From: Thermomonas sp.
GTDB taxonomy: Bacteria; Pseudomonadota; Gammaproteobacteria; Xanthomonadales; Xanthomonadaceae
DNA: 64,000 bases
NCBI RefSeq assembly: GCF_029945965.1
Contig: NZ_JAQSDO010000012.1
Span: 161,263 to 225,262, forward strand
Reading direction: 5' to 3'
In this document: piece by piece, positions 1 through 64,000 of the stretch
Layout of the letters: each line of letters begins with the position of its first letter
How positions within the stretch are numbered: position 1 is the stretch's first letter
The notes under the pieces: model-generated
Seen by the model: the letters and a program-made list of their open reading frames with translations, nothing else
What the model was told of the DNA's origin: nothing
Databases searched by the model: none
Program-made: the position numbers and the translations under genes

Positions 1-413
1 CGCAGGTCCTCATCCTCGATCAGCCCGAGGTCGCCGGCATCGCGCAATTCGTTGAACGTGGTGTCGTCCAGCTCGAATGGCAGGATCTGCCTCGCCTGGT
101 AGTACGCAAGCGCAGTTTTCCACGGCGAACCATCCACCAGGGTGCCATCTTCGCCGTGGGCCAGGGCTTGCTTGCCGAAGCCGGCGACCATCTTCCAGAA
201 CGCACGGGCCTTGGCCATGTTCTGGATGTCAGCCTGCACATCGTCATGGATGCGCTTGGTATAGCGCTGGCCACGCGCGGCATCGATCCGATCCTGGTTC
301 CAGTTGCTGACCTGCAGCGCGATCAGGATGCCGGCGATGACGATGACCAACTCGATCAGCGCCGCCGTCCAGTCGTGCTCACGCAAGCGCTGGGTGAATC
401 GTGGAACCCGCAT
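1..413 (-). CDS. DUF6090-like membrane-anchored protein (3' end outside window)
   Basis: The reading frame opens at an ATG (411-413) with an AAGGGG ribosome-binding sequence six bases upstream and stays open for 137 codons to the window edge, so the C-terminus is missing. Residues 1-15 are polar and basic (MRVPRFTQRLREHDW). One membrane segment follows, with IELVIVIAGILIALQV, and then NWNQDR and a long charged, probably helical part. A basic head, one helix and the ALQVSNWN block are typical of the DUF6090 family, whose function is unknown. The gene lies just downstream of the GGDEF gene on the same strand with a 48 bp gap, so the two may be co-transcribed. The family call rests on pattern recognition only. 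Confidence 0.7.
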   Translation of the reverse strand, partial: MRVPRFTQRLREHDWTAALIELVIVIAGILIALQVSNWNQDRIDAARGQRYTKRIHDDVQADIQNMAKARAFWKMVAGFGKQALAHGEDGTLVDGSPWKTALAYYQARQILPFELDDTTFNELRDAGDLGLIEDEDL

Positions 414-461
414 GTCCGTCCCCTTGCCGCACGATGGCGACCGACTTGGCGATGATGCTGT

Positions 462-1574
462 CTATCGCCCCGGCACGTACACCTGCACGCGGTTGCGGCC
501 CTGCAGCTTGGCCGAATACAGCGCGCGGTCGGCCATCGCCACCAGCGTTTCCGGTGGCTGGGTCGCGTTCGGCACCAGTGCACTGACACCGATACTGATG
601 GTCACGTGCGCAGACACTGGCGAATCCGGATGCGGCATTGCCACCGCTTCCACCGCGGCGCGCAGGCGCTCGGCCACGTCGCTGGCTTGCGCAAGGCTGC
701 GGCCAGGCAGCACCAGCACCAGTTCCTCGCCACCGAAGCGCGCGACCAGGTCGTGGTCGGACTCGGCAAAACCTTCGCAGACGCGCGCCAGCTCGCGCAG
801 GCATTCGTCGCCGTATAGATGTCCGCTGGCATCGTTGAGCAGCTTGAATGCATCGGCATCGACCAGCAACAGCGCAAGTGACTCGTTGCGGGCCGCCTGC
901 CGGGCCCAATCGGCCTGCAGGCGTTCGTCAAAGCAGCGACGGTTGGCGATCCCGGTCAACCCGTCGCTCATCGAGATGCGTTCCAGCTTGCGGTTGGCCA
1001 ACCGCAATTCATCGGCCATGCGCGCGAAGTGGATCGCGGCGGCAACAAGATACGACACCGCATCGAACACCGCGCAGGATTCGGCATCGAAGAAATCGGT
1101 GCGGTTCGATTCGAGGTTGAGCACGCCATGCAGGCGCTGGCCGTGGCGGATCGGTACCAGGTATTCGGAACGCACATAGGAATTGCCAAGGACGTAATCC
1201 GGATCGTCGTCCACGTCGGGGATCAGTTGTGCTCGCCCAGTGCGCGCGCAACGCCCGGCACCACCGCGGCCAACCGGCCACTCACCAGTGGCCGCCAGCG
1301 GCGACAGCGTCATTTCGCCGGCGTAAACCTCTTTGACGAAATGGGTGTTTTCTTCATTGAGCAGGATCACGCTGGCAATGGCCACCGGCAGCTCGGCCAC
1401 GATGCAGGCGCAAATGCCCTGCAGCATCGCCTGCAAACCTTCGCCCTGCAGGGCTTCGCGGGAAATGCGCACCACGATGCGGGTCAGCGTGGCCCGCCGC
1501 GCATTCGCATCCTGCGCGAGCCAAGACTGGCCTGGCAGGTTGTTGACTGGATCGGCAGTCACCGAATCCGGCAT
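462..1574 (-). CDS. GAF–GGDEF diguanylate cyclase
   Basis: Predicted cytoplasmic diguanylate cyclase that makes c-di-GMP from two GTP. The 370 residues hold a GAF-like sensory domain (about 40-185, including YLVPIRHGQRLHGVLNLES) joined by a coiled linker (about 186-200) to a GGDEF domain (about 200-365). The active-site loop is GGEEL at 281-285, an accepted variant of GG(D/E)EF. The product-binding I-site, normally RxxD five residues before GGEEF, reads SDHD here: the Asp is present and the Arg is replaced, so feedback inhibition by c-di-GMP is probably weakened. No membrane segment is seen, so the signal is probably a soluble ligand bound by GAF. The start has a strong GGGAGGAG ribosome-binding site. 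Confidence 0.93.
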   Translation of the reverse strand: MPDSVTADPVNNLPGQSWLAQDANARRATLTRIVVRISREALQGEGLQAMLQGICACIVAELPVAIASVILLNEENTHFVKEVYAGEMTLSPLAATGEWPVGRGGAGRCARTGRAQLIPDVDDDPDYVLGNSYVRSEYLVPIRHGQRLHGVLNLESNRTDFFDAESCAVFDAVSYLVAAAIHFARMADELRLANRKLERISMSDGLTGIANRRCFDERLQADWARQAARNESLALLLVDADAFKLLNDASGHLYGDECLRELARVCEGFAESDHDLVARFGGEELVLVLPGRSLAQASDVAERLRAAVEAVAMPHPDSPVSAHVTISIGVSALVPNATQPPETLVAMADRALYSAKLQGRNRVQVYVPGR

Positions 1575-1696
1575 CGACCACGCTCCTCCCCTAGGAACGC
1601 CGCCAGTCTACCCCGACGGCATTGCTGTCAATTCACAAAGATCACGGCAGGGAGGCAGCCGGCGGGGAGGTCCGGCTACAGCCCTGCCGTGCAGAC

Positions 1697-1891
1697 TCAA
1701 CGGCAGCGGAAGTAGGCGGCTGCAGGCGTGGCGTAGCTGCGGTTGCTGGCATAACCGCTGCTGTTGCCGTAGCCAACGCCAAAATCACGTTCGCGGTGGA
1801 TGTGGGCCGACTGGGCACCACCGTCCCCACGGCGTGGGGTCAGGCGGCGCTCGACGTAGGCGCTCGGGCGTGGGGACTTGATGGCAAACAT
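1697..1891 (-). CDS. Small 64-residue hypothetical protein
   Basis: The start codon at 1889-1891 is chosen because AGGAG lies six bases upstream; the frame stays open further 5' but without a better signal. The product (MFAIKSPRPSAYVERR... ending AAAYFRCR) is basic in the first half and rich in Gly, Ser, Tyr and Ala in the second, with no membrane segment or recognised domain. It stands alone between the GGDEF gene and the divergently transcribed tag gene. I do not recognise the family. The good ribosome-binding site and isolated position favour a real gene, but the low-complexity composition leaves doubt. Confidence 0.5.
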   Translation of the reverse strand: MFAIKSPRPSAYVERRLTPRRGDGGAQSAHIHRERDFGVGYGNSSGYASNRSYATPAAAYFRCR

Positions 1892-1976
1892 GTCGTTCTC
1901 CTGCTGTAATGTGTTGGTGTGCTGGTAATGTAGTACACTACGCAGACCGTCACATGTGCAGGAAGTCATGGCCCCG

Positions 1977-1996
1977 ACCCATTCAATGGAATGGGT
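1977..1996. repeat. 8-bp inverted repeat between the small gene and tag
   Basis: ACCCATTC and GAATGGGT form a perfect stem with a four-base AATG loop. It lies 57 bp upstream of tag. It could be an operator for one of the flanking divergent genes or a simple hairpin; no T-run follows it. Confidence 0.4.
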
Positions 1997-2052
1997 AGGC
2001 AATGGTTCAGCTAACCTGCCTGGAAAAATCCTTGACGTAATCAGGAATATTC

Positions 2053-2652
2053 GTGACTGCCAAACCGATACGCCGCTGCTTTTGGGCCGACGGCTCCGAG
2101 ATCTACAACGCCTACCACGACCGCGAATGGGGTCGGCCGGTCACCGACGACATCCGCCTGTTCGAGAAGATCAGCCTGGAAGGCTTCCAGGCCGGCCTGA
2201 GCTGGATCACCATCCTGCGCAAGCGCGAGAATTTCCGCGTGGCGTTCGATGGCTTCGACTACAACAAGGTTGCCCGCTACACCGCCAACGATGTCGAGCG
2301 ATTGTTGGCCGATGCCGGCATCGTCCGCCATCGCGGCAAGATCGAAGCGGTGATCCACAACGCCAGCCGCGCGATCGAGATGCAAGGCGAGTTCGGTTCA
2401 CTTGCGAAATATTTCTGGCAGTTCGAAGTGGACACCAGCAAGCGTCCGAAAAAACTCACAGCTGATGTGCTGCGCAGCTTCACCACGGCGCCGGAATCCA
2501 TCGCGTTATCGAAGGATCTGAAGAAACGTGGCTGGAAGTTCGTCGGCCCCACCACGATGTACGCCTTCATGCAGGCGATGGGCCTGGTCAACGATCATCA
2601 ACATGATTGCTTCGTGCGCAGCATTGCGGCGGATGCGCGCAAACAGCTGTAG
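2053..2652 (+). CDS. tag: DNA-3-methyladenine glycosylase I
   Basis: Base-excision repair enzyme that removes 3-methyladenine from alkylated DNA. The 199 residues match the usual family length. The zinc snap seen in E. coli Tag is complete: Cys9 and His22 at the N-terminus pair with His182 and Cys186 (NDHQHDC) near the C-terminus. The conserved substrate-pocket block SLEGFQAGLSW carries Glu43 and Trp51, equivalent to E. coli Glu38 and Trp46. The start is GTG, preceded by AGGA at a usable distance. The gene has its own upstream region and no same-strand partner. Confidence 0.95.
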   Translation: MTAKPIRRCFWADGSEIYNAYHDREWGRPVTDDIRLFEKISLEGFQAGLSWITILRKRENFRVAFDGFDYNKVARYTANDVERLLADAGIVRHRGKIEAVIHNASRAIEMQGEFGSLAKYFWQFEVDTSKRPKKLTADVLRSFTTAPESIALSKDLKKRGWKFVGPTTMYAFMQAMGLVNDHQHDCFVRSIAADARKQL

Positions 2653-2669
2653 GCACGCAATTCCGTCGC

Positions 2670-4451
2670 TCAGCGCAACTCCTGCGATACATCGAAGCCA
2701 TCAATGCGGCGGCCCAGCAGGGACACGGCCCAATTCAACTCAAGTGCGAGCACCGCGCAGGTGCAAGCCGCTGCCACCAACAGGCCCGTGGCCATTCCCG
2801 CCAACCAATTCGCCAGCAGGAAGCCGAGCCCACCGACTAACACGGCAGGAATCATGACCACGACCAGGGTCAGCATGTATCCAGCCATGAAGATCAAGCG
2901 CTGGCCCATCACCTCCACGCCGCGACTGCCGCTTTTCTGCGGCGTCACCCACGCCGGGAAATACAGCGTGGCGGCGAATGGCACGCACAACATCAGGCCG
3001 CACAGCGGCGGCACCAGCAGCGCCGCGCCGACGCCTGCGGTGGCGATCACGCCAGGCGTGAATTCGTCCCTGCCGCCCGCAGCTACGAAGGACAGCACGC
3101 CAACCAGCAGCAACAACCAGATGCCGAAGATCATGATCGTGGCCGGCGTCAGCAGCTCGCCCATCGCGATCTGCCTGCCGCGCAATGGCGTGGCCTTCAG
3201 AATGTCCAGGTAGTCCAGCGTGCGCTGCAGGCTGCGCTGCATCAGCATCGGCCCCATCAACAAACCCCAGCCGCCGATCATCGAGGCCGCCACGCCGATC
3301 GCCAGCAGCGCGGGCTTCATTTGCGGATTCGCAGCAAGCCACTGCACACCCGCGAACACGACTACGCAGGCAACCAACCATGTGCGCAGGCGATAGATCG
3401 ACCCCGCTGCAATCAGCCCCTTCCACAGGAAGGCCAGTGGCGGTAGCCCGTTCGCCGCCAGTTTGAATGGTTCGCTGCGCGGCTTGGTCGGCAGGCGTTG
3501 GCGCATGCGGCCATCGCGCATCGCTGCCACGCGCTTGGCACGACGGCCAGCATGGGCAATAGATGCTTCTTCGAATGAGACCTGCGCACGCACGACCCAA
3601 ACGTAATGCAGGACCAGCAATGCAAGCGCTGGCGGCAACGCGCGCAGGAAGGCGGCCGTATCGCTGGCGAAGATCGGCCCCAGCGCCCAATGGAACGGCA
3701 TCAGCAACCAGGACAGGGGCGCAGTGCCGACGATGCCCTGGAACCAGGCACGCAATGCATCCAGGCTAGACCACGTACTCGCTTCCGGCCAGTGCAGCTG
3801 CGCGCGCATCGGCCACCAGCAGGCGAACACCACCAGCAGTGCAATGCCCGCCACAGCTACCCGACGCGGCCAGCTGTGCAGGCCGAAACCCGCCAGGCGA
3901 TTACGCGTGAAAGAACCCGCCAACATGTGCATCCTGGCCATCGACAACAGCAACCACAGGCCAATCGCGTATTGCAGCGGGTGGCCGTTCAGTGCGGTGC
4001 CCCGGCGCAACAGAAAGCCGAGCAGGAACGCGGAAAAGAAGATCCCGAGTTGCGAACGCAACAGGTTGAACTGGATGAGGGTGGTACGGGTGAGCGGCGC
4101 GGGGAACAGGAAGTCGATTTCGGTTTCGCTGAATCCAAGCTTCGCCTCGTCACCCGAGACCAGCCAGTCCACCAGCATGAACAACGCCAGCACGATCGCG
4201 GCCAATGCGGAAAGATCGACCAGCACATCAGGTGATGGCGTAAATGCAGTTCGTGCGTGCCCGTCCTTGAACATGTGACGGAATACGAAGGCATACAGAT
4301 AAGCGGCGCCAGCCACTGCACCCAGCAGATACTTGGGTTGGCGCAGGCGCAGCAGGCGCTGGCGCAGGTTGTTGTAGAGCGACGTCGCCTGCAGGTAGAC
4401 GAACGCGCCCACCACCGCGCCTAGCCGGTTGGCTGGTGCAGCCGCGCTCAC
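2670..4451 (-). CDS. ABC exporter membrane subunit
   Basis: A 593-residue polytopic membrane protein, most likely the permease for the ATPase encoded just upstream. The frame starts at a GTG that overlaps the ATPase stop codon (GTGA), so translation is probably coupled. Hydrophobic segments fall in two groups separated by a basic cytoplasmic stretch (HAGRRAKRVAAMRDGRMRQR). The block DEAKLGFSETEIDFLFPAPLTR resembles the putative ABC exporter family in which the N-terminal loop carries a conserved F-PAP motif. The transported substrate cannot be told from sequence; ABC-2-like exporters of this size often move lipids, antibiotics or Na+. Confidence 0.8.
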   Translation of the reverse strand: MSAAAPANRLGAVVGAFVYLQATSLYNNLRQRLLRLRQPKYLLGAVAGAAYLYAFVFRHMFKDGHARTAFTPSPDVLVDLSALAAIVLALFMLVDWLVSGDEAKLGFSETEIDFLFPAPLTRTTLIQFNLLRSQLGIFFSAFLLGFLLRRGTALNGHPLQYAIGLWLLLSMARMHMLAGSFTRNRLAGFGLHSWPRRVAVAGIALLVVFACWWPMRAQLHWPEASTWSSLDALRAWFQGIVGTAPLSWLLMPFHWALGPIFASDTAAFLRALPPALALLVLHYVWVVRAQVSFEEASIAHAGRRAKRVAAMRDGRMRQRLPTKPRSEPFKLAANGLPPLAFLWKGLIAAGSIYRLRTWLVACVVVFAGVQWLAANPQMKPALLAIGVAASMIGGWGLLMGPMLMQRSLQRTLDYLDILKATPLRGRQIAMGELLTPATIMIFGIWLLLLVGVLSFVAAGGRDEFTPGVIATAGVGAALLVPPLCGLMLCVPFAATLYFPAWVTPQKSGSRGVEVMGQRLIFMAGYMLTLVVVMIPAVLVGGLGFLLANWLAGMATGLLVAAACTCAVLALELNWAVSLLGRRIDGFDVSQELR

Positions 4452-5185
4452 GAGCGACCGCTTTCCGTGTCGCCGGTGGCGCGGAAGAACACGTCTTCCA
4501 GGCTGCCCTCGCCGTCCACCGCGTAATGCGCGCGCACCTCGGCCACCGAACCATCGGCCAGCTTGCGGCCATCCTTGAGGATCAGCAGGTGGGTGCAGAC
4601 TTCCTGGACCAGATCCAGCAGGTGCGAGCTGAGGATGATTGCTGCGCCCTCGGCAGCGAGCCGGCGCATGCTGTTCTTCATCCGGCGGATGCCGTAGGGA
4701 TCCAAACCAGTCAGCGGTTCGTCCAGCACCACCACGCTCGGCGCATGCAGCAGGCCGCAGGCAATCGCCAGCTTCTGCTTCATGCCGCGCGACAGTTCGG
4801 CAGGCAACAATTTGCGCTTGTCGCCCATTTCCAATTCATCGAGAAGTGGCTGCGCCCGTTCCTTCCAATCGGCCACGCCATACAGGCGCGCGACGAAATT
4901 CAGGTGCTGCTCGACGGTGAGATGGTCGAACAGACGCGGCTCGTCCGGGATGAAAGCCAGCTGGCGCTTGGCCGCGACTGGATCGGCAGCGACATCGACA
5001 CCACCGATGCGCGCATGTCCCAACGTGGCCGGGATGATCCCGGCCAGGCAACGCAGCGTGGTGGTCTTGCCCGCGCCGTTAGGCCCGACCAGCCCCAGGA
5101 CTTGCCCGGCACCGACCCGGAACGACAGGTCGTCGACGGCGGTGAACTGTCCGTAGCGCTTGCTGAGGTTTTCGACTTCGATCAT
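4448..5185 (-). CDS. ABC transporter ATP-binding protein
   Basis: Cytoplasmic ATPase of an ABC exporter. In the 245-residue product Walker A is GPNGAGKT (34-41), the signature is LSRGM (131-135) and Walker B is VVVLDEP (151-157), with the D-loop TGLDP next and the switch His in LSSHLLD. The usual Q-loop glutamine is replaced by the run FIPDEP, common in ABC-2 exporter ATPases. The ATG at 5183-5185 (MIEVENLSKRYG) is the family start; a longer open frame upstream has no matching sequence. It is the first gene of a two-gene operon with the permease, overlapping it by four bases. Confidence 0.92.
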   Translation of the reverse strand: MIEVENLSKRYGQFTAVDDLSFRVGAGQVLGLVGPNGAGKTTTLRCLAGIIPATLGHARIGGVDVAADPVAAKRQLAFIPDEPRLFDHLTVEQHLNFVARLYGVADWKERAQPLLDELEMGDKRKLLPAELSRGMKQKLAIACGLLHAPSVVVLDEPLTGLDPYGIRRMKNSMRRLAAEGAAIILSSHLLDLVQEVCTHLLILKDGRKLADGSVAEVRAHYAVDGEGSLEDVFFRATGDTESGRS

Positions 5186-5403
5186 TCGTTCGCATTCCGA
5201 TGATGGCTTGAAGTGGGCAGGCACATCGCTGCTGCGTGCAACGCCCCGCAATAAGCATGAAGTTTGCGCGCGGTCGCATTGCAACTGCAAGGCGACAGCC
5301 GATGCGCAACACCACCAGTCCCGGCCGCACGCCGGGACTGGGTTGCCATGTGTGCGCGTCAATGGCACAACGGCACGGCATTCTCGCCCAAGGGAAAAAC
5401 CCG

Positions 5404-6603
5404 ATGCGCCGATTCGCTGTCTTGTTGCTGGCCCTGTCCTGCACCATTACCGTCCACGCCGCCAAACCCGTCGCCCGCATGCGGGTCGCCTTTGATCGCG
5501 ACGGCGTCAATGCACTGCAGGCTCAAGGCATGGCCGATGTCGCCGCTGGTCGCACAATCACTGTAGATGATCCGGTACGGATCGCATCGATCAGCAAACT
5601 GGTGACGACGATTGGCGTGATGCGCCTGGTCGAGCAAGGCAAATTGAATCTCGATGCCGATGTATCCAAGCAACTTGGCTGGACGCTGCGCAACCCTTCG
5701 TTCCCGGATCGCGCGATCACACTGCGGATGCTGCTGTCGCACACATCGAGCCTGACAGATGGCGCCGGCTACTGGAATGTGCCACTCGGCAGTGAATTGC
5801 GAACGCTTACCAATGACCCGAAGGCGTGGGACAGCGCGCATGCACCGGGCATGTATTTCCGCTACACCAACCTCAACTTCCCGCTGGTCGCGCAATTGAT
5901 GGAACGCGCAACTGGCGAACGCTTCGACCTGCTGATGCGGCGACTGGTCCTGGAACCGCTGAAGCTGGATGCCTGCTTCAACTGGTCGGGCTGCAGCGAC
6001 AAGGCGATCCAGCACGCAGTGGTGTTGTATGACGACAAGGGCACCCCGCAGAAAGACGACCTGCACGGCGTGCGACCGGATTGCCCGGTGATCGTGGCCG
6101 ACCACGAGGCCTGCGACCTCGCCCGCTCAAAACCCGGCAGCAATGGCGCGTTGTTCTCGCCACAAGGCGGCCTGCGCATTTCGGTGCGCGACCTCGCCAG
6201 GATCGGTCGCCTGCTGCTCAACGACGGCACGCTCGACGGCGTGCGAATCCTCAAGCCGTCATCGGTGCGCATCCTCACCACGCCGGTGTGGACATGGAAC
6301 GGCAGCAACGGCGAGATCGGCGAAGACGACGAACCCAACCGCGGCGGCTTCTTCTGCAGCTATGGCCTGGCGATGCAGCACCTGGCCAGCGGCGATGGCA
6401 AACACTGCCGCGACGACCTGTTCGGTGATGGCCGCAAACGCATCGGACATAGCGGAAATGCGTATGGCCTACTGAGCGGACTATGGGTCGACCGCGAACG
6501 CGGCAACGGCGTGGCCTACTTCGCCACCGGCGTGGCGAATGATTCCAGCGGCGCGCATTCGGCGTTCAGTGCCATCGAAGAGCAGGCCGCCGCGGGCTGG
6601 TAG
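5404..6603 (+). CDS. Exported serine hydrolase, beta-lactamase/PBP class C fold
   Basis: A 399-residue periplasmic or secreted penicillin-binding-like hydrolase (Pfam Beta-lactamase type). The ATG at 5404 gives a clean signal peptide (MRRFAVLLLALSCTITVHAA); the frame opens earlier but that part encodes no family sequence. All three active-site elements are visible: Ser62-Ile-Ser-Lys65 (SxxK), Tyr154-Thr-Asn156 (YxN) and His349-Ser-Gly351 (the KTG-equivalent HxG). The motif LLSHTSSLTDG is typical. Family members include esterases, D-amino-acid peptidases and class C beta-lactamases, so the substrate is unknown. The first gene of a same-strand run leading into the membrane protein at 6652. Confidence 0.88.
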   Translation: MRRFAVLLLALSCTITVHAAKPVARMRVAFDRDGVNALQAQGMADVAAGRTITVDDPVRIASISKLVTTIGVMRLVEQGKLNLDADVSKQLGWTLRNPSFPDRAITLRMLLSHTSSLTDGAGYWNVPLGSELRTLTNDPKAWDSAHAPGMYFRYTNLNFPLVAQLMERATGERFDLLMRRLVLEPLKLDACFNWSGCSDKAIQHAVVLYDDKGTPQKDDLHGVRPDCPVIVADHEACDLARSKPGSNGALFSPQGGLRISVRDLARIGRLLLNDGTLDGVRILKPSSVRILTTPVWTWNGSNGEIGEDDEPNRGGFFCSYGLAMQHLASGDGKHCRDDLFGDGRKRIGHSGNAYGLLSGLWVDRERGNGVAYFATGVANDSSGAHSAFSAIEEQAAAGW

Positions 6604-6651
6604 CTGGTCGTTCACCCCGCGCCGACCGCCGCCACCCCAGACTGGAACCGC

Positions 6652-7863
6652 ATGACCGCATCCAATATCGCCCTGCTGATCGCCGCGCTGGGCTTCGCCA
6701 TCCTGTTCCTGCAGCCCCGCCTGTTGCGCTCGCAACTGTGGCAGGCCACGGTCACGCCGCTAGCCTCGATCATTGGCTCGGGTTTCCTGGCCGCCGGCCC
6801 GATCCTTGCGCACGCGGCGGGTCGATGGGCGGCATTGGCGATGCTTGGCCTGTGCAGCATCGCCTACCTGTTCGGTTCGGCGATCCGCCACAACATCGTG
6901 CACGTGGAGCCCGAGTTCGCCGACAGCCCCGGCGTGCTGGTCGCCGGAATTGAGCGCGCATCGGAAATCGCGTTGTCGCTGGCCTACTTCGTGTCGGTCG
7001 CCTATTACCTCAACCTGTTCGCCGCGTTCGGACTGCGGCTGGGCGACATCATTGATCCGTTCTGGATCCGCGTCGTGTCTACTCTAGTGATTGCCACGGT
7101 TGGCATCCTGGGCTTGCGTGGCGGCCTTGATGCACTGGAGCGCCTGACACTGGGCGCGGTGAGCATCAAACTGGCATTGATCGGCGCATTGCTGACCGCC
7201 TTGCTGGTGGCCACGCTGATCGCGATGCATACCGGCACGTTCGACTGGCCGGCGTTGCAGCATGCCCGTGGCACGCACGAACTGCGCATGCTGTTGGGGC
7301 TGGTGATCCTGGTGCAGGGCTTCGAAACCTCGCGCTATCTCGGCAGCGCCTACGACGCCAACACCCGCGTGCGCACCATGCGCTGGGCGCAATGGCTGTC
7401 GACCGCGATCTACCTCACCTTCATGCTGTTGATCACGCGCTACTTCAGCGGCAACCTGCCGGCGGAAGGCGGCGAAACCGCGATCATCGACATGCTTGCT
7501 CCGCTTGGCGCGCTGGTGATGCCGGTGATCGTGATCATGGCGCTGGCCTCGCAGCTATCCGCCGCCGTCGCCGATACCAGCGGCGCAGGCGGGCTGATTG
7601 CCGAATCCACCAGCAAGCGCATGCCGGTCAACATCGGCCACCTCGTCACCGCGCTTGCGGCCATCGCCATCACCTGGCTGGCCGACATCTACCAGATCAT
7701 CACCTACGCCAGCCAGGCCTTCGTCGCCTACTACGCACTGCAGTCGCTGCAGGCAATGTTGTCGGCGTGGAAGCTGGGCCGCAAGTGGCGTGCAGCGATC
7801 TATGCGGTCGGCATCGTGATCGCGCTGGTGGTGGTCGTGTTTGCGGTGCCTGCGGAGGGATGA
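6652..7863 (+). CDS. Multi-pass membrane protein, APC-superfamily-like transporter
   Basis: A 403-residue protein made almost wholly of hydrophobic helices, about eleven by eye, with short loops. An early glycine-rich break (TPLASIIGSGFLAAGPIL) recalls the unwound helix 1 of LeuT-fold amino-acid/polyamine/cation transporters, and the total length fits. No substrate-specific motif is evident, so the call stays at superfamily level. It begins 48 bp after the serine hydrolase; co-transcription with it and with the DUF347-like gene downstream is plausible. Confidence 0.6.
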   Translation: MTASNIALLIAALGFAILFLQPRLLRSQLWQATVTPLASIIGSGFLAAGPILAHAAGRWAALAMLGLCSIAYLFGSAIRHNIVHVEPEFADSPGVLVAGIERASEIALSLAYFVSVAYYLNLFAAFGLRLGDIIDPFWIRVVSTLVIATVGILGLRGGLDALERLTLGAVSIKLALIGALLTALLVATLIAMHTGTFDWPALQHARGTHELRMLLGLVILVQGFETSRYLGSAYDANTRVRTMRWAQWLSTAIYLTFMLLITRYFSGNLPAEGGETAIIDMLAPLGALVMPVIVIMALASQLSAAVADTSGAGGLIAESTSKRMPVNIGHLVTALAAIAITWLADIYQIITYASQAFVAYYALQSLQAMLSAWKLGRKWRAAIYAVGIVIALVVVVFAVPAEG

Positions 7864-7948
7864 GCGATTAACGCCCCCGTTGCCGGGTTCTCACCGCCGT
7901 AACGGGGAACGGCATCTAATCGCCGCCAGCCCGCCATCCAGGATCGAC

Positions 7949-8728
7949 ATGTCCCCGTCCATCGCCTCGCCCGTGCCCTCTCTACTCAACAAAGTTCCGG
8001 CGGTGACCCTGTTCTTCTGGATCATCAAGGTGATGGCGACCACGGTCGGCGAGACCGGCGCGGACTTCCTTATATTCAACGTCAAGCTGGGATTGACCAC
8101 CACATCGTTGCTGATGGGCGGCGTACTGGTGGTCGCACTTGCAGCCCAGATCGCGGCGCGGCGCTACATCCCCTGGCTGTATTGGGTGGCGGTGGTGCTG
8201 ATCAGCATCGTCGGCACCCTGATCACCGACAACCTGACTGACAATTTCGGGGTTGCACTTCTAACCAGCACGCTGGCCTTCGGCGCGACCTTGATCGCCG
8301 TCTTCGCGACCTGGTATGCCAGCGAACGCACGCTCTCCATCCATACAATTGTTACGCGCAAGCGCGAACTGTTTTATTGGGCGGCGATCCTGATCACCTT
8401 TGCGCTGGGCACCGCAGCCGGCGACCTGGTCGGCGAACGCTGGGCGTTGGGTTACCTCGTGTCTGGCCTGATCTTCGCCGCCGGCATCGCCGCGGTTGCG
8501 ATTGCCTACTACGTGTTCAAGATCAGCGAGGTCTGGGCGTTCTGGCTGGCCTATATCCTGACCCGGCCACTGGGCGCCTCATTCGGCGACCTGCTGTCGC
8601 AATCGCGGGCAGACGGCGGACTGGGACTGGGAACCACCAGCACCAGCGTGACGTTCCTGGTGGTGATCGTGGTGCTGGTGACCTACCTCAGCATCAGCAA
8701 GCGTGATGTGGATACGGTTGCCGGGTAG
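7949..8728 (+). CDS. DUF347/COG4705-like membrane protein with four pseudo-repeats
   Basis: A 259-residue integral membrane protein. The ATG at 7949 is chosen for the AGGA five bases upstream; the longer frame overlaps the previous gene. Four related helix-break motifs recur: KVMATTVGETGADFL near the start, then TDNLTDNFG, then GTAAGDLVGE, then RPLGASFGDLL. Each places Gly and Asp at a helix end, the repeat pattern of the DUF347 family (uncharacterised membrane-anchored protein, COG4705). Repeated intramembrane acidic residues hint at cation handling, but that is inference only. Confidence 0.75.
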   Translation: MSPSIASPVPSLLNKVPAVTLFFWIIKVMATTVGETGADFLIFNVKLGLTTTSLLMGGVLVVALAAQIAARRYIPWLYWVAVVLISIVGTLITDNLTDNFGVALLTSTLAFGATLIAVFATWYASERTLSIHTIVTRKRELFYWAAILITFALGTAAGDLVGERWALGYLVSGLIFAAGIAAVAIAYYVFKISEVWAFWLAYILTRPLGASFGDLLSQSRADGGLGLGTTSTSVTFLVVIVVLVTYLSISKRDVDTVAG

Positions 8729-8844
8729 TACTCGCTGCAGTTGGTGCAGGCCAAGCTGTCGCGACGTCAACCTGGGTACCTGGACCTTCGTTGCCGTCTG
8801 GGTGGACGCGCCGCGTCCTACACAGCACGCAGCCGGAGGTTCAC

Positions 8845-9762
8845 ATGCAAACGCGCCCGCAGCTCATCGGATTGATCGTCCTCGCGGTTCTCGCCGTCAC
8901 GGTGGCTGAGGCACAAACCTTCCGCCAGCGCCTCGAAAACGCACGCACGGCCTCGCTGCAACCTGCCGCCACGCTTGCACCATTGCCGCCCGGCGCACGC
9001 GCATTGCGCGATATCGCCTACGGCAGCGACCCACGACAGCGCTTCGACGTCTACCTACCCGCGCAACCACGCAACGCACCCATCATCCTCATGGTGCATG
9101 GCGGCGGCTGGGCATTCGGCAACAAGGACAGCCCTGGCGTGGTGGAAAACAAAGCCGCGCACTGGCTGCCGAAGGGCTATGTGCTGGTATCCGCCAACTA
9201 CCGCATGCGCCCGGACACAGCACCCCTGGACCAGGCCCGCGATATCGCCCGTGCATTGGCCAAGGTGCAAGAACTCGCGCCCGAATGGCAGGCCGATCCA
9301 TCGCGCGTCGTTTTGATGGGCCACTCCGCCGGCGCACATCTGGTCGCCCTGGTCGGTGCCTCATCGAAGCTATGGCGCGAAGCCGGCGCACAACGCCCGC
9401 GCGGCGTGGTGTCGCTGGAGAGCGGCGCGATGGACGTGCCGGCAATGATGGCGCGCCGCTTCAAGCTACCGCTGTACGAACTCGCATTCGGCGATGACCC
9501 GAAGCAATGGACCGCCGCATCGCCCTACCACCAGCTCACCCGCTACGCCCTGCCGATGCTGATCGTGTGTTCCAGCCAACGTCGCGATTCATGCCCGCAG
9601 GGGCAAGCATTGGTCGACAAGGCCAAGACCTTGGGTGTGGTGATGACGGTGCTGCCCGAGGATCTTTCGCATGGAGAGATCAACAAGGAGTTGGGGAAGC
9701 CGTCGGCTTATACGGAGGCGGTGGATGGGTTTTTGGTGGAGGTGGTGGCTCCAAGTAAATAG
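8845..9762 (+). CDS. Exported alpha/beta hydrolase, carboxylesterase type
   Basis: A 305-residue secreted or periplasmic esterase. The ATG at 8845 has an ideal GGAGG ribosome-binding site and yields a signal peptide (MQTRPQLIGLIVLAVLAVTVAEA). The fold markers appear in order: the oxyanion-hole motif MVHGGGW, the nucleophile elbow GHSAG, an acidic residue near the PMLIVCSS strand and the catalytic His in DLSHGEIN. The HGGG motif places it with the hormone-sensitive-lipase/BD-FAE side of the superfamily, which acts on acyl esters of small alcohols or sugars. The natural substrate cannot be inferred. The gene stands alone. Confidence 0.9.
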   Translation: MQTRPQLIGLIVLAVLAVTVAEAQTFRQRLENARTASLQPAATLAPLPPGARALRDIAYGSDPRQRFDVYLPAQPRNAPIILMVHGGGWAFGNKDSPGVVENKAAHWLPKGYVLVSANYRMRPDTAPLDQARDIARALAKVQELAPEWQADPSRVVLMGHSAGAHLVALVGASSKLWREAGAQRPRGVVSLESGAMDVPAMMARRFKLPLYELAFGDDPKQWTAASPYHQLTRYALPMLIVCSSQRRDSCPQGQALVDKAKTLGVVMTVLPEDLSHGEINKELGKPSAYTEAVDGFLVEVVAPSK

Positions 9763-9816
9763 TTCGGTTTTGCCAGTTGGTTCGAAGAACCGCTATCCTG
9801 GAATCAGGGGGTAGCA

Positions 9817-10761
9817 ATGGCATTTTGGTGGGTCAATCACAAGCAGACCCGCGACCACGAAGTCCGTGGCGGCTACTTGTGGTCGCCCATGCGTAATGCC
9901 AATGGCGCATTCAACCAAACATACGAAAACATGAAGCTGGTCCGTCCTGGAGACGTCGTCTTCTCCTACGCAGATGGCTACATCGGCGCAATCGGCCAAG
10001 TTATAGAGGGCGCATCTGCCAGCCCGAAACCTACAGAATTCGGCAATGTGGGTGACTATTGGTCACACGAAGGCTGGCTCGTTAGCGTGTACTTCTCGGC
10101 GGCTCCTCGGCCGCTTCGGCCATCGGTTCATATTCAGTCGATTGGCCCATTCCTACCAGCTAAATATTCACCAATTCAGCGCAATGGCCACGGAAATCAG
10201 GGCTGCTACCTAGCTGGAATATCCGATTCGCTCGGCCATATTTTATTGACCCTGTTGGGTGTCGAGGTTAGGCCAGAATTCTCATCCCAGTCATTCGTCG
10301 CCGAGCCTGAACCAAGGACTGAGGTCCTGGATGATTTGCACGCAATCGACGTCGACAGGACCCTCCTGGAAACACAACGACTCCAACTTTCAAAAGCTCG
10401 CATCGGCCAAGGACTCTTTCGCAAATGCGTAATGTTGGTTGATCCTCATTGCAGGGTGACAGGTGTTCAGGATTCCCGCCTACTGATTGCAAGTCACATC
10501 AAGCCTTGGCGCGACTCAACTAATGCCGAACGCATTAGCGGCTTCAACGGCATCATGCTGTCCCCGCATATCGATGCACTCTTCGATGATCGTTTGATTT
10601 CTTTTGAGAATGATGGGCAGATGCTTGTACATCGATCATTGAGTGATGATGTACTTAACCGATGGTCAATTTCGAAGAAAACTAAAGTCGAAGCATTCCG
10701 ACCCGAACAATCAATATTCTTAAATCATCACAGGACAGCCTTTGCGGCGAAAGCGGCATAG
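9817..10761 (+). CDS. EVE-domain–HNH endonuclease, putative type IV restriction enzyme
   Basis: A 314-residue two-domain protein. Residues 1 to about 110 (WWVNHKQT, GGYLWSP, RPGDVVFSYADGYIGAIG) look like an EVE/PUA-fold domain, a reader of modified bases. Residues about 195-275 form an HNH nuclease of the HNH_2 type: Cys212 with RVTG, Ser-His-Ile-Lys-Pro-Trp (226-231), Asn244 and SPHIDALFD (249-257). The combination is known from modification-dependent restriction systems, so cleavage of DNA carrying modified cytosines is a reasonable proposal. Base composition is clearly richer in A and T than in both neighbours, which suggests recent transfer. A GGGGG ribosome-binding site precedes the ATG. 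No methyltransferase accompanies it, as expected for type IV. Confidence 0.8.
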   Translation: MAFWWVNHKQTRDHEVRGGYLWSPMRNANGAFNQTYENMKLVRPGDVVFSYADGYIGAIGQVIEGASASPKPTEFGNVGDYWSHEGWLVSVYFSAAPRPLRPSVHIQSIGPFLPAKYSPIQRNGHGNQGCYLAGISDSLGHILLTLLGVEVRPEFSSQSFVAEPEPRTEVLDDLHAIDVDRTLLETQRLQLSKARIGQGLFRKCVMLVDPHCRVTGVQDSRLLIASHIKPWRDSTNAERISGFNGIMLSPHIDALFDDRLISFENDGQMLVHRSLSDDVLNRWSISKKTKVEAFRPEQSIFLNHHRTAFAAKAA

Positions 10762-10783
10762 AAAAAAATGGCAACTGTCAATT

Positions 10784-11590
10784 TCAAAAATGCGGCAACC
10801 ACATAAACGTGAACGCCCCAAACGTACCTAGAAGCGTGAATGCAGCACTCAACGCCAGCACACCCGCTGCGGTGAACTGCATCGCCCGCCCGCCCTTCTC
10901 GGCACGGAAGTACAGCTCGGCGATAGCCAGCGGGATCAGATAGCAACCGAATACCCAGATCGAATCGAACGTGCCATCCAGCCGCTCGGTGTTGCCGTTC
11001 GGGCCCTGGTTGATGATCACCCAGGCCATCAGGCCCAGCCGCAATGTCCACACACCGCTGACCAGCAGGAAGGCGCGGATCGCCCAGCGCCGGTGTTCGG
11101 CGAAACGGCGCTGCATTGCCAGTCGCCATGCCATGGTCACGGCCAGCAGGATCAGGACGCCGTTCAAGGTGATCGCGGCTGCGGACACATCGCTCAGGCG
11201 TGAGCCGCGCACCCAGACCATGTAGAAGCCACTGATCGCGGCCAGCAGGGACAACACCATGAACGTGCGGCCTGCCCAGCGATGCCAGGACGGATAGCTC
11301 CGGCGTATTGCCGGCACCAGTTGCAACAAGCCCACCAGATTGATGATGGCCGCGGCCAACACATGCCCCAGCAACATCGCGTTGCCCGCGGTGTCGCCTT
11401 GAATGTAGCCGGTGATCAGGCGCGTGCCGTCCACGCTGGCCGCATCGGCGCCCATCAGCGGGCGTACCAGCGTCCAGGCGATGTAGGTGGCGAACAGCCA
11501 TTGGCCGGCCAATGCAGCAAGGAACCAGGCACGTGCGGACCAGGGCAGCAGGCGCGTGCTTGCTTGCGGCGTGGAGATAGTCGAGGCCAT
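10784..11590 (-). CDS. DUF2306 multi-pass membrane protein
   Basis: A 268-residue integral membrane protein with about seven helices. The internal ATG at 11588-11590 (MASTISTPQ) is chosen because the hydrophobic, family-like sequence begins there and GGAAG lies upstream; the frame stays open much further with low-quality sequence. Conserved-looking features are HRWAGRTFMVLSLLAAISGFYM and the histidine/arginine-rich loop AEHRRWAIRAF, typical of DUF2306, whose function is unknown. It is transcribed divergently from the membrane-anchored AraC regulator at 11747, which is probably its regulator. Confidence 0.8.
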   Translation of the reverse strand: MASTISTPQASTRLLPWSARAWFLAALAGQWLFATYIAWTLVRPLMGADAASVDGTRLITGYIQGDTAGNAMLLGHVLAAAIINLVGLLQLVPAIRRSYPSWHRWAGRTFMVLSLLAAISGFYMVWVRGSRLSDVSAAAITLNGVLILLAVTMAWRLAMQRRFAEHRRWAIRAFLLVSGVWTLRLGLMAWVIINQGPNGNTERLDGTFDSIWVFGCYLIPLAIAELYFRAEKGGRAMQFTAAGVLALSAAFTLLGTFGAFTFMWLPHF

Positions 11591-11746
11591 GCGGAGACTT
11601 CCGTTTTGGGGAGCCCCGACGATGCGTGAGTGCGCGCCGTTCGTCCTGCCGGATTCCGATTCCGGCAACCACTCGTGACTTTTGGACGGGGCGCCCGCTG
11701 CGCTACGGCAGCATGATGGAGCTGCTTCCGCACGCGTGATTGCCTT

Positions 11747-12871
11747 ATGAATGTCTCGACTCCAGTCTTGCAGGCCACTGCCCTGTGCCTGTCGCTGCTG
11801 TGGCTGGTACTCGCGCTGGCCAACCGGCCGCGCCGCCCGCTCAACATCGTGTGGGCGCTGTTCTGTGGTTCGATCGCGATGTTCATGGCGCGCGGGCTGG
11901 TCGGTCCTGATGCGGGGACGTGGTACGTGCTGTTCGGTGTTGGCGCCTGCTTCACTTGCAATGGCTTCTGGCTGGTTGCGCGTGCGCTGTTCCGCGAGGG
12001 CCGGCCGTTCAGGGCATCGCACATGGGATTTGTCGGACTGGCGGGGGTGCTGATCATCCTGTCCCAGTTCGGCATGCATACGCCGCTTGCGCAGGCCCTG
12101 GATGAAGTGCTCAGCCTGCTCAGTTCGACCACCCTGGTGCTGGCGTTCTGGGAAGGCTTACGTGGCTGGTCTAGCCAGCGTGGCATGGAACGCGTGATGC
12201 GCGCTGTGTTCATGGTGACCTATGGCGGCTGTGTCGGCATCGCACTGTTGCTGCCGATCTTGCTCGGTCCGTCCAGCGGCGCGGGTGCGCTAGGCGCTGC
12301 TGCAGCGGCCGCAACCATTGTTTTCGTGATGCAAGGTTTGGTGGCCTGGCGAATGCGGCATCCGCTGGAAGGTCATGTGCACGTCGATGCAGATGCATCG
12401 TGCGAAGCGGAGGCGACATCGCGACTGGGCGTCATCGACGTGCCATGCATCGACACGACCAGTGATGCGGTCATCCGCGATGAGGACGCCGCGCTCGCTC
12501 GTGAACTAGAACAGCACATGCGCACGCAACAACCGTTCCTGCAGCCGGAGCTCAAACTCAGCCACCTGGCGCAGGCGCTGGATGTGAGCGAATACCGGAT
12601 CAGCCGCGCCATCCACGACGTGCTTGAACATCGCAACATCAGCCAGTACGTGAATGCGTTTCGGCTGGAGCACGCGCAGGCGCTGCTGGCCAATCCGGAC
12701 TGTGATGCGTGGTCGACGCTGGTGATCGGGCTGGAAAGTGGTTTTGGATCGCTGGGTGCGTTCCATCGCGCGTTCAAGACAGCGACCGGGTGTCCGCCCG
12801 GTGAGTTCCGTGCGGCGCGGCAGGTGTCGGTGGCGATGCATGCCACGTGCGTGGGTGTTGGTCGGTCCTGA
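11747..12871 (+). CDS. Membrane-anchored AraC-family transcriptional regulator
   Basis: A 374-residue regulator with an unusual layout. Residues 1 to about 215 contain seven hydrophobic helices and replace the soluble ligand domain of ordinary AraC proteins. Residues about 265-365 are the paired helix-turn-helix DNA-binding domain (LKLSHLAQALDVSEYRISRAI, then GFGSLGAFHRAFKTATGCPPGEFR). Such fusions bind DNA while embedded in the inner membrane and probably sense a membrane or periplasmic signal. The 156 bp shared upstream region with the divergent DUF2306 gene is the likeliest target. A strong terminator follows. Confidence 0.85.
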   Translation: MNVSTPVLQATALCLSLLWLVLALANRPRRPLNIVWALFCGSIAMFMARGLVGPDAGTWYVLFGVGACFTCNGFWLVARALFREGRPFRASHMGFVGLAGVLIILSQFGMHTPLAQALDEVLSLLSSTTLVLAFWEGLRGWSSQRGMERVMRAVFMVTYGGCVGIALLLPILLGPSSGAGALGAAAAAATIVFVMQGLVAWRMRHPLEGHVHVDADASCEAEATSRLGVIDVPCIDTTSDAVIRDEDAALARELEQHMRTQQPFLQPELKLSHLAQALDVSEYRISRAIHDVLEHRNISQYVNAFRLEHAQALLANPDCDAWSTLVIGLESGFGSLGAFHRAFKTATGCPPGEFRAARQVSVAMHATCVGVGRS

Positions 12872-12904
12872 CGGCCGGTGTTTTCAAGCGGTACTCATGA
12901 CGAA

Positions 12905-12925
12905 GGCGGCCAGTGGCCGCCTTTT
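12905..12925 (+). terminator. Rho-independent terminator after the AraC-type regulator
   Basis: GGCGGCC and GGCCGCC form a perfect seven-base GC stem with an AGT loop followed by TTTT. It lies 33 bp past the stop codon. Confidence 0.85.
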
Positions 12926-12950
12926 CTGTACAAGAGCGCCCTCACCCCAG

Positions 12951-12974
12951 CCCTCTCCCGCTAGCGGGAGAGGG
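12951..12974. repeat. 24-bp perfect palindrome
   Basis: A perfect 12-bp-arm palindrome with arms CCCTCTCCCGCT and AGCGGGAGAGGG. It lies 10 bp beyond the aceE stop codon and may end aceE transcription or be a dispersed REP-like unit. CTCTCCCGC palindromes of this kind are common between genes in proteobacteria. Confidence 0.6.
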
Positions 12975-12984
12975 AGCAAAGCGA

Positions 12985-15675
12985 TCACACCCCAATCGGA
13001 TTCGGCTTCTCCGCATCGATCTTGTACAGCTTGATCGCGCGGGCCACGTCTTTGGCGGTCATCTTGCCGTCGGCGGCCAGCGCGGCTACGGCGGCGTGGG
13101 CGACGTAGTAGCGGTCGACCTCGAAGAAACGGCGCAGGTTGGCACGGGTGTCGCTGCGGCCGAAGCCATCGGTGCCCAATACGCTGTAGCGCATCGGCAC
13201 GTATTCGCGGATCTGGTTGGCGTGGTGGCGCACGTAGTCGGTGGCTGCAATCGCAGGACCCTGGCGGCCTTCCAGCAGCGCGGTTACCCAAGGCTTGCGC
13301 GGGGTCTTGGCTTCGGGGTGGAACCTGTTCCAGCGTTCGGCATCCACGCCATCGCGGGACAGCTCGACGAAGCTCGGGCAGGACCACAAATCCGACTTGA
13401 TGCCGAAGTCGGCATCCAGCAGGTCGGCAGCGGCAATTACTTCGCGCAGGATCGTGCCGCTGCCCAACAGTTGCACGCGCAGTTCGCCCTTCTTCGGCTT
13501 GCCACCGTCCTTGAGCAGATACATGCCCTTGATGATGCCCTCGGCGCTGCCTTCCGGCATCTCCGGGTGGGTGTAATTTTCATTCATCAGCGTGATGTAG
13601 AAATACTCGTCGCGCTGTTCGGCCAGCATCCGCTGCATGCCGTATTGCACGATGGTCACGACTTCGTATGCGAAGGTGGGATCAAAGCTGCGCACGTTGG
13701 GGATGAAACTGGCCTGCACCTGCGACTGCCCGTCTTCGTGCTGCAAGCCTTCGCCATTGAGCGTGGTGCGGCCGGCGGTGGCACCGAGCATGAAGCCGCG
13801 CGCGCGCATGTCGCCTGCCTGCCAGGCGGAGTCGCCGACGCGCTGGAAACCGAACATCGAGTAGTAGATATAGAACGGCAGCATCGCCAGGTCATTGGTG
13901 CTGTAGCTGGTCGCCAGCGCCAGCCATGACGAGAACGCACCGGCTTCGGTGATGCCTTCCTCCAGCACCTGCCCGGCCGCGTCTTCACGGTAGAACATCA
14001 GCTGGTCGGCATCCACTGGCTTGTACTTCTGGCCCTGCGGCGCATAGATGCCCAACTGGCGGAACATGCCTTCCATGCCGAAGGTGCGCGCCTCATCAGC
14101 AACAATCGGCACGCAGCGCGGGCCGATCGTCTTGTCGCGCAGGATGATGTTCAACATCTGCACGAATGCCATGGTGGTGCTGTTCTCACGCTCGCCGCTG
14201 GACTTGAGCAGGCGCTCGAACGTCGCAAGCGGCGGCACTTCGAGTTGCTGCGTGGCCTTGCGCCGGCGCTGCGGCAAATAGCCGCCGAGCTGTGCGCGGC
14301 GTTCACGCATGTATTCGAGTTCGGGCGACTTTTCGTCCGGGCGGAAGAACGGCACGGCGCCGTCCTTGAACTGGTCGTCGTCGATTTCCAGCTTGAAGCG
14401 GTCGCGGAATGCGCGCACCGCGGCATCGTCCAGCTTCTTGGTCTGGTGGGTCGGGTTGAGCGCCTCACCCGCCGCGCCCATGCCATAACCCTTGACCGTC
14501 TTGGCCAGGATCACGGTGGGCAAGCCCTCGGTTTTCACCGCCGCGTCGTACGCTGCATACACCTTGTGCGGGTCATGGCCACCACGGTTCAGGCGCCAGA
14601 TGTCGTCGTCGCTGAGGTTGGCGACCATGGCCAGGGCTTCGGGGTGTTTGCCGAAGAAATGTTCACGGGTATACGCGCCACCGAACGCCTTGCAGTTCTG
14701 GTACTCGCCGTCGACGGTATCCATCATGATTTTTTTCAGGACGCCATGCGTGTCCTTGGCCAGCAACGGATCCCAGTAGCTGCCCCAGATCGTCTTGATC
14801 ACGTTCCAGCCGTGGCCCCGGAACGCGGCTTCCAACTCCTGGATGATCTTGCCGTTACCGCGCACCGGGCCATCCAGGCGCTGCAGGTTGCAGTTGACGA
14901 CGAAAATCAGATTATCGAGACCTTCGCGGCCGGCCACGCCAATCGCGCCAAGGCTTTCCGGCTCGTCGGTCTCACCGTCGCCGAGAAAGCACCACACCTT
15001 GCGGTCAGTCTTCGGCATCAGCCCGCGCGCTTCCAGGTACTTCCAGCTGCGCGCCTGGTAGATCGCGGCCAGCGGGCCAAGGCCCATGCTGACGGTCGGG
15101 GTCTGCCAGAAGTCCGGCATCAGCCACGGGTGCGGATAGCTGCTGATGCCGCGACCATCGACTTCCATGCGGAAGTTGTCGAGCTGGGATTCGCTGATGC
15201 GGCCTTCCATGAACGCACGTGCGTAGATGCCCGGTGAACTGTGGCCCTGCAGGTACAGCAAATCACCCGGGTGATCCGCGCTGGGTGCGCGCCAGAAGTG
15301 ATTGAAGCCGACGTCGTACAGCGTTGCCGACGAGGCGAAGCTGGCGATGTGGCCGCCCAGGTCGCCCGGCTTGCGGTTGGCACGCACCACCATCGCCATC
15401 GCATTCCAGCGGATCATCGAACGGATCCGCCATTCCAGGTGTGCATCGCCCGGCAGCTTCGGCTCCAGGTGACTGGGAATGGTGTTGATGTATTCGGTGG
15501 TGGGCGCGAATGGCAGGTTGGCGCCGGCGCGGCGGGTCAGTTCGACCATGCCTTCCAGAAGCTGGTGCGCGCGATCCGCGCCGTCATGATCGATGACCGC
15601 CTTGATCGATTCGATCCACTCCCGCGACTCGGTCGGATCTGGATCGTTCTGCAGTATCTCGTTGAGCCAATTCAT
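12985..15675 (-). CDS. aceE: Pyruvate dehydrogenase E1 component, homodimeric
   Basis: Decarboxylates pyruvate with thiamine diphosphate and reductively acetylates the lipoyl groups of E2, linking glycolysis to the TCA cycle. The 896-residue length and start (MNWLNEILQNDPDPTESREWIES) match the single-chain E1 of gammaproteobacteria. The cofactor motif reads FLGDGETDEPESLG, continuing to the usual Asn in VVNCN. Family blocks such as GHSSPGIYARAFMEGR and SWLALATSYS are intact. The start has GGAG upstream. E2 and E3 genes are not adjacent, unlike the E. coli ace operon, and no PdhR-type regulator is present. Confidence 0.98.
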   Translation of the reverse strand: MNWLNEILQNDPDPTESREWIESIKAVIDHDGADRAHQLLEGMVELTRRAGANLPFAPTTEYINTIPSHLEPKLPGDAHLEWRIRSMIRWNAMAMVVRANRKPGDLGGHIASFASSATLYDVGFNHFWRAPSADHPGDLLYLQGHSSPGIYARAFMEGRISESQLDNFRMEVDGRGISSYPHPWLMPDFWQTPTVSMGLGPLAAIYQARSWKYLEARGLMPKTDRKVWCFLGDGETDEPESLGAIGVAGREGLDNLIFVVNCNLQRLDGPVRGNGKIIQELEAAFRGHGWNVIKTIWGSYWDPLLAKDTHGVLKKIMMDTVDGEYQNCKAFGGAYTREHFFGKHPEALAMVANLSDDDIWRLNRGGHDPHKVYAAYDAAVKTEGLPTVILAKTVKGYGMGAAGEALNPTHQTKKLDDAAVRAFRDRFKLEIDDDQFKDGAVPFFRPDEKSPELEYMRERRAQLGGYLPQRRRKATQQLEVPPLATFERLLKSSGERENSTTMAFVQMLNIILRDKTIGPRCVPIVADEARTFGMEGMFRQLGIYAPQGQKYKPVDADQLMFYREDAAGQVLEEGITEAGAFSSWLALATSYSTNDLAMLPFYIYYSMFGFQRVGDSAWQAGDMRARGFMLGATAGRTTLNGEGLQHEDGQSQVQASFIPNVRSFDPTFAYEVVTIVQYGMQRMLAEQRDEYFYITLMNENYTHPEMPEGSAEGIIKGMYLLKDGGKPKKGELRVQLLGSGTILREVIAAADLLDADFGIKSDLWSCPSFVELSRDGVDAERWNRFHPEAKTPRKPWVTALLEGRQGPAIAATDYVRHHANQIREYVPMRYSVLGTDGFGRSDTRANLRRFFEVDRYYVAHAAVAALAADGKMTAKDVARAIKLYKIDAEKPNPIGV

Positions 15676-15866
15676 GTGCGCTCCGGGTCAGGCGGGGATC
15701 GTCAGGACCCTGAGTCTAGCAAGCGTCCGGCCAGTTTCCATGGCGCGCTGCGGGGTAAATGAGTTTTTACCCGTATGTAATTATTCAACTGCAACGACAG
15801 TCCAGCTCCCCGACAGATCAGAAATCCCTGCAAGCCTATGACAACCGGTTTCATGAATCATGTTGC

Positions 15867-15888
15867 GTCTACTAATTATTTAGTACTA
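15867..15888. promoter_or_regulatory. BlaI-type operator upstream of blaI
   Basis: The core is a perfect inverted repeat, TACTAA-N4-TTAGTA (15870-15885), flanked by GTC and CTA. The same 22-bp arrangement, inverted, precedes the S41 peptidase gene. A possible -35 (TTGCGT, 15863-15868) and -10 (TAAGAT, 15887-15892) straddle it, so a bound repressor would block polymerase. Assignment to the repressor encoded next door is inferred from position and symmetry. Confidence 0.8.
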
Positions 15889-15921
15889 AGATAGCCGTAC
15901 ATCCTCTTCCTGCCGAGACGC

Positions 15922-16308
15922 ATGCCCACTCCCAATCCCACCGAAGGCGAACTGGCGATCCTGCGCGTGCTGTGGCCGCGCAAGACAGCCATGACCGTGC
16001 GCGAAGTGCACGCCGAGTTATCGAAGCACAAGGACACCGCCTACACCACAGTGCTGAAGATGTTGACGATCATGGCCGACAAGGGCCTGCTCCGCCGCGA
16101 TGAATCCGAGCGCAGCCACACCTACCTGGCCGTGGACGCAGAGCCCGTCGTGCAGCGTTCGTTGGTGAAGGACCTGGTTCGGCGGGCGTTCTCGGGGTCG
16201 GCGATGACATTGGTGCAGCGTGCGCTCGACGACGACACAGCCAGCCTCGAAGAGCTCGACCAGATCTCGAAGCTCATCGCCCAAGCCAAGGCGAAGCGGA
16301 AACGCTGA
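15922..16308 (+). CDS. BlaI/MecI/CopY-family repressor
   Basis: A 128-residue winged-helix repressor of the BlaI/MecI family, which binds palindromic operators as a dimer and is destroyed when a partner M56 metalloprotease is activated. The N-terminal helix-turn-helix region is clear (EGELAILRVLWPRKTAMTVREVHAEL, then TAYTTVLKMLTIMADKGLLRR), followed by a C-terminal dimerisation helix. Its stop codon overlaps the ATG of the M56 gene by one base (TGATG), showing a coupled pair. Two copies of one near-palindrome, before this gene and before the S41 peptidase gene, are the expected binding sites. Confidence 0.93.
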   Translation: MPTPNPTEGELAILRVLWPRKTAMTVREVHAELSKHKDTAYTTVLKMLTIMADKGLLRRDESERSHTYLAVDAEPVVQRSLVKDLVRRAFSGSAMTLVQRALDDDTASLEELDQISKLIAQAKAKRKR

Positions 16309-17867
16309 TGGACGTGGTCGCGCTGCTGCCTTGGCGACTCGCGCCCGCGCTGGTGACGGCCCTGCTGCATTCGCTGTGGCAGGACACGCTGCTGGCGCTC
16401 ATTGCGGTGATTGCGCTGGACGCATTGTCGCAACGCGACGCCGCAACGCGACATAGCGTAGCGATGGGCGTGTTGACCGCCATGGTGTTGGTGCCCTTCG
16501 CCACGTTCCTGCGCTTACTGCATGCACCTGCGGCTGCACAGGCAACTGGCTGGTTACCCGCACTGACGCCGCCGGAACTGGATGCCGCCACCGGGCAATT
16601 CGTGCAGCAATCCGACTTGGTACCGGCCGTGCTCGCGCTGCTGTGGTTGTGCGGCGTCGGCGTAATGCTGCTACGGCGCTTCGCCGGCTGGCGGCTGGTG
16701 GCCAACCTGGATCGCCATAATTTCTCCTGCTTGCCACAGGACTGGCAGCAGCGCTTCGAGGTTTTGCGCGATGCGATGGGTATCACCCGGCGCGTTGCGG
16801 TGCGGCTGTCGCACGAACTCGTTGGTCCCTTCACCGCGCGCCTGCTGTGGCCGGTGATCTGGTTGCCGCTGTCGCTGCTGACACAGCTGCCGCGTGAGCA
16901 GTTGGAAGCGCTGCTGGCTCATGAGCTGGCGCATATCGCACGCCTGGACTGGCTCTGGAATGGCCTGCAATGCGTGATGGAATCGCTGTTGTTCTTCCAC
17001 CCCGCAGCGTGGTGGCTGGGTCGGCGTATCCGGCAGGAACGCGAGCACGCTTGCGACGATCGGGCGGTGGCAGTTTGTGGGGACGCCATCGCACTCGCCG
17101 AAGCCCTCGAGCAACTCGAGCGGCAACGGCATATTCCCCCACAACTTGTACTTGCAGCCCAAGGAGGCTCACTCATGAAACGCATCACCCGATTGTTGGC
17201 GGCACCACCTGCGCGTGCGCGCTGGGGTGCGGCCATCGGCACCGGCGCACTGGTGGTCTCAGGCGTGTTGCTGGTCACCCAGCTCGGGCTGGCCAAACAG
17301 GGACGCCAGGGCATCCACATCAGCACCACCACCGACGGAGTGCTTGGCCCGGGCGACACCCGCGAGATCTCCGCATACGCCAAGGACGGTTGGCGTCACT
17401 ACACCGTGTCAGTAGGCAAGGACGGCAAGGTGACCGAGACCCTCGAGGTCGAAGGCAAGCCGACGCCCGTGACTGCGGATACACAGCGCTGGATCGCCGA
17501 GACCCTGCGCTTGAACATGCCGCCGCCGCCTCCGCCTCCGCCGCCCGCACCGCCACCGTCCCTGGGCGCACTGCCGATGCCGCCCCCGCCGCCGGACATC
17601 CATGATCTGGCGATGTTCAAGATCCTCATGCAACGCGTCGTCGCTGATCAAAGCGTGATGGCGAAGTTGGGCAGCCCTGCCGTGCTTGCGTCGAAAGACG
17701 TGAAAGGCAGTATCGAAATCGGCAACGGTGCGCGGCCCGATGGCGATGCGAATGTCACGTTCAAGCTCCGCGGCCCGAAAGGCCAGGCCGATGTGCACGT
17801 GAATGCGCAGCTGACCGAAGGCGAGTGGTCGATGGATCGCGTGGACTTCGAAAGTGCCGTGCGCTGA
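16308..17867 (+). CDS. BlaR1/MecR1-like M56 metallopeptidase without a penicillin-binding sensor
   Basis: A 519-residue membrane protease, the sensor-effector partner of the BlaI-type repressor. The N-terminal half has four hydrophobic segments and the zinc motif HELAH at 205-209, with the further acidic ligand probably in REHACDDRA. A last membrane segment (about residues 305-325) leads to an extracytoplasmic tail. That tail lacks the serine penicillin-sensor domain of true BlaR1. Instead it has a proline-rich hinge (about 405-430, with a run of nine prolines) between two small beta-rich parts of unknown function. The inducing signal is therefore probably not a beta-lactam. Confidence 0.88.
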   Translation: MDVVALLPWRLAPALVTALLHSLWQDTLLALIAVIALDALSQRDAATRHSVAMGVLTAMVLVPFATFLRLLHAPAAAQATGWLPALTPPELDAATGQFVQQSDLVPAVLALLWLCGVGVMLLRRFAGWRLVANLDRHNFSCLPQDWQQRFEVLRDAMGITRRVAVRLSHELVGPFTARLLWPVIWLPLSLLTQLPREQLEALLAHELAHIARLDWLWNGLQCVMESLLFFHPAAWWLGRRIRQEREHACDDRAVAVCGDAIALAEALEQLERQRHIPPQLVLAAQGGSLMKRITRLLAAPPARARWGAAIGTGALVVSGVLLVTQLGLAKQGRQGIHISTTTDGVLGPGDTREISAYAKDGWRHYTVSVGKDGKVTETLEVEGKPTPVTADTQRWIAETLRLNMPPPPPPPPPAPPPSLGALPMPPPPPDIHDLAMFKILMQRVVADQSVMAKLGSPAVLASKDVKGSIEIGNGARPDGDANVTFKLRGPKGQADVHVNAQLTEGEWSMDRVDFESAVR

Positions 17868-17881
17868 GTTTTTTTGAGTTC

Positions 17882-17903
17882 TAGTACTAACTCTTTAGTA
17901 GAC
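17882..17903. promoter_or_regulatory. BlaI-type operator upstream of the S41 peptidase
   Basis: The core TACTAA-N4-TTAGTA (17885-17900) is flanked by TAG and GAC. Read on the minus strand it matches the blaI operator at every fixed position, including the flanks. It lies 47 bp before the chosen start codon of the peptidase gene. Confidence 0.8.
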
Positions 17904-17950
17904 ATCCACAGTGAGCCAACCGCGGCGCTGCCGCTTCAAAAGGAATGCCC

Positions 17951-19036
17951 ATGTTCAAGCGCTACCTGCTTACCCTCGCCCTCACCCTGTGCGTGACGCC
18001 CGCGTTCGCCCAGCATGATCCCAAACCCGTTCCGGTCGACGCCACCACGCGCAAGGCGGTGATTGCCGAGTTGTCCTCGCAACTCAACACCAACTACGTA
18101 TTTCCCGATGTCGCTGCGCAACTGGCCACCGCGCTTGCCGCCAAGGAAAACAGCGGCGGTTACTCGCAGGCGACGGACAGCAGCACCTTCGCCGATGCGT
18201 TGACGAAAGACCTGCGCATGCTCGGCAAGGATGACCATTTCGCCGTCGGCTACGACCCTGATTTTCGCGCTTCGCCGCCCGATGCGGTGCCTGATGCCGA
18301 GACGTTGCAGGTCATGCGCCGGGAAATTTCCAGCCACGGCTTCGGCATCGATAGCGTCAAACGCCTGCCCGGCAACGTCGGCTACCTGGAACTGCGAGCG
18401 TTCGGCCCCACGCAGATAGTCGCAGCGGCGATCTCGGGTGCGATGACGATGCTTTCGGGCACCGATGCGCTGATCCTGGACCTGCGCCGCAACGGCGGTG
18501 GCGAGCCCGAAACCGTGGCCTACCTGATGAGCCACTTCTTCTCAGCCGGCGATGAGCGCCATCTCAACGACCTGTACTTCCGGGTCGGAGACACCACCCA
18601 CCAGTACTGGACAAGCGCCGCGGTTGGCCCGCGCTACACCCGCCCGGTGTATGTGCTGACATCGGGACGCACGTTCTCCGGTGGCGAAGAGTGCGCGTAT
18701 GACTTCCAGACCCAGAAGCGCGCCAAGATCGTCGGCGAAACAACTGGTGGTGGCGCCAATCCCGGCGACGGCTACGCCATCAGCAAGGGCTACGCCGCGT
18801 TCATCCCGAATGGTCGCGCCATCAACCCGATCACCAAGACCAATTGGGAGCACGTTGGCGTCATCCCGGACATTGCAGTGCCAGCTGCCGATGCACAGAA
18901 AGTCGCGCATGCGGCAATCCTGCGCGATCTCATTGCCGCGGCGAAGGACCCGGATGAGAAGAATCAGCTGCAGGACATCCTCAAGGACGTCGAAGCAGGC
19001 GTGGTTGCGGTGCCGGTGTATACAAAGCGCCAATGA
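17951..19036 (+). CDS. Exported S41-family (tail-specific/IRBP-like) peptidase
   Basis: A 361-residue periplasmic protein with signal peptide MFKRYLLTLALTLCVTPAFA. An ATG six bases earlier (17945) directly abuts AAAGGA and leaves no spacer, so the ATG at 17951, with six bases of spacing, is preferred. Residues about 30-100 resemble the three-helix N-terminal domain of retinol-binding-protein-like S41 members. The rest is the S41 domain, with the nucleophile expected at Ser243 in TSGRTFSGGEE and conserved blocks DALILDLRRNGGG and GETTGGGANPG. No PDZ domain is evident. The shared operator makes it a predicted target of the BlaI/M56 pair. Confidence 0.88.
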   Translation: MFKRYLLTLALTLCVTPAFAQHDPKPVPVDATTRKAVIAELSSQLNTNYVFPDVAAQLATALAAKENSGGYSQATDSSTFADALTKDLRMLGKDDHFAVGYDPDFRASPPDAVPDAETLQVMRREISSHGFGIDSVKRLPGNVGYLELRAFGPTQIVAAAISGAMTMLSGTDALILDLRRNGGGEPETVAYLMSHFFSAGDERHLNDLYFRVGDTTHQYWTSAAVGPRYTRPVYVLTSGRTFSGGEECAYDFQTQKRAKIVGETTGGGANPGDGYAISKGYAAFIPNGRAINPITKTNWEHVGVIPDIAVPAADAQKVAHAAILRDLIAAAKDPDEKNQLQDILKDVEAGVVAVPVYTKRQ

Positions 19037-19046
19037 GGTGACAACC

Positions 19047-19074
19047 CGCCACCGGGCTTGAAAATCCGGTGGCG
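19047..19074. terminator. Convergent stem-loop between S41 peptidase and bufC genes
   Basis: CGCCACCGG and CCGGTGGCG form a perfect nine-base stem around a ten-base loop. It sits between two convergent genes and could end both transcripts. No long T-run is present on either side. Confidence 0.6.
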
Positions 19075-19079
19075 TCGCG

Positions 19080-19886
19080 TCAAGCCTCTGGACGCGTGTT
19101 CCATGCTGCAATCAATCCCGCAGCGCACCAGTCCTGCAGGTAGCCGAGCACGCGCGCTGGCACGCCTTCGACGGGATGGGTGATCGCCATCAGTTCGCAC
19201 AGTTCGGCGAAGCTGCCGCTGTGCCGGCAGCAATCGAATGCGGCTGAGCTGTCGTGCTCCAACGAACGGAAGCGGCCGACACCGTCTTCATCGCGCCACA
19301 GCACCCAATCGACGGCGTCTTCGATGCCTGCATATGCAGGCGGATCCTGATCGGCCTTGATCGCCTGCCAGATCGCCACGCTTCCATGTCGCGCACGATG
19401 CACGCGCACGCTGCGATGCAAGCGCACACGCATTGCAGGCCACTGTTCGGGCGGTATCACCTGCAGTTGTGTCCAGTTGGCGCGCGGATCATCGGCGGCA
19501 TCGAAACTGTCCAGCAGCAGGCGTTCGAAGCGGGCCAACTCGGCCAGTTGCGGATGCCTGCGGAACTGTTCGGTTTCGGCAAGGAATGCTGGCAGCGCAT
19601 TGCCGAAGTCGCGCAGCGAGCGCACGCGCGATGGATGTGCATTGATATAGCCCTTGCACAGCGCTTCCCAGAGCTCGTCACCCAGGTATGCCCCGAGAAC
19701 AGGGTGATCGTTCTCGAGTGCTTCGCGCAGGCGCGCGCCGTAGGCATTCGCGTAGATGCGTAGCCCGGTTGCTGCAGGCAGGCGACCGACATCGACCGCC
19801 TGTTCCAGGTCTTTATCCGTATTGCCGCGCAAGTGCGCGATGAACTGGCGTTGCAACTGCGCCAGGTCGAGGTCGATGACGCTCAT
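19080..19886 (-). CDS. bufC: BufC-type MNIO partner protein (DUF2063), second bufferin system
   Basis: A 268-residue protein of the HvfC/BufC family (DUF2063), which binds the precursor and works with the MNIO enzyme BufB. The ATG at 19884-19886 overlaps the bufB stop by four bases (ATGA), fixing the start and indicating coupling. The N-terminal helical part carries the family pattern LRIYANAYGARLREALENDHPVLGAYLGDELWEAL followed by HPSRVRSLRDFGNALPAFLA. The C-terminal half is less conserved. Last gene of the bufA2-bufB-bufC set. The original annotation of the family as putative DNA-binding is not supported by the context. Confidence 0.9.
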   Translation of the reverse strand: MSVIDLDLAQLQRQFIAHLRGNTDKDLEQAVDVGRLPAATGLRIYANAYGARLREALENDHPVLGAYLGDELWEALCKGYINAHPSRVRSLRDFGNALPAFLAETEQFRRHPQLAELARFERLLLDSFDAADDPRANWTQLQVIPPEQWPAMRVRLHRSVRVHRARHGSVAIWQAIKADQDPPAYAGIEDAVDWVLWRDEDGVGRFRSLEHDSSAAFDCCRHSGSFAELCELMAITHPVEGVPARVLGYLQDWCAAGLIAAWNTRPEA

Positions 19887-20797
19887 GTGGCGTGGGCAAC
19901 ACTGGCACGCGCGAAAGTGACGCGGGCCTGGTCGAGTTCGCCGAGCAATTCCTGCAGCGGCGGAAAATGATCGTCGCGCTCGATCATGGTGCTGATCGGG
20001 CCGAACTTGCGGATCGCGCGTTCGTACAGCGCCCAGACTTCGCTTGGCACGTCGTGATCGTGGGTGTCGATGCAGTAGTCGCCATAGTCGCTGTGCCCAG
20101 CCAGATGGATCTGCCAGACCCGATCGGCGGGAATGCCATCGAGGTAGGTATTCGGGTCGAAACCCTGGTTGCGCGCACTGACCTGGATGTTGTTGACGTC
20201 CAGCAGGATGCGGCTGCCAGCGCGACGCGCGACTTCGGCGACGAAGTCCCATTCGGGCATCCGTGACTGGCGGAATTCGACATAGCTGCTGAGGTTTTCC
20301 AGCAGGATTTCGCGACCAAGGAACTCCTGCACCTGCTGCACGCGCGAGACCACATGCGCGATCGCGGCTTCGTCATAAGGCAAGGGCAACAGGTCGTGGC
20401 TGTTGATGCCGTCCACGCCAGTCCAGCACAGGTGATCGGAAACCCACGCCGGCTGGATCTCGCGCGCAAGCTCACGCAGCCCGCGCAGGTAATCCATGTC
20501 CAGCGGATCGGTGCTGCCGATCGACAGCGACACGCCATGCATCACTACCGGCCAGCGTTCGCGGATGCGATGCAGGTAGTGGCGTGGCTTGCCGCCGGCC
20601 ACCATGAAATTTTCCGAAGTGACTTCGAACCAATCAACATTCGGAGCGTTCGCCAACACCTCATCGAAATACTGGGTGCGCAAACCAAGCCCGAAACCCA
20701 ACCAAGGCCTCACCTTCGGCGCATGCTCGCAGGAGGTGGGCCCGGCGGACGGTCCCTGTGCAGTCTTGGGGGAGAGCAGGCCGTATTGCATGTGCAT
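19883..20797 (-). CDS. bufB: BufB-type MNIO enzyme (DUF692), second bufferin system
   Basis: A 304-residue member of the DUF692 family, multinuclear non-haem iron oxidative enzymes that modify cysteines in ribosomally made precursors. The TIM-barrel ligand residues lie in visible blocks: FEVTSENFM, VMHGVSLSIG, WVSDHLCW, LLENLSSYV, LDVNNIQVSARNQGFDP, IHLAGH, DTHDHDVP and MIERDDHFPP. A 30-residue N-terminal extension precedes the usual LGFGLGLR start, so a later start is possible. It follows the bufA2 precursor by 19 bp and overlaps bufC. Its presumed substrate is the duplicated cysteine-rich precursor immediately upstream. Confidence 0.93.
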   Translation of the reverse strand: MHMQYGLLSPKTAQGPSAGPTSCEHAPKVRPWLGFGLGLRTQYFDEVLANAPNVDWFEVTSENFMVAGGKPRHYLHRIRERWPVVMHGVSLSIGSTDPLDMDYLRGLRELAREIQPAWVSDHLCWTGVDGINSHDLLPLPYDEAAIAHVVSRVQQVQEFLGREILLENLSSYVEFRQSRMPEWDFVAEVARRAGSRILLDVNNIQVSARNQGFDPNTYLDGIPADRVWQIHLAGHSDYGDYCIDTHDHDVPSEVWALYERAIRKFGPISTMIERDDHFPPLQELLGELDQARVTFARASVAHAT

Positions 20798-20816
20798 GCG
20801 TGCCAGCGAACCAGGA

Positions 20817-21314
20817 TCAACCCGCGCTGGTGCTGCCGCCGATGTTGCTGCAGCTAGCCGCCGGCAACATCACGAAGCCCTGGCCCTTGCAGCTGCCCTG
20901 GCCCTTGCAGGCGTTGTTGGCAGTGTGGCAATCGTTGTGACCTTTGCACTGGTTGATCCCGAAGCACTGGATCTGGCTGGATGCGGCAACCTTCATGCTG
21001 CTACCGGCATCGATCACCTTGCCGCCGACATCGCCACACGCGGCTGCGGTGGCGCCCACGAAACCCTGGCCCTTGCAGCTGCCCTGGCCCTTGCAGGCAT
21101 TGGCGGCGGTCTTGCAATCGTTGTGGCCCTTGCATTGGTTCACGCCGGAACAATGCACCAGCGCAACTTGATCGACCGCTGCCTTGGCCATTGACTTGTC
21201 CTTGCCGCCAGCAGCATTGGCGGGCGTGCTCAGCGCAAGGCCAGCCGCAAGCATGGCAAGGGTAGCGCCGGTCAGTGCAGTGGAGCTCTGCGCAGCAATG
21301 GTATGAGCGTTCAT
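20817..21314 (-). CDS. bufA2: BufA2-type bufferin precursor with duplicated cysteine core
   Basis: A 165-residue exported RiPP-like metallophore precursor. The ATG at 21312-21314 has GAGGAAA upstream and opens a signal peptide that probably ends at ANAA (about 33-35). The mature part holds twelve cysteines in two blocks of six: 55, 61, 67, 74, 80, 93 and 117, 123, 129, 136, 142, 155. Spacing is identical in both (5-5-6-5-12 intervening residues). Motifs such as CKGHNDC and [15 protein letters not shown] occur in each. Family knowledge: bufferins are modified by BufB/BufC and buffer copper in the periplasm. Ordinary family members appear to have one block, so this looks like a tandem duplication. 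Confidence 0.9.
20850..21152 (-). repeat. Tandem duplication inside the bufA2 precursor
   Basis: Two 117-bp blocks (21036-21152 and 20850-20966) lie 186 bp apart and encode 39-residue cysteine cores sharing 31 of 39 residues. Nucleotide similarity is also high over the [11 protein letters not shown] part, which suggests a fairly recent or conversion-maintained duplication. Confidence 0.9.
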
Positions 21315-21439
21315 GGGATTTCCTCGAGTGGGATAGGCAGCCGGGCAGTCCGGATGCGGGAACGGCGTGAAGCAAGCGCGGTTGATGCGGGTTGATGCGG
21401 CATGCCGGCGATGGATCATGCCGCGCCTGCTTTGTGTTG

Positions 21440-21465
21440 TACGTGCGGTTGCGGAAAATAGTTAC
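21440..21465 (-). promoter_or_regulatory. Putative ECF promoter of bufA2 operon
   Basis: On the minus strand GTAACTATT (21457-21465) is followed after GTAAC-proximal spacing by CGTA (21440-21443), with 17 bases between GTAAC-containing motif start region TAACTATT's GTAAC end and CGTA. The same GTAACTATT precedes bufA1 with CGAA. The layout resembles GTAAC/CG ECF promoters such as those read by Caulobacter SigF. The leader to the start codon is about 125 bases. Confidence 0.7.
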
Positions 21466-21503
21466 AGTTGGACCGAAAAATTTTGTTGCGGTATCCCGGG
21501 GCG

Positions 21504-22184
21504 TCAGACCCGGCGCGAATATCCGATCCACGCGAACATCCGGCGCGAGAACAACAGGCTCAGAAGCGAAAGCAGCAGCACCGCGCCGACATGCCAGAGC
21601 AACACCATCAGAGACGACTCACCACCGTGATGGATCAGGCTGACTGCGCTGGACGACAACGTCGCGGCACTGAGCATTACCAGCAATGCGGTCGAACCGG
21701 GCCGCACCACACCGGCATGGCGAACCATCAACAGCAACACCAGTCCCAGCGGGATACTGGTCATGGTGATCGCGCGAAAGCATTCCATCGGACCTTCGTG
21801 GAAGGTGAGTGCGGCGCTGCCCTCGCGCGCAAACTCGTGCATGCACCCCAATCCCAAACCGGCGATCCACAACACCGCTGCAGGCACCGGCAGCCATGCC
21901 CAGCGCGGGCTACGCCCGGGCACGCTGACCTGGAACACCGCATAGCTGGCAAGCACGCCGGTCAGCAGGCTCAACGACCATTCGACGGTGGCATCCGGCG
22001 AGGCCATCACCCGCGTCCAACCGGCACCCACGTCGAAGTTGGAAACAATGATGGCTACTACCAGCAACGCCAATGCCAGCCATGCCAGTGTGCGAAAAAG
22101 TGGCGAGGACATCCGTCGCACCGGCAATGCACGGGCGGAGAGTTGGTCGATCAATCGATCGGTATCAGTATTCATGTCAGTCAT
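21504..22184 (-). CDS. NrsF-type membrane anti-sigma factor (DUF1109)
   Basis: A 226-residue inner-membrane protein with six hydrophobic segments after a short charged N-terminal tail, the layout of DUF1109/NrsF anti-sigma factors. Two cysteines stand out, Cys114 (GLGCMHE) and Cys135 (PMECFRA); NrsF proteins carry conserved cysteines needed to respond to heavy metals. Its start overlaps the sigma-factor gene by eight bases, the usual arrangement for a sigma/anti-sigma pair. It probably holds the ECF factor at the membrane until metal stress. It lies between the sigma gene and the second bufferin set. Confidence 0.88.
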   Translation of the reverse strand: MTDMNTDTDRLIDQLSARALPVRRMSSPLFRTLAWLALALLVVAIIVSNFDVGAGWTRVMASPDATVEWSLSLLTGVLASYAVFQVSVPGRSPRWAWLPVPAAVLWIAGLGLGCMHEFAREGSAALTFHEGPMECFRAITMTSIPLGLVLLLMVRHAGVVRPGSTALLVMLSAATLSSSAVSLIHHGGESSLMVLLWHVGAVLLLSLLSLLFSRRMFAWIGYSRRV

Positions 22185-22842
22185 GGGATGGATCCTTTCC
22201 GGTCAGCGCGCGCTGCAGCGAGCCGATGGCGCGGTGGCAGGCGACTTTCAGCGAGCCAACGGTTTGCCTGCTTTGTTCAGAGGCTTCATTGAGCGAGAGT
22301 TCCTGCAGGCGCAGCATCGAAATCGCATCGCGCTGGCGTGTGGGCAATTCGTCGACCGCGCTGCGCACGCGGCGTGCTTGGTGTTCGCGTGCAAGGGTTT
22401 CCTCGGGACCTGGACCGCCATGCGCGTGGTAGTCGACATCGACTACATCGGCCATTTCATGCTGCGCGCGATGCGCGCGGCGACGCAGCAGGTCGATGCA
22501 GCGGCGCGAGGCAATCGTGCCCAGCCAGGGCTTGAACGGGCGGCCGCGCTCGAAGGTGTGGCGGATGCCATGCACCACCATCAAGACCTCCTGCACCGCG
22601 TCTTCCGCATCCTCGCCGTGGCCCAGGTAGCGGCGTGCGATGGCCCGCACATAGGGCGCGATGGATTGCAGCAGGATGCGGTACGCGTCCTTGTCGCCGT
22701 CCTGCGCACTCAGCATCAGCGCCGCCCAGCGCGCATCATCCGCGGCGCGATCAGTGGCGGCAGGCGCTTGCTGCTGTGCGGGTTGAGCCATGCTGGTCGC
22801 GGAAACCGCGTTCCTCGTGAACGGTAGGATGACGGCCATCAT
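22177..22842 (-). CDS. ECF RNA polymerase sigma factor linked to bufferin genes
   Basis: A 221-residue ECF sigma factor. Region 2 is about residues 45-115 (DAYRILLQSIAPYVRAIARRYLG, then EDAEDAVQEVLMVVH and FKPWLGTIASRRCIDLLRRR) and region 4 about 160-212 (VDELPTRQRDAISMLRLQELSLNEAS). The start is uncertain: two ATGs stand in tandem with no strong ribosome-binding site, three bases after the doxX stop. It matches the SigF-type factors of Caulobacter, which with NrsF control DUF2282–DUF692–DUF2063 genes. Both bufferin promoters here carry a common GTAAC motif, its probable target, and the bufA1 one would make it autoregulatory. Confidence 0.92.
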   Translation of the reverse strand: MMAVILPFTRNAVSATSMAQPAQQQAPAATDRAADDARWAALMLSAQDGDKDAYRILLQSIAPYVRAIARRYLGHGEDAEDAVQEVLMVVHGIRHTFERGRPFKPWLGTIASRRCIDLLRRRAHRAQHEMADVVDVDYHAHGGPGPEETLAREHQARRVRSAVDELPTRQRDAISMLRLQELSLNEASEQSRQTVGSLKVACHRAIGSLQRALTGKDPSHD

Positions 22843-22845
22843 GGA

Positions 22846-23388
22846 TCAGCGGGTGGCGGCTGCCAAACCCGAGCGCTTAGCGCCTGCCGCGCCGCGTATG
22901 GCAATCAGTCGGTCGATCGAGATCCGGCCCGGCCCGCGCGCCATCAGGTACAGCATCAACGCGGCCCACAAACCATGCGTGGGCCATGCGGCCGGATACA
23001 CGAAGATCTCGATCACAAGGGTCATGCCCAGCAACGCGCCCGCCGACAGACGCGTACCAAGCCCGATCAGTAGCAGCAGCGGGAACACGTGTTCAGCAGT
23101 GGCGGACATCAGTGCAGCCACATCCGGCGGCAGCAACGGCAAAGCATATTCGCTGCGGAACAATTCGACCGCGCCATCGCTCAGGTGTGGCAAACCAAAC
23201 TGCGCCTTCAGGCCGATCGGATCCAGCACGAAGCCATCGATCTTGGTCTGTCCGGACAGCCAGAACGTGGCCGCGATCGAGATCCGTGCCAGCAACTGGA
23301 TCAGGTCTTCAGGGATGCGGCGGCAAGCATCGATGTAGGCGCTGATCACGCGCGTCGGCAGGGTTCGGGGGATCGCGGAATCATGCAT
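22846..23388 (-). CDS. DoxX-family membrane protein of the bufferin operon
   Basis: A 180-residue protein with four hydrophobic segments of the DoxX/TQO small-subunit family. The ATG at 23386-23388 overlaps the bufC stop by eight bases and has GAGGA upstream; a TTG eight codons earlier is a weaker choice. The family pattern appears as RISIAATFWLSGQTKIDGF, AEHVFPLLLLIGLGTRLSAGALLGM and YPAAWPTHGLWAALMLYLMARGPG. DoxX proteins are frequent in bufferin operons and may serve as redox or quinone-linked partners; the exact job is not known. It lies between bufC and the sigma-factor gene. Confidence 0.88.
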   Translation of the reverse strand: MHDSAIPRTLPTRVISAYIDACRRIPEDLIQLLARISIAATFWLSGQTKIDGFVLDPIGLKAQFGLPHLSDGAVELFRSEYALPLLPPDVAALMSATAEHVFPLLLLIGLGTRLSAGALLGMTLVIEIFVYPAAWPTHGLWAALMLYLMARGPGRISIDRLIAIRGAAGAKRSGLAAATR

Positions 23389-24181
23389 GTTGGTCGTCCT
23401 CGTCGGGTTCAATGGCCGCTACCAGCCCGTGCTGCAGCAGGAGTGCGAACAATTGGTCTGGTGATGCTTCTGGAGATATCGCGCACGCGCGCTGCAGCGC
23501 TTCGCCAAGCGTTGCGCCGGTATGCAGTGCGTCCAACCAGTCGATGCCGCCCGCAGGCAGTGCAACCTGCTGCACATCCCACTGCGGTCGATGCACCAGT
23601 ACGTCTTCACCGATGCCGAGATCTAACGCAGCCAACATCGCGTCACGCTGTGCATCGGCATGCTGGTGTGTCTGCCAGATCGACAGCACCGGATGCGCGG
23701 ACGACAGCCAGCGGCAGGCCGGTTCCAAAAGCACCCGTGTCGACGCCAAGCGCGCTGGATCGACCAACAGCGCGTTCCATTGCCCGCTGTCGAGCGTATC
23801 GGCATCGGCGGCATGGAAGGCTTCGCTGCGCAGGCGTTCCAGCCGCGCGATATCAGACAGGTACGCAACGCCTGCAACAGGCAGATGACATGCGATGAAA
23901 TCGGCGAAGCCGGCGCCATACGCGGACATCACTGGCGAACGCGGCGGATCGATGCGCACGTAGTCGCGTGCCATCGCAGCGAAGAAATCCCCACCTACCA
24001 ATTCGCGGGTGACCGGGAAGGCCGCAGCCAGCGCATCGACCAGCGCCATCATCATATTGTTGCGATGCACGCCAAAACGACCCGCCGCGTCGCCTGCACC
24101 GTTGCGCAGGCCTGCGGGTATCTGCGCCGGTTCCAAAAGTGCGGATGCGAATGCGTCATGCATATTGGATGCGCTATTCAT
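23381..24181 (-). CDS. bufC: BufC-type MNIO partner protein (DUF2063), first bufferin system
   Basis: A 266-residue DUF2063 protein, partner of the MNIO enzyme encoded upstream. Its ATG overlaps the bufB stop (ATGA), and its own stop overlaps doxX. Family markers are FGVHRNNMMMALVDALAAAFPVTRELVGGDFF and ARDYVRIDPPRSPVMSAYGAGFADF, the same blocks as in the second BufC copy though the two are clearly diverged. Members bind precursor peptide and are needed with BufB for modification. The two BufC copies within 5 kb probably serve different precursors. Confidence 0.9.
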   Translation of the reverse strand: MNSASNMHDAFASALLEPAQIPAGLRNGAGDAAGRFGVHRNNMMMALVDALAAAFPVTRELVGGDFFAAMARDYVRIDPPRSPVMSAYGAGFADFIACHLPVAGVAYLSDIARLERLRSEAFHAADADTLDSGQWNALLVDPARLASTRVLLEPACRWLSSAHPVLSIWQTHQHADAQRDAMLAALDLGIGEDVLVHRPQWDVQQVALPAGGIDWLDALHTGATLGEALQRACAISPEASPDQLFALLLQHGLVAAIEPDEDDQHA

Positions 24182-25071
24182 GCCGCCGCGCCCAGCCGCA
24201 TGCGCGCCGCATCCAACAGAAAATCCGAGTGACGCACCTCGTCGCGCAGCACGCCATATGCGGGGACGTCGTTATCCCACTCGATCAGCGTCGCGACCGG
24301 GCCGGTGCGGACCAGCACATCGGCATACAAGCGCCACACCGCATCCGCGACGGGTGCGCCGTGGTCGTCGATCAGCAGCGCGCCGGCATCGTCGCTTGCA
24401 TGGCCGGCCAGATGGATTTCACCGACCGCATGCAACGGCAGCGCCGCGAGATAGGCATGCGGATCTCGCCCCAGGTTGTGGCAGGACACGAATACATTGT
24501 TCACGTCCAGCAGCAACCCGCAGCCGGTGCGCCTAACAAGGGCCGCGATGAAATCGGTTTCGTCGATGTCGCTGGCGTCAAACGTGAGGTAGCTCGACGG
24601 GTTTTCCAGCAACATGCGCAGGCCCAACCGCGACTGCACCTGGTCAATGTGTTCACAGACGCGGTCCAGGCTGTCCGCATCGTAGGCGAGCGGCAGCAAG
24701 TCGCTGTAGAAACGACCGTCGTGCGTCGACCACGCCAGGTGCTCGGAAAAACTCGCGGGTTGATAGCGTTCGATCAAACGGGACAATCGATCAAGGTGCT
24801 TGGAGTCCGGCGCGCTGGCGCCACCAAGCGACAGGCCCACGCCATGCAGCGATAACGGTCGTTCGGAGCGCATGCGCGACAGCCACGCGTGCGGTGCACC
24901 GCCATCGCCCATGTAGTTTTCGGCGTGGACTTCGAAAAATGCAGGCGGGTTGGCGTCGGCCAACCAGTCCTGCAGGTGTTGCGACTTGAAACCGGCGCCG
25001 GCCTGCGCAGGCAGGCCGGCATCGGAACGGATCACAGCAGGCGATGACGCGACCGGGGAGAAGACAGTCAT
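24178..25071 (-). CDS. bufB: BufB-type MNIO enzyme (DUF692), first bufferin system
   Basis: A 297-residue multinuclear iron oxidative enzyme (DUF692). The ATG at 25069-25071 is chosen because upstream sequence overlaps bufA1 and looks unrelated; its ribosome-binding site is weak, so coupling to bufA1, ending 23 bp earlier, may help. Ligand-bearing blocks are present: FEVHAENYMG, LHGVGLSLGG, FSEHLAWS, LLENPSSYL, LLDVNNVFVSCHNLGRDP, IHLAGH, IDDHGAPV and LIEWDNDVP. The enzyme is expected to oxidise cysteines of BufA1 to metal-binding heterocycles in the cytoplasm before export. Confidence 0.93.
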   Translation of the reverse strand: MTVFSPVASSPAVIRSDAGLPAQAGAGFKSQHLQDWLADANPPAFFEVHAENYMGDGGAPHAWLSRMRSERPLSLHGVGLSLGGASAPDSKHLDRLSRLIERYQPASFSEHLAWSTHDGRFYSDLLPLAYDADSLDRVCEHIDQVQSRLGLRMLLENPSSYLTFDASDIDETDFIAALVRRTGCGLLLDVNNVFVSCHNLGRDPHAYLAALPLHAVGEIHLAGHASDDAGALLIDDHGAPVADAVWRLYADVLVRTGPVATLIEWDNDVPAYGVLRDEVRHSDFLLDAARMRLGAAA

Positions 25072-25094
25072 CGCGGCAGGTCCGAGGGGGCTGC

Positions 25095-25421
25095 TCAGCC
25101 GGCCTTGCGTGGCTTGGGCGCGAACGCCGCCAGCTGGCCGAAGCCGGTCGGCGAAGTCTTGGATGCAGTCTTCAGGCAGGTGCCATCCGGCACGGACTTC
25201 CAGGCGTTGGCCTGATGGTCGGCTTTGGACGTGCCCGCGCAGGTAGTGCCGGCACCAGCGGCGCAATCGTTCTTGCCAGCGAGGGCTACACCGAAGCATT
25301 TTTCCGGCGAGGCCTTGGCCTGTTCGCCGGCATGCGCGGGCGCGGAGGTCATCGCCAGGGCAGAACCCAGTGCAGCGGCAAGCGCAGCAGCGGGCAACAT
25401 CGAACGAGTGAAATGGGACAT
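25095..25421 (-). CDS. bufA1: BufA1-type bufferin precursor (DUF2282)
   Basis: A 108-residue exported precursor of the DUF2282 family. The ATG at 25419-25421 has GGAG seven bases upstream and gives a signal peptide ending APAHA (about residue 31). The mature part has four cysteines (42, 53, 61, 82) in the family pattern: [22 protein letters not shown] and then a later single Cys. Family knowledge: BufA1 peptides are cysteine-modified by BufB/BufC and bind copper in the periplasm. The C-terminal tail is basic and proline-rich. First gene of a six-gene operon that includes its own ECF sigma and anti-sigma factors. Confidence 0.93.
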
Positions 25422-25480
25422 CAGTGGCTCCGGTAACGAGTGGATGGGCACAGGCGCGTTGTGCGCCGGTACCCCATCAA

Positions 25481-25505
25481 TTCGCGTGGGAAGCCGAATA
25501 GTTAC
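25481..25505 (-). promoter_or_regulatory. Putative ECF promoter of bufA1 operon
   Basis: Minus-strand GTAACTATT (25497-25505) and CGAA (25481-25484) repeat the layout seen upstream of bufA2, where the second motif is CGTA. The start codon lies about 60 bases downstream. Two bases upstream of the motif lies a palindromic repeat element. Confidence 0.7.
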
Positions 25506-25507
25506 GT

Positions 25508-25591
25508 CGAAAAGGGGTCAGAGAACATTTCCATTCGAATAGTGAAGGGATCTGCAGCCATATCTTGGAAATGTTCTCTGACCCCTTTTCG
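25508..25591. repeat. REPIN/MITE-like palindromic element, copy A
   Basis: An 84-bp element with perfect 26-bp inverted arms (25508-25533 and 25566-25591), each beginning CGAAAAGGGGTCAGAGAAC from the outside. It fills the gap between the malic enzyme gene and the bufA1 promoter. Its arm core GGGGTCAGAG is shared with three other elements in the window. Confidence 0.9.
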
Positions 25592-25619
25592 TTTTCGAAC
25601 CGGCATTGCTTGCCAGGCG

Positions 25620-27917
<2,298 letters not shown>

Positions 27918-27974
27918 ACACCACGGATGCGGGAACCAAGAATAATACCGGCTTCATCCGTAACGGACGGTTAG

Positions 27975-28001
27975 GCGTCACCGATTAAATATCGGTGACG
28001 C
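27975..28001 (-). terminator. Stem-loop at the end of the QEGLA protein gene
   Basis: GCGTCACCGAT and ATCGGTGACGC form a perfect 11-base stem with loop TAAAT, overlapping the stop codon of the DUF1704 gene. There is no T-run, so a role in termination or mRNA 3'-end protection is uncertain. Confidence 0.5.
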
Positions 28002-29247
28002 GCTCGGCCGACATGATCTGGTCGAGGCGGATCCGGTTGGCGAACAGCGAGAACGCCAGCATCCCGGCCAGTCCGTTGGCACGTTCCACCCATTCCGGCA
28101 GCCAGCGCGGCGGCAACAGATCACCGCTGTCGAACAAGGGCTCGAAGCGTTGCACGTCGGCCAAGGTCATCTTGCCGGCGAACAGCATCCGGCACAGGCG
28201 CAACTTGCGCTGCTTGAGCGCCCAGCGGAAGAACGTATGCACGCCAATCAGGCCGCGCAGGTAAACGGTGTCCTTGGTGAACGCGCAGCCACCTGTCGTG
28301 GGCACGCCGCGGAACACGCGCTGGGCCGAAGTGAAACTTTCGGTCGGAATCTGCCCGGCATCCTGGAAATACTGGAACACCTGCAGGAAATCGGCGCCGT
28401 CCAGCGCCATCGCCACCGCTTCGATGCGCAGGCTGACCCGCTTCATGCGTTCGATGTCGATGCTGCCGGTGATCTGTTCGGCGAAGGTCGCCAGCCCTTC
28501 CTGGGTCGCGGTGGTGCGTGGCGAGGACAAGGACATGCTGGGCAGCACGGTTTGTTCGCGACCATTGAGCGCAGTGAGTGAATGCACGAAGGCTTCGTGC
28601 TGCAACAACTGGTGGCGGTCGTAGTCGGAAAACGCAGCACTCGAGCGCAGGCGGATACGGGTGGCGCCAGCCGCGGCCTTGGCAATCAGGTCGGGATCAA
28701 GCTCAACGGTAATCACGCGCGCATCGAAATAGTCGTCCAACGATGCCTGCAGCTGCAGGCGCAGTGCGGTCGCGGAAATTTCCACCTGCTCTGACGGGTC
28801 GAGCAATTCCTGGTCGAGTTCATTGGCAATGCCGATGAAATGGCCGGCCGCCTCGCGCATGGTCGCGCCACCGGGCAGGGTGTGATCAGGCTTGCCAAAC
28901 AGTGCGATCGAAAGCTCGGTGACCTTGGGCGTGCCCAGGTTTTCCAGCAACTCGGCCGCCAGCGACCAGCTGTGCGCGGATTCGATCAGGTAAATGCCCA
29001 GCGGATGCGCCGGATCAGCAGCAGCGGCAATCGTCTCGAACTCGACGCGTTCGGCGGAAAAATCGTGTTTGGGATACGCATACGCCGGCAGCTTCGCCTT
29101 GCCTTGCGCATGGTCGGCCAGGAATTGCTGCTGTTCGCTGGCCGGCCAGCTGACCAGGCTCAGCAAGCGGATCTCGCGCGCCGCCTTGGTCATGCGCGCG
29201 TCCAGCGCGGCATGGTGGGCGATGTCGGGGCTGCGCGCGGTCGTCAT
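27985..29247 (-). CDS. QEGLA-motif protein (DUF1704, putative metallopeptidase fold)
   Basis: A 420-residue protein of the DUF1704/TIGR02421 family, often named flavohaemoglobin expression-modulating QEGLA motif protein. The defining motif is exact (TTATQEGLATFAEQ), and an HExxxH-type zinc motif precedes it (QHEAFVHSLTALNG). Eukaryotic relatives of this fold are tubulin carboxypeptidases, so a metallopeptidase role is possible but untested in bacteria. The ATG shares one base with the rsgA stop (TGATG), so the pair is translationally coupled; a functional link with RsgA is not obvious. Confidence 0.88.
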   Translation of the reverse strand: MTTARSPDIAHHAALDARMTKAAREIRLLSLVSWPASEQQQFLADHAQGKAKLPAYAYPKHDFSAERVEFETIAAAADPAHPLGIYLIESAHSWSLAAELLENLGTPKVTELSIALFGKPDHTLPGGATMREAAGHFIGIANELDQELLDPSEQVEISATALRLQLQASLDDYFDARVITVELDPDLIAKAAAGATRIRLRSSAAFSDYDRHQLLQHEAFVHSLTALNGREQTVLPSMSLSSPRTTATQEGLATFAEQITGSIDIERMKRVSLRIEAVAMALDGADFLQVFQYFQDAGQIPTESFTSAQRVFRGVPTTGGCAFTKDTVYLRGLIGVHTFFRWALKQRKLRLCRMLFAGKMTLADVQRFEPLFDSGDLLPPRWLPEWVERANGLAGMLAFSLFANRIRLDQIMSAERVTDI

Positions 29248-30344
29248 CAGTCCTCGGTGTGCTGATCCACGCGGCTACGCGGTCCCTTCGTCTGCACGCG
29301 CGCATCGGCCTTCTGCGCCAAGCGCGTGGCCAGCTGGCCCGCAGCACCAACGATTTCATCGCGCAGTTTGAAGAAATTCCGCACGCGTTCGCCGTCGATG
29401 GTGCAGGCCTCGATGGCCGCCCGCACCGCACAACCCGGCTCGCGCGCGTGCTTGCAATCGCGGAACTTGCACTGCGCGGCCAGCGCTTCGATGTCGGTAA
29501 AACTTTCCGCCACGTCTTCCTCGCCGGTCGGCTTGAGTTCGCGCATGCCGGGGGTGTCGATCATGCAGGCGCCGGACGGTAGCGGGATCAGCGCGCGATG
29601 CGTGGTGGTGTGGCGGCCACGGTCGTCGGTCTCGCGGACCGCGCCGGTCTTCATTCTTTCCGTGCCCAGCAAGGTATTGGTCAGGGTCGATTTGCCCGCA
29701 CCCGAACTGCCCACCAGGACGATGCTTTGCCCTTCACCCAGCCAGGGTTCAAGGGTCACCACGCTAGCGCGATCCCTGGCATTGACAGCCACCACGGGCA
29801 CATCAAACGCGCGAAGATCCTGCAGCGCGGCCTCGGTATCGGCGCCGTCCTTGTCGGCCTTGGTCAGCACCACCACCGGCTGCACGCCGCTACCGCCGAT
29901 CAGCATCAGGTAGCGCTCGATCCGGCGCGGATTGAAGTCGGCATCCAGCCCGCAGACCACGAACACGGTGTCGATGTTGGCGCCGATCACCTGCTGCTTG
30001 TAGTGCTCGCCGGCGGCGCCACGCTTGATCGAGGAGAACCGCGGCAGCAGCGCGACGATGCGTAGCGCATTTGGCGCCTCGCCCTCGATCAGCACCCAGT
30101 CGCCAACCGCCGGCCGGCCTTCCGGCGTGGTTCCACCATTGCGGTAATTGCCCGCGCGCTGCCATTCCGGCAGCGATTCGGCGCGATGCGAGGCCTCCAC
30201 CGATTCGGCAACCAGATACCCGCTGCGATGCTGCTCGCTGATCCGCGCCAGGCGCGCGTCTGGATGGGCAGCGATGACATTGGCCCAGCCGGCCTCCAGG
30301 GTGGCGGGCGTCCAGCGCCAGCCGATGGATTGCAGCGGGGTCAT
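29247..30344 (-). CDS. rsgA: Ribosome small subunit-dependent GTPase A
   Basis: Circularly permuted GTPase that checks late 30S ribosome assembly. In the 365-residue product an OB-like N-terminal domain is followed by the permuted order of GTPase motifs: LTKADKDG (G4) comes before GSSGAGKSTLTNTLLG (G1) and DTPGMREL (G3). The C-terminal zinc knuckle is complete (CKFRDCKHAREPGCAV). The ATG at 30342-30344 (MTPLQSIGWRW) is chosen since upstream frame runs into a palindromic repeat element. First gene of a two-gene unit with the QEGLA protein. Confidence 0.96.
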   Translation of the reverse strand: MTPLQSIGWRWTPATLEAGWANVIAAHPDARLARISEQHRSGYLVAESVEASHRAESLPEWQRAGNYRNGGTTPEGRPAVGDWVLIEGEAPNALRIVALLPRFSSIKRGAAGEHYKQQVIGANIDTVFVVCGLDADFNPRRIERYLMLIGGSGVQPVVVLTKADKDGADTEAALQDLRAFDVPVVAVNARDRASVVTLEPWLGEGQSIVLVGSSGAGKSTLTNTLLGTERMKTGAVRETDDRGRHTTTHRALIPLPSGACMIDTPGMRELKPTGEEDVAESFTDIEALAAQCKFRDCKHAREPGCAVRAAIEACTIDGERVRNFFKLRDEIVGAAGQLATRLAQKADARVQTKGPRSRVDQHTED

Positions 30345-30413
30345 GCGTATTGGAAGGCTGTCATGACGCGATTCTAGCGCTGGTTCCAATGGCGGCGAGC
30401 GAATTGGGGTCAC

Positions 30414-30532
30414 GCAAAAAGGGGTCAGAGTGAATTTCCTGCCGACGAACGTAGAGGATTCCATTGATCTTGGTCAGGAAACTTCACTCTGACCCCTTTT
30501 TGCTTGCAGGAAATCCACTCTGACCTTTTTCC
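30414..30532. repeat. REPIN/MITE-like palindromic element, copy B, with an extra arm
   Basis: Arms 30414-30433 and 30484-30503 are a perfect 20-bp inverted repeat (GCAAAAAGGGGTCAGAGTGA and its complement); similarity extends inward with one indel through TTTCCTG. A third, decayed arm (about 30505-30532, with CACTCTGACCTTTTT) follows directly. The whole fills the gap between divergent rsgA and alaA. Confidence 0.9.
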
Positions 30533-30572
30533 CGCTACGCTGACCACCCACACCCACAGCCCTGTCCTGCCG

Positions 30573-31823
30573 ATGTCGCCGCCCAGCCTCAAGACCCGCG
30601 CCCGCCTATCCGAAGTCCGTTACGAAATCCGCGGTGAGCTCGCCCGCCGCGCGCGCGAACTGGAAACCCAGGGTCGCAGCCTGATCAAGCTCAACATCGG
30701 CAACCCGGGCGCGTTCGGCTTCCGTGCACCCGAGCACCTGCAGCGGGCGATCGCCGACCACATCGCCGGTACAGATCCCTATACACACCAGCAGGGCCTG
30801 CCGGAAGCGCGCGAGGCGATCGCCGCCTTCCACAAGACCCGCGGAACGCCGAACGCATCACCGGAACGGGTGTTCATCGGCAACGGCGTCAGCGAATTGA
30901 TCGACATCAGCCTGCGCGCCCTGCTCAATCCCGGCGACGAAGTGCTGGTGCCGTCACCCGACTATCCGCTGTGGTCGGCGGCGACCATCCTCAATGACGG
31001 CCGCCCGGTCTTCTACCGCTGCGACGAAGCCAACGGCTTCCTTCCGGATCCGGAACAGATCGAATCGCTGGTATCCCCGCGCACCCGGGCGATCGTGTTG
31101 ATCAACCCGAACAACCCGACCGGCACCAACTATTCGCGTGAATTGCTGGAACGCATCGTCGCGATCGCCGCGAAACACCACCTGCTGCTGATGTGCGATG
31201 AAATCTACGACGGCATCCTCTACGACGACGAGGTGTTCCAGCCACTCGCGCCGCTGGCCGGCGACCTGCCCTGCCTGAGCTTTGGCGGACTGTCCAAGGT
31301 GCATCGTGCCTGCGGCTGGCGCGTGGGCTGGGCGGTATTGAGTGGCGATCCACGGGCCATTGGCGACTTACACCACGCGATGGACTTGCTCGGCGCGCTG
31401 CGCCTGTGCGCCAACGTGCCGGGGCAGTTCGCGATCGAGCAAGCGTTGCATGGCATCGACACCATCACGCCGCTATGCCAACCCGGCGGACGGCTGCATG
31501 AAACCCGCCGCGCCCTGATCGAAAGTTGTGCCGCGAGCGAGCATCTGCAGCTGGTCATCCCGCAGGGCGCGCTTTACGGGTTCCCGGCGGTGGTCGGCGA
31601 TGCCGCGCACGGGTTTGATGATCATGCATTCGCACTTGAAATGCTTGAGACCGAAGATGTGCTGCTGGTGCCCGGCACCAGCTTCAACGTGCCATATCGC
31701 AATCACTTCCGGGTGACCCTGCTGCCGGAAGCACCGGTATTGCGGGAAGTATTCGCCCGCATCGACCGCGTGCTGTCGCGACGTGCGTCCAAGGTGACGG
31801 GTTCGCGAACTGCCGTGGCCTGA
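30573..31823 (+). CDS. alaA: Alanine-synthesising class I/II aminotransferase (AlaA-like)
   Basis: PLP-dependent enzyme, probably glutamate–pyruvate transaminase. The 416 residues track E. coli AlaA closely: YEIRGELARRARELETQG, IKLNIGNPGAFGF, IGNGVSELIDISLRALLNPGDEVLVPSPDYPLW, NPNNPTGTNYS and LRLCANVPGQFAIE. The cofactor lysine is in FGGLSKVHRACGWRVGW. The ATG at 30573 gives the family start (MSPPSLKTRARLSEVRYEIRG); an earlier TTG at 30504 lies inside a repeat element and is rejected. A different palindromic element begins two bases after the stop codon. Confidence 0.92.
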   Translation: MSPPSLKTRARLSEVRYEIRGELARRARELETQGRSLIKLNIGNPGAFGFRAPEHLQRAIADHIAGTDPYTHQQGLPEAREAIAAFHKTRGTPNASPERVFIGNGVSELIDISLRALLNPGDEVLVPSPDYPLWSAATILNDGRPVFYRCDEANGFLPDPEQIESLVSPRTRAIVLINPNNPTGTNYSRELLERIVAIAAKHHLLLMCDEIYDGILYDDEVFQPLAPLAGDLPCLSFGGLSKVHRACGWRVGWAVLSGDPRAIGDLHHAMDLLGALRLCANVPGQFAIEQALHGIDTITPLCQPGGRLHETRRALIESCAASEHLQLVIPQGALYGFPAVVGDAAHGFDDHAFALEMLETEDVLLVPGTSFNVPYRNHFRVTLLPEAPVLREVFARIDRVLSRRASKVTGSRTAVA

Positions 31824-31825
31824 CT

Positions 31826-31908
31826 CGAAATGGGGTCAGAGAACTTTTCCCCAGAAGCATCCGCCTCACTCAATTTGTGGAATGGAAATGTTCTCTGACC
31901 CCATTTCG
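31826..31908. repeat. REPIN/MITE-like palindromic element, copy C
   Basis: Outer arms 31826-31844 and 31890-31908 are a perfect 19-bp inverted repeat (CGAAATGGGGTCAGAGAAC); similarity extends six more bases with one mismatch. It begins two bases past alaA, and its right arm is read as the first codons of the SGNH hydrolase. Confidence 0.9.
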
Positions 31909-32517
31909 CTGTCATACCTCGCGCTCGGCGACAGCTACAGCATCGGCGAAGGCGTCACCGAGAACGCGCGCTGGCCGATGCAACTTGCGCGCGCATTGCG
32001 CGAGGAGGGCTTCGCGATTGCCGATCCACGCATCATTGCCAAGACCGGCTGGACTACCGACGAGCTTGCAGCGGCGATGGACGAAGCCGAGCCACTGGGC
32101 AAATGGGATGTCGTGTCGCTGCTGATCGGCGTCAATGATCAATATCGCGGCCGCAACGTCAACGACTACAGCGAATGCTTCACCACGCTGCTGCAGCGTG
32201 CGGTCGCATTGGCCACTGCAAATCCGCGACAAGTGTTCATACTGTCGATCCCGGACTGGGGCGTGACCCCGTTCGCTCGCGCCGAACTGCGCAGCCCACG
32301 CCGCATCGCAAAAGAGTTGGATGCGTTCAATGCGGCCTCGCGCGATATCTGTGAAGCACATGGCGTGGCGTTCGTCGACATCACCGAGGTCTCCCGCGAA
32401 CTCGGCGCGCAACCGGCCATGCTGATCGAAGACGGCCTGCATCCATCTGCAGCGATGTATGCGGAGTGGGCGCGGCTGGCGTTGCCGGTGGTGCGTGGGT
32501 TGCTGGCGGGGAGATAG
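31882..32517 (+). CDS. SGNH/GDSL-family hydrolase with repeat-derived N-terminus
   Basis: A 211-residue cytoplasmic-looking esterase of the SGNH family. The blocks appear in order: I, LALGDSYSIGEGV with the nucleophile Ser; III, LIGVNDQYRG; and V, DGLHPSAAMYAEW with Asp and His. There is no signal peptide. The only ATG codons before block I (31882 and 31888) lie within or at the edge of palindromic element C, so about the first nine residues (MEMFSDPIS) are encoded by the element. The ribosome-binding site is poor (GGA only). Either the element brought a new start or expression is impaired. It may be co-transcribed with alaA, 58 bp upstream. Confidence 0.85.
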   Translation: MEMFSDPISLSYLALGDSYSIGEGVTENARWPMQLARALREEGFAIADPRIIAKTGWTTDELAAAMDEAEPLGKWDVVSLLIGVNDQYRGRNVNDYSECFTTLLQRAVALATANPRQVFILSIPDWGVTPFARAELRSPRRIAKELDAFNAASRDICEAHGVAFVDITEVSRELGAQPAMLIEDGLHPSAAMYAEWARLALPVVRGLLAGR

Positions 32518-32587
32518 GGCACTCCGGAACTTCCTCATGAAAATCCAGTCTCAGGCTGGCCGCCGCACATGAGTACTGACGCGATCG

Positions 32588-33229
32588 ATGGATACAACGA
32601 CACGGAATGGTCGAGCGAATTCGGTGATGGAGATTGAGCGCATCATTGCCTGGAGCTTCGTCGCCATCGCCCACCTCTTGCTCGCTTGGTTTGCGATGCG
32701 AGTATCAGTGCCGCGTCCGGTAAGCAGCCGACCCATGGAACTGGTCTTTATCCAGTTGCCGTCGTCGCCACCCCCAATGAAGACGGTCGCGCGTAAACAG
32801 CAAGCGGTTACCGGTTCACCGATGGCGGCTCGCCTGAAGTCGCGACAAAAAACCGAAATGGCAACGCTTCCAGCAAGCGACAGCAATCCCGCACATTCGT
32901 TGCTGGTGACTGCCGAGGACGACCGGTGGAGCAGCGCATCGGAACCAACAGGGAAATACGACGGCATCAGCTTCAGTCGGAACAAACTGACGAGCAGTTT
33001 CAATCCTATCCAGGCCAGTACTCCGCCACGCCTTCACTTGCGCAGGCAGTGGTCCCCGAGAGACGTGCTACGCGCCGTCTCCGCGGGTCTGTTCTGGCCG
33101 CCGGGTTACACCGATGATCCGTGCGGTGGCCTGGCCAAAGCTGTGGAGATTCTCAGCACGGGCACCACGATGCGGGAGCACCGAATGCTTGAGGATGTCG
33201 CCCTGCAGCAGAGCAGATATTGCAACTAG
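32588..33229 (+). CDS. Hypothetical protein with one N-terminal membrane segment
   Basis: A 213-residue product I do not recognise. A single hydrophobic stretch (about residues 20-40, IIAWSFVAIAHLLLAWFAM) is followed by a proline-rich link (MELVFIQLPSSPPP) and a basic, Ser/Thr-rich region; the last third (WSPRDVLRAVSAGLFWPPGYTDDPCGGLAKAVEIL) is the best-structured part. The outline recalls the short TonB-like hypotheticals of xanthomonads, without a TonB C-terminal domain. An ATG at 32627 is an alternative start. Composition is slightly less GC-rich than the neighbours. Confidence 0.55.
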   Translation: MDTTTRNGRANSVMEIERIIAWSFVAIAHLLLAWFAMRVSVPRPVSSRPMELVFIQLPSSPPPMKTVARKQQAVTGSPMAARLKSRQKTEMATLPASDSNPAHSLLVTAEDDRWSSASEPTGKYDGISFSRNKLTSSFNPIQASTPPRLHLRRQWSPRDVLRAVSAGLFWPPGYTDDPCGGLAKAVEILSTGTTMREHRMLEDVALQQSRYCN

Positions 33230-33325
33230 GCAGCCAACGACACCTGCACCCACCATGCCCAATGGCACTGTGACCCAGGTCATCGCGGTTCTAGCGTGGG
33301 AATTCTCCTAGCCCAGGAAAATCCC

Positions 33326-36004
33326 ATGCGCCGTCTTGCCCATCCTCTCATGCTGACCGCGCTGGCGGTGTCTTGCAGCGCCGCGCTTGCCGCGACGGCC
33401 GACCAGGTGCCGCAGGGCCGCCTGCCGGGCTGGGCTGTGCCGCAGTCTTACCAGTTGGCGTTCAAGGTCGATCCTGCGAAGGACAACTTCACCGGCACCA
33501 CCACGATCAAGATCAAGCTGAACCAGGCTTCCGATCACGTGTGGCTGGATGGCAAGGAACTGAAAATTTCCAAGGTCACCATCACCGACGACGCCGGCAA
33601 GGTTCATAACGGCAAGTACGTCGAGTCGGACCCTGATGCCGGCGTGGCGCGGGTGGACTTCGGCAGCACGCTGAAGCCGCAGGACCTGACCCTGAAGTTT
33701 GAATACAGCGCGCCGTTCAACGCGCAGCTGCAGGGTTTGTACAAAGTCAGCGCCAAGGGCAAGCCGTACACGATGACGCAGATGGAGCCGATCAGCGCGC
33801 GTTATGCATTCCCGGGTTTTGACGAGCCCGGCTTCAAGACTCCGTTTGACATCAGCCTGACCATTCCTTCGGACCAGGTTGGCGTGGCCAATACCCAGCA
33901 GGTCAAGGAAGTGGATGCCGGCAAGGGCTGGAAGACGCTGACCTTCGCACAGACGCTACCGCTGCCGACCTATCTGGTGGCCTTCGGCGTTGGGCCGTGG
34001 AGCATCCAGACCGCGCCGGATATTTCGCCAGATGCGTACCGTGCCAAACCGTTGCCATTGCGCGGCATCGCCACCGAGGGCGAGGCGCACCGGATGAAAC
34101 ACGTGCTGGGCGAGACGCCCAGCATCATCCGCGCGCTGGAAAACTATTACGGGTTCGGTTATCCGTGGGACAAACTCGATGTGCTGGCTGCACCGGATTT
34201 TGCCGCCGGCGCGATGGAGAACGCCGGTCTGGTGACCTTCCGCGACTGGCTGCTGCTGCTGGACAAGGACTCCCCGGCCAGAAACGTGCAGGGCTCGTTC
34301 AACGTCACCGCGCATGAGCTGGCCCATCAGTGGACCGGCGATGCCGTGACCATGGAATGGTGGAACGACATCTGGCTCAACGAGGCCTTCGCGACCTGGA
34401 TGCAGCAGAAGGTCACCATGGAAGTCCACCCCGAATACCGCGCCGATCTCGATCGCGTCATCGGTGCGCAGGGCGCGATGGGCAACGACAGCCTGGTCAG
34501 CGCGCGGCGCATTACCCAGCCCATCACCGGCAATGGCGACATCATGACCGCATTCGACGGCATCACCTATCAAAAAGGTGCCGGCGTGCTCGCGATGTTC
34601 GAGAACTTCGTGGGCGAAAAAACGTTCCAGCAGGGCATGCGCACCTACATCCAGGCGCACAAGTTCGGCACCGCGGACAGCAATGACCTGGTCGATGCCA
34701 TCGCCGATGCAGCAGGCAAGAAGGATGCGTTCAAGCATGCCTTCCACAGCTTCATCGACCAGTCCGGTGTGCCTTACGTGCAGACCAGGCTTGAGCAGAA
34801 AGGCGGCAAGACGCTCCTGCAGCTAAGTCAGAGTCGGTATCTGCCACTAGGTAGCAGCGGTAACAGCCAGCGCGTGTGGGGCGTGCCGGTGTGCGTGCGT
34901 TATGGCACCGCTGATGGCAGCAAGGTTGCCTGCGACATGCTCGACAAGGCTACCGGTTCGGTTGTGCTGGCAGGCGCCAGCAGCCCAACCTGGATCATGC
35001 CGAATGCCAATGCCAGCGGCTATTACCGCTTCAGCATGGACAAGCAGGACCTGGGCAAGCTCAGCGCCGAGGCCGGCACGCTCAGTGACGCCGAGCAGCT
35101 GGCCTATGCCGACGGCATCGACGCCAGCTTCGGTCACGGCGATCTGGATGCCAGCGACGTGCTCGCCGCATTGAAGCCGTTGACTGTCTCGAAGATCCGC
35201 GAGGTGGCAACCGCGCCGCTGGGTCAGGTCGCGTGGCTCTATCAGCACGAGGCCGTCACCGACGCCCAGCGCGCCACGCTGACCGACTGGGTGACGGCGG
35301 CTTATCTGCCGCGGCTCGAGCAGCTGGGTTATCAGCGCAAGCTTGGCGAGCCGGAAGGTGCATCGCTGATGCGCAGCACGCTGGCTGGAAGCCTGGCTTT
35401 CGGATTCAAGGTGGCGTCCGTCCGCGCCGCCCTGCTCAAGCAGGGGGATGCTGCGTTGGAGAAGAAGGCAGATGGCCGTCTGAACCTCGCGGCGGCTGAT
35501 CCCGACCTGCTCGGTGACGCGTTGGGCATGGCGGTACAGGAGCGCGGCAAGCGTGCTGTCGATGCACTGGTGGCCGAGCTCCCGCAGACCAATGACGCCG
35601 CCTTGCGCAACGGCATCCTGGCCGGCCTGTCCAGGGTGAACGATCCGGCCCTGGCGGAGCAGGTGCGCAACCTGTCACTGGACAAGAACGTCAAGGTCGG
35701 CGAAATGGCGATGCTGCTTTACGCGGGTCGCGACACGGTGGCCCAGCGCGACGCACTGTGGAACTGGTTCAGCGCGCATTACGACCAGATCCTCACGCGC
35801 ACCGGCAGTTTCTCCGGTGGCCGTCTACCGTCACTTGCAGCCGGCGGTGGCTGCACCGCTGCCGAAGGTGAACGCCTGCAGGCATTCTTCAAGACAAAGT
35901 CACAGGATGCTGCGGGTATCGAACGTGGCCTGGCGCAAACCAGCGAGTCGATCCAATTGTGCAGCGCGCTGAAGGCCAAGCAGGACCCGGCCATGATCCG
36001 CTGA
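33326..36004 (+). CDS. Exported M1-family aminopeptidase
   Basis: A large zinc aminopeptidase, 892 residues, that trims N-terminal residues from peptides. The ATG at 33326 has AGGA seven bases upstream and yields a signal peptide (MRRLAHPLMLTALAVSCSAALAA), so the enzyme is probably periplasmic. The substrate-recognition motif GAMEN is at 295-299, the zinc site HELAH at 330-334 with the third ligand Glu353 (NEAF). The C-terminal half is the ERAP-like helical domain. Xanthomonads typically carry several secreted M1 enzymes. It is not evidently in an operon. Confidence 0.95.
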   Translation: MRRLAHPLMLTALAVSCSAALAATADQVPQGRLPGWAVPQSYQLAFKVDPAKDNFTGTTTIKIKLNQASDHVWLDGKELKISKVTITDDAGKVHNGKYVESDPDAGVARVDFGSTLKPQDLTLKFEYSAPFNAQLQGLYKVSAKGKPYTMTQMEPISARYAFPGFDEPGFKTPFDISLTIPSDQVGVANTQQVKEVDAGKGWKTLTFAQTLPLPTYLVAFGVGPWSIQTAPDISPDAYRAKPLPLRGIATEGEAHRMKHVLGETPSIIRALENYYGFGYPWDKLDVLAAPDFAAGAMENAGLVTFRDWLLLLDKDSPARNVQGSFNVTAHELAHQWTGDAVTMEWWNDIWLNEAFATWMQQKVTMEVHPEYRADLDRVIGAQGAMGNDSLVSARRITQPITGNGDIMTAFDGITYQKGAGVLAMFENFVGEKTFQQGMRTYIQAHKFGTADSNDLVDAIADAAGKKDAFKHAFHSFIDQSGVPYVQTRLEQKGGKTLLQLSQSRYLPLGSSGNSQRVWGVPVCVRYGTADGSKVACDMLDKATGSVVLAGASSPTWIMPNANASGYYRFSMDKQDLGKLSAEAGTLSDAEQLAYADGIDASFGHGDLDASDVLAALKPLTVSKIREVATAPLGQVAWLYQHEAVTDAQRATLTDWVTAAYLPRLEQLGYQRKLGEPEGASLMRSTLAGSLAFGFKVASVRAALLKQGDAALEKKADGRLNLAAADPDLLGDALGMAVQERGKRAVDALVAELPQTNDAALRNGILAGLSRVNDPALAEQVRNLSLDKNVKVGEMAMLLYAGRDTVAQRDALWNWFSAHYDQILTRTGSFSGGRLPSLAAGGGCTAAEGERLQAFFKTKSQDAAGIERGLAQTSESIQLCSALKAKQDPAMIR

Positions 36005-36076
36005 TCGCAGCCAATCAGGGATCCGGTTTCGCCACAAGCGTAAAATGCCGGTTCCCACGTTCCGGATCACCCTGAC

Positions 36077-37000
36077 ATGTCCCTCGACCCCACCCTGCAC
36101 GCCCGCATCGAATCGCTGCTGGCTACCAATCCCGTTGTCCTGTTCATGAAGGGCAATCCGCGTGCGCCGCAGTGCGGGTTCTCGTCCAAGGCAATCTCCG
36201 CGCTGGACGCCACCGGTGTGGCTTACATGCACGTGGACGTGTTGTCCGATGGCGAGATCCGCGAGGGCATCAAGGCCTATGGCGACTGGCCGACAATCCC
36301 GCAGCTGTACATCGGCGGCGAGCTGGTCGGTGGCAGCGACATCATCATGCAGATGGCCGCCAGCGGCGAGTTGCATACCGCGCTTGGCGTGCCTGCGCCC
36401 GATCGCACCCCGCCCCACATCGAGATCACGCCTGCCGCCGCCGAGATGCTGGGCAAGGCCATCGCCAATGCAGGCGACGGCTTCGCGTTGCAGATCGAGA
36501 TCGACAACGGCTACAACGCCAGCCTGCAATTGGCCCAGCATGACGATGCCGCCATCGCCAGTGAATCAGCGGGCATCCGTGCCCAGTTCGACTTGCCCAG
36601 CGCGCAGCGCGCACGTGGTCTGCGCATCGACTGGGCCGACGACGCACGTGGCAAGGGGCTGGTGATCGACAATCCGAACGCGCCGCCCAAGGTGCGTGCA
36701 ATAACACCCACCGATGCCGCGCAACGGGTCAATGCCGACAGCCTGGTGATCATCGATGTGCGCCCTGCCGACGAACGCGCTCTCGCCGCGCTGGGCCTGC
36801 CATTCGCCCACTTCGATGACGGCATGGAGGAAATCGAGGCAATGGACAAGGCCACGCCGATGGCCTTCTTGTGCCACACCGGCGCGCGCAGCGGCCAGGC
36901 CGCCGAACACTTCCGCGCGCTCGGCTTCAGCGAGGTCTACAACATCAGCGGCGGCATCGATGCCTGGTCCACATTCGACCCGGCGATCCCGCAGTACTGA
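36077..37000 (+). CDS. Glutaredoxin–IscA-like–rhodanese fusion protein (Grx4 type)
   Basis: A 307-residue three-domain protein. Residues 1 to about 105 are a monothiol glutaredoxin with CGFS (33-36), which holds and transfers [2Fe-2S] clusters. Residues about 115-205 have the layout of an A-type carrier (ITPAAAEMLGKAI, then the terminal GLVIDNPNA), but the carrier's cysteines, including the final Cys-Gly-Cys, are absent. Residues about 210-307 are a rhodanese with Cys266 in CHTGARSGQ, able to carry a persulfide. Iron–sulfur or sulfur transfer is the likely role. The same combination is known in other xanthomonads; ordinary Grx4 proteins stop near residue 110. Confidence 0.9.
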   Translation: MSLDPTLHARIESLLATNPVVLFMKGNPRAPQCGFSSKAISALDATGVAYMHVDVLSDGEIREGIKAYGDWPTIPQLYIGGELVGGSDIIMQMAASGELHTALGVPAPDRTPPHIEITPAAAEMLGKAIANAGDGFALQIEIDNGYNASLQLAQHDDAAIASESAGIRAQFDLPSAQRARGLRIDWADDARGKGLVIDNPNAPPKVRAITPTDAAQRVNADSLVIIDVRPADERALAALGLPFAHFDDGMEEIEAMDKATPMAFLCHTGARSGQAAEHFRALGFSEVYNISGGIDAWSTFDPAIPQY

Positions 37001-37035
37001 GCAGACCAGCAGGACCTGCCTCAAAATGGCAGGTC

Positions 37036-37569
37036 TTAAAACCCGCCTCCCGCGTCCAGCCAATCTTGTTCCTCAGGCGTGCTGGCGCGGCCAAGCGCGG
37101 CATTGCGATGTGGGAACCGGCCGAAGCGTTTGATCACGTTGCGATGCGCGTGAGCATAGCCCAACGAGCTCTGGCCAAGCGGCGCCATCAGTTCGACGCT
37201 GCGGTCCTGCATCGTCATGTCCTCGCAATGCTCAAACGGCAGGTACATGAAGGCGCGCAGGTCGCTGTCGACCTGTGCATCCAGTCCCACCTCCACCGCA
37301 TTGCTTGCGTGCTGCAGTGCCAGTCCATCAGTGGCGAATGCATGTCCACTGCCGCGGAAGATGTTGCGCGGAATCTGGTCGAGCAACAGCAACAAAGCAA
37401 GCACACCTTTCGGCGTGTCCATCCAGCTGTCGAGCTCACGCCGCGCGGCGGCCATGTGCCCTTCGCCGAAGTGCTGCCGGCATTCGTCATCGAATGACTT
37501 GCCACCGTTAAACCATTTGCCGGGGCCGGCTTCGCGCCAGTAGGCGATCACCTGCGCTGGCGTACTCAT
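37036..37569 (-). CDS. DUF924-family protein
   Basis: A 177-residue soluble helical protein of the DUF924 family, with TPR-like packing in solved members and no known activity. The family signature is clear: IAYWREAGPGKWF, then LLLLLDQIPRNIFRGSGHAFATDGLAL, YLPFEHCEDMTMQDRSVELM and HAHRNVIKRFGRFPHRNAALGR. The start codon overlaps the AMP nucleosidase stop by four bases, so the two genes are coupled, though no shared pathway is known. Confidence 0.9.
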   Translation of the reverse strand: MSTPAQVIAYWREAGPGKWFNGGKSFDDECRQHFGEGHMAAARRELDSWMDTPKGVLALLLLLDQIPRNIFRGSGHAFATDGLALQHASNAVEVGLDAQVDSDLRAFMYLPFEHCEDMTMQDRSVELMAPLGQSSLGYAHAHRNVIKRFGRFPHRNAALGRASTPEEQDWLDAGGGF

Positions 37570-38342
37570 TCGTCAAATCTCAGGTGGCGCACCGATTTTC
37601 CATGGCGGCGGATCAGGCGCAGCGCCTCGATGCCGACCTTGATGTGGTTCTCCACGAATTTCGCCGAAACAGTCGCATCGCTGGCCTCGGTCTTGACGCC
37701 TTCGGGCACCATCGGCTGGTCGCTGACCAGCAGCAGCGCGCCGCAGGGAATGCGGTTGGCGAAACCGGCGGCGAAGATGGTGGCGGTTTCCATGTCGATG
37801 GCCATGCAACGCATCGTGCGCAGTTTTTCCTTGAACTTCGCGTCGTGTTCCCAGACCCGGCGGTTGGTGGTGTAGACAGTGCCGGTCCAGTAATCCAGCT
37901 CCATGTCGCGAATGGTCGTCGAGATCACGCGTTGCATGGCAAACGCGGGTAGCGCCGGCACCTGTGGCGGCAGATAGTCATTGCTGGTGCCTTCGCCGCG
38001 GATCGCCGCGATCGGCAGCACCAGGTCGCCGAGCTGGTTCTTGCGCTTGAGTCCGCCACATTTGCCGAGGAACAACACGGCCTTGGGTGAAATGGCCGAC
38101 AACAGATCCATCATCGTGGCTGCGTTCGGGCTGCCCATGCCGAAATTGATCATGGTGATGCCGTCTGCGCTGGCACTCGGCATCGGTCGGTCGATGCCGA
38201 CGATCTCGGCGCCGGTCATCGCCGCGAAATGGCTGAGGTAGCCACCGAAATTGGTCAGCAGGATGTGTTCGCCAAACCCATCCAGCGGCACGCCGGTGTA
38301 GCGCGGCAGCCAGTTGTCGACGATGTCCTGTTTGTCTTTCAT
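37566..38342 (-). CDS. amn: AMP nucleosidase, short form
   Basis: Predicted to hydrolyse AMP to adenine and ribose 5-phosphate. The 258-residue product is the single-domain nucleoside-phosphorylase-fold type, much shorter than E. coli Amn (484 residues), as in other xanthomonads. Motifs include MINFGMGSPNAATMMDLL, FLGKCGGLKRKNQLGDLVLP, EGTSNDYLPPQVPALP and the ribose-binding MAIDMETATIFAAGF. The acid in LLLVSDQPM is the expected catalytic base. It is upstream of and overlaps the DUF924 gene by four bases. Confidence 0.9.
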   Translation of the reverse strand: MKDKQDIVDNWLPRYTGVPLDGFGEHILLTNFGGYLSHFAAMTGAEIVGIDRPMPSASADGITMINFGMGSPNAATMMDLLSAISPKAVLFLGKCGGLKRKNQLGDLVLPIAAIRGEGTSNDYLPPQVPALPAFAMQRVISTTIRDMELDYWTGTVYTTNRRVWEHDAKFKEKLRTMRCMAIDMETATIFAAGFANRIPCGALLLVSDQPMVPEGVKTEASDATVSAKFVENHIKVGIEALRLIRRHGKSVRHLRFDE

Positions 38343-38486
38343 CGCACATCGCTCATCACAATCTTCCTTTTACTTTTTCTCATTCCCGGAAGTGTCCCAC
38401 GCGGCCATGACCTCGGTCATGTGGCACGACCACGGCAATGACGCTAACGTTCGGGCAGGCACAGGCAATGTGCATGGGGATGACGA

Positions 38487-39940
<1,454 letters not shown>

Positions 39941-39944
<4 letters not shown>

Positions 39945-41233
39945 GCGGCATGCGCCTGAAACACCTCACGCTGGTCGCCGCGCTGCTGTCGATGGCCGGC
40001 GTCGCCAGCGCGCAAGACCTGCTGATCCGCAACGCCACCGTGCACACCGCCAGTACGCGCGGCACGTTGCAGGCGACTGATGTGCTGGTGAAGGACGGCC
40101 GCATCGCTGCAGTAGGCAAGAATCTCGTGGCCGGCAACGTGCAGATCATTGATGCGCAGGGCAAACCGCTGACGCCGACCCTGTTTGGCGGCATCACCGA
40201 CATCGGCGTGGAAGAAGTCTCCGGCGAATCGGCGACGGTGGACGAGACACTCGCCCTCGGGGCGAATGCCGCCGACATGCAGGTGCGTCCCGAATTCGAC
40301 GTGACCCTGGCCTACAACCCGGAGTCGGTGCTGGTGCCGGTGGCGCGGGTGGAAGGCATCGGCTGGACCATGCTGGGCGCCGGCACGAGTGCAGGCGGTT
40401 CGATCATCGGCGGCCAAGGCGGCGTGGTGCGGCTGGACGGCAGCCTGGATGCGATCGGTCCGCGCGTGTTGTTCGTGACCCTGGGCGGCGATGGCGCCAA
40501 CCTCACCGGCAGTTCGCGCGCGGCGCAATGGATGCTGCTCGATCAGCTGATCGATGAAGTGCGCGGGCGGATTCCGCTGGATTCGAAGTTCGCGCTGCTC
40601 ACGCCTGCGGGGCGCAGCACGCTGGCGACTTATTTGGGCGGTGGGGGACGCGTCCTGGTGCGTATCCAGCGCGCTGCCGATATCGCCCGCCTGCTGCGTT
40701 GGGCAAACCAACGCAACGTGCGCATCGCTCTGGTCGGTGCAACGGAAGGCTGGAAGGTCGCACCGCAGATCGCCGCAGCTGACGTGCCGGTATTCGTGGA
40801 TGCATTGGCCGACCTGCCTGCCGACTTCGACGAGATCGGCGCGACGCTTGAGAACGCGGCACGCCTGAATGCTGCTGGCGTGCGGGTGTCGTTCTCACAG
40901 ACCGGTGATGCCTCACACAATGCGCGCAAGATCCGCCAGCTGGCCGGCAACGCAGTCGCCAATGGACTGCCATGGGCAGCGGGACTGGCCGGATTGACTT
41001 CGATCCCGGCCAGCAGTCTTGGCGTTGGCGCGCAGATGGGCAGTATTGCCATTGGCCAGCGCGCCGACCTGGTGCTGTGGACCGGCGATCCGCTGGACGT
41101 GGCAAACGTCGCCATGCAGGTCTGGATGGATGGCCGTGCGATCCCGATGCGCTCGCGCCAGACCGAGCTGCGTGATCGCTACCTGCACCCGGACAACGGC
41201 CTGCCGCGCGCGTATCCGAACGACGCGCACTGA
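39941..41233 (+). CDS. Amidohydrolase-like protein lacking the metal-binding HxH
   Basis: A 430-residue exported protein (signal peptide ending VASAQ) paired with the preceding amidohydrolase. The beta-sandwich parts are normal (IRNATVHTASTRGTLQATDVLVKDGRIAAVG; SIAIGQRADLVLWTGDPLD), but the strand that should carry HxH reads LTPTLFGGITDIGVEE, and the Glu/His/His set of its neighbour has no visible match. It is probably not a metal hydrolase and may be a structural or regulatory partner. The overlap with the upstream gene implies balanced expression, in keeping with a heteromer. Confidence 0.88.
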
Positions 41234-41255
41234 CCACGCAAACTGGAGAAACGAC

Positions 41256-41660
41256 ATGCCGAATTTCGTCGATATCAACTGGTGGGCAGTGCTGGTCGCG
41301 GCGTTGTCCGCATTCATGCTCGGTGGTCTCTGGTATGGACCGCTGTTCAAGAACGCCTGGTGCCGCGAGAACAGCATCGACCCGAATGCACCACCAAGCC
41401 GGCACCCGGCGAAGGTTTTCGGCACCGCCTTCCTTGCCGCGCTGGTCGCGGCCGCCGCCTTCGCGATTATCTTGCGCCCCGACCCGCCACTGTTCATCGC
41501 CGTGCATGCCGGATTCCTCACCGGCCTTGCCTACGTGGCCATGAGTTTCGGCATCAATTACGCCTTTGTCGGGCGCAGCTTCAAACTGTGGCTGATCGAC
41601 GGCGGCTACCACACCCTGCAGTTCACCATTTACGGACTGGTCCTGGGCCTGTGGCACTGA
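41256..41660 (+). CDS. DUF1761 membrane protein
   Basis: A 134-residue integral membrane protein with four helices. The ATG at 41256 has GGAG eight bases upstream; the frame continues upstream inside the amidohydrolase gene and is rejected there. Family marks of DUF1761 are present: NWWAVLVAALSAFMLGGLWYGPLFKNAW near the start and FKLWLIDGGYHTLQFTIYGLVLGLW at the end. Function unknown. It follows the amidohydrolase pair by 22 bp and may belong to the same transcript. Confidence 0.88.
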   Translation: MPNFVDINWWAVLVAALSAFMLGGLWYGPLFKNAWCRENSIDPNAPPSRHPAKVFGTAFLAALVAAAAFAIILRPDPPLFIAVHAGFLTGLAYVAMSFGINYAFVGRSFKLWLIDGGYHTLQFTIYGLVLGLWH

Positions 41661-41765
41661 GCGTGCCCTGACGAGGCAAAACGACCGCCATGCCGCTATG
41701 CCACATGCATCTGCGCCGGACTTGCGGTAGCTTCGACACAACGGATCGGGGGATTTGGAGGAAAT

Positions 41766-42707
41766 ATGCGCATTGGCATCGTGGTGGACTCCGCTTGTGA
41801 CCTGCCGGCGGACTTCATCGAACGCGAAAACATCACCATCCTGCCGGTAACCGTGCAAATCGGTGAAGCGGTTCTTGCCGATGTCCGCAACGAGGAAGCG
41901 ACCATGAGCTTCCTCAGCGGCGAGACGGCCGCCCGCGCATACGACGCGGAGACCACGCCCTTCACCGTGCAGGAAGTGCACGACCTGTTCCTGTCCAAGC
42001 TCGTCCTCGATTACGACTATGTGTTTTGCATCACCACCACGCGTACGCGCAGCGGCATCTATGACAACGCCGTACAGGCCAGTTACACCATCCTCAACGA
42101 TTACAAGCCGGTGCGTACCGCTGCCGGCAACAACATGCCATTCGCGTTGCGGGTGATCGACAGCCAGAACGTGTTTGCCGCAGTCGGAGTATTGGTGGTT
42201 GAAGCCGCCCGCCTGCGTGCGGCCGGTGAAGCTCCCCCGAAGATCCGCGCACGCCTGGAAAACCTGGCGTTGTACACGCAGGGTTACATGGTGCCGCCCG
42301 ACCTGCACTACCTGCGCAACCGCATCAGGAAGCGCGGCGACCGCAGTGTGAGTTTCTTGAGCGCGGCGCTCGGCACTGCGCTCGACATCAAGCCGATCCT
42401 GCATTGCAACCGCGGTGACACCGAGCCTGTCGCCAAGGTCAAGGGACTGGAGAACGCGACACAGAAGATGTTCGACTTCGCCAGCAAGCGGGTGAAAGAC
42501 GGATTGATGACGCCGACCGTGGGCTTGAGCTATGGCGGCGACCTCGCCGACCTGCACAAGCTGCCCGGCTATGCAAACCTGCGCGAGGTCTGCGCCGAGC
42601 ACAACGTCGAAGTCTTCGAAAGCGTGATGGGCCTGTCCGGCCTGGTGAACGTCGGCAAGGGCGCGGCTGTGGTCGGGTTTGCGGCGGAATCCGAGAAATT
42701 TTCCTGA
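41766..42707 (+). CDS. DegV-family fatty-acid-binding protein
   Basis: A 313-residue DegV-family protein. The N-terminal IGIVVDSACDLPADFIERENITILPVTV is the family hallmark. The fatty-acid pocket residues are expected around FCITTTRTRSGIYDNA (Thr/Ser loop) and VIDSQNVFAAVGVLVVEAARL. The ribosome-binding site is excellent (GGAGGA). In Gram-positive bacteria DegV proteins supply acyl chains to FakA kinase; no FakA gene is nearby, and proteobacterial members are poorly studied. The inserted stretch around residues 95-130 is longer than in Gram-positive members. Confidence 0.9.
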   Translation: MRIGIVVDSACDLPADFIERENITILPVTVQIGEAVLADVRNEEATMSFLSGETAARAYDAETTPFTVQEVHDLFLSKLVLDYDYVFCITTTRTRSGIYDNAVQASYTILNDYKPVRTAAGNNMPFALRVIDSQNVFAAVGVLVVEAARLRAAGEAPPKIRARLENLALYTQGYMVPPDLHYLRNRIRKRGDRSVSFLSAALGTALDIKPILHCNRGDTEPVAKVKGLENATQKMFDFASKRVKDGLMTPTVGLSYGGDLADLHKLPGYANLREVCAEHNVEVFESVMGLSGLVNVGKGAAVVGFAAESEKFS

Positions 42708-42812
42708 CGCCACCCGCGCTGCATCCCTCCAAGATCCATGTGCCGACGACGCCGCGCTAACACGCGGCGTTTAGTCTTGTGGCATCGAAAGAATTCACTT
42801 CAGGGGCCGACC

Positions 42813-43157
42813 ATGCCAACCCGCTTCTACATCAGCCTGCCCGACCCTTCGCGCGTGCGCGGCGCCGATGTCACGCTTGCCTTCCAGTCGCAGGGCGCGG
42901 ACGGCCTGGCCGCGGAATTGCAGGATGCATTGCGCAGCGACGGCCTGTTCGAGCGCTGGCGTGCGCAACAGGAAGATCCGGACGAGGTCGATCCGGCACT
43001 TGGCGCCACCGATGCGAATGCGACGGTACTTGGCGAACAGCACGATCTGCACATCGACCTGATCGTGATCACGTCGCTGCCGTCGGCGGTCATGCGGCAA
43101 CGGCTTGGCCTGCTGGCCGGCAATGGCTGGCAGTTGCGCGACGTTTCCGCGGCATAG
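42813..43157 (+). CDS. Hypothetical protein (114 residues)
   Basis: A small soluble acidic protein. The ATG at 42813 has AGGGG upstream at normal spacing. The sequence opens MPTRFYISLPDPSRVRG, has a helical middle (ADGLAAELQDALRSDGLFERWRAQQEDPDEVDPALG) and ends with a beta-like part (HIDLIVITSLPSAVMRQRLGLLAGNGWQLRD). I see no recognised domain; codon use is normal for this genome. It ends three bases before the convergent fghA stop codon. Confidence 0.7.
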   Translation: MPTRFYISLPDPSRVRGADVTLAFQSQGADGLAAELQDALRSDGLFERWRAQQEDPDEVDPALGATDANATVLGEQHDLHIDLIVITSLPSAVMRQRLGLLAGNGWQLRDVSAA

Positions 43158-43160
43158 CCG

Positions 43161-43991
43161 TCAGTCGCGCATCGCCTCTGCGTGATGGGCGATGTGATCG
43201 CCGATGAAACTGGCGATGAAGTAATAGCTGTGATCGTGGCCAGGCTGCATGCGCAGTATCAGCGGATGGCCGTGGGTCCGGCACGCAACGTCCAGCAGTT
43301 CCGGGCGTAGCTGGGAAGCCAAGAATTCATCGGCGCTGCCTTGGTCGATCAGCAGCGGCAAGCGCTCGGTTGCGTCGGGGATAAGCGCCACCGCGTCATA
43401 GTCCTTCCACGCAGCATGGTCTTCGCCGAGATAGGCACCCAGCGCTTTTTCGCCCCATGGCACCTGCGACGGCGCCACGATCGGCGCGAACGCCGACACG
43501 CTGCGATAGCGGCCGGGATTGCGCAGCGCGATGACCAAAGCGCCATGCCCGCCCATCGAATGCCCGCTGATTGCGCGCGCATGTGTCACCGGAAAATGCG
43601 CCTCGATCAGCGCAGGAAGTTCCCCGACCACGTAGTCGTACATGCGGTAATGCGCCGCCCAGGGCGCCTGCGTCGCATTGACGTAAAAGCCGGCGCCCTT
43701 GCCGAGGTCATAACTGTCCGCATCGGCCACGTCGTCACCACGCGGACTGCTGTCCGGGCAAACAATGGCGATGCCATGTTCGGCGGCATAACGCTGCGCA
43801 CCCGACTTGGTGATGAAATTCTGCTCGGTGCAGGTCAGGCCCGACAGCCAGTACAACACCGGCACCGGACCATCCTGCGCTTGCGGCGGCAGATAGATCG
43901 CGACACGAATGTCGCAATCCAGTGCCTGCGAATGGTGCTGCCAGACCTGCTGCTCGCCGCCGAAGCTGGCATGGGATTCGATCTTCTGCAT
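43161..43991 (-). CDS. fghA: S-formylglutathione hydrolase
   Basis: Second step of glutathione-dependent formaldehyde detoxification: splits S-formylglutathione into formate and glutathione. The 276-residue esterase-D-like alpha/beta hydrolase has the nucleophile motif GHSMGGHGAL, the formyl-pocket block YWLSGLTCTEQNFITKSGAQ, an acid in IDQGSADEFL and the catalytic His in QPGHDHSYYF. It lies one base after the class III alcohol dehydrogenase gene, forming the usual two-gene detoxification operon. Confidence 0.96.
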   Translation of the reverse strand: MQKIESHASFGGEQQVWQHHSQALDCDIRVAIYLPPQAQDGPVPVLYWLSGLTCTEQNFITKSGAQRYAAEHGIAIVCPDSSPRGDDVADADSYDLGKGAGFYVNATQAPWAAHYRMYDYVVGELPALIEAHFPVTHARAISGHSMGGHGALVIALRNPGRYRSVSAFAPIVAPSQVPWGEKALGAYLGEDHAAWKDYDAVALIPDATERLPLLIDQGSADEFLASQLRPELLDVACRTHGHPLILRMQPGHDHSYYFIASFIGDHIAHHAEAMRD

Positions 43992-43992
43992 C

Positions 43993-45180
<1,188 letters not shown>

Positions 45181-45233
45181 TCAGATCCTATCGCTGCCAT
45201 CCATGGCGAGGACACCCGGCTGCGGAAACCGTT

Positions 45234-45255
45234 GCCCGGCCATCCTGGGCCGGGC
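45234..45255 (-). terminator. GC-rich stem-loop downstream of ppc
   Basis: GCCCGGCC and GGCCGGGC pair perfectly around loop ATCCTG, 41 bp past the ppc stop codon. A second palindrome (GCGCGGC-AT-GCCGCGC, 45268-45283) sits closer to the gene. Neither has a T-run, so termination is tentative. Confidence 0.45.
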
Positions 45256-45295
45256 GTTCGCATTGGCGCGCGGCATGCCGCGCAAGCGCCAAGGC

Positions 45296-48013
45296 TCACC
45301 CCGTGTTCTGGATCCCGGCAGCGATCCCGTTCACCGTCGCCATCAGCGCGCGCAGGGTCGCGTCGTCCTCGCGGCCGCCGCTGCGCCAGCGCTGCAGCAA
45401 TTCGACCTGCAGCAGGCTGATCGGATCCACATAGGGATTGCGCAGGCGGATCGACAGGCGCAGGCGCCCGTCGTTGACCAGCAGATCGTCTTCCTGGCGG
45501 ATCGCCAGGATTGCGTCGCGGGTAGTGGCGAATTCGTCCGCGATGCCGGGAAACAGTGCTGCATGGTCGTCGCCGGCCAGACGTGAGTACTGTTCGAAGA
45601 TGCCAAGGTCGGACTTGGCCAGCACCATCTCGACATCGTCCAGCAGGGTGGCGAAGAACGGCCAGTGCTCGGCCATCTCGCGCATCACCTCCATGCCATG
45701 CGTGTCGATGCCCTCGCGCAATGCGTGGCCAACGCCATACCATGCGGTCAGCCCGGAGCGGTTCTGCGCCCACGCGAACACCCACGGGATCGCGCGCAGG
45801 TCCTGCACGCCGCCATCGCGTCGGCGCGAGGGACGCGAGCCCAGGCGCAAGCGTTCGATCACGTCGATTGGGGTGGCCGCGCGGAAATAGGCGTGGAAGC
45901 GCGGTTCCTCATAGACCAGCGCGCGATAACGTGCGCGGGCGGTGGTGGCCAGTTCGGCCGCGATCATGCGCCAACGTTCCTCGCGCGAATCTGCGGGACG
46001 CGGCAACAAGCTGGCGCGCAGCACCGCGGCGGTGGTCTGCTCCAGGTTGCGCAACGCCAGCGCACGAATGCCGTACTTGCGGTGGATCACCTCGCCCTGC
46101 TCGGTCACCCGCAGACTGCCATCCACCGAGCCGCGCGGCGCGGCATGCAGCGCGCGTTCGGTCTTGCCGCCACCACGGCTGATCGAACCGCCGCGGCCAT
46201 GGAAGAAGGCAATGCGCACGCCTGACGCCTTCGCCAACGCAGTCAGCGCGACCTGGGTGCGCTGCAGCGCCCAGCGCGAGGCGACGATGCCGCCATCCTT
46301 GGCACTGTCCGAATACCCCAGCATCACCGTCTGCCGGCCGCCTCGCGCCTGCAGGTGCACGCGATAGACCGGATCGTCGAACAGCGCGCGCATCACTGCC
46401 GGCGCGGCCTCCAGATCGGCCACGGTCTCGAACAGCGGCGCGATGTCCAGCGGCACCGCGCCGTCTTCGACGCAATCGGCGGCACGCGCAAGCGCCAACA
46501 CCGCCAGCGCATCGGCGGCGCTGCGGCTCATGCTGATGATGTACAAGCCGATGGCATGCGTGCCGAAACGGCGACGCGCGTCCAGCACCGAGCGGAACAC
46601 GTCCAGGGTCGAGCGCGCGGTCGCGTCGTCACTGCCTGCCTGCACCAACGGCGCACCGTCGAGTAAGCCATGCAGGCGAGTCACGCGTGCATCCACGTCG
46701 CGTTCGGGCCAGTCGGCATCGGCATCCAGCGCGGCCAATGCCGCGTCGTGCCAAGCCGAATCCTGGCGCAGGTCGAGCGCGGCCAGGTGGAAGCCGAAGG
46801 CCTGTACGCGGCGGACCACGCGGTGCACGGCGAAGTGGCCGGCATGCTCGCCGCGATGCGCAAGCAAGCTGGTATCGATCAGCGCGAGATCCTCGAGCAA
46901 TGCATCGGGGCCGGTGTAGCCAGCGCCGGCACCGGCCTGGGTGGCCTGCAGGCGCGCGCCCATCAGCGCCAGCAATTCGCGATAGGGCATGTCCGCCTGT
47001 CGCGCGCGCGGCATCGGCGCATTTGGCATCAGCACGCGATAGCTGGCGATGCGCGCGTCGATCGCCGGATCGATCCCGGCTCGGTCGCGGCTCTGGCTCA
47101 ATTCGGCAGCGAGGCGGCGCAGGTCGCGCCGGTAGTTGGCCAGTACCTGCGCACGCTGCGCCTCCAGCGCGGAGACAATGGTGTCCGCGCCGACATTCGG
47201 ATTGCCGTCCATGTCGCCGCCAACCCAGGTGCCGAACCGCAGCAGTGGCGGTAGTGCGGGCTGCTCGCCATAGACCTTCTCGATCGCCGCCGCGAAGACT
47301 TCATGGAATACCGGCAGCACCCGGTACAACACGTCTGCAAGGTAGAAGCCGACATGCGCGCGCTCGTCGGCCACGGTCGGGCTGGTCGGCGGGGTTTCCG
47401 AGGTCTGCCAGGTGGAAGTCAGCGCCAGCAGGATGCGTTCCAGGTCGGCGTGGCGCTCGGGCGGCGTATGCGTGCGGTCGATGTCGGAGACGAGTCGTTC
47501 AACGACATCGCGTTCCTTTTCCAGCAGCACGCGGCGCATCGCCTCGGTCGGATGTGCGGTGAATACCGGCTCGATGGACAGCCGCTGCAGCATGCCGACA
47601 AACGCGTCGTAACCGATGCCAGCATCGCGCAGCTCGGTAATCACCGCTTCCAGCCCACCCGGTTGCGGCGCACTGCCGCTGCGCTGGTAGTCGCGACGGC
47701 GACGGATCCGATGCACGCGCTCGGCCAGGTTGGTGGTGCCGAAATAGGCCGCGAACGCGCGCACCAGCGCTTCGGCGTCTTCCAGTGACACCTCCGCCAA
47801 CGGCATTGCGAGGACATCCGCGTGCGCACCCTCCTCGCGGCGTGCAATCGCCGCGCGACGCAGCGACTCGACCTGGGCCAGGAAGTCGGGCGATACCTGT
47901 TCGGCGATCACCTGCCCGACCATCGCGCCGAGCCGGCGCACGTCGTCGCGCAGCAGGGTGTCGCTTTCGGCGAATTCGAGGGGATCGCGCAAGGATGTGT
48001 CTGGAATTGTCAT
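45296..48013 (-). CDS. ppc: Phosphoenolpyruvate carboxylase
   Basis: Anaplerotic enzyme making oxaloacetate from PEP and bicarbonate. The 905-residue length is normal. Active-site blocks are complete: VFTAHPTEAMRRVLLEK with the catalytic His, GGDMDGNPNV, GYSDSAKDGGIVASRWAL, FFHGRGGSISRGGGKT with the mobile-loop Arg, and the C-terminal QNTG. It stands alone, convergent with nothing immediate, about 190 bp from the adhC start. Confidence 0.98.
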   Translation of the reverse strand: MTIPDTSLRDPLEFAESDTLLRDDVRRLGAMVGQVIAEQVSPDFLAQVESLRRAAIARREEGAHADVLAMPLAEVSLEDAEALVRAFAAYFGTTNLAERVHRIRRRRDYQRSGSAPQPGGLEAVITELRDAGIGYDAFVGMLQRLSIEPVFTAHPTEAMRRVLLEKERDVVERLVSDIDRTHTPPERHADLERILLALTSTWQTSETPPTSPTVADERAHVGFYLADVLYRVLPVFHEVFAAAIEKVYGEQPALPPLLRFGTWVGGDMDGNPNVGADTIVSALEAQRAQVLANYRRDLRRLAAELSQSRDRAGIDPAIDARIASYRVLMPNAPMPRARQADMPYRELLALMGARLQATQAGAGAGYTGPDALLEDLALIDTSLLAHRGEHAGHFAVHRVVRRVQAFGFHLAALDLRQDSAWHDAALAALDADADWPERDVDARVTRLHGLLDGAPLVQAGSDDATARSTLDVFRSVLDARRRFGTHAIGLYIISMSRSAADALAVLALARAADCVEDGAVPLDIAPLFETVADLEAAPAVMRALFDDPVYRVHLQARGGRQTVMLGYSDSAKDGGIVASRWALQRTQVALTALAKASGVRIAFFHGRGGSISRGGGKTERALHAAPRGSVDGSLRVTEQGEVIHRKYGIRALALRNLEQTTAAVLRASLLPRPADSREERWRMIAAELATTARARYRALVYEEPRFHAYFRAATPIDVIERLRLGSRPSRRRDGGVQDLRAIPWVFAWAQNRSGLTAWYGVGHALREGIDTHGMEVMREMAEHWPFFATLLDDVEMVLAKSDLGIFEQYSRLAGDDHAALFPGIADEFATTRDAILAIRQEDDLLVNDGRLRLSIRLRNPYVDPISLLQVELLQRWRSGGREDDATLRALMATVNGIAAGIQNTG

Positions 48014-48130
48014 CGCCGCAGGCTAGCGCGATTCCTGACGCAGTGCAGCATGGATTGCAGGCGTGAACTCTCCTGCTGCATTGCGTACCGGAGGAATGGC
48101 TGCCGCGGCACCCGCACCCGTGCAGGCCAC

Positions 48131-48370
48131 TGGCCGCTGCCGACCCGGCACTACCTCGGCGCCGCGCTATTGGAAGCAGGCCTTGTCGATGACGCGCGCC
48201 AAGCTTTCCTGCAGGACCTGACGACTTATCCGGGCAACGGATGGTCACTGTTCGGGCTGACAGAGGCAGAGCGCCGTCTTGGTCACGCCGATGCTGCACA
48301 TGGCGCAGCGCGTCGGCAGGCTGACGCATGGCAGTGGGCGGACGCGCCGCTCACTGCCATGCGCTACTGA
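48131..48370 (+). pseudogene. C-terminal remnant of a tetratricopeptide-repeat protein
   Basis: A reading frame whose last 79 residues (WPLPTRHYLGAALLEAGLVDDARQAF..., then YPGNGWSLFGLTEAERRLGH..., ending LTAMRY) match the final TPR pair and tail of a roughly 500-residue TPR protein common in proteobacteria. Upstream of 48131 the frame has no such sequence and no plausible start; the rest of the 48014-48373 gap holds nothing else I can recognise. It is most simply the surviving 3' end of a gene lost by deletion between ppc and gshA. Confidence 0.65.
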
Positions 48371-48373
48371 CGC

Positions 48374-49747
48374 TCAGTAGGCGTACTCGCGGAACACCGG
48401 GTCCACGCTGCCGTTCCACGGGCCGCTGAAAAGCGCCAACTTGTGCTCGGCCGGGGTCAGGCCGGCGTCAGCGATTTCCATCAGCGGTTCGATGAAGCTG
48501 GTTTCGTCGGCGCCGCACTCATCGGCCCAGGCACGCCGGCGCAGGCCCGCATGCGCGATCTTCAGCGCCTCGACCGCAAGCTCGCGCAGGCTGCCATCGC
48601 GGAATGGCGTGCGCAGCGCAAGCCGCGGCACGTCATCGCGCAGTTGATTGCGCTCGGCAATGCTGAAGTCCTTGACCAGGTCCCACCCGGCATCCAGCGC
48701 GGCATCGTCATAGAGCAGGCCGACCCAGAACGCCGGCAACGCGCACAGCCGGTTCCAAGGGCCGCCGTCGGCGCCGCGCATTTCCAGGAACTTCTTCATC
48801 CTGACTTCCGGGAAGGCCGTGGTCATATGGTCGTTCCAGTCAGTGAATGTCGGCAATTTGCCGGGTAGCACGTCGAGCTCGCCGCGCATGAATTTGCGGA
48901 ACGACTTGCCGGCGGCGTCGATGTACTCGCCGTCGCGATAGGAAAAATACATAGGCACATCGAGCAGGTAATCGACATAACGCTCGTAGCCGAAGCCATC
49001 CTCGAACACGAAATCGAGCATGCCGGTGCGGCCTGCGTCGGTGTCGGTCCAGATGTGGGAGCGATAGCTCAGGTAGCCGTTCGGCTGACCCTCGGTGAAC
49101 GGCGAATCGGCGAACAGCGCGGTGGCAATCGGCTGCAAGGCGAGTGACACCCTGAACTTCTTGATCATGTCCGCTTCGGATGCGTAATCCAGGTTCACCT
49201 GCACCGTGCAGGTGCGGGTCATCATGTCCAGGCCGAGGCTGCCGACCTTGGGCATGTAGTCGCGCATGATCTTGTAGCGTCCCTTCGGCATCCACGGCAT
49301 CTCGTCGCGCCGCCATTTCGGCTGGAAACCCATGCCGAGGAAACCCAGCTGCAACTCGTCGGCGACCGCGCGAACCTCGCGCAAATGGGTGCCGACTTCC
49401 TTGCAGGTTTCGTGGATGCTGGCCAGCGGCGCACCGGACAGTTCCAGCTGGCCAGCCGGTTCCAAAGTGACGGAGGCCATGTCCTTGGCTAGCGCGATGA
49501 CGCGGCCGTGTTCCTCAATCGGCGCCCAACCAAAACGGGTCAGGCCCTTGAGCATTGCCTCGATGCCACGTTCGCCATCGAACGTCGGTGGGCGCAAGTC
49601 GTCGAGGCGGAAGCCGAATTTCTCGTGCTCGGTACCGATCCGCCATGCCTCGCGCGGCTTCTCGCCCGACGCCATGACCTCGACCAGTTGCCGATAGTCG
49701 GTGATCAGGGTGTCGTTGGGGCTCGCTGGTCCGGACATGGGTGGCAT
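48374..49747 (-). CDS. gshA: Glutamate–cysteine ligase, plant/alphaproteobacterial type
   Basis: First step of glutathione synthesis: joins glutamate and cysteine using ATP. The 457-residue product belongs to the GshA type shared by plants, alphaproteobacteria and xanthomonads, distinct from E. coli GshA. Characteristic blocks: IGTEHEKFGFRL, EPAGQLELSGAPLASIHETCKEVGTHL, GFQPKWRRDEMPWMPKGRYKIMRDYMPK and FLEMRGADGGPWNRLCALPAFWVGLLYD. Two ATGs (49747 and 49738) compete as start and neither has a strong ribosome-binding site. Glutathione made here feeds the neighbouring glutaredoxin and formaldehyde pathways. Confidence 0.95.
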   Translation of the reverse strand: MPPMSGPASPNDTLITDYRQLVEVMASGEKPREAWRIGTEHEKFGFRLDDLRPPTFDGERGIEAMLKGLTRFGWAPIEEHGRVIALAKDMASVTLEPAGQLELSGAPLASIHETCKEVGTHLREVRAVADELQLGFLGMGFQPKWRRDEMPWMPKGRYKIMRDYMPKVGSLGLDMMTRTCTVQVNLDYASEADMIKKFRVSLALQPIATALFADSPFTEGQPNGYLSYRSHIWTDTDAGRTGMLDFVFEDGFGYERYVDYLLDVPMYFSYRDGEYIDAAGKSFRKFMRGELDVLPGKLPTFTDWNDHMTTAFPEVRMKKFLEMRGADGGPWNRLCALPAFWVGLLYDDAALDAGWDLVKDFSIAERNQLRDDVPRLALRTPFRDGSLRELAVEALKIAHAGLRRRAWADECGADETSFIEPLMEIADAGLTPAEHKLALFSGPWNGSVDPVFREYAY

Positions 49748-49860
49748 CGCATAGGGGGTGCCGCAGCATAGCCCGCTGCATCCGCCGGCACAGTGCGTTT
49801 GCCGGTCTTCAGTGTTGCGCCAGCGGTATCACGAGCGTCTTGGGCAGCCCGCCATCGTGG

Positions 49861-50472
49861 CTAGATCTCAAGCCAGCGCGACACCACCGAGCGCAATTCG
49901 TCCACGCCCAGCTTGGACTCGCCGGAGAAGGTCTGCACGCTGACGCTGTCGCCAAACGGGCCGGCGAGTTCCTTGCGCACCGCGTGCAGCGTCTGCGTCT
50001 GCTGGCCGCGGCCGAGCTTGTCGGCTTTGGTCAGCAACGCGTGTGCCGGCATCCCGCGGCGCAGCGCATAGCCCAGCATCTGCAGGTCGTATTCCCTGAG
50101 CGGATGGCGGATGTCCATCACCACCACCAGCCCGGCCAGCGCCATGCGGCTGCCGAAAAAGCCATCCAGGAACGCCTGCCAGTGCGCCTGCAGGTCCTTC
50201 GGGACCTTGGCGTAGCCATAGCCGGGCAGGTCGACCAGATACTTGGCTTCATGCGGCGGCAGGCCGAAATACACCAGTTGCTGGGTGCGCCCGGGGGTCT
50301 TGGACACCCGCGCGAGCGCGTTGCGCTGGCACAGGGCATTCAGCGCCGAGGACTTGCCGGCATTGGAGCGACCGGCGAATGCGACCTCGCGACCGCCGTC
50401 TGGCGGCAGCTGGCGATGGGTATGCGCAGCTAACAGGTAGTCAGCGCGATTGAACGGATTGGGGACGGCCAT
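49861..50472 (-). CDS. engB: Ribosome biogenesis GTP-binding protein EngB/YsxC
   Basis: An essential small GTPase for 50S ribosome assembly. The 203-residue product has G1 in AFAGRSNAGKSSALNAL, G3 in LVDLPGYGYAKVPK and G4 in LTKADKLG; the switch block SKTPGRTQQLVYF is typical. The ATG at 50470-50472 (MAVPNPFNRADYLLAAH) is the family start, while a longer frame would run into the divergent cytochrome c4 region. It is divergent from the cytochrome c4 gene with about 100 bp between them. Confidence 0.96.
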   Translation of the reverse strand: MAVPNPFNRADYLLAAHTHRQLPPDGGREVAFAGRSNAGKSSALNALCQRNALARVSKTPGRTQQLVYFGLPPHEAKYLVDLPGYGYAKVPKDLQAHWQAFLDGFFGSRMALAGLVVVMDIRHPLREYDLQMLGYALRRGMPAHALLTKADKLGRGQQTQTLHAVRKELAGPFGDSVSVQTFSGESKLGVDELRSVVSRWLEI

Positions 50473-50575
50473 CCCGCTAGGATGCCACGCCTGCGGTTTG
50501 ACCGCCCCGCGTGGCGCGACGATAATTCGACGTTGTACGGCCGCGTGCGGCCATTTGTTCATTTGGAGCTGTTGC

Positions 50576-51349
50576 ATGCGCCCTGCCCGCGTTTACGCAC
50601 TTGCCGGTCTTGCCAGCCTTGCGCTGGCAGCGGTTGCCTATGCCCAGAGCACCCCGGTTGCAGTGCCGGACAATGCTCCGGTGCAGGCTGCGCCACTGGA
50701 CGAAAAGCCGGCCACCTGGGGCGATGCGACCGCCGGACAGACCAAGGCTGGCACCTGTGCTGCCTGCCACGGCCTGGACGGCAACCCGGCCGACCCGCAA
50801 TACCCGCGCCTGGCCGGCATGCCGGAGCGCTACATCGCCCAGCAGCTCGCCCTGTTCAAGCATGGCGAGCGCACCAGCGGCATGGCCGCCATCATGATGC
50901 CGTTCGCGAGCATGCTCAGCGCGCAGGACATGCGCGACGTGGGCGCTTGGTTCGCCTCGCAACATGCAAGCGCCGGGATTGCCGATGACACCACGATTGC
51001 CGCTGGCCCCAACCAAGGCATGAAGTTCTACGAAGTCGGCCAGCATTTGTATCGCGCCGGCGACCCTGCCCGCGCCATTCCTGCCTGCATGGCCTGCCAT
51101 GGCCCGTCCGGTGCTGGCAATCCAGGCCCAGCGTATCCGGCCGTGCATGGCCAGCAGTCAGCCTATGTGGTGCGCCGGCTTGAGGAATATCGCGCTGGCA
51201 CCACTACGGCCAAGGACGTGGCCCATTTCAAGCTGATGGCGAGCGTGGCCAAGTCGCTGACCGACGAGGAAATCCAGTCGCTGGGCAGCTATGTGCAGGG
51301 TCTGCATGCACGCGACACCACATCCTCGCAGCGCAGCACCGGCCACTGA
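50576..51349 (+). CDS. Cytochrome c4, dihaem periplasmic electron carrier
   Basis: A 257-residue dihaem cytochrome c, carrying electrons from the bc1 complex to terminal oxidases. A signal peptide (MRPARVYALAGLASLALAAVAYAQ) follows an ATG with GGAG upstream. The two haem sites are CAACH (61-65) and CMACH (171-175), each with a distal Met candidate (IMMPFASML and FKLMASVAKSL). A roughly 30-residue Ala/Pro-rich linker lies before the first domain. It heads a same-strand run with the two DsbA-like genes, an association known in other gammaproteobacteria. Confidence 0.95.
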   Translation: MRPARVYALAGLASLALAAVAYAQSTPVAVPDNAPVQAAPLDEKPATWGDATAGQTKAGTCAACHGLDGNPADPQYPRLAGMPERYIAQQLALFKHGERTSGMAAIMMPFASMLSAQDMRDVGAWFASQHASAGIADDTTIAAGPNQGMKFYEVGQHLYRAGDPARAIPACMACHGPSGAGNPGPAYPAVHGQQSAYVVRRLEEYRAGTTTAKDVAHFKLMASVAKSLTDEEIQSLGSYVQGLHARDTTSSQRSTGH

Positions 51350-51433
51350 TTGACGAACAAGGGCTTCATCCTGCGTTCGCCGACCTCCGGGCAAGCTCTC
51401 CGGGTCATTACCTATCCGTTCGAGGCTTCGCTG

Positions 51434-52117
51434 ATGCGCGCACTGAGGTTCTTCCTGCCCCTACTGCTCGCCTTGGCCCTGCCCGCGCATGCGCAACAGC
51501 CGGCCGCCTTGCCGGGACTGACCGAAGGCGACCAATACACCGCGATCGAAGGCGGCAAGCCATTCCTGCCGCAACCGCCGGGCAAGATCGAGGTGGTCGA
51601 GGTCTTTGCCTACTGGTGCCCGCACTGCGCGCACATGCAGCCCAAGCTCGAAGCCTGGAAGCCAACCTTGCCGAAGTCAGTGGCGGTGTCCTACATGCCT
51701 GCGGCGTTTTCCCCGGACGATCCCTTCATGCTGGGCTACTTCGCCGCCGATGTGGCCAAGGCAGTTCCGCTGACCCACGCGCGCATGTTCGCAGCCATCA
51801 ATGAAACCGGCGAGCTGGCCAAGAATTCAACGCTGGATCAGGTCGCGGCGTTCTACCTGCACCAGCCCGGTGTCGACGCCAAGGCCTTCAAGGCCGCGCT
51901 AGCCGACCAGGCCAGCATGGGCAGGAAAATGCTGGCCGCGCGCGAGTTCCAGATCCGCAGCAAGATCCCGGGCACGCCATCGATGATCGTGGATGGCCGT
52001 TACCTGGTGCTCGGCAACAGCTATGACAGCCTGCTGGCCAACACCCGCAAAGTCATTGATGCAATCGCCAGCAGCCGCAAGCCGGCTGGCAAGGCGCCAA
52101 CCAAACCCCGTTCCTGA
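51434..52117 (+). CDS. dsbA: DsbA-like periplasmic thiol:disulfide oxidoreductase (CPHC)
   Basis: A 227-residue DsbA-fold protein. The ATG at 51434 has GAGG upstream and gives a signal peptide ending PAHAQ. The active site is Cys62-Pro-His-Cys65 (YWCPHCAHM), the classical DsbA dipeptide, with the cis-Pro loop at GTPSMIVDGRY. It introduces disulfides into exported proteins and needs DsbB, not encoded here. It is the first of two tandem paralogues; the second has a different active-site dipeptide and a lipid anchor. Confidence 0.92.
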   Translation: MRALRFFLPLLLALALPAHAQQPAALPGLTEGDQYTAIEGGKPFLPQPPGKIEVVEVFAYWCPHCAHMQPKLEAWKPTLPKSVAVSYMPAAFSPDDPFMLGYFAADVAKAVPLTHARMFAAINETGELAKNSTLDQVAAFYLHQPGVDAKAFKAALADQASMGRKMLAAREFQIRSKIPGTPSMIVDGRYLVLGNSYDSLLANTRKVIDAIASSRKPAGKAPTKPRS

Positions 52118-52131
52118 AACTGGATACCGCC

Positions 52132-52968
52132 ATGAACGCTCGTTTCGCCCTGCTTCTGATCGCACTGTTGCCGCTGGCCGCCTGCAAAAACGAAACCCCG
52201 GCACCCGTCGTCGACGCGCAAACCACTGATGCTGCCGCTCCCGCGGCAAAACAGGCCAGCGCCGAGGATCCGGAAGCCAAGGCCAAGGCCGAAGCCGCGG
52301 TGCAAGCTGCAGCTGAAGCTGCGGCGAAGTCGCCGCCACCGATCACGGGAACCGACTACGCCGAAATTCCGAACGGCCATCCGTTCGATACCACCGATGG
52401 CCGCATCGAAGTGGTCGAAATCTTCGGCTATGTCTGCCCGTACTGTGCGGCCGTGCAGCCCACCGTAGGTGCGATGAAGGCAAAGTTCCCCAGCGACGTA
52501 CACATGGTCTATATCCCGGCGGCATTCGGCTCGGTGTGGGACAACTACGCGAAGGCTTATTACACCGCCGATGCGATGGGCCTGGTCGACAAGACCCACG
52601 AGGCAATGTTCCGCGCCATCCATATAGACAAGACGCTGAAGGGCGAACTCGGCAACGACACGCCTGAAGACATCGCCGCGTTCTATGCGGGCTATGGCGC
52701 CGACCCGAAGCAGTTCGTCAGCAGCATGGCCAGCTTCGCCATCGCGGCGAAGGTCAACCGCGCACGCCAATGGGTCGTGGCCGCCTTCGGCGACGACCGC
52801 GCCACCACGCCGACCTTCATTGTCAATGGCAAGTATCGGATCAAGGGCAAGTCTATGGATGACGTTTTCCGCATCCTCAACCAGCTGATCGTCGCCGAAC
52901 GCACCAAGGCCGCGGCTCCGGCTACACCGACCGAAGCGACACCGGCGACCGCACCCGCCGCGTCCTGA
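52132..52968 (+). CDS. DsbA-like lipoprotein (CPYC)
   Basis: A 278-residue DsbA-fold lipoprotein. The signal peptide ends in the lipobox LAAC at Cys18. A charged alanine-rich spacer (about 20-70, with AEDPEAKAKAEAAVQAAAEAAAK) lifts the domain off the membrane. The active site is Cys102-Pro-Tyr-Cys105 and the cis-Pro loop is TTPTFIVNGKYR. CPYC is less oxidising than CPHC in studied proteins, so it may have different partners. A Pro/Ala/Thr-rich tail closes the protein. It starts 14 bp after the first dsbA. Confidence 0.9.
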   Translation: MNARFALLLIALLPLAACKNETPAPVVDAQTTDAAAPAAKQASAEDPEAKAKAEAAVQAAAEAAAKSPPPITGTDYAEIPNGHPFDTTDGRIEVVEIFGYVCPYCAAVQPTVGAMKAKFPSDVHMVYIPAAFGSVWDNYAKAYYTADAMGLVDKTHEAMFRAIHIDKTLKGELGNDTPEDIAAFYAGYGADPKQFVSSMASFAIAAKVNRARQWVVAAFGDDRATTPTFIVNGKYRIKGKSMDDVFRILNQLIVAERTKAAAPATPTEATPATAPAAS

Positions 52969-52987
52969 TGCAAACCTGGCAGCCGGC

Positions 52988-53746
52988 ATGAACACACGGC
53001 GGCTACGCCTGCTCAGCGCCAACATCCAGGCCGGTTCAAGCACGCGCGGCTACCACGACTACGTTGCGCGCAGCTGGTCGCATGTATTGCCCACCGGCAA
53101 CAAACGTGGCTCGCTGGACACGATCGCCGAACTGGCCGGCCAGCACGACATCGTCGGCCTGCAGGAAACCGACCCCGGCAGTTTGAGATCCGGCTTCACC
53201 AACCAGACCCACTACCTGGCCGAACGCGCCGGCTTCGCCTACTGGAGCCACCAGCCAAACCGTCGCATGGGCGGCGTGGCCTCCAGCGCCAACGGCCTGC
53301 TCAGCAAGCTTGAACCACACACGGTCGAGGACCACGCACTACCGGGCCGGGTCAAGGGTCGCGGCGTGCTGTTGGCGAGCTTCGGCGAAAGCGAAAGTGC
53401 CCTGACGATTGCGATTGCCCATCTGTCGCTGGGCGCACAGTCGCGGCGCTCGCAGCTGGCCTTCATCGCTGAACTGTTGTCCGACCATCCGCACGCGGTG
53501 CTGATGGGCGATTTCAACTGCGATCCGGACCAGCCAGAGATGCAACAGCTTTACGCAAAAACGAAACTGCAACCGCCGCTCGCGTGTGTGCTGACCTTCC
53601 CGTCCTGGCGCCCGCAACGCGCGATTGACCACATGCTGGTGACGCCCGCGTTGTTGGTGGCGTCAATGCAGGCGATGCCGGCCGCGCAGTCCGACCACCT
53701 GGCGCTGTCGGTCGAACTGGACGTCCCGGAAGCCGCACTGCGCTGA
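52988..53746 (+). CDS. Endonuclease/exonuclease/phosphatase-family protein
   Basis: A 252-residue metal-dependent phosphoesterase of the EEP fold, without a signal peptide. Fold motifs are in order: LLSANIQAG, IVGLQETDPG with the metal Glu, AIAHLSLG with His, MGDFNCDP and the terminal AAQSDHLALSVEL with the catalytic Asp-His. Substrates in the family range from DNA to phospholipids and cannot be decided here. It follows the second DsbA gene by 19 bp and may be its operon partner. Confidence 0.88.
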   Translation: MNTRRLRLLSANIQAGSSTRGYHDYVARSWSHVLPTGNKRGSLDTIAELAGQHDIVGLQETDPGSLRSGFTNQTHYLAERAGFAYWSHQPNRRMGGVASSANGLLSKLEPHTVEDHALPGRVKGRGVLLASFGESESALTIAIAHLSLGAQSRRSQLAFIAELLSDHPHAVLMGDFNCDPDQPEMQQLYAKTKLQPPLACVLTFPSWRPQRAIDHMLVTPALLVASMQAMPAAQSDHLALSVELDVPEAALR

Positions 53747-53803
53747 TCGCACGTACGCAAAAGTCCTGGCCAGATACGTCAAAAAAGTTCAGGAATGCTC
53801 GGC

Positions 53804-53809
53804 TATAGT
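53804..53809 (+). promoter_or_regulatory. Possible -10 box placing slt transcript start at the ATG
   Basis: TATAGT ends six bases before the slt start codon, so transcription from it would begin at or next to the A of ATG, giving a leaderless mRNA. No ribosome-binding site is visible before this ATG, in keeping with that. No convincing -35 box was found. Confidence 0.35.
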
Positions 53810-53815
53810 TGAACA

Positions 53816-55882
53816 ATGAACATCGTCACCTCGTCCTTGCTCGCAGCGCTTTTAGGCACGACCTGCCTGGTCAGCGGCAGCGCCATCGCACAATCCCCGC
53901 TCGCGCCAAAAATTCAGGTTGCGATGCCGGACACTGGCCTGCGCAGTGCGTTCGAAGCCGCCGCGCGCGGACAACTTGATGACGCCACGCGCGCCACTTA
54001 CGCAACGCATCCACTGGCCGGCTGGCTGGAGTACACCGCCTTGCGGCGCGACTTCGACAGCTTGCCGGTGGAACGCGGCGCGGCTTTCCTGGCGAAATAC
54101 CGCGGGCAACCGGTTGCCACGACGTTCCGCAATGAGTGGCTGGCTGCGCTGGCCAAGCGCCAGGAGTGGCAGGCCTTCCTCGCCAACTGGCAGGACGACA
54201 TCGACGACACCACCCTGCGCTGCATGCAACTCAACGCACGCATGGCGCTGGGCCGCACCAATGCGGCCTGGACGCACGACGTGCAGGCAGTCTGGCGCAG
54301 CAGCGGGCGATCGCTACCGGATGCCTGCGACGGCCCTTTCGCTACTCTTGCCACGCAAGGCGGATTGACCGCTGCGCTGCGCTGGGAACGCATCGATCTC
54401 GCAGCCGGCGAAGGCCAGTCCGGGGTGATCCGCGCGATTGCCAATGGACTGGATGGCAACGACGCGATACTGGCCAATCGCTACGCCGCCTACCTCGATG
54501 CGCCCGACGCTTCTGCGGCGCAGTGGCCGAAAACGCCACGCAGCCGATCGGTTGCATCGGCGGCACTGGCCAAGCTGGCGAAATCTTCACCAGACCGCGC
54601 CGAAACCCTGCTGCCCGGCATCGCCGATGCGCTGGGTTTCGACGAAGCCCAGCGCAGCGCCGTGCTGTACCAGATCGCGTTGTGGACGGTGGCGTCCTAC
54701 CTGCCGGATTCCACACGGCGACTGGCCGCGGTGCCGGCTTCGGCCTATGACGAGAAACTGCATGAATGGCAGGCACGTGAGGCCATGTCGCGCAGCGACT
54801 GGCCGTCAGCACTGGCAGCGGTCCGCAAGATGGGCGATGCCCAGCGCGACGATTCGCGTTGGCAATATTTCGCCGCACGCACCAGTGAATTGACCGGCGA
54901 TGCCGCTGGCGCGCAAGTGCTGTACCGGCAGGCCGCTCAGGCCGCGGATTTTTACGGCTTCCTCGCGGCTGACAGGTTGCAACAGCCCTACGCGCTGTGT
55001 CCGTGGACGCCACGGGTGACGGCAATGGACAAGGCAGTGGTTGCCCGTGACCACAGTCTGATCCGCGCGTTGCAATTGTTTTCGCTGGGCCGAAAAGGCT
55101 GGGCGGTACGCGAATGGAACGATGCACTGTCGCGCTTCAACGACGCGCAACGCCGGATCGCAGTGGAAGTTGCGCAGGACAACGGCTGGTTCGACCGCGG
55201 CGTGTTCGGCCTGGTCAATGTCGGTGGCCAGCGCTATCCGGACGAGATCCGCCTGTACCAGCTGCGTTTCCCGCTGCATCACGACGCCAGCATCCGCCGC
55301 GAGGCCGCGCGCAACAACCTGGATCCGGCCTGGATCGCGGCTGAGATCCGCGCCGAGTCCGTGTTCGATCCAAACGCACGCTCCAGCGCCGATGCGCGTG
55401 GCCTGATGCAGCTTCTGCCGGGCACCGGCGCTGCCGTGGCAGCGAAGATCGGCGTGCCGTGGAAAGGCGGCGAGAGCCTGTATGACGCAGACACCAATAT
55501 CGTGCTCGGCAGCGCCTACCTGCGCCAACTGCTGGACAAGTACGGCGGCAAGCCCTACCAGGTGATCGCCGGCTACAACGCCGGCCCGGCGCCATTGAAC
55601 CGCTGGATGTCGCAGCGCCCGACGATGGCTCCGGACTTCTGGATCGAGACCATCAGCTACATGGAAACCCGCGACTATGTGGCGCGCGTACTTGCCTTCA
55701 GCACCGTGTACGACTGGCGGCTCAATGGCGATGCGCTGCGCCTGTCGGATCGCCTGCTGGGCCGTACCAATGGCCCGCGCAAGCAGTTCACCTGCCCGCA
55801 GGCCGAACCCGCCAAGCCGGCAGCTCCCGCTGCTGCCACGCCAGCAAACAAGCCTGCGTCGAAATCGCGCCGACGGCACTGA
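53816..55882 (+). CDS. slt: Soluble lytic murein transglycosylase, Slt70 type
   Basis: Periplasmic enzyme that cleaves peptidoglycan glycan chains to anhydro-muropeptides. The 688-residue product has a signal peptide (MNIVTSSLLAALLGTTCLVSGSAIA), a long helical superhelix (about 30-480) and a C-terminal SLT lysozyme-like domain. The catalytic Glu514 lies in IRAESVFDPNARSSADARGLMQLLPGTG, and the downstream NIVLGSAYLRQLLDKYGG and AGYNAGPAPLNRW are standard. A lysine/alanine-rich tail ends the protein. The start has no ribosome-binding site. Confidence 0.95.
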   Translation: MNIVTSSLLAALLGTTCLVSGSAIAQSPLAPKIQVAMPDTGLRSAFEAAARGQLDDATRATYATHPLAGWLEYTALRRDFDSLPVERGAAFLAKYRGQPVATTFRNEWLAALAKRQEWQAFLANWQDDIDDTTLRCMQLNARMALGRTNAAWTHDVQAVWRSSGRSLPDACDGPFATLATQGGLTAALRWERIDLAAGEGQSGVIRAIANGLDGNDAILANRYAAYLDAPDASAAQWPKTPRSRSVASAALAKLAKSSPDRAETLLPGIADALGFDEAQRSAVLYQIALWTVASYLPDSTRRLAAVPASAYDEKLHEWQAREAMSRSDWPSALAAVRKMGDAQRDDSRWQYFAARTSELTGDAAGAQVLYRQAAQAADFYGFLAADRLQQPYALCPWTPRVTAMDKAVVARDHSLIRALQLFSLGRKGWAVREWNDALSRFNDAQRRIAVEVAQDNGWFDRGVFGLVNVGGQRYPDEIRLYQLRFPLHHDASIRREAARNNLDPAWIAAEIRAESVFDPNARSSADARGLMQLLPGTGAAVAAKIGVPWKGGESLYDADTNIVLGSAYLRQLLDKYGGKPYQVIAGYNAGPAPLNRWMSQRPTMAPDFWIETISYMETRDYVARVLAFSTVYDWRLNGDALRLSDRLLGRTNGPRKQFTCPQAEPAKPAAPAAATPANKPASKSRRRH

Positions 55883-55912
55883 CGCAGACGACCAGTCAGG
55901 CATCATCGACGA

Positions 55913-57190
55913 ATGACCACGGCACAACTTCCCGAAAATGCACAGGTCTACCTGGTCGGTGGCGCGGTGCGTGACCGCCTGCTCGATCAGCCGGCCGGCG
56001 ACCGCGACTTCGTGGTCGTGGGTGCCAGCATGGAGCAGATGCGCGATGCCGGTTTCCGCCAGGTCGGCCGCGACTTCCCGGTGTTCCTGCACCCACATAC
56101 CGGCGAGGAATATGCGCTGGCCCGCACCGAGCGCAAGTCGGCGCGCGGCCATACCGGCTTCGTGGTGCATGCCGATCCGTCAGTGACGCTGGAGGAGGAT
56201 CTGCGCCGGCGCGACTTCACCATCAATGCGATCGCCGAAGCGGCCGACGGCAGTCTGGTCGATCCGTTCGACGGCGCGGCCGACATCCAGGCGCGCGTGT
56301 TGCGTCATGTTGGCGATGCCTTCGTCGAGGATCCACTGCGGGTATTGCGCGCCGCGCGCTTCATGGCCCGCTTCGCACCGATCGGTTTCACAATCGCACC
56401 GGAAACATTGGCGCTGATGCGGCAGATCGCGCACGAAGGCGAACTGACCGACCTGGCCCCGGAACGCATCTGGCAGGAACTGGCGAAAGCACTCCGCAGC
56501 AAGCGACCGTCCGCCTTCCTGCGCAGCCTGCGCGATGCCGAAGCGCTGCGCGCAATCCTGCCGGAAGTCGATGCGCTGTACGGCGTACCGCAACGCGCGG
56601 AATACCACCCGGAAGTCGATACTGGCGTGCACGCCGAACTGGTCTGCGACATGGCCGCAGCGCTTGCTCCTGGCGACGATCTGATCGGTTTCGCCGCCCT
56701 CTGCCACGACCTCGGAAAATCACTCACTCCAGCCGCCGAACTGCCACGCCATGTGATGCACGAACAACGCGGCATCGATGCAGTGATTGCACTCTCCACG
56801 CGCCTGAAGGTGCCGGCCGAACATCGCGAACTGGCGGTGATCGCCTGTCGCGAACACCTCAACGTGCATCGGCTCGACGAGCTGAAACCCGCGACGGTGC
56901 ACGCGCTGATCGCGCGCTGCGACGGCTTCCGCAAACCGGCCCGCATCGACCAGCTGGCTACCGTGTGCGAAGCCGACAATCGCGGCCGCACCGGGTTTGC
57001 TGATCGGGCCTATCCACAGGCGGACGAACTGCGCCGCCTGCACAAGATCGCGATGACGGTGCGCAGCAGCGATGTCGCCGAAGGGTTGAGCGGACCCGCG
57101 ATTGGCGAAGCCCTCAGCCGCGCACGGATCGTAGCGATTGCCACCGCTAAATCGGGTGCCGCGGGCTCAGAGTCGACGGTCCAGCCGTAG
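55913..57190 (+). CDS. cca: CCA tRNA nucleotidyltransferase, multifunctional HD type
   Basis: Adds or repairs the 3' CCA end of tRNAs without a template. The 425-residue product is the E. coli-like form: class II nucleotidyltransferase head ([28 protein letters not shown], with the two catalytic aspartates), flexible loop region [12 protein letters not shown] and a C-terminal HD phosphohydrolase domain ([28 protein letters not shown]). The 3' end overlaps the convergent VanZ-like gene by 24 bp. Confidence 0.95.
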
Positions 57191-57580
57191 CAACGCATCG
57201 CGCCATGGCGTGAAGGCAGTCGCCAAACCGATCAACACACCTATCGTGTTTGCCAGTGCATCCTGCCGATCCAGCATCCGGCCCAAACCCATTTGTCCCT
57301 GCAGATATTCAATGCCGATACCCATCAGCACCAGCATCACGCACACGAAGGCCCACGACAGACGGCGCACGAACAATTGCACCGCGCCAGCGGCGAGCAA
57401 GGCATAGGCGCCGAAATGCTCGAATTTGTCGAAGCCGGCCGGCACCTTCGGCAGATCATGCGCGGGCACCAGCGAGCCGCTCACAACCGCCGCGATCACC
57501 AGCACCCACAAACCCGCCCATAGCCACGGCTGCCGGAACGGCTTGAGCGAGCGGCCGAAACGTCGCTTGGATGCACTCAT
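57167..57580 (-). CDS. VanZ-family membrane protein
   Basis: A 137-residue protein with four hydrophobic helices and a basic N-terminus. The family pattern [34 protein letters not shown] is clear, with the Asp-Lys-x-x-His motif seen in VanZ/YfiM-like proteins, and the closing [26 protein letters not shown] is typical. VanZ gives low-level teicoplanin resistance in enterococci; most proteobacterial members have no known role. It lies 10 bp downstream of the midA gene on the same strand. Confidence 0.85.
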
Positions 57581-57590
57581 GATAGGCGGC

Positions 57591-58814
57591 TCACAGCCGA
57601 TGACTCAGGTCGCCAACCAGGAACGCCGCGCCCAGTTCAACGCCACGCTGGAAGCCGATCGCCTGGAAACGTTCGCCCATCTCGTTTGGCAGGGTGAGTT
57701 GCTTGACCTGCGTACGCAGCGCATGGCGGGCGATATCGTCGGCAGTACGCGATTCGGCCAGCGCGAGATTTTCCTGCAGTCGATTGCCGATCAGGAAACT
57801 GGCCTGTGAGCAGTAGCCGACGAAATCAAAACCGGTGCCGGTGCCGGCCTCGGCCAACGCGGTGAAATCCACCGATGCAGTGATGTCCTGCAAACCGGGA
57901 TATGCGTGCACGTCGCCGACCAGATGATGCTGGCGGAACGCGCGCAAGGTGCCATCACTGCGTTGCGGTTGGTAGTACTCACTGCGCGCATAGCCGTAGT
58001 CGATCAACAGCATCGCGCCATCTTTCAGCCCACCCATCACAGCCTGCAACCAGTAGGGCAATTGTGCCAACACCTCGCTGCGATAGCCCTCGGCGAAAGG
58101 CTCCGGCAGCTGGCGTTCGACGTGCCGCACTGCGGCGGCCAGCATCGGGTCGGCCGGGCGATCGGAGCGGACAAACCTCCCTTCACCATCCAGTGCCACG
58201 TGTTCCTCGAACACCTCGCCATCGCGGATCACGAAGCGTGGCGTGGGCAGTGCATCGATCACTTCGTTGGCGAACAGCACGCCATTCCACGGCTCATCCG
58301 GGGGGCCGTCCAGCCACGCCACCAGCTCGAACAGCAATGGCGGCAAGCGCTGATGCAATCGCTCGCGCTGACGTTCTCGCAGGTCGGCGCTCGGTTCCAG
58401 GATCGCGTAGCGTGCAGGCAGTGCGTCATTCGCCAACAACTTCGCCAATGCGATTTCCGCGAATGCTCCGCTGCCACCGCCGATCTCGACAAACTCCGCA
58501 TCCGGCCCGAGTTGCTGCAACACCGGCGTCACCGCATCGGCCACACATGCGGCGAACAAGGGCGAGAGCTCCGGCGCGGTCACGAAATCGCCGGCCGGCC
58601 CGAACTTCATCGCACCGGCGCTGTAGTAGCCGAGGCCCGGTGCATACAGCGCCATCTCCATGAATTTCCAGAACGGCAGGCTGCCGCCGGCAGCGATGAT
58701 CTGTTCCTGGATGCGTGCGCGCAGGTGCTCGCTGTGGGCCAGCGCGTCGGCGTCTGGTTGTCGTAGCGAGAGTTGTGGCGCGAGTCGTGGCATGGATGGA
58801 CGTGGCGTGGTCAT
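57591..58814 (-). CDS. SAM-dependent methyltransferase, MidA/COG1565 family
   Basis: A 407-residue class I methyltransferase of the MidA (NDUFAF7) family, whose eukaryotic member methylates an arginine of a complex I subunit. The SAM-binding loop is FVEIGGGSGAFAEI; other family blocks are GGSLPFWKFMEMALYAPGLGYYSAGAMKFGPAGDFVTAPELSPLF, WNGVLFANEVIDALPT and MLLIDYGYARSEYYQPQRSDGTLRAFRQH. Bacterial targets are unproven. It is divergent from the pteridine reductase gene 41 bp away. Confidence 0.92.
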   Translation of the reverse strand: MTTPRPSMPRLAPQLSLRQPDADALAHSEHLRARIQEQIIAAGGSLPFWKFMEMALYAPGLGYYSAGAMKFGPAGDFVTAPELSPLFAACVADAVTPVLQQLGPDAEFVEIGGGSGAFAEIALAKLLANDALPARYAILEPSADLRERQRERLHQRLPPLLFELVAWLDGPPDEPWNGVLFANEVIDALPTPRFVIRDGEVFEEHVALDGEGRFVRSDRPADPMLAAAVRHVERQLPEPFAEGYRSEVLAQLPYWLQAVMGGLKDGAMLLIDYGYARSEYYQPQRSDGTLRAFRQHHLVGDVHAYPGLQDITASVDFTALAEAGTGTGFDFVGYCSQASFLIGNRLQENLALAESRTADDIARHALRTQVKQLTLPNEMGERFQAIGFQRGVELGAAFLVGDLSHRL

Positions 58815-58855
58815 GATTCAATGGCGTTCGACAAGTGCGCAGGATACCGCCACCC

Positions 58856-59608
58856 ATGACCGGGCCCGCCGCAACATCCATCAAGGTCGCACTGATCACC
58901 GGCGCCGCCCGCCGCATCGGTGCGGCGATTGCACGGCGCCTGCATGCCGATGGCTACAACCTCGCACTGCACTACCGCTCATCAAAAACCGAGATGGATG
59001 CCTTGCTGGCGGAGCTGAATGTCGCGCGCCCGGACAGCGCGATCGCCTTGCAAGCCGACCTGGCCCAGTTCGACCTCTTGCCAGAACTCGTTGCAAAAAC
59101 GGTGGGACATTTCGGCCGGCTGGATGCACTCATCAATAACGCATCAGGCTTTTATCCCACGCCAATAGGCACCGCTACGCCAGCGCAGTGGGACGATCTG
59201 TTCGCCAGCAATGCGCGTGCGCCATTTTTCCTTGCACAAGCAGCCGCACCGCACCTGCGCGCCGCGCGAGGCGGCATCGTCAATCTTGGTGACATCCACG
59301 GTGAAAAGCCGCTCGCGGACCACCCGATTTATTGCATGGCCAAGGCCGCACTGTTGATGCTGAGCAAATCGCTGGCACTCGAGCTCGCGCCGGAAGTGCG
59401 GGTCAATGCGATCGCCCCCGGCGCGATCCTGTGGCCTGACCATCACACCGATGAAGCCGCGCAGGCCGCGATCCTGGCGCGGCAGCCACTGCCGCGCCTG
59501 GGTTCAACGGAGGAGATCGCTGCCGCCGTGTCGTGGCTACTGAACGATGCCAGTTACGTGACCGGTCAGACCCTGCACGTTGATGGCGGACGCACGCTGG
59601 CGTCCTGA
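58856..59608 (+). CDS. Pteridine reductase (short-chain dehydrogenase)
   Basis: A 250-residue NADPH-dependent SDR enzyme that probably reduces dihydrobiopterin or dihydrofolate, PTR1-like. The cofactor motif TGAARRIGAAIARRLH carries the Arg typical of NADPH-preferring pteridine reductases. Active-site parts are NNASGFYPTPIG, LGDIHGEKPLADHPIYCMAKAAL (Asp, then Tyr and Lys) and NAIAPGAILWP. The ATG at 58856 is chosen over a GTG at 58835 that has no ribosome-binding site. FolK and FolB genes lie within 4 kb, which supports a folate or pterin role. Confidence 0.9.
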   Translation: MTGPAATSIKVALITGAARRIGAAIARRLHADGYNLALHYRSSKTEMDALLAELNVARPDSAIALQADLAQFDLLPELVAKTVGHFGRLDALINNASGFYPTPIGTATPAQWDDLFASNARAPFFLAQAAAPHLRAARGGIVNLGDIHGEKPLADHPIYCMAKAALLMLSKSLALELAPEVRVNAIAPGAILWPDHHTDEAAQAAILARQPLPRLGSTEEIAAAVSWLLNDASYVTGQTLHVDGGRTLAS

Positions 59609-59667
59609 ACCCTCACTTAGCTTCGCCGCAGTCACTTGGCGACGCGAATCACGAGAGCGCATGACGC

Positions 59668-60510
59668 TCACATCTTGCGCTGGAACGCATCCTGCAACAG
59701 CATTCCGTCGAAACCCTGCGGCGTGTCACCGGCAACGGCATAGCGATACAGGGCAGCCGAATAGATGCCCGACAGCGCCGACTGCACCAGCGCGGTCACG
59801 ATCACCGCCAGCACCACGCCCACGCTCATCGCAACCGCCAATGCGGTCAAACCCTAGCTGGCCAGGAACACCACGATGCCGCCACCGACCAGCATCAGCG
59901 CGACGTTGAACAAGCCCAGTACCAGCCCGATGCCACCGTTGCCGATGATGTTCTCGCCCCAGGTCTGCTTGAGCAGGCTGGCGCTTTCCTTGACCGCATC
60001 GATCGGGCCGACCTCGCGCGCCACCAGTACCGGCACCGTCAGGAAGGTCGCCGCAGTCCAGGCCACACCGATGAAACCGATCACGATCCGGCCCAGGAAA
60101 CCGGCACGCTCCTCGAACGCACGCAGGATCAGGCCGACCGTCGCCGCGATCGCCGCGTAGCCCAGGATCTGCTTCCACTTGCCGCGCGCGATGCGCAGGC
60201 CATCCGAGACAGTCGGATCGCCGCCGTCCAGGCGGATCATCGCCGCTCCGACCAGCGCCGAGTTGAAGAAGAAAATCACGAAGTACTGCACCAGATAGAA
60301 GGCGAAGCCCCACACATACAGCTCGATCGAGCGGCGACCGTCTTCGAGGTGGTCGAACAGTCCAAGGCCGAACATGGGCAGCACGAATGTCGCTGCGACC
60401 ATGATGGCGGCGATCGACGCAACCAGCGGGAACACCAGCAGTTCCTTGTCCGTACGGAGCACCTGGAAACTGGTCTTGGTCAGTGCCCAGCTGCGTTGGA
60501 ATCTACCCAT
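59668..60510 (-). pseudogene. DUF6159-like membrane protein gene with in-frame TAG
   Basis: The frame runs 281 codons from MGRFQRSWALTKTSFQVLRTDKELLVFP to YRYAVAGDTPQGFDGMLLQDAFQRKM, with six or so membrane helices, matching the DUF6159 family in length and both ends. An amber codon at 59854-59856 interrupts it after FLAS; the same frame then continues (GLTALAVAMSVGVVL) to a normal end. The sequence on both sides still looks like one protein, so the lesion is recent, a sequencing error, or is read through. Without it the last two helices are lost. Function of the family is unknown. Confidence 0.85.
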
Positions 60511-60569
60511 GGTCGTTCTCCGGTGGCGGTTGCGTGGATTGTAGGGAATGACGCGTCGAATAAGGCCTG

Positions 60570-61094
60570 TCAGGCCGGAATTCTGCTTGTATCGCCCTGC
60601 TGCGCCCAGCGCGGATCGTCATGTTCTGGATGCGCCTTCCAAAGCTGCGCCAGCGTACGGCCGCTGCGCGGGTCGACCAGCCTTGGCGCGAGATCGACCA
60701 GTGGCTTGAGCACGAAAGCATCCCGCAGTTCATCGCGCGGGATCTGCAGATGACCCGAACCCTCAAGGATCAGGTCGTCATAGAACACGATGTCGATATC
60801 GAGTGGCCGGTTGCCGAATCGCGGTCCGCTACGATCGCGTCCGTACGCATCCTCCAACGCATGCAACCAGTCGTTCAATGCCTGCGGATCGAGGTCGCTG
60901 TCGATCCCGGCGGCGGCATTGAGGAAATCCGGCCCGTCGAATCCGACCGCAGCCGTGCGATACAACGCCGACACCACCACGTTGTCGTATCGCGCATGCA
61001 ACGCCGAAATTGCCGCGCGCAGGTTGGCCTCTGGCGCGATGTTGCTGCCCAAGCTGAGCCAGGCGCGGCCTGTCGATTTCGGAAAATGGGTCAT
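60570..61094 (-). CDS. folK: 2-amino-4-hydroxy-6-hydroxymethyldihydropteridine pyrophosphokinase
   Basis: HPPK, transferring pyrophosphate from ATP to the pterin in folate synthesis. The 174-residue product has the signature RFGNRPLDIDIVFYDD and the start motif AWLSLGSNIAPEANLRAAISAL. The ATG at 61092-61094 gives the family start; palindromic element D begins two bases upstream, so the native ribosome-binding site has been replaced by CCCCCTTTTCC. Expression may then depend on the upstream channel gene or on a weak site. Related genes nearby are folB and a pteridine reductase. Confidence 0.95.
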   Translation of the reverse strand: MTHFPKSTGRAWLSLGSNIAPEANLRAAISALHARYDNVVVSALYRTAAVGFDGPDFLNAAAGIDSDLDPQALNDWLHALEDAYGRDRSGPRFGNRPLDIDIVFYDDLILEGSGHLQIPRDELRDAFVLKPLVDLAPRLVDPRSGRTLAQLWKAHPEHDDPRWAQQGDTSRIPA

Positions 61095-61095
61095 G

Positions 61096-61179
61096 GAAAA
61101 GGGGGCAGAGTGACTACCTGCCGACCATCTCAACTCACTCGTGAATCCTGGTCAGGAAACTTCACTCTGACCCCTTTTC
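61096..61179. repeat. REPIN/MITE-like palindromic element, copy D
   Basis: An 84-bp element with 18-bp arms (61096-61113 and 61162-61179) that differ at one base. It shares inner sequence with copy B (GGTCAGGAAACTTCACTCTG). Its right arm encodes the last residues and the stop codon of the mechanosensitive channel; its left arm lies against the folK start codon. Confidence 0.9.
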
Positions 61180-62430
61180 AATGCCGGCAGGCTGCGGGCG
61201 CTTCAGTACCCCGGCCAGGTCCGCACCAGTCGGCTGCTGGAACAGACGCAGCCCGAACTCGGGCAGGATCGCCAACAGGTGGTCGAACAGGTCGGCCTGA
61301 ATGCCTTCGTAATCACCCCAGTCCGTGGTGTCGGCAAAGCAGTACACCTCCATCGGCAACCCGGTCGGCCCTGGTGCCAGCTGCCGCACCATCAGCGTCT
61401 TGTCCGCTGTGATCAGCGGATTGGCCTGCAGGTAGGCGGTGACGTAGGCGCGGAAGCTGCCCAGGTTGGTCAGACGCCGGGTATTGACCGGCTGTTTCGC
61501 GGCGTCGCCAAGCTTGCCGTTCCAGTCCAGCAGCTCCTCGTGCTTGTGGTGCAGGTACTTGTCCAGCAAGGCAAACCCGGACAGCCGCGCGCGTGTCTCC
61601 TCGTCGAGGAACCGCACCGAGGCCTGGTCGATATAAAATGACCGCTTGATCCGCCGACCACCGGAATCGCTCATCCCGCGCCAGTTGATGAAACTGTCCG
61701 AGACCAGCCGATATGTCGGCACCGTGACAATAGTCTTGTCGAAGTTCTGCACCCGCACCGTGTTGAGCGCGATGTCGACGACATCGCCGTCCACGCCCAG
61801 CGACGGCATCGTGATCCAGTCGCCGACGCGCAACAGATCGTTCGAAGCGATCTGCACGCTGGCAACCAGCGACAGGATGGTGTCCTTGAACACCAGCATC
61901 AGCACCGCGCCCAACGCGCCCAGGCCAGACAACAACAACAGCGGTGAACGCCCGATCAACACTGCGACCACCACGATCGCCGCCAGCAGGAAGACCAGCA
62001 GCTTGCCCAGCTGCACGTAGCCCTTGATCGGTCGCCCGTGGGTGTCGTACTGGCGCTCGTAAATATCGTTTGCCGCCGACAGGAACCGGCTGATCCCGCG
62101 CGCGACGAAAAACACGATCAGTACGATCAGCACCTTGCGCAGCAGGCCCACCGCATCGTCAGGCAGGGCCGGGATCGCAGCGATGCCCAGGTACACCACG
62201 ATCACCGGCGCCAAATGCGACACCTGGCGCAACACGCCGCGTGCGATCAGGGCATCGTCCCAATGCGTGGTGGTCGCCTCGACCATGCGATGCACAAGCC
62301 GTGGCAACAGCTTGTGGCTCAGCCAGCCAACCAGCAGCGCGAGCAGCAACAGGCCACCCAGCACTATCCAAGACTGCATGGCGCTGTCGCCTGCGAAAGT
62401 GTTCCTGAATTCCTGCAGAAAATCCGGCAT
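61162..62430 (-). CDS. MscS-family mechanosensitive channel, YbdG-like
   Basis: A 422-residue inner-membrane channel with five hydrophobic segments and an MscS core. The pore helix is LLLLSGLGALGAVLMLVFKDTILSLVASVQIASNDLLRVGDWI, followed by the beta domain GVDGDVVDIALNTVRVQNFDKTIVTVPTYRLVSDSFINWRGM, as in YbdG. It would open on hypo-osmotic shock. The last five codons and the stop (EKGSE then TGA) fall in palindromic element D, so the native C-terminus has been replaced or extended. The tail is probably dispensable. Confidence 0.93.
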   Translation of the reverse strand: MPDFLQEFRNTFAGDSAMQSWIVLGGLLLLALLVGWLSHKLLPRLVHRMVEATTTHWDDALIARGVLRQVSHLAPVIVVYLGIAAIPALPDDAVGLLRKVLIVLIVFFVARGISRFLSAANDIYERQYDTHGRPIKGYVQLGKLLVFLLAAIVVVAVLIGRSPLLLLSGLGALGAVLMLVFKDTILSLVASVQIASNDLLRVGDWITMPSLGVDGDVVDIALNTVRVQNFDKTIVTVPTYRLVSDSFINWRGMSDSGGRRIKRSFYIDQASVRFLDEETRARLSGFALLDKYLHHKHEELLDWNGKLGDAAKQPVNTRRLTNLGSFRAYVTAYLQANPLITADKTLMVRQLAPGPTGLPMEVYCFADTTDWGDYEGIQADLFDHLLAILPEFGLRLFQQPTGADLAGVLKRPQPAGIEKGSE

Positions 62431-62439
62431 CCGCGGATT

Positions 62440-62841
62440 CTAACGGATGCGGTCAGTCGGCCTTGTCTTGACCAGCGCGTCCTCACCACAGCGCGCGCGC
62501 TCGATGATCACGCCTACCGCACGCGCACCGCGCACTGCACCGGGCTTGCTGAGCTTGAGTCGGACTTTCGACACCTCGAACTCATCGAGGATGATCTGTG
62601 CGCAGCGCTCGGCCAATGTTTCCACCAGGCCAAACGAGGATTGCGAAACAAATTCGATCAGACGCTTGCTGACGTCCTTGTAGTTCAGGGTCAGGGCGAT
62701 GTCGTCAGCCGCAGCCGGAACACGGTTGTCGAACGCCATTTCGATATCGAACACCAGCGGTTGGCGAATCCGTCGCTCCCAATCGTAGATCCCGATCAGC
62801 GTGTCGATCTGCAGCCCTTCGATGAAGACGTAGTCAGTCAT
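62440..62841 (-). CDS. folB: Dihydroneopterin aldolase
   Basis: Cleaves 7,8-dihydroneopterin to 6-hydroxymethyl-dihydropterin, the substrate of FolK. The 133-residue product has the family start DYVFIEGLQIDTLIGIYDWERRIRQPLVFDIEM with the catalytic Glu/Tyr region, NYKDVSKRLIEFV and LVETLAERCAQIILDEF. The ATG at 62839-62841 is chosen for this fit; a longer open frame upstream has unrelated sequence. It precedes the channel gene by 9 bp on the same strand. Confidence 0.94.
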   Translation of the reverse strand: MTDYVFIEGLQIDTLIGIYDWERRIRQPLVFDIEMAFDNRVPAAADDIALTLNYKDVSKRLIEFVSQSSFGLVETLAERCAQIILDEFEVSKVRLKLSKPGAVRGARAVGVIIERARCGEDALVKTRPTDRIR

Positions 62842-62971
62842 GGCAACAGGATAAACGAGGGATCGACAATGAGTGATGCGGCAAGACCGTCGGGTATTCG
62901 CGTAGCGGCATTTCGAGCCGCGTAGCGAGTGCCCGGCGGTAGGCGCCGCATCAGCCCGCGAAAAACAAAAA

Positions 62972-63997
62972 TCACAACGCCGGCAGCGTCGCCATGTCCC
63001 AACGCGGAGTGACATGCACCACGGCATCGTCATGCTGGCCGGCCTCAAGCCGCAACGCGCCGGCGAACGCGATCATCGCGCCGTTGTCGGTGCACAGCGC
63101 CGGACGTGGGAAGCAGGCGCGGCCGCCACGCTGGGCCGCCATTGCGTGGAGGCGCTCGCGCAGGCGCTTGTTGGCGCCCACGCCACCGGCTACCACCAAG
63201 GTATTGCAGCCAGCCGCGTCCAGCGCGCGTTCGCATTTGATCGCCAGCGTATCCACCACCGCATCCTCGAACCCGCGGGCGATGTCGGCGCGGGTTGTGT
63301 CGGACTTGTCGGAATCACGCCAGGCCAGCAGCACCTGCGTTTTCAGCCCGCTGAAACTGAAATCCAGCCCCGGCCGCTTGGTCATCGGTCGCGAGAACTT
63401 GAACACGCCCGGCGTGCCGGTTTCGGCCAGGCGCGCCAGCTGCGGCCCACCCGGATACGGCAGGCCCATGAGTTTTGCGGTCTTGTCGAAAGCCTCGCCA
63501 GCGGCATCGTCCAGGGTTTCGCCGAGCAGTCGATAGCTGCCGATGGTGTCCACTGCCACCAGCTGTGTGTGGCCGCCGGAGACCAGCAGGGCCACGAACG
63601 GCGCATCGGGAGGGTCGTCCTCCATCAGAGGTGCCAGTAGGTGGCCTTCCATGTGGTGCACGCCGATCGCCGGCAGGTCCAGCGCCCATGCCAGCGAGCG
63701 CGCCACCCCGGCGCCGACCAGCAACGCCCCGACCAAGCCCGGTCCGGCCGTATAGGCCACACCGTCCAGCTCATCCACGCCCAGCCCGGCCTCGGCCAGG
63801 GTCTGCCGGATCAGTGGCAGCAGCTTGCGCACATGATCTCGGCTGGCCAGTTCCGGCACCACCCCGCCGTATTCGGCATGCAGGGCGATCTGGCTGTACA
63901 GCGCATGCGCGCGCAACCCAGCCGCACCGCCAATGGCGGTGTCGTAGACAGCAACCCCGGTTTCGTCGCAGGAGGACTCGATTCCAAGCACTTTCAT
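62972..63997 (-). CDS. tsaD: tRNA N6-adenosine threonylcarbamoyltransferase
   Basis: Transfers threonylcarbamoyl to A37 of tRNAs that read ANN codons, with TsaB and TsaE. The 341-residue product is complete, starting three bases before the window edge. It opens [19 protein letters not shown] and carries the metal-binding HMEGH, a conserved SGGHTQLV loop, [16 protein letters not shown] and [16 protein letters not shown]. The gene is normally followed in this order by rpsU on the other strand, which is outside the window. Confidence 0.97.
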
Positions 63998-64000
63998 GCC

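Follow-up and report, generated by a model that had tools for sequence, protein, structure and literature searches.

Two bufferin types at one locus of Thermomonas sp.: evidence for a shared SigF-NrsF switch

A 64,000-nucleotide stretch of the Thermomonas sp. genome (the window) carries nine genes that probably form a self-contained cassette against periplasmic copper/thiol-metal stress, with one SigF-NrsF switch, two promoters and two bufferins. That one switch serves both bufferins is well supported by the sequence data, since each precursor gene has a sigma-F-type promoter of its own and the motif upstream of the second precursor gene follows the presence of nrsF in relatives. The sensing residues of the switch are unusual in their combination, which makes the wiring of the locus directly testable.

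Results

The nine genes lie on the minus strand from 19080 to 25421, in the order bufA1-bufB1-bufC1-doxX-sigF-nrsF and then bufA2-bufB2-bufC2. This order was confirmed as the sequence-only reading had given it, and profile searches of the open reading frames returned Pfam/NCBIfam matches for all nine. The first half begins with bufA1 (25095-25421), which encodes a Buf1/DUF2282 precursor (DUF2282, E 2e-22) with four cysteines and, judged by eye, a Sec-type signal peptide. It is followed by bufB1 (24178-25071) for an MNIO maturase (MNIO_BufB, 365 bits against a cut-off of 310), bufC1 (23381-24181) for a DUF2063 partner protein, doxX (22846-23388) for a DoxX family membrane protein, sigF (22177-22842) for a SigF-like ECF sigma factor (Sigma70_r2 and r4_2) and nrsF (21504-22184) for an anti-sigma factor of the NrsF family (E 2.5e-25). 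The second half consists of bufA2 (20817-21314), whose product matches NF050166 (BufA2) in two stretches with 140 bits (cut-off 60) and contains two six-cysteine repeats, bufB2 (19883-20797) for an MNIO maturase of the Buf2/Cys-Lys type (MNIO_BufB, 381 bits), and bufC2 (19080-19886) for a second DUF2063 partner protein. The four and twelve cysteines attributed earlier to the two precursors proved exact by residue count. The first half has the make-up of a Buf1-type cluster (a four-cysteine DUF2282 precursor with MNIO and DUF2063 genes) and the second that of a Buf2-type cluster (a 12-cysteine BufA2 with the same two partners), while the pairing of an ECF sigma factor with an NrsF/DUF1109 protein is that of an ECF16 SigF-NrsF switch. 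An Rfam search of 15600-26000 gave no match.

Inside each half the intergenic distances range from -8 to +23 bp, the last being that between bufA1 and bufB1 if the ATG at 25071 is taken as the bufB1 start, and nrsF is separated from bufA2 by a gap of 189 bp. By motif scan we located a sigma-F/ECF16-type promoter, P1 (GTAACT-N15-CGAA; 25481-25505, minus strand), 59 nt upstream of bufA1, and a sigma-F-type promoter, P2 (GTAACT-N16-CGTA; 21440-21465, minus strand), inside the nrsF-bufA2 gap, which leaves bufA2 a leader of 125 nt. The same scan showed no sigma-F-type motif for sigF itself. Both sites depart in one or two features from the consensus, ECF16 target genes having GTAAC-N16/17-CGAA: GTAACT occurs in both, N15 in P1 and CGTA in P2, and their recognition by SigF is what we infer. 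Genome-wide there are 21 sites of comparable quality, nearly all of them inside open frames, on one or the other strand, that span 150 codons or more. A chance origin of the motifs was rejected, as their rate across the examined loci is about 1% per 375 bp with the true sites counted in.

Given P2 and the 189-bp gap, the nine genes look like two transcription units. Both of the systems described earlier are therefore present, but their arrangement as a single stack did not hold, and a single operon as the sole reading was set aside. A consensus scan for promoters and terminators, which ran near noise (3 found against 1.4 expected, and 7 against 5.0), showed no clear terminator in the gap, so read-through from P1 may also express bufA2-bufB2-bufC2. 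Positive feedback, which had been proposed from the place of sigF within the first operon, is consistent with a sigF that lies downstream of P1 and lacks a motif; nrsF, however, belongs to that transcription unit too, and the anti-sigma factor would be amplified along with the sigma factor.

The relatives comprised order and family samples of 200 and 198 genomes, taken from larger groups, and a named set of 80 genomes, the best among 251 confirmed relatives. The motif was found upstream of bufA2 in all 16 loci where nrsF lies no more than about 6 kb away, in 3 of the 15 loci whose genome has an NrsF match only elsewhere (it was missing in 12), and in none of the 61 genomes without an NrsF match over the cut-off. 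The NrsF search covered 48 of the 80 named genomes and exceeded the cut-off in exactly the three with a motif-bearing bufA2; the 45 counted as lacking NrsF include L107, which has a weak below-cut-off match with stops. The motif was present in none of the 32 named genomes outside this search (L152-L181, L103 and L108). BufA2 matches below the cut-off were excluded (G019, G067, G079, G105, G115, G164, G204, G251 and G296), and G150, just under it, was retained among the 61. A re-scan found exact motifs upstream of bufA2 in G140 and G194; it gave no core-pattern match at L027, L159, L203, L204, L206, L208 and L209, for which the values come from other scans.

In the 4.0-Mb genome of G212, GTAACC-N16-CGAA occurs three times in all, before sigF, bufA1 and bufA2. 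A bufferin gene stands at one of three exact sites in Chiayiivirga (G091) and at none (0 of 1) in G136, and the bufA1 sites of both have N15 spacing. Among relatives the Buf1-Buf2-nrsF linkage was found in several gene orders. The cis-sites at both precursors and the co-occurrence with nrsF strongly support the claim of the sequence-only reading that one switch serves the two. They also indicate that a sigma-F regulon can include bufferins of the Buf2 type, and in several gene orders, contrary to the 2025 genetic survey (PMC12452194), whose account places sigma/NrsF genes in Buf1 and not in Buf2 clusters.

The window NrsF has the residue set C114, C135, H185 and H198. In alignment with the Caulobacter protein, C131 is retained as C135, the C181 column holds His185, and C114 and H198 are additional; this is a Pfam NrsF protein, but a non-canonical one that lacks the pair of conserved periplasmic cysteines (Caulobacter C131 and C181). 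The histidine at the second sensor-cysteine column, the new cysteine and the new histidine recur in all 19 relatives counted that have this NrsF type, a count from which the type of family f12 (L047-L062) and also L040 and L041 are excluded. Six of the 16 f12 proteins were readable in the orientation used, and all six have C114, C135 and a further cysteine near the third loop. Modelled with AlphaFold2 from a three-row alignment in which one row lacks the N-terminus, the window NrsF reached a mean pLDDT of 60 and a pTM of 0.51, a confidence too low for placing C114, C135, H185 and H198 relative to one another.

That each precursor has its own enzyme, as had been suggested, is supported by the MNIO selectivity site, which reads EWDN in BufB1 and ERDD in BufB2. 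An Asp at the position of FonB Phe250 is the rule for MNIOs of the Buf2 (Cys-Lys) class (PMC13097082), and BufB2 has it; 3BWW carries ERDF. Among relatives, Asp occupies this site in 93 of 117 Buf2-linked rows (2 unreadable) against 0 of 20 Buf1-linked rows. The two BufB proteins are 41% identical and the two BufC proteins 26% over 140 residues. Tandem duplication of one bufferin system was rejected, as the BufB proteins share merely this identity and each belongs to its own class.

Discussion

We propose that in the resting cell SigF would be held at the membrane by NrsF. A metal in the periplasm, with Cu(I) the likeliest, or a related oxidant would act on NrsF and free SigF, which would then start transcription at the two near-identical promoters; copper as the signal is carried over by analogy from other species. 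From P1 the cell would make bufferin-1, BufB1/C1, DoxX and more SigF and NrsF, a positive feedback that limits itself, and from P2 the double-domain bufferin-2 with BufB2/C2. Each MNIO-DUF2063 pair would modify its own precursor, the change expected for a bufferin being from Cys to thiooxazole, and both peptides would be exported by the Sec route and buffer metal in the periplasm. More tentatively, and with some doubt, the NrsF of this lineage may have replaced its thiol pair by a Cys2His2-like set and act as a direct periplasmic Cu(I) sensor, freeing the sigma factor to drive two bufferin types from one compact, transferable cassette. This natural residue swap makes what ECF16 anti-sigma factors sense testable by residue exchange, and the compact locus allows both bufferins, the enzymes that go with each, and the switch to be tested together.

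The closest likeness is to SigF-NrsF of Caulobacter crescentus (CC3254-3257, CC2907-2905 and MsrPQ), an ECF sigma/DUF1109 anti-sigma pair with GTAACC-N16-CGAA promoters before two bufferin-type operons and with Msr genes in its regulon. Control of two bufferin operons by a single sigma-F is already known from there, and SigF, which also controls MsrPQ, matters for copper tolerance (PMC3511200, PMC8224329). In Caulobacter, however, the two operons lie apart, and PMC3511200 lists DUF2282 for each precursor; our Caulobacter control genome gave a match to PF10048 and none to NF050166. Here a Buf1 precursor is linked to a 12-cysteine Buf2. Caulobacter sigF also has a promoter of its own, unlike that of the window, and its NrsF has a Cys where the window protein has His185.

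One more motif site in the genome stands upstream of a cytochrome b/molybdopterin oxidoreductase pair, which echoes MsrPQ in the Caulobacter SigF regulon. This pair may be a further member of the regulon, with a role in the repair of oxidised periplasmic proteins. MsrB/MsrA may do so less surely: the msrB site, flanked by ATG codons on both sides, falls within the msrB frame when this is drawn at its longest, and so may not be a promoter. These sites, together with the Msr genes in ECF16 regulons of several species (PMC8315932), would suit a cassette devoted primarily to defence against oxidants (HOCl/ROS), with bufferins and Msr-type proteins and with metal not the natural inducer. We regard this as rather unlikely, because copper induces the SigF regulon of Caulobacter and cells with a disrupted sigF are copper-sensitive (PMC8224329), and ROS-generating agents do not induce its genes (PMC3511200).

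A division of labour, in which bufferin-1 and bufferin-2 would buffer different metals or redox states, had been suggested earlier. The cysteine architecture (four against two times six) and the divergence of the maturases speak for it; against it, PMC12452194 describes Buf1 and Buf2 alike as copper bufferins, the same switch appears to govern both, and the sequence gives no pointer to a second metal. We consider it unlikely. A difference in capacity is at least as likely, with two candidate modifiable cysteines in BufA1 against up to eight in BufA2, and bufferin-2 would then mainly add capacity.

If the two halves were regulated independently, a different sigma factor would recognise P2, or bufA2 would be constitutive, and their adjacency would be a mere by-product of transfer. 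The off-consensus CGTA of P2 and its long leader would agree with this, as would the additional motif-less bufA2 locus in several genomes that have sigma-F/NrsF (G100b, G194b, G174b, G135 contig 14 and G159 contig 2). Yet among the loci examined the motif accompanies every nrsF-linked bufA2 and no genome without nrsF, and in the genome of L104 bufA2 keeps it even with nrsF on another contig, which makes independent control very improbable. That the bufferin-2 half is redundant cargo left by chance from cassette assembly would agree with the congener G160 and the relatives G136, G024, G227, G231 and G292, where the first six genes are present but BufA2 gave no match. It is equally improbable, since here the frames are intact, the enzyme site is class-specific, the half has its own promoter, and the Buf1-Buf2-nrsF linkage recurs.

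Other systems share parts of this arrangement. The gigPABT-rpoQ-rsqA locus of Cupriavidus metallidurans (PMC10304878) has, beside an ECF sigma/anti-sigma pair, a four-gene operon for a four-cysteine periplasmic peptide, a DUF2063 protein and a DoxX-like protein, and is induced by copper and gold. Unlike the window genes, gigPABT is divergent from the sigma gene; the account of it mentions no second bufferin and does not demonstrate dependence on RpoQ. In Sinorhizobium meliloti, RpoE7-EcfR7 (PMC6180224) is likewise an ECF16 pair, which acts through GTAAC-type promoters to control a DUF692/DUF2063 operon (SMb20530-20527), but with a single divergent operon and two NrsF cysteines said to be conserved; orthologous promoters there gave no response to H2O2, Cd or chromate. 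The precursor-MNIO-DUF2063 cores resemble the Buf1 and Buf2 clusters of the MNIO survey, in which 90% of Buf2 precursors have six cysteines and the rest 12, so that the 12-cysteine form seen here is a described minority (PMC12452194).

Of the trees built, only that of BufB1 groups the window with Chiayiivirga; in that of BufB2 the window is closer to Lysobacter prati and G302, while that of NrsF, whose sequences include some fragments, gives it no firm position. On comparison with congeners, the nine genes belong to a block at 15676-25619, with genes for BlaI, M56 and an S41 peptidase, that splits aceE from maeB. In seven of eight congener regions the block is absent and aceE directly follows maeB.

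A nine-gene block on one strand

All nine genes of the bufferin block are transcribed in the same direction, from 25421 to 19080 on the minus strand. Pfam and NCBIfam assign the first half, in order, to a DUF2282 precursor (BufA1), an MNIO maturase (BufB), a DUF2063 protein (BufC), DoxX, an ECF sigma factor and the anti-sigma factor NrsF, and the second half to BufA2 (NF050166, matched in two stretches), an MNIO BufB and a DUF2063 BufC. A sequence-only reading had given this content, and the same names on a single strand bear it out. BufA1 contains 4 Cys and BufA2 contains 12. Neighbouring genes are separated by -8 to +23 bp within either half, and nrsF and bufA2 by 189 bp. Only two MNIO genes are present in the host genome (3.24 Mb, 20 contigs), both in the block.

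Promoter motifs in the window and the host genome

A candidate promoter was observed before each precursor gene, both on the minus strand: P1 (GTAACT-N15-CGAA, 25481-25505) upstream of bufA1, and P2 (GTAACT-N16-CGTA, 21440-21465) within the 189-bp gap before bufA2. The SigF motif is GTAACC-N16-CGAA in PMC3511200, and the ECF16 consensus is (T/C)GTAAC-N17-CGAA in PMC8315932. Since the motif was absent from the 400 bp upstream of sigF (top score 7/10), expression of sigF, together with nrsF, seems to depend on P1. A perfect 26-bp inverted repeat (25508-25533 and 25566-25591, 32-nt loop) ends some 2 bp short of the P1 -35 element; it has relatives at about 30417 and 31828-31906, and by its look we take the family to be REP-type.

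GTAACY-N15/16-CGWA occurs at 21 sites in the whole host genome (10 of the 15 from one scan, plus 11 from a further scan). Almost every one of them overlaps an open frame of 150 codons or more on either strand, which in GC-rich DNA is a weak sign of intragenic location. Apart from the two bufferin sites, one is found 35 bp upstream of a gene pair encoding cytochrome b561 and then a molybdopterin oxidoreductase (contig 15 at 969151; locus L245). A further site, at msrB in an msrB-msrA pair (contig 19 at 83991; locus L246), is doubtful as a promoter: the longest frame that msrB could have encloses it, and there are ATG codons to either side. Caulobacter MsrPQ is also under SigF control, according to PMC8224329.

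The motif before bufA2 tracks nearby nrsF in relatives

The bufA2 loci were sorted by whether nrsF (a match over the Pfam cut-off) lay near (within about 6 kb), lay only elsewhere in the genome, or was absent, and the region upstream of bufA2 was scanned. With nrsF near, the motif preceded bufA2 in 16/16 loci (the host G000, its same-family relative Chiayiivirga flava of the Lysobacteraceae (G091), G135, G100, G194, G074, G095, G140, G159, G212, G287, G298, G307, G319, G341 and L105). With nrsF elsewhere it did so in 3 of 15: G356, L104 and one G174 copy had it, and two G174 copies, second copies of G100, G194, G135 and G159, two of G085, and G046, G060, G179 and G189 did not. Where nrsF was absent, no motif was found before bufA2 in any of 61 genomes (45 of the 48 named genomes searched, 8 further genomes of the order and 8 of the family, recognised duplicates removed). 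Fisher's test of 16/16 against 0/61 gives 7e-17, which is not a true probability as the genomes are related. In the named set, the motif loci L102, L104 and L105 coincide exactly with the three genomes, of 48 searched, that have NrsF over the cut-off. The background of the motif is about 1% per 375 bp.

Exact GTAACC-N16-CGAA was counted in six whole genomes. G212 has three sites, before sigF, bufA1 and bufA2; G024 and the congener G160 have one each, before bufA1; of the five in G135, four are located at sigF or a bufferin precursor; C. flava has three, one at bufA2; and the single site of G136 is away from any bufferin. In C. flava and G136 the site before bufA1 has N15 spacing and hence lies outside the exact pattern.

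The motif before both precursors and its co-occurrence with nrsF in relatives make the earlier proposal of one shared switch for both bufferins well supported at the sequence level. This exceeds the Caulobacter case, because the predicted regulon includes a Buf2 family member, and a linked one. A bufferin cluster under ECF16 control is a known kind of system; the variant here is the combination and the sensor residues.

Gene order is shuffled among relatives

The nine-gene order also occurs in C. flava. The first six genes alone, with no BufA2 match, are found in the congener G160 and the relatives G136, G024, G227, G231 and G292. In genus g49 and in G212, sigF-nrsF is divergent from bufA1-B1-C1-doxX-bufA2-B2-C2 (bufB1 was not detected in G194), and G319, G287, G341, G307 and G298 have other arrangements. 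The metagenomic Gammaproteobacterium locus L105 reads bufA2-B2-C2-doxX-sigF-nrsF, with bufA1 absent from the stretch analysed; the L104 genome has an unlinked bufA2-B2-C2 with the motif, and bufA1-B1-C1-doxX-sigF-nrsF on a separate contig. The predicted wiring is kept while gene order is shuffled.

Among the best 80 of 251 named 12-Cys-type loci, sigF and nrsF adjoin only two, some stretches ending at contig ends, and Buf2 loci with sigF-nrsF alongside are exceptions. No description of a combined Buf1-Buf2 sigma-F locus was found in the open literature searched.

Four second loci (L070, L072, L097, L098) have bufA1-doxX adjoining bufA2-B2-C2, and neither a separate bufB1/C1 nor the sigma-F motif was found there; one MNIO may serve two precursors in these. 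In the same family, L215 and L218-L224 (seven from genus g83) carry sigF-nrsF pairs with a GTAAC-type promoter of their own and no bufferin gene in stretches of 10-11 kb. Relatives of BufA2 occur in 18 plasmid records (7 Pseudomonas) and of NrsF in 68 (51 Burkholderia).

Genomic site and origin

In 7 of 8 congener regions aceE follows maeB; the interval is about 0.1-0.3 kb in six of these and, in G422, about 2.3 kb. No aceE was detected in the stretch from the remaining congener, G426. In the window maeB and aceE are about 9.9 kb apart, separated by genes for a BlaI-type repressor, an M56 peptidase and an S41 peptidase and by the nine bufferin-block genes. The repressor, M56 (BlaR1-like) and S41 genes (15922-19036) lie on the strand opposite to the bufferin genes. 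By visual comparison, conservation is recognisable in the region before aceE. In G160 the bufferin locus and maeB share a contig and lie about 150 kb apart, and none of the flanking genes of the window that were looked for was found in two Chiayiivirga stretches beside its bufferin locus. The arrangement fits acquisition at this site.

In the BufB1 tree the window groups with Chiayiivirga (support 0.976) and not with G160; in the BufB2 tree it is closer to Lysobacter prati and G302, whose bufA2 lacks the motif (support 0.76-0.78, wider group). As the two trees disagree, transfer of the nine genes as one unit is possible.

Variant residues in NrsF

In Caulobacter NrsF, C131 and C181, predicted to be periplasmic, are important for keeping the regulon basal (PMC3511200). 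On alignment with 36 others, the window NrsF retains the first Cys (C135), carries His185 instead of the second, and has C114 and H198 in addition. The columns were equated with C131/C181 through the pattern of conserved Cys in the family, in an alignment that did not include the Caulobacter protein; on that match, His185 stands where Caulobacter has C181. C114, C135, H185 and H198 are present in 19/19 NrsF of the window type. The other 18 (17 distinct) all have Cys in the 135 and 185 columns and Leu/Val at 114, and 16 have Tyr at 198. Since the window NrsF is 52-60% identical to the other 18 of its type, the pattern reads as one lineage's inheritance rather than many independent events. A third NrsF form, seen in family f12 (L047, L050, L053, L054, L058, L062), combines C114 and C135 with an additional Cys close to the third loop.

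Enzyme-precursor match and candidate modifiable cysteines

PMC13097082 describes the FonB 250 site as Phe changed to Asp in Cys-Lys (Buf2) MNIOs and as unconserved in DUF2282 MNIOs. In an alignment to 3BWW, which has ERDF there, the site reads ERDD in the window BufB2 and EWDN in BufB1. Asp occupies it in 93/117 Buf2-linked rows (12 Ala, 10 Gly, 2 unreadable) against 0/20 Buf1-linked rows, at least eight rows being a genome reached twice. Each MNIO enzyme is thus predicted to fit its own precursor.

For Buf1, PMC12452194 reports that modification falls on the central two Cys and that a disulphide joins the outer pair. If the BufA2 repeats are organised alike, each would have two outer and four inner Cys, and BufA2 could offer as many as eight modifiable Cys where BufA1 would have two. 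A difference in capacity of this kind is a simpler reading than the proposed division of labour between the bufferins.
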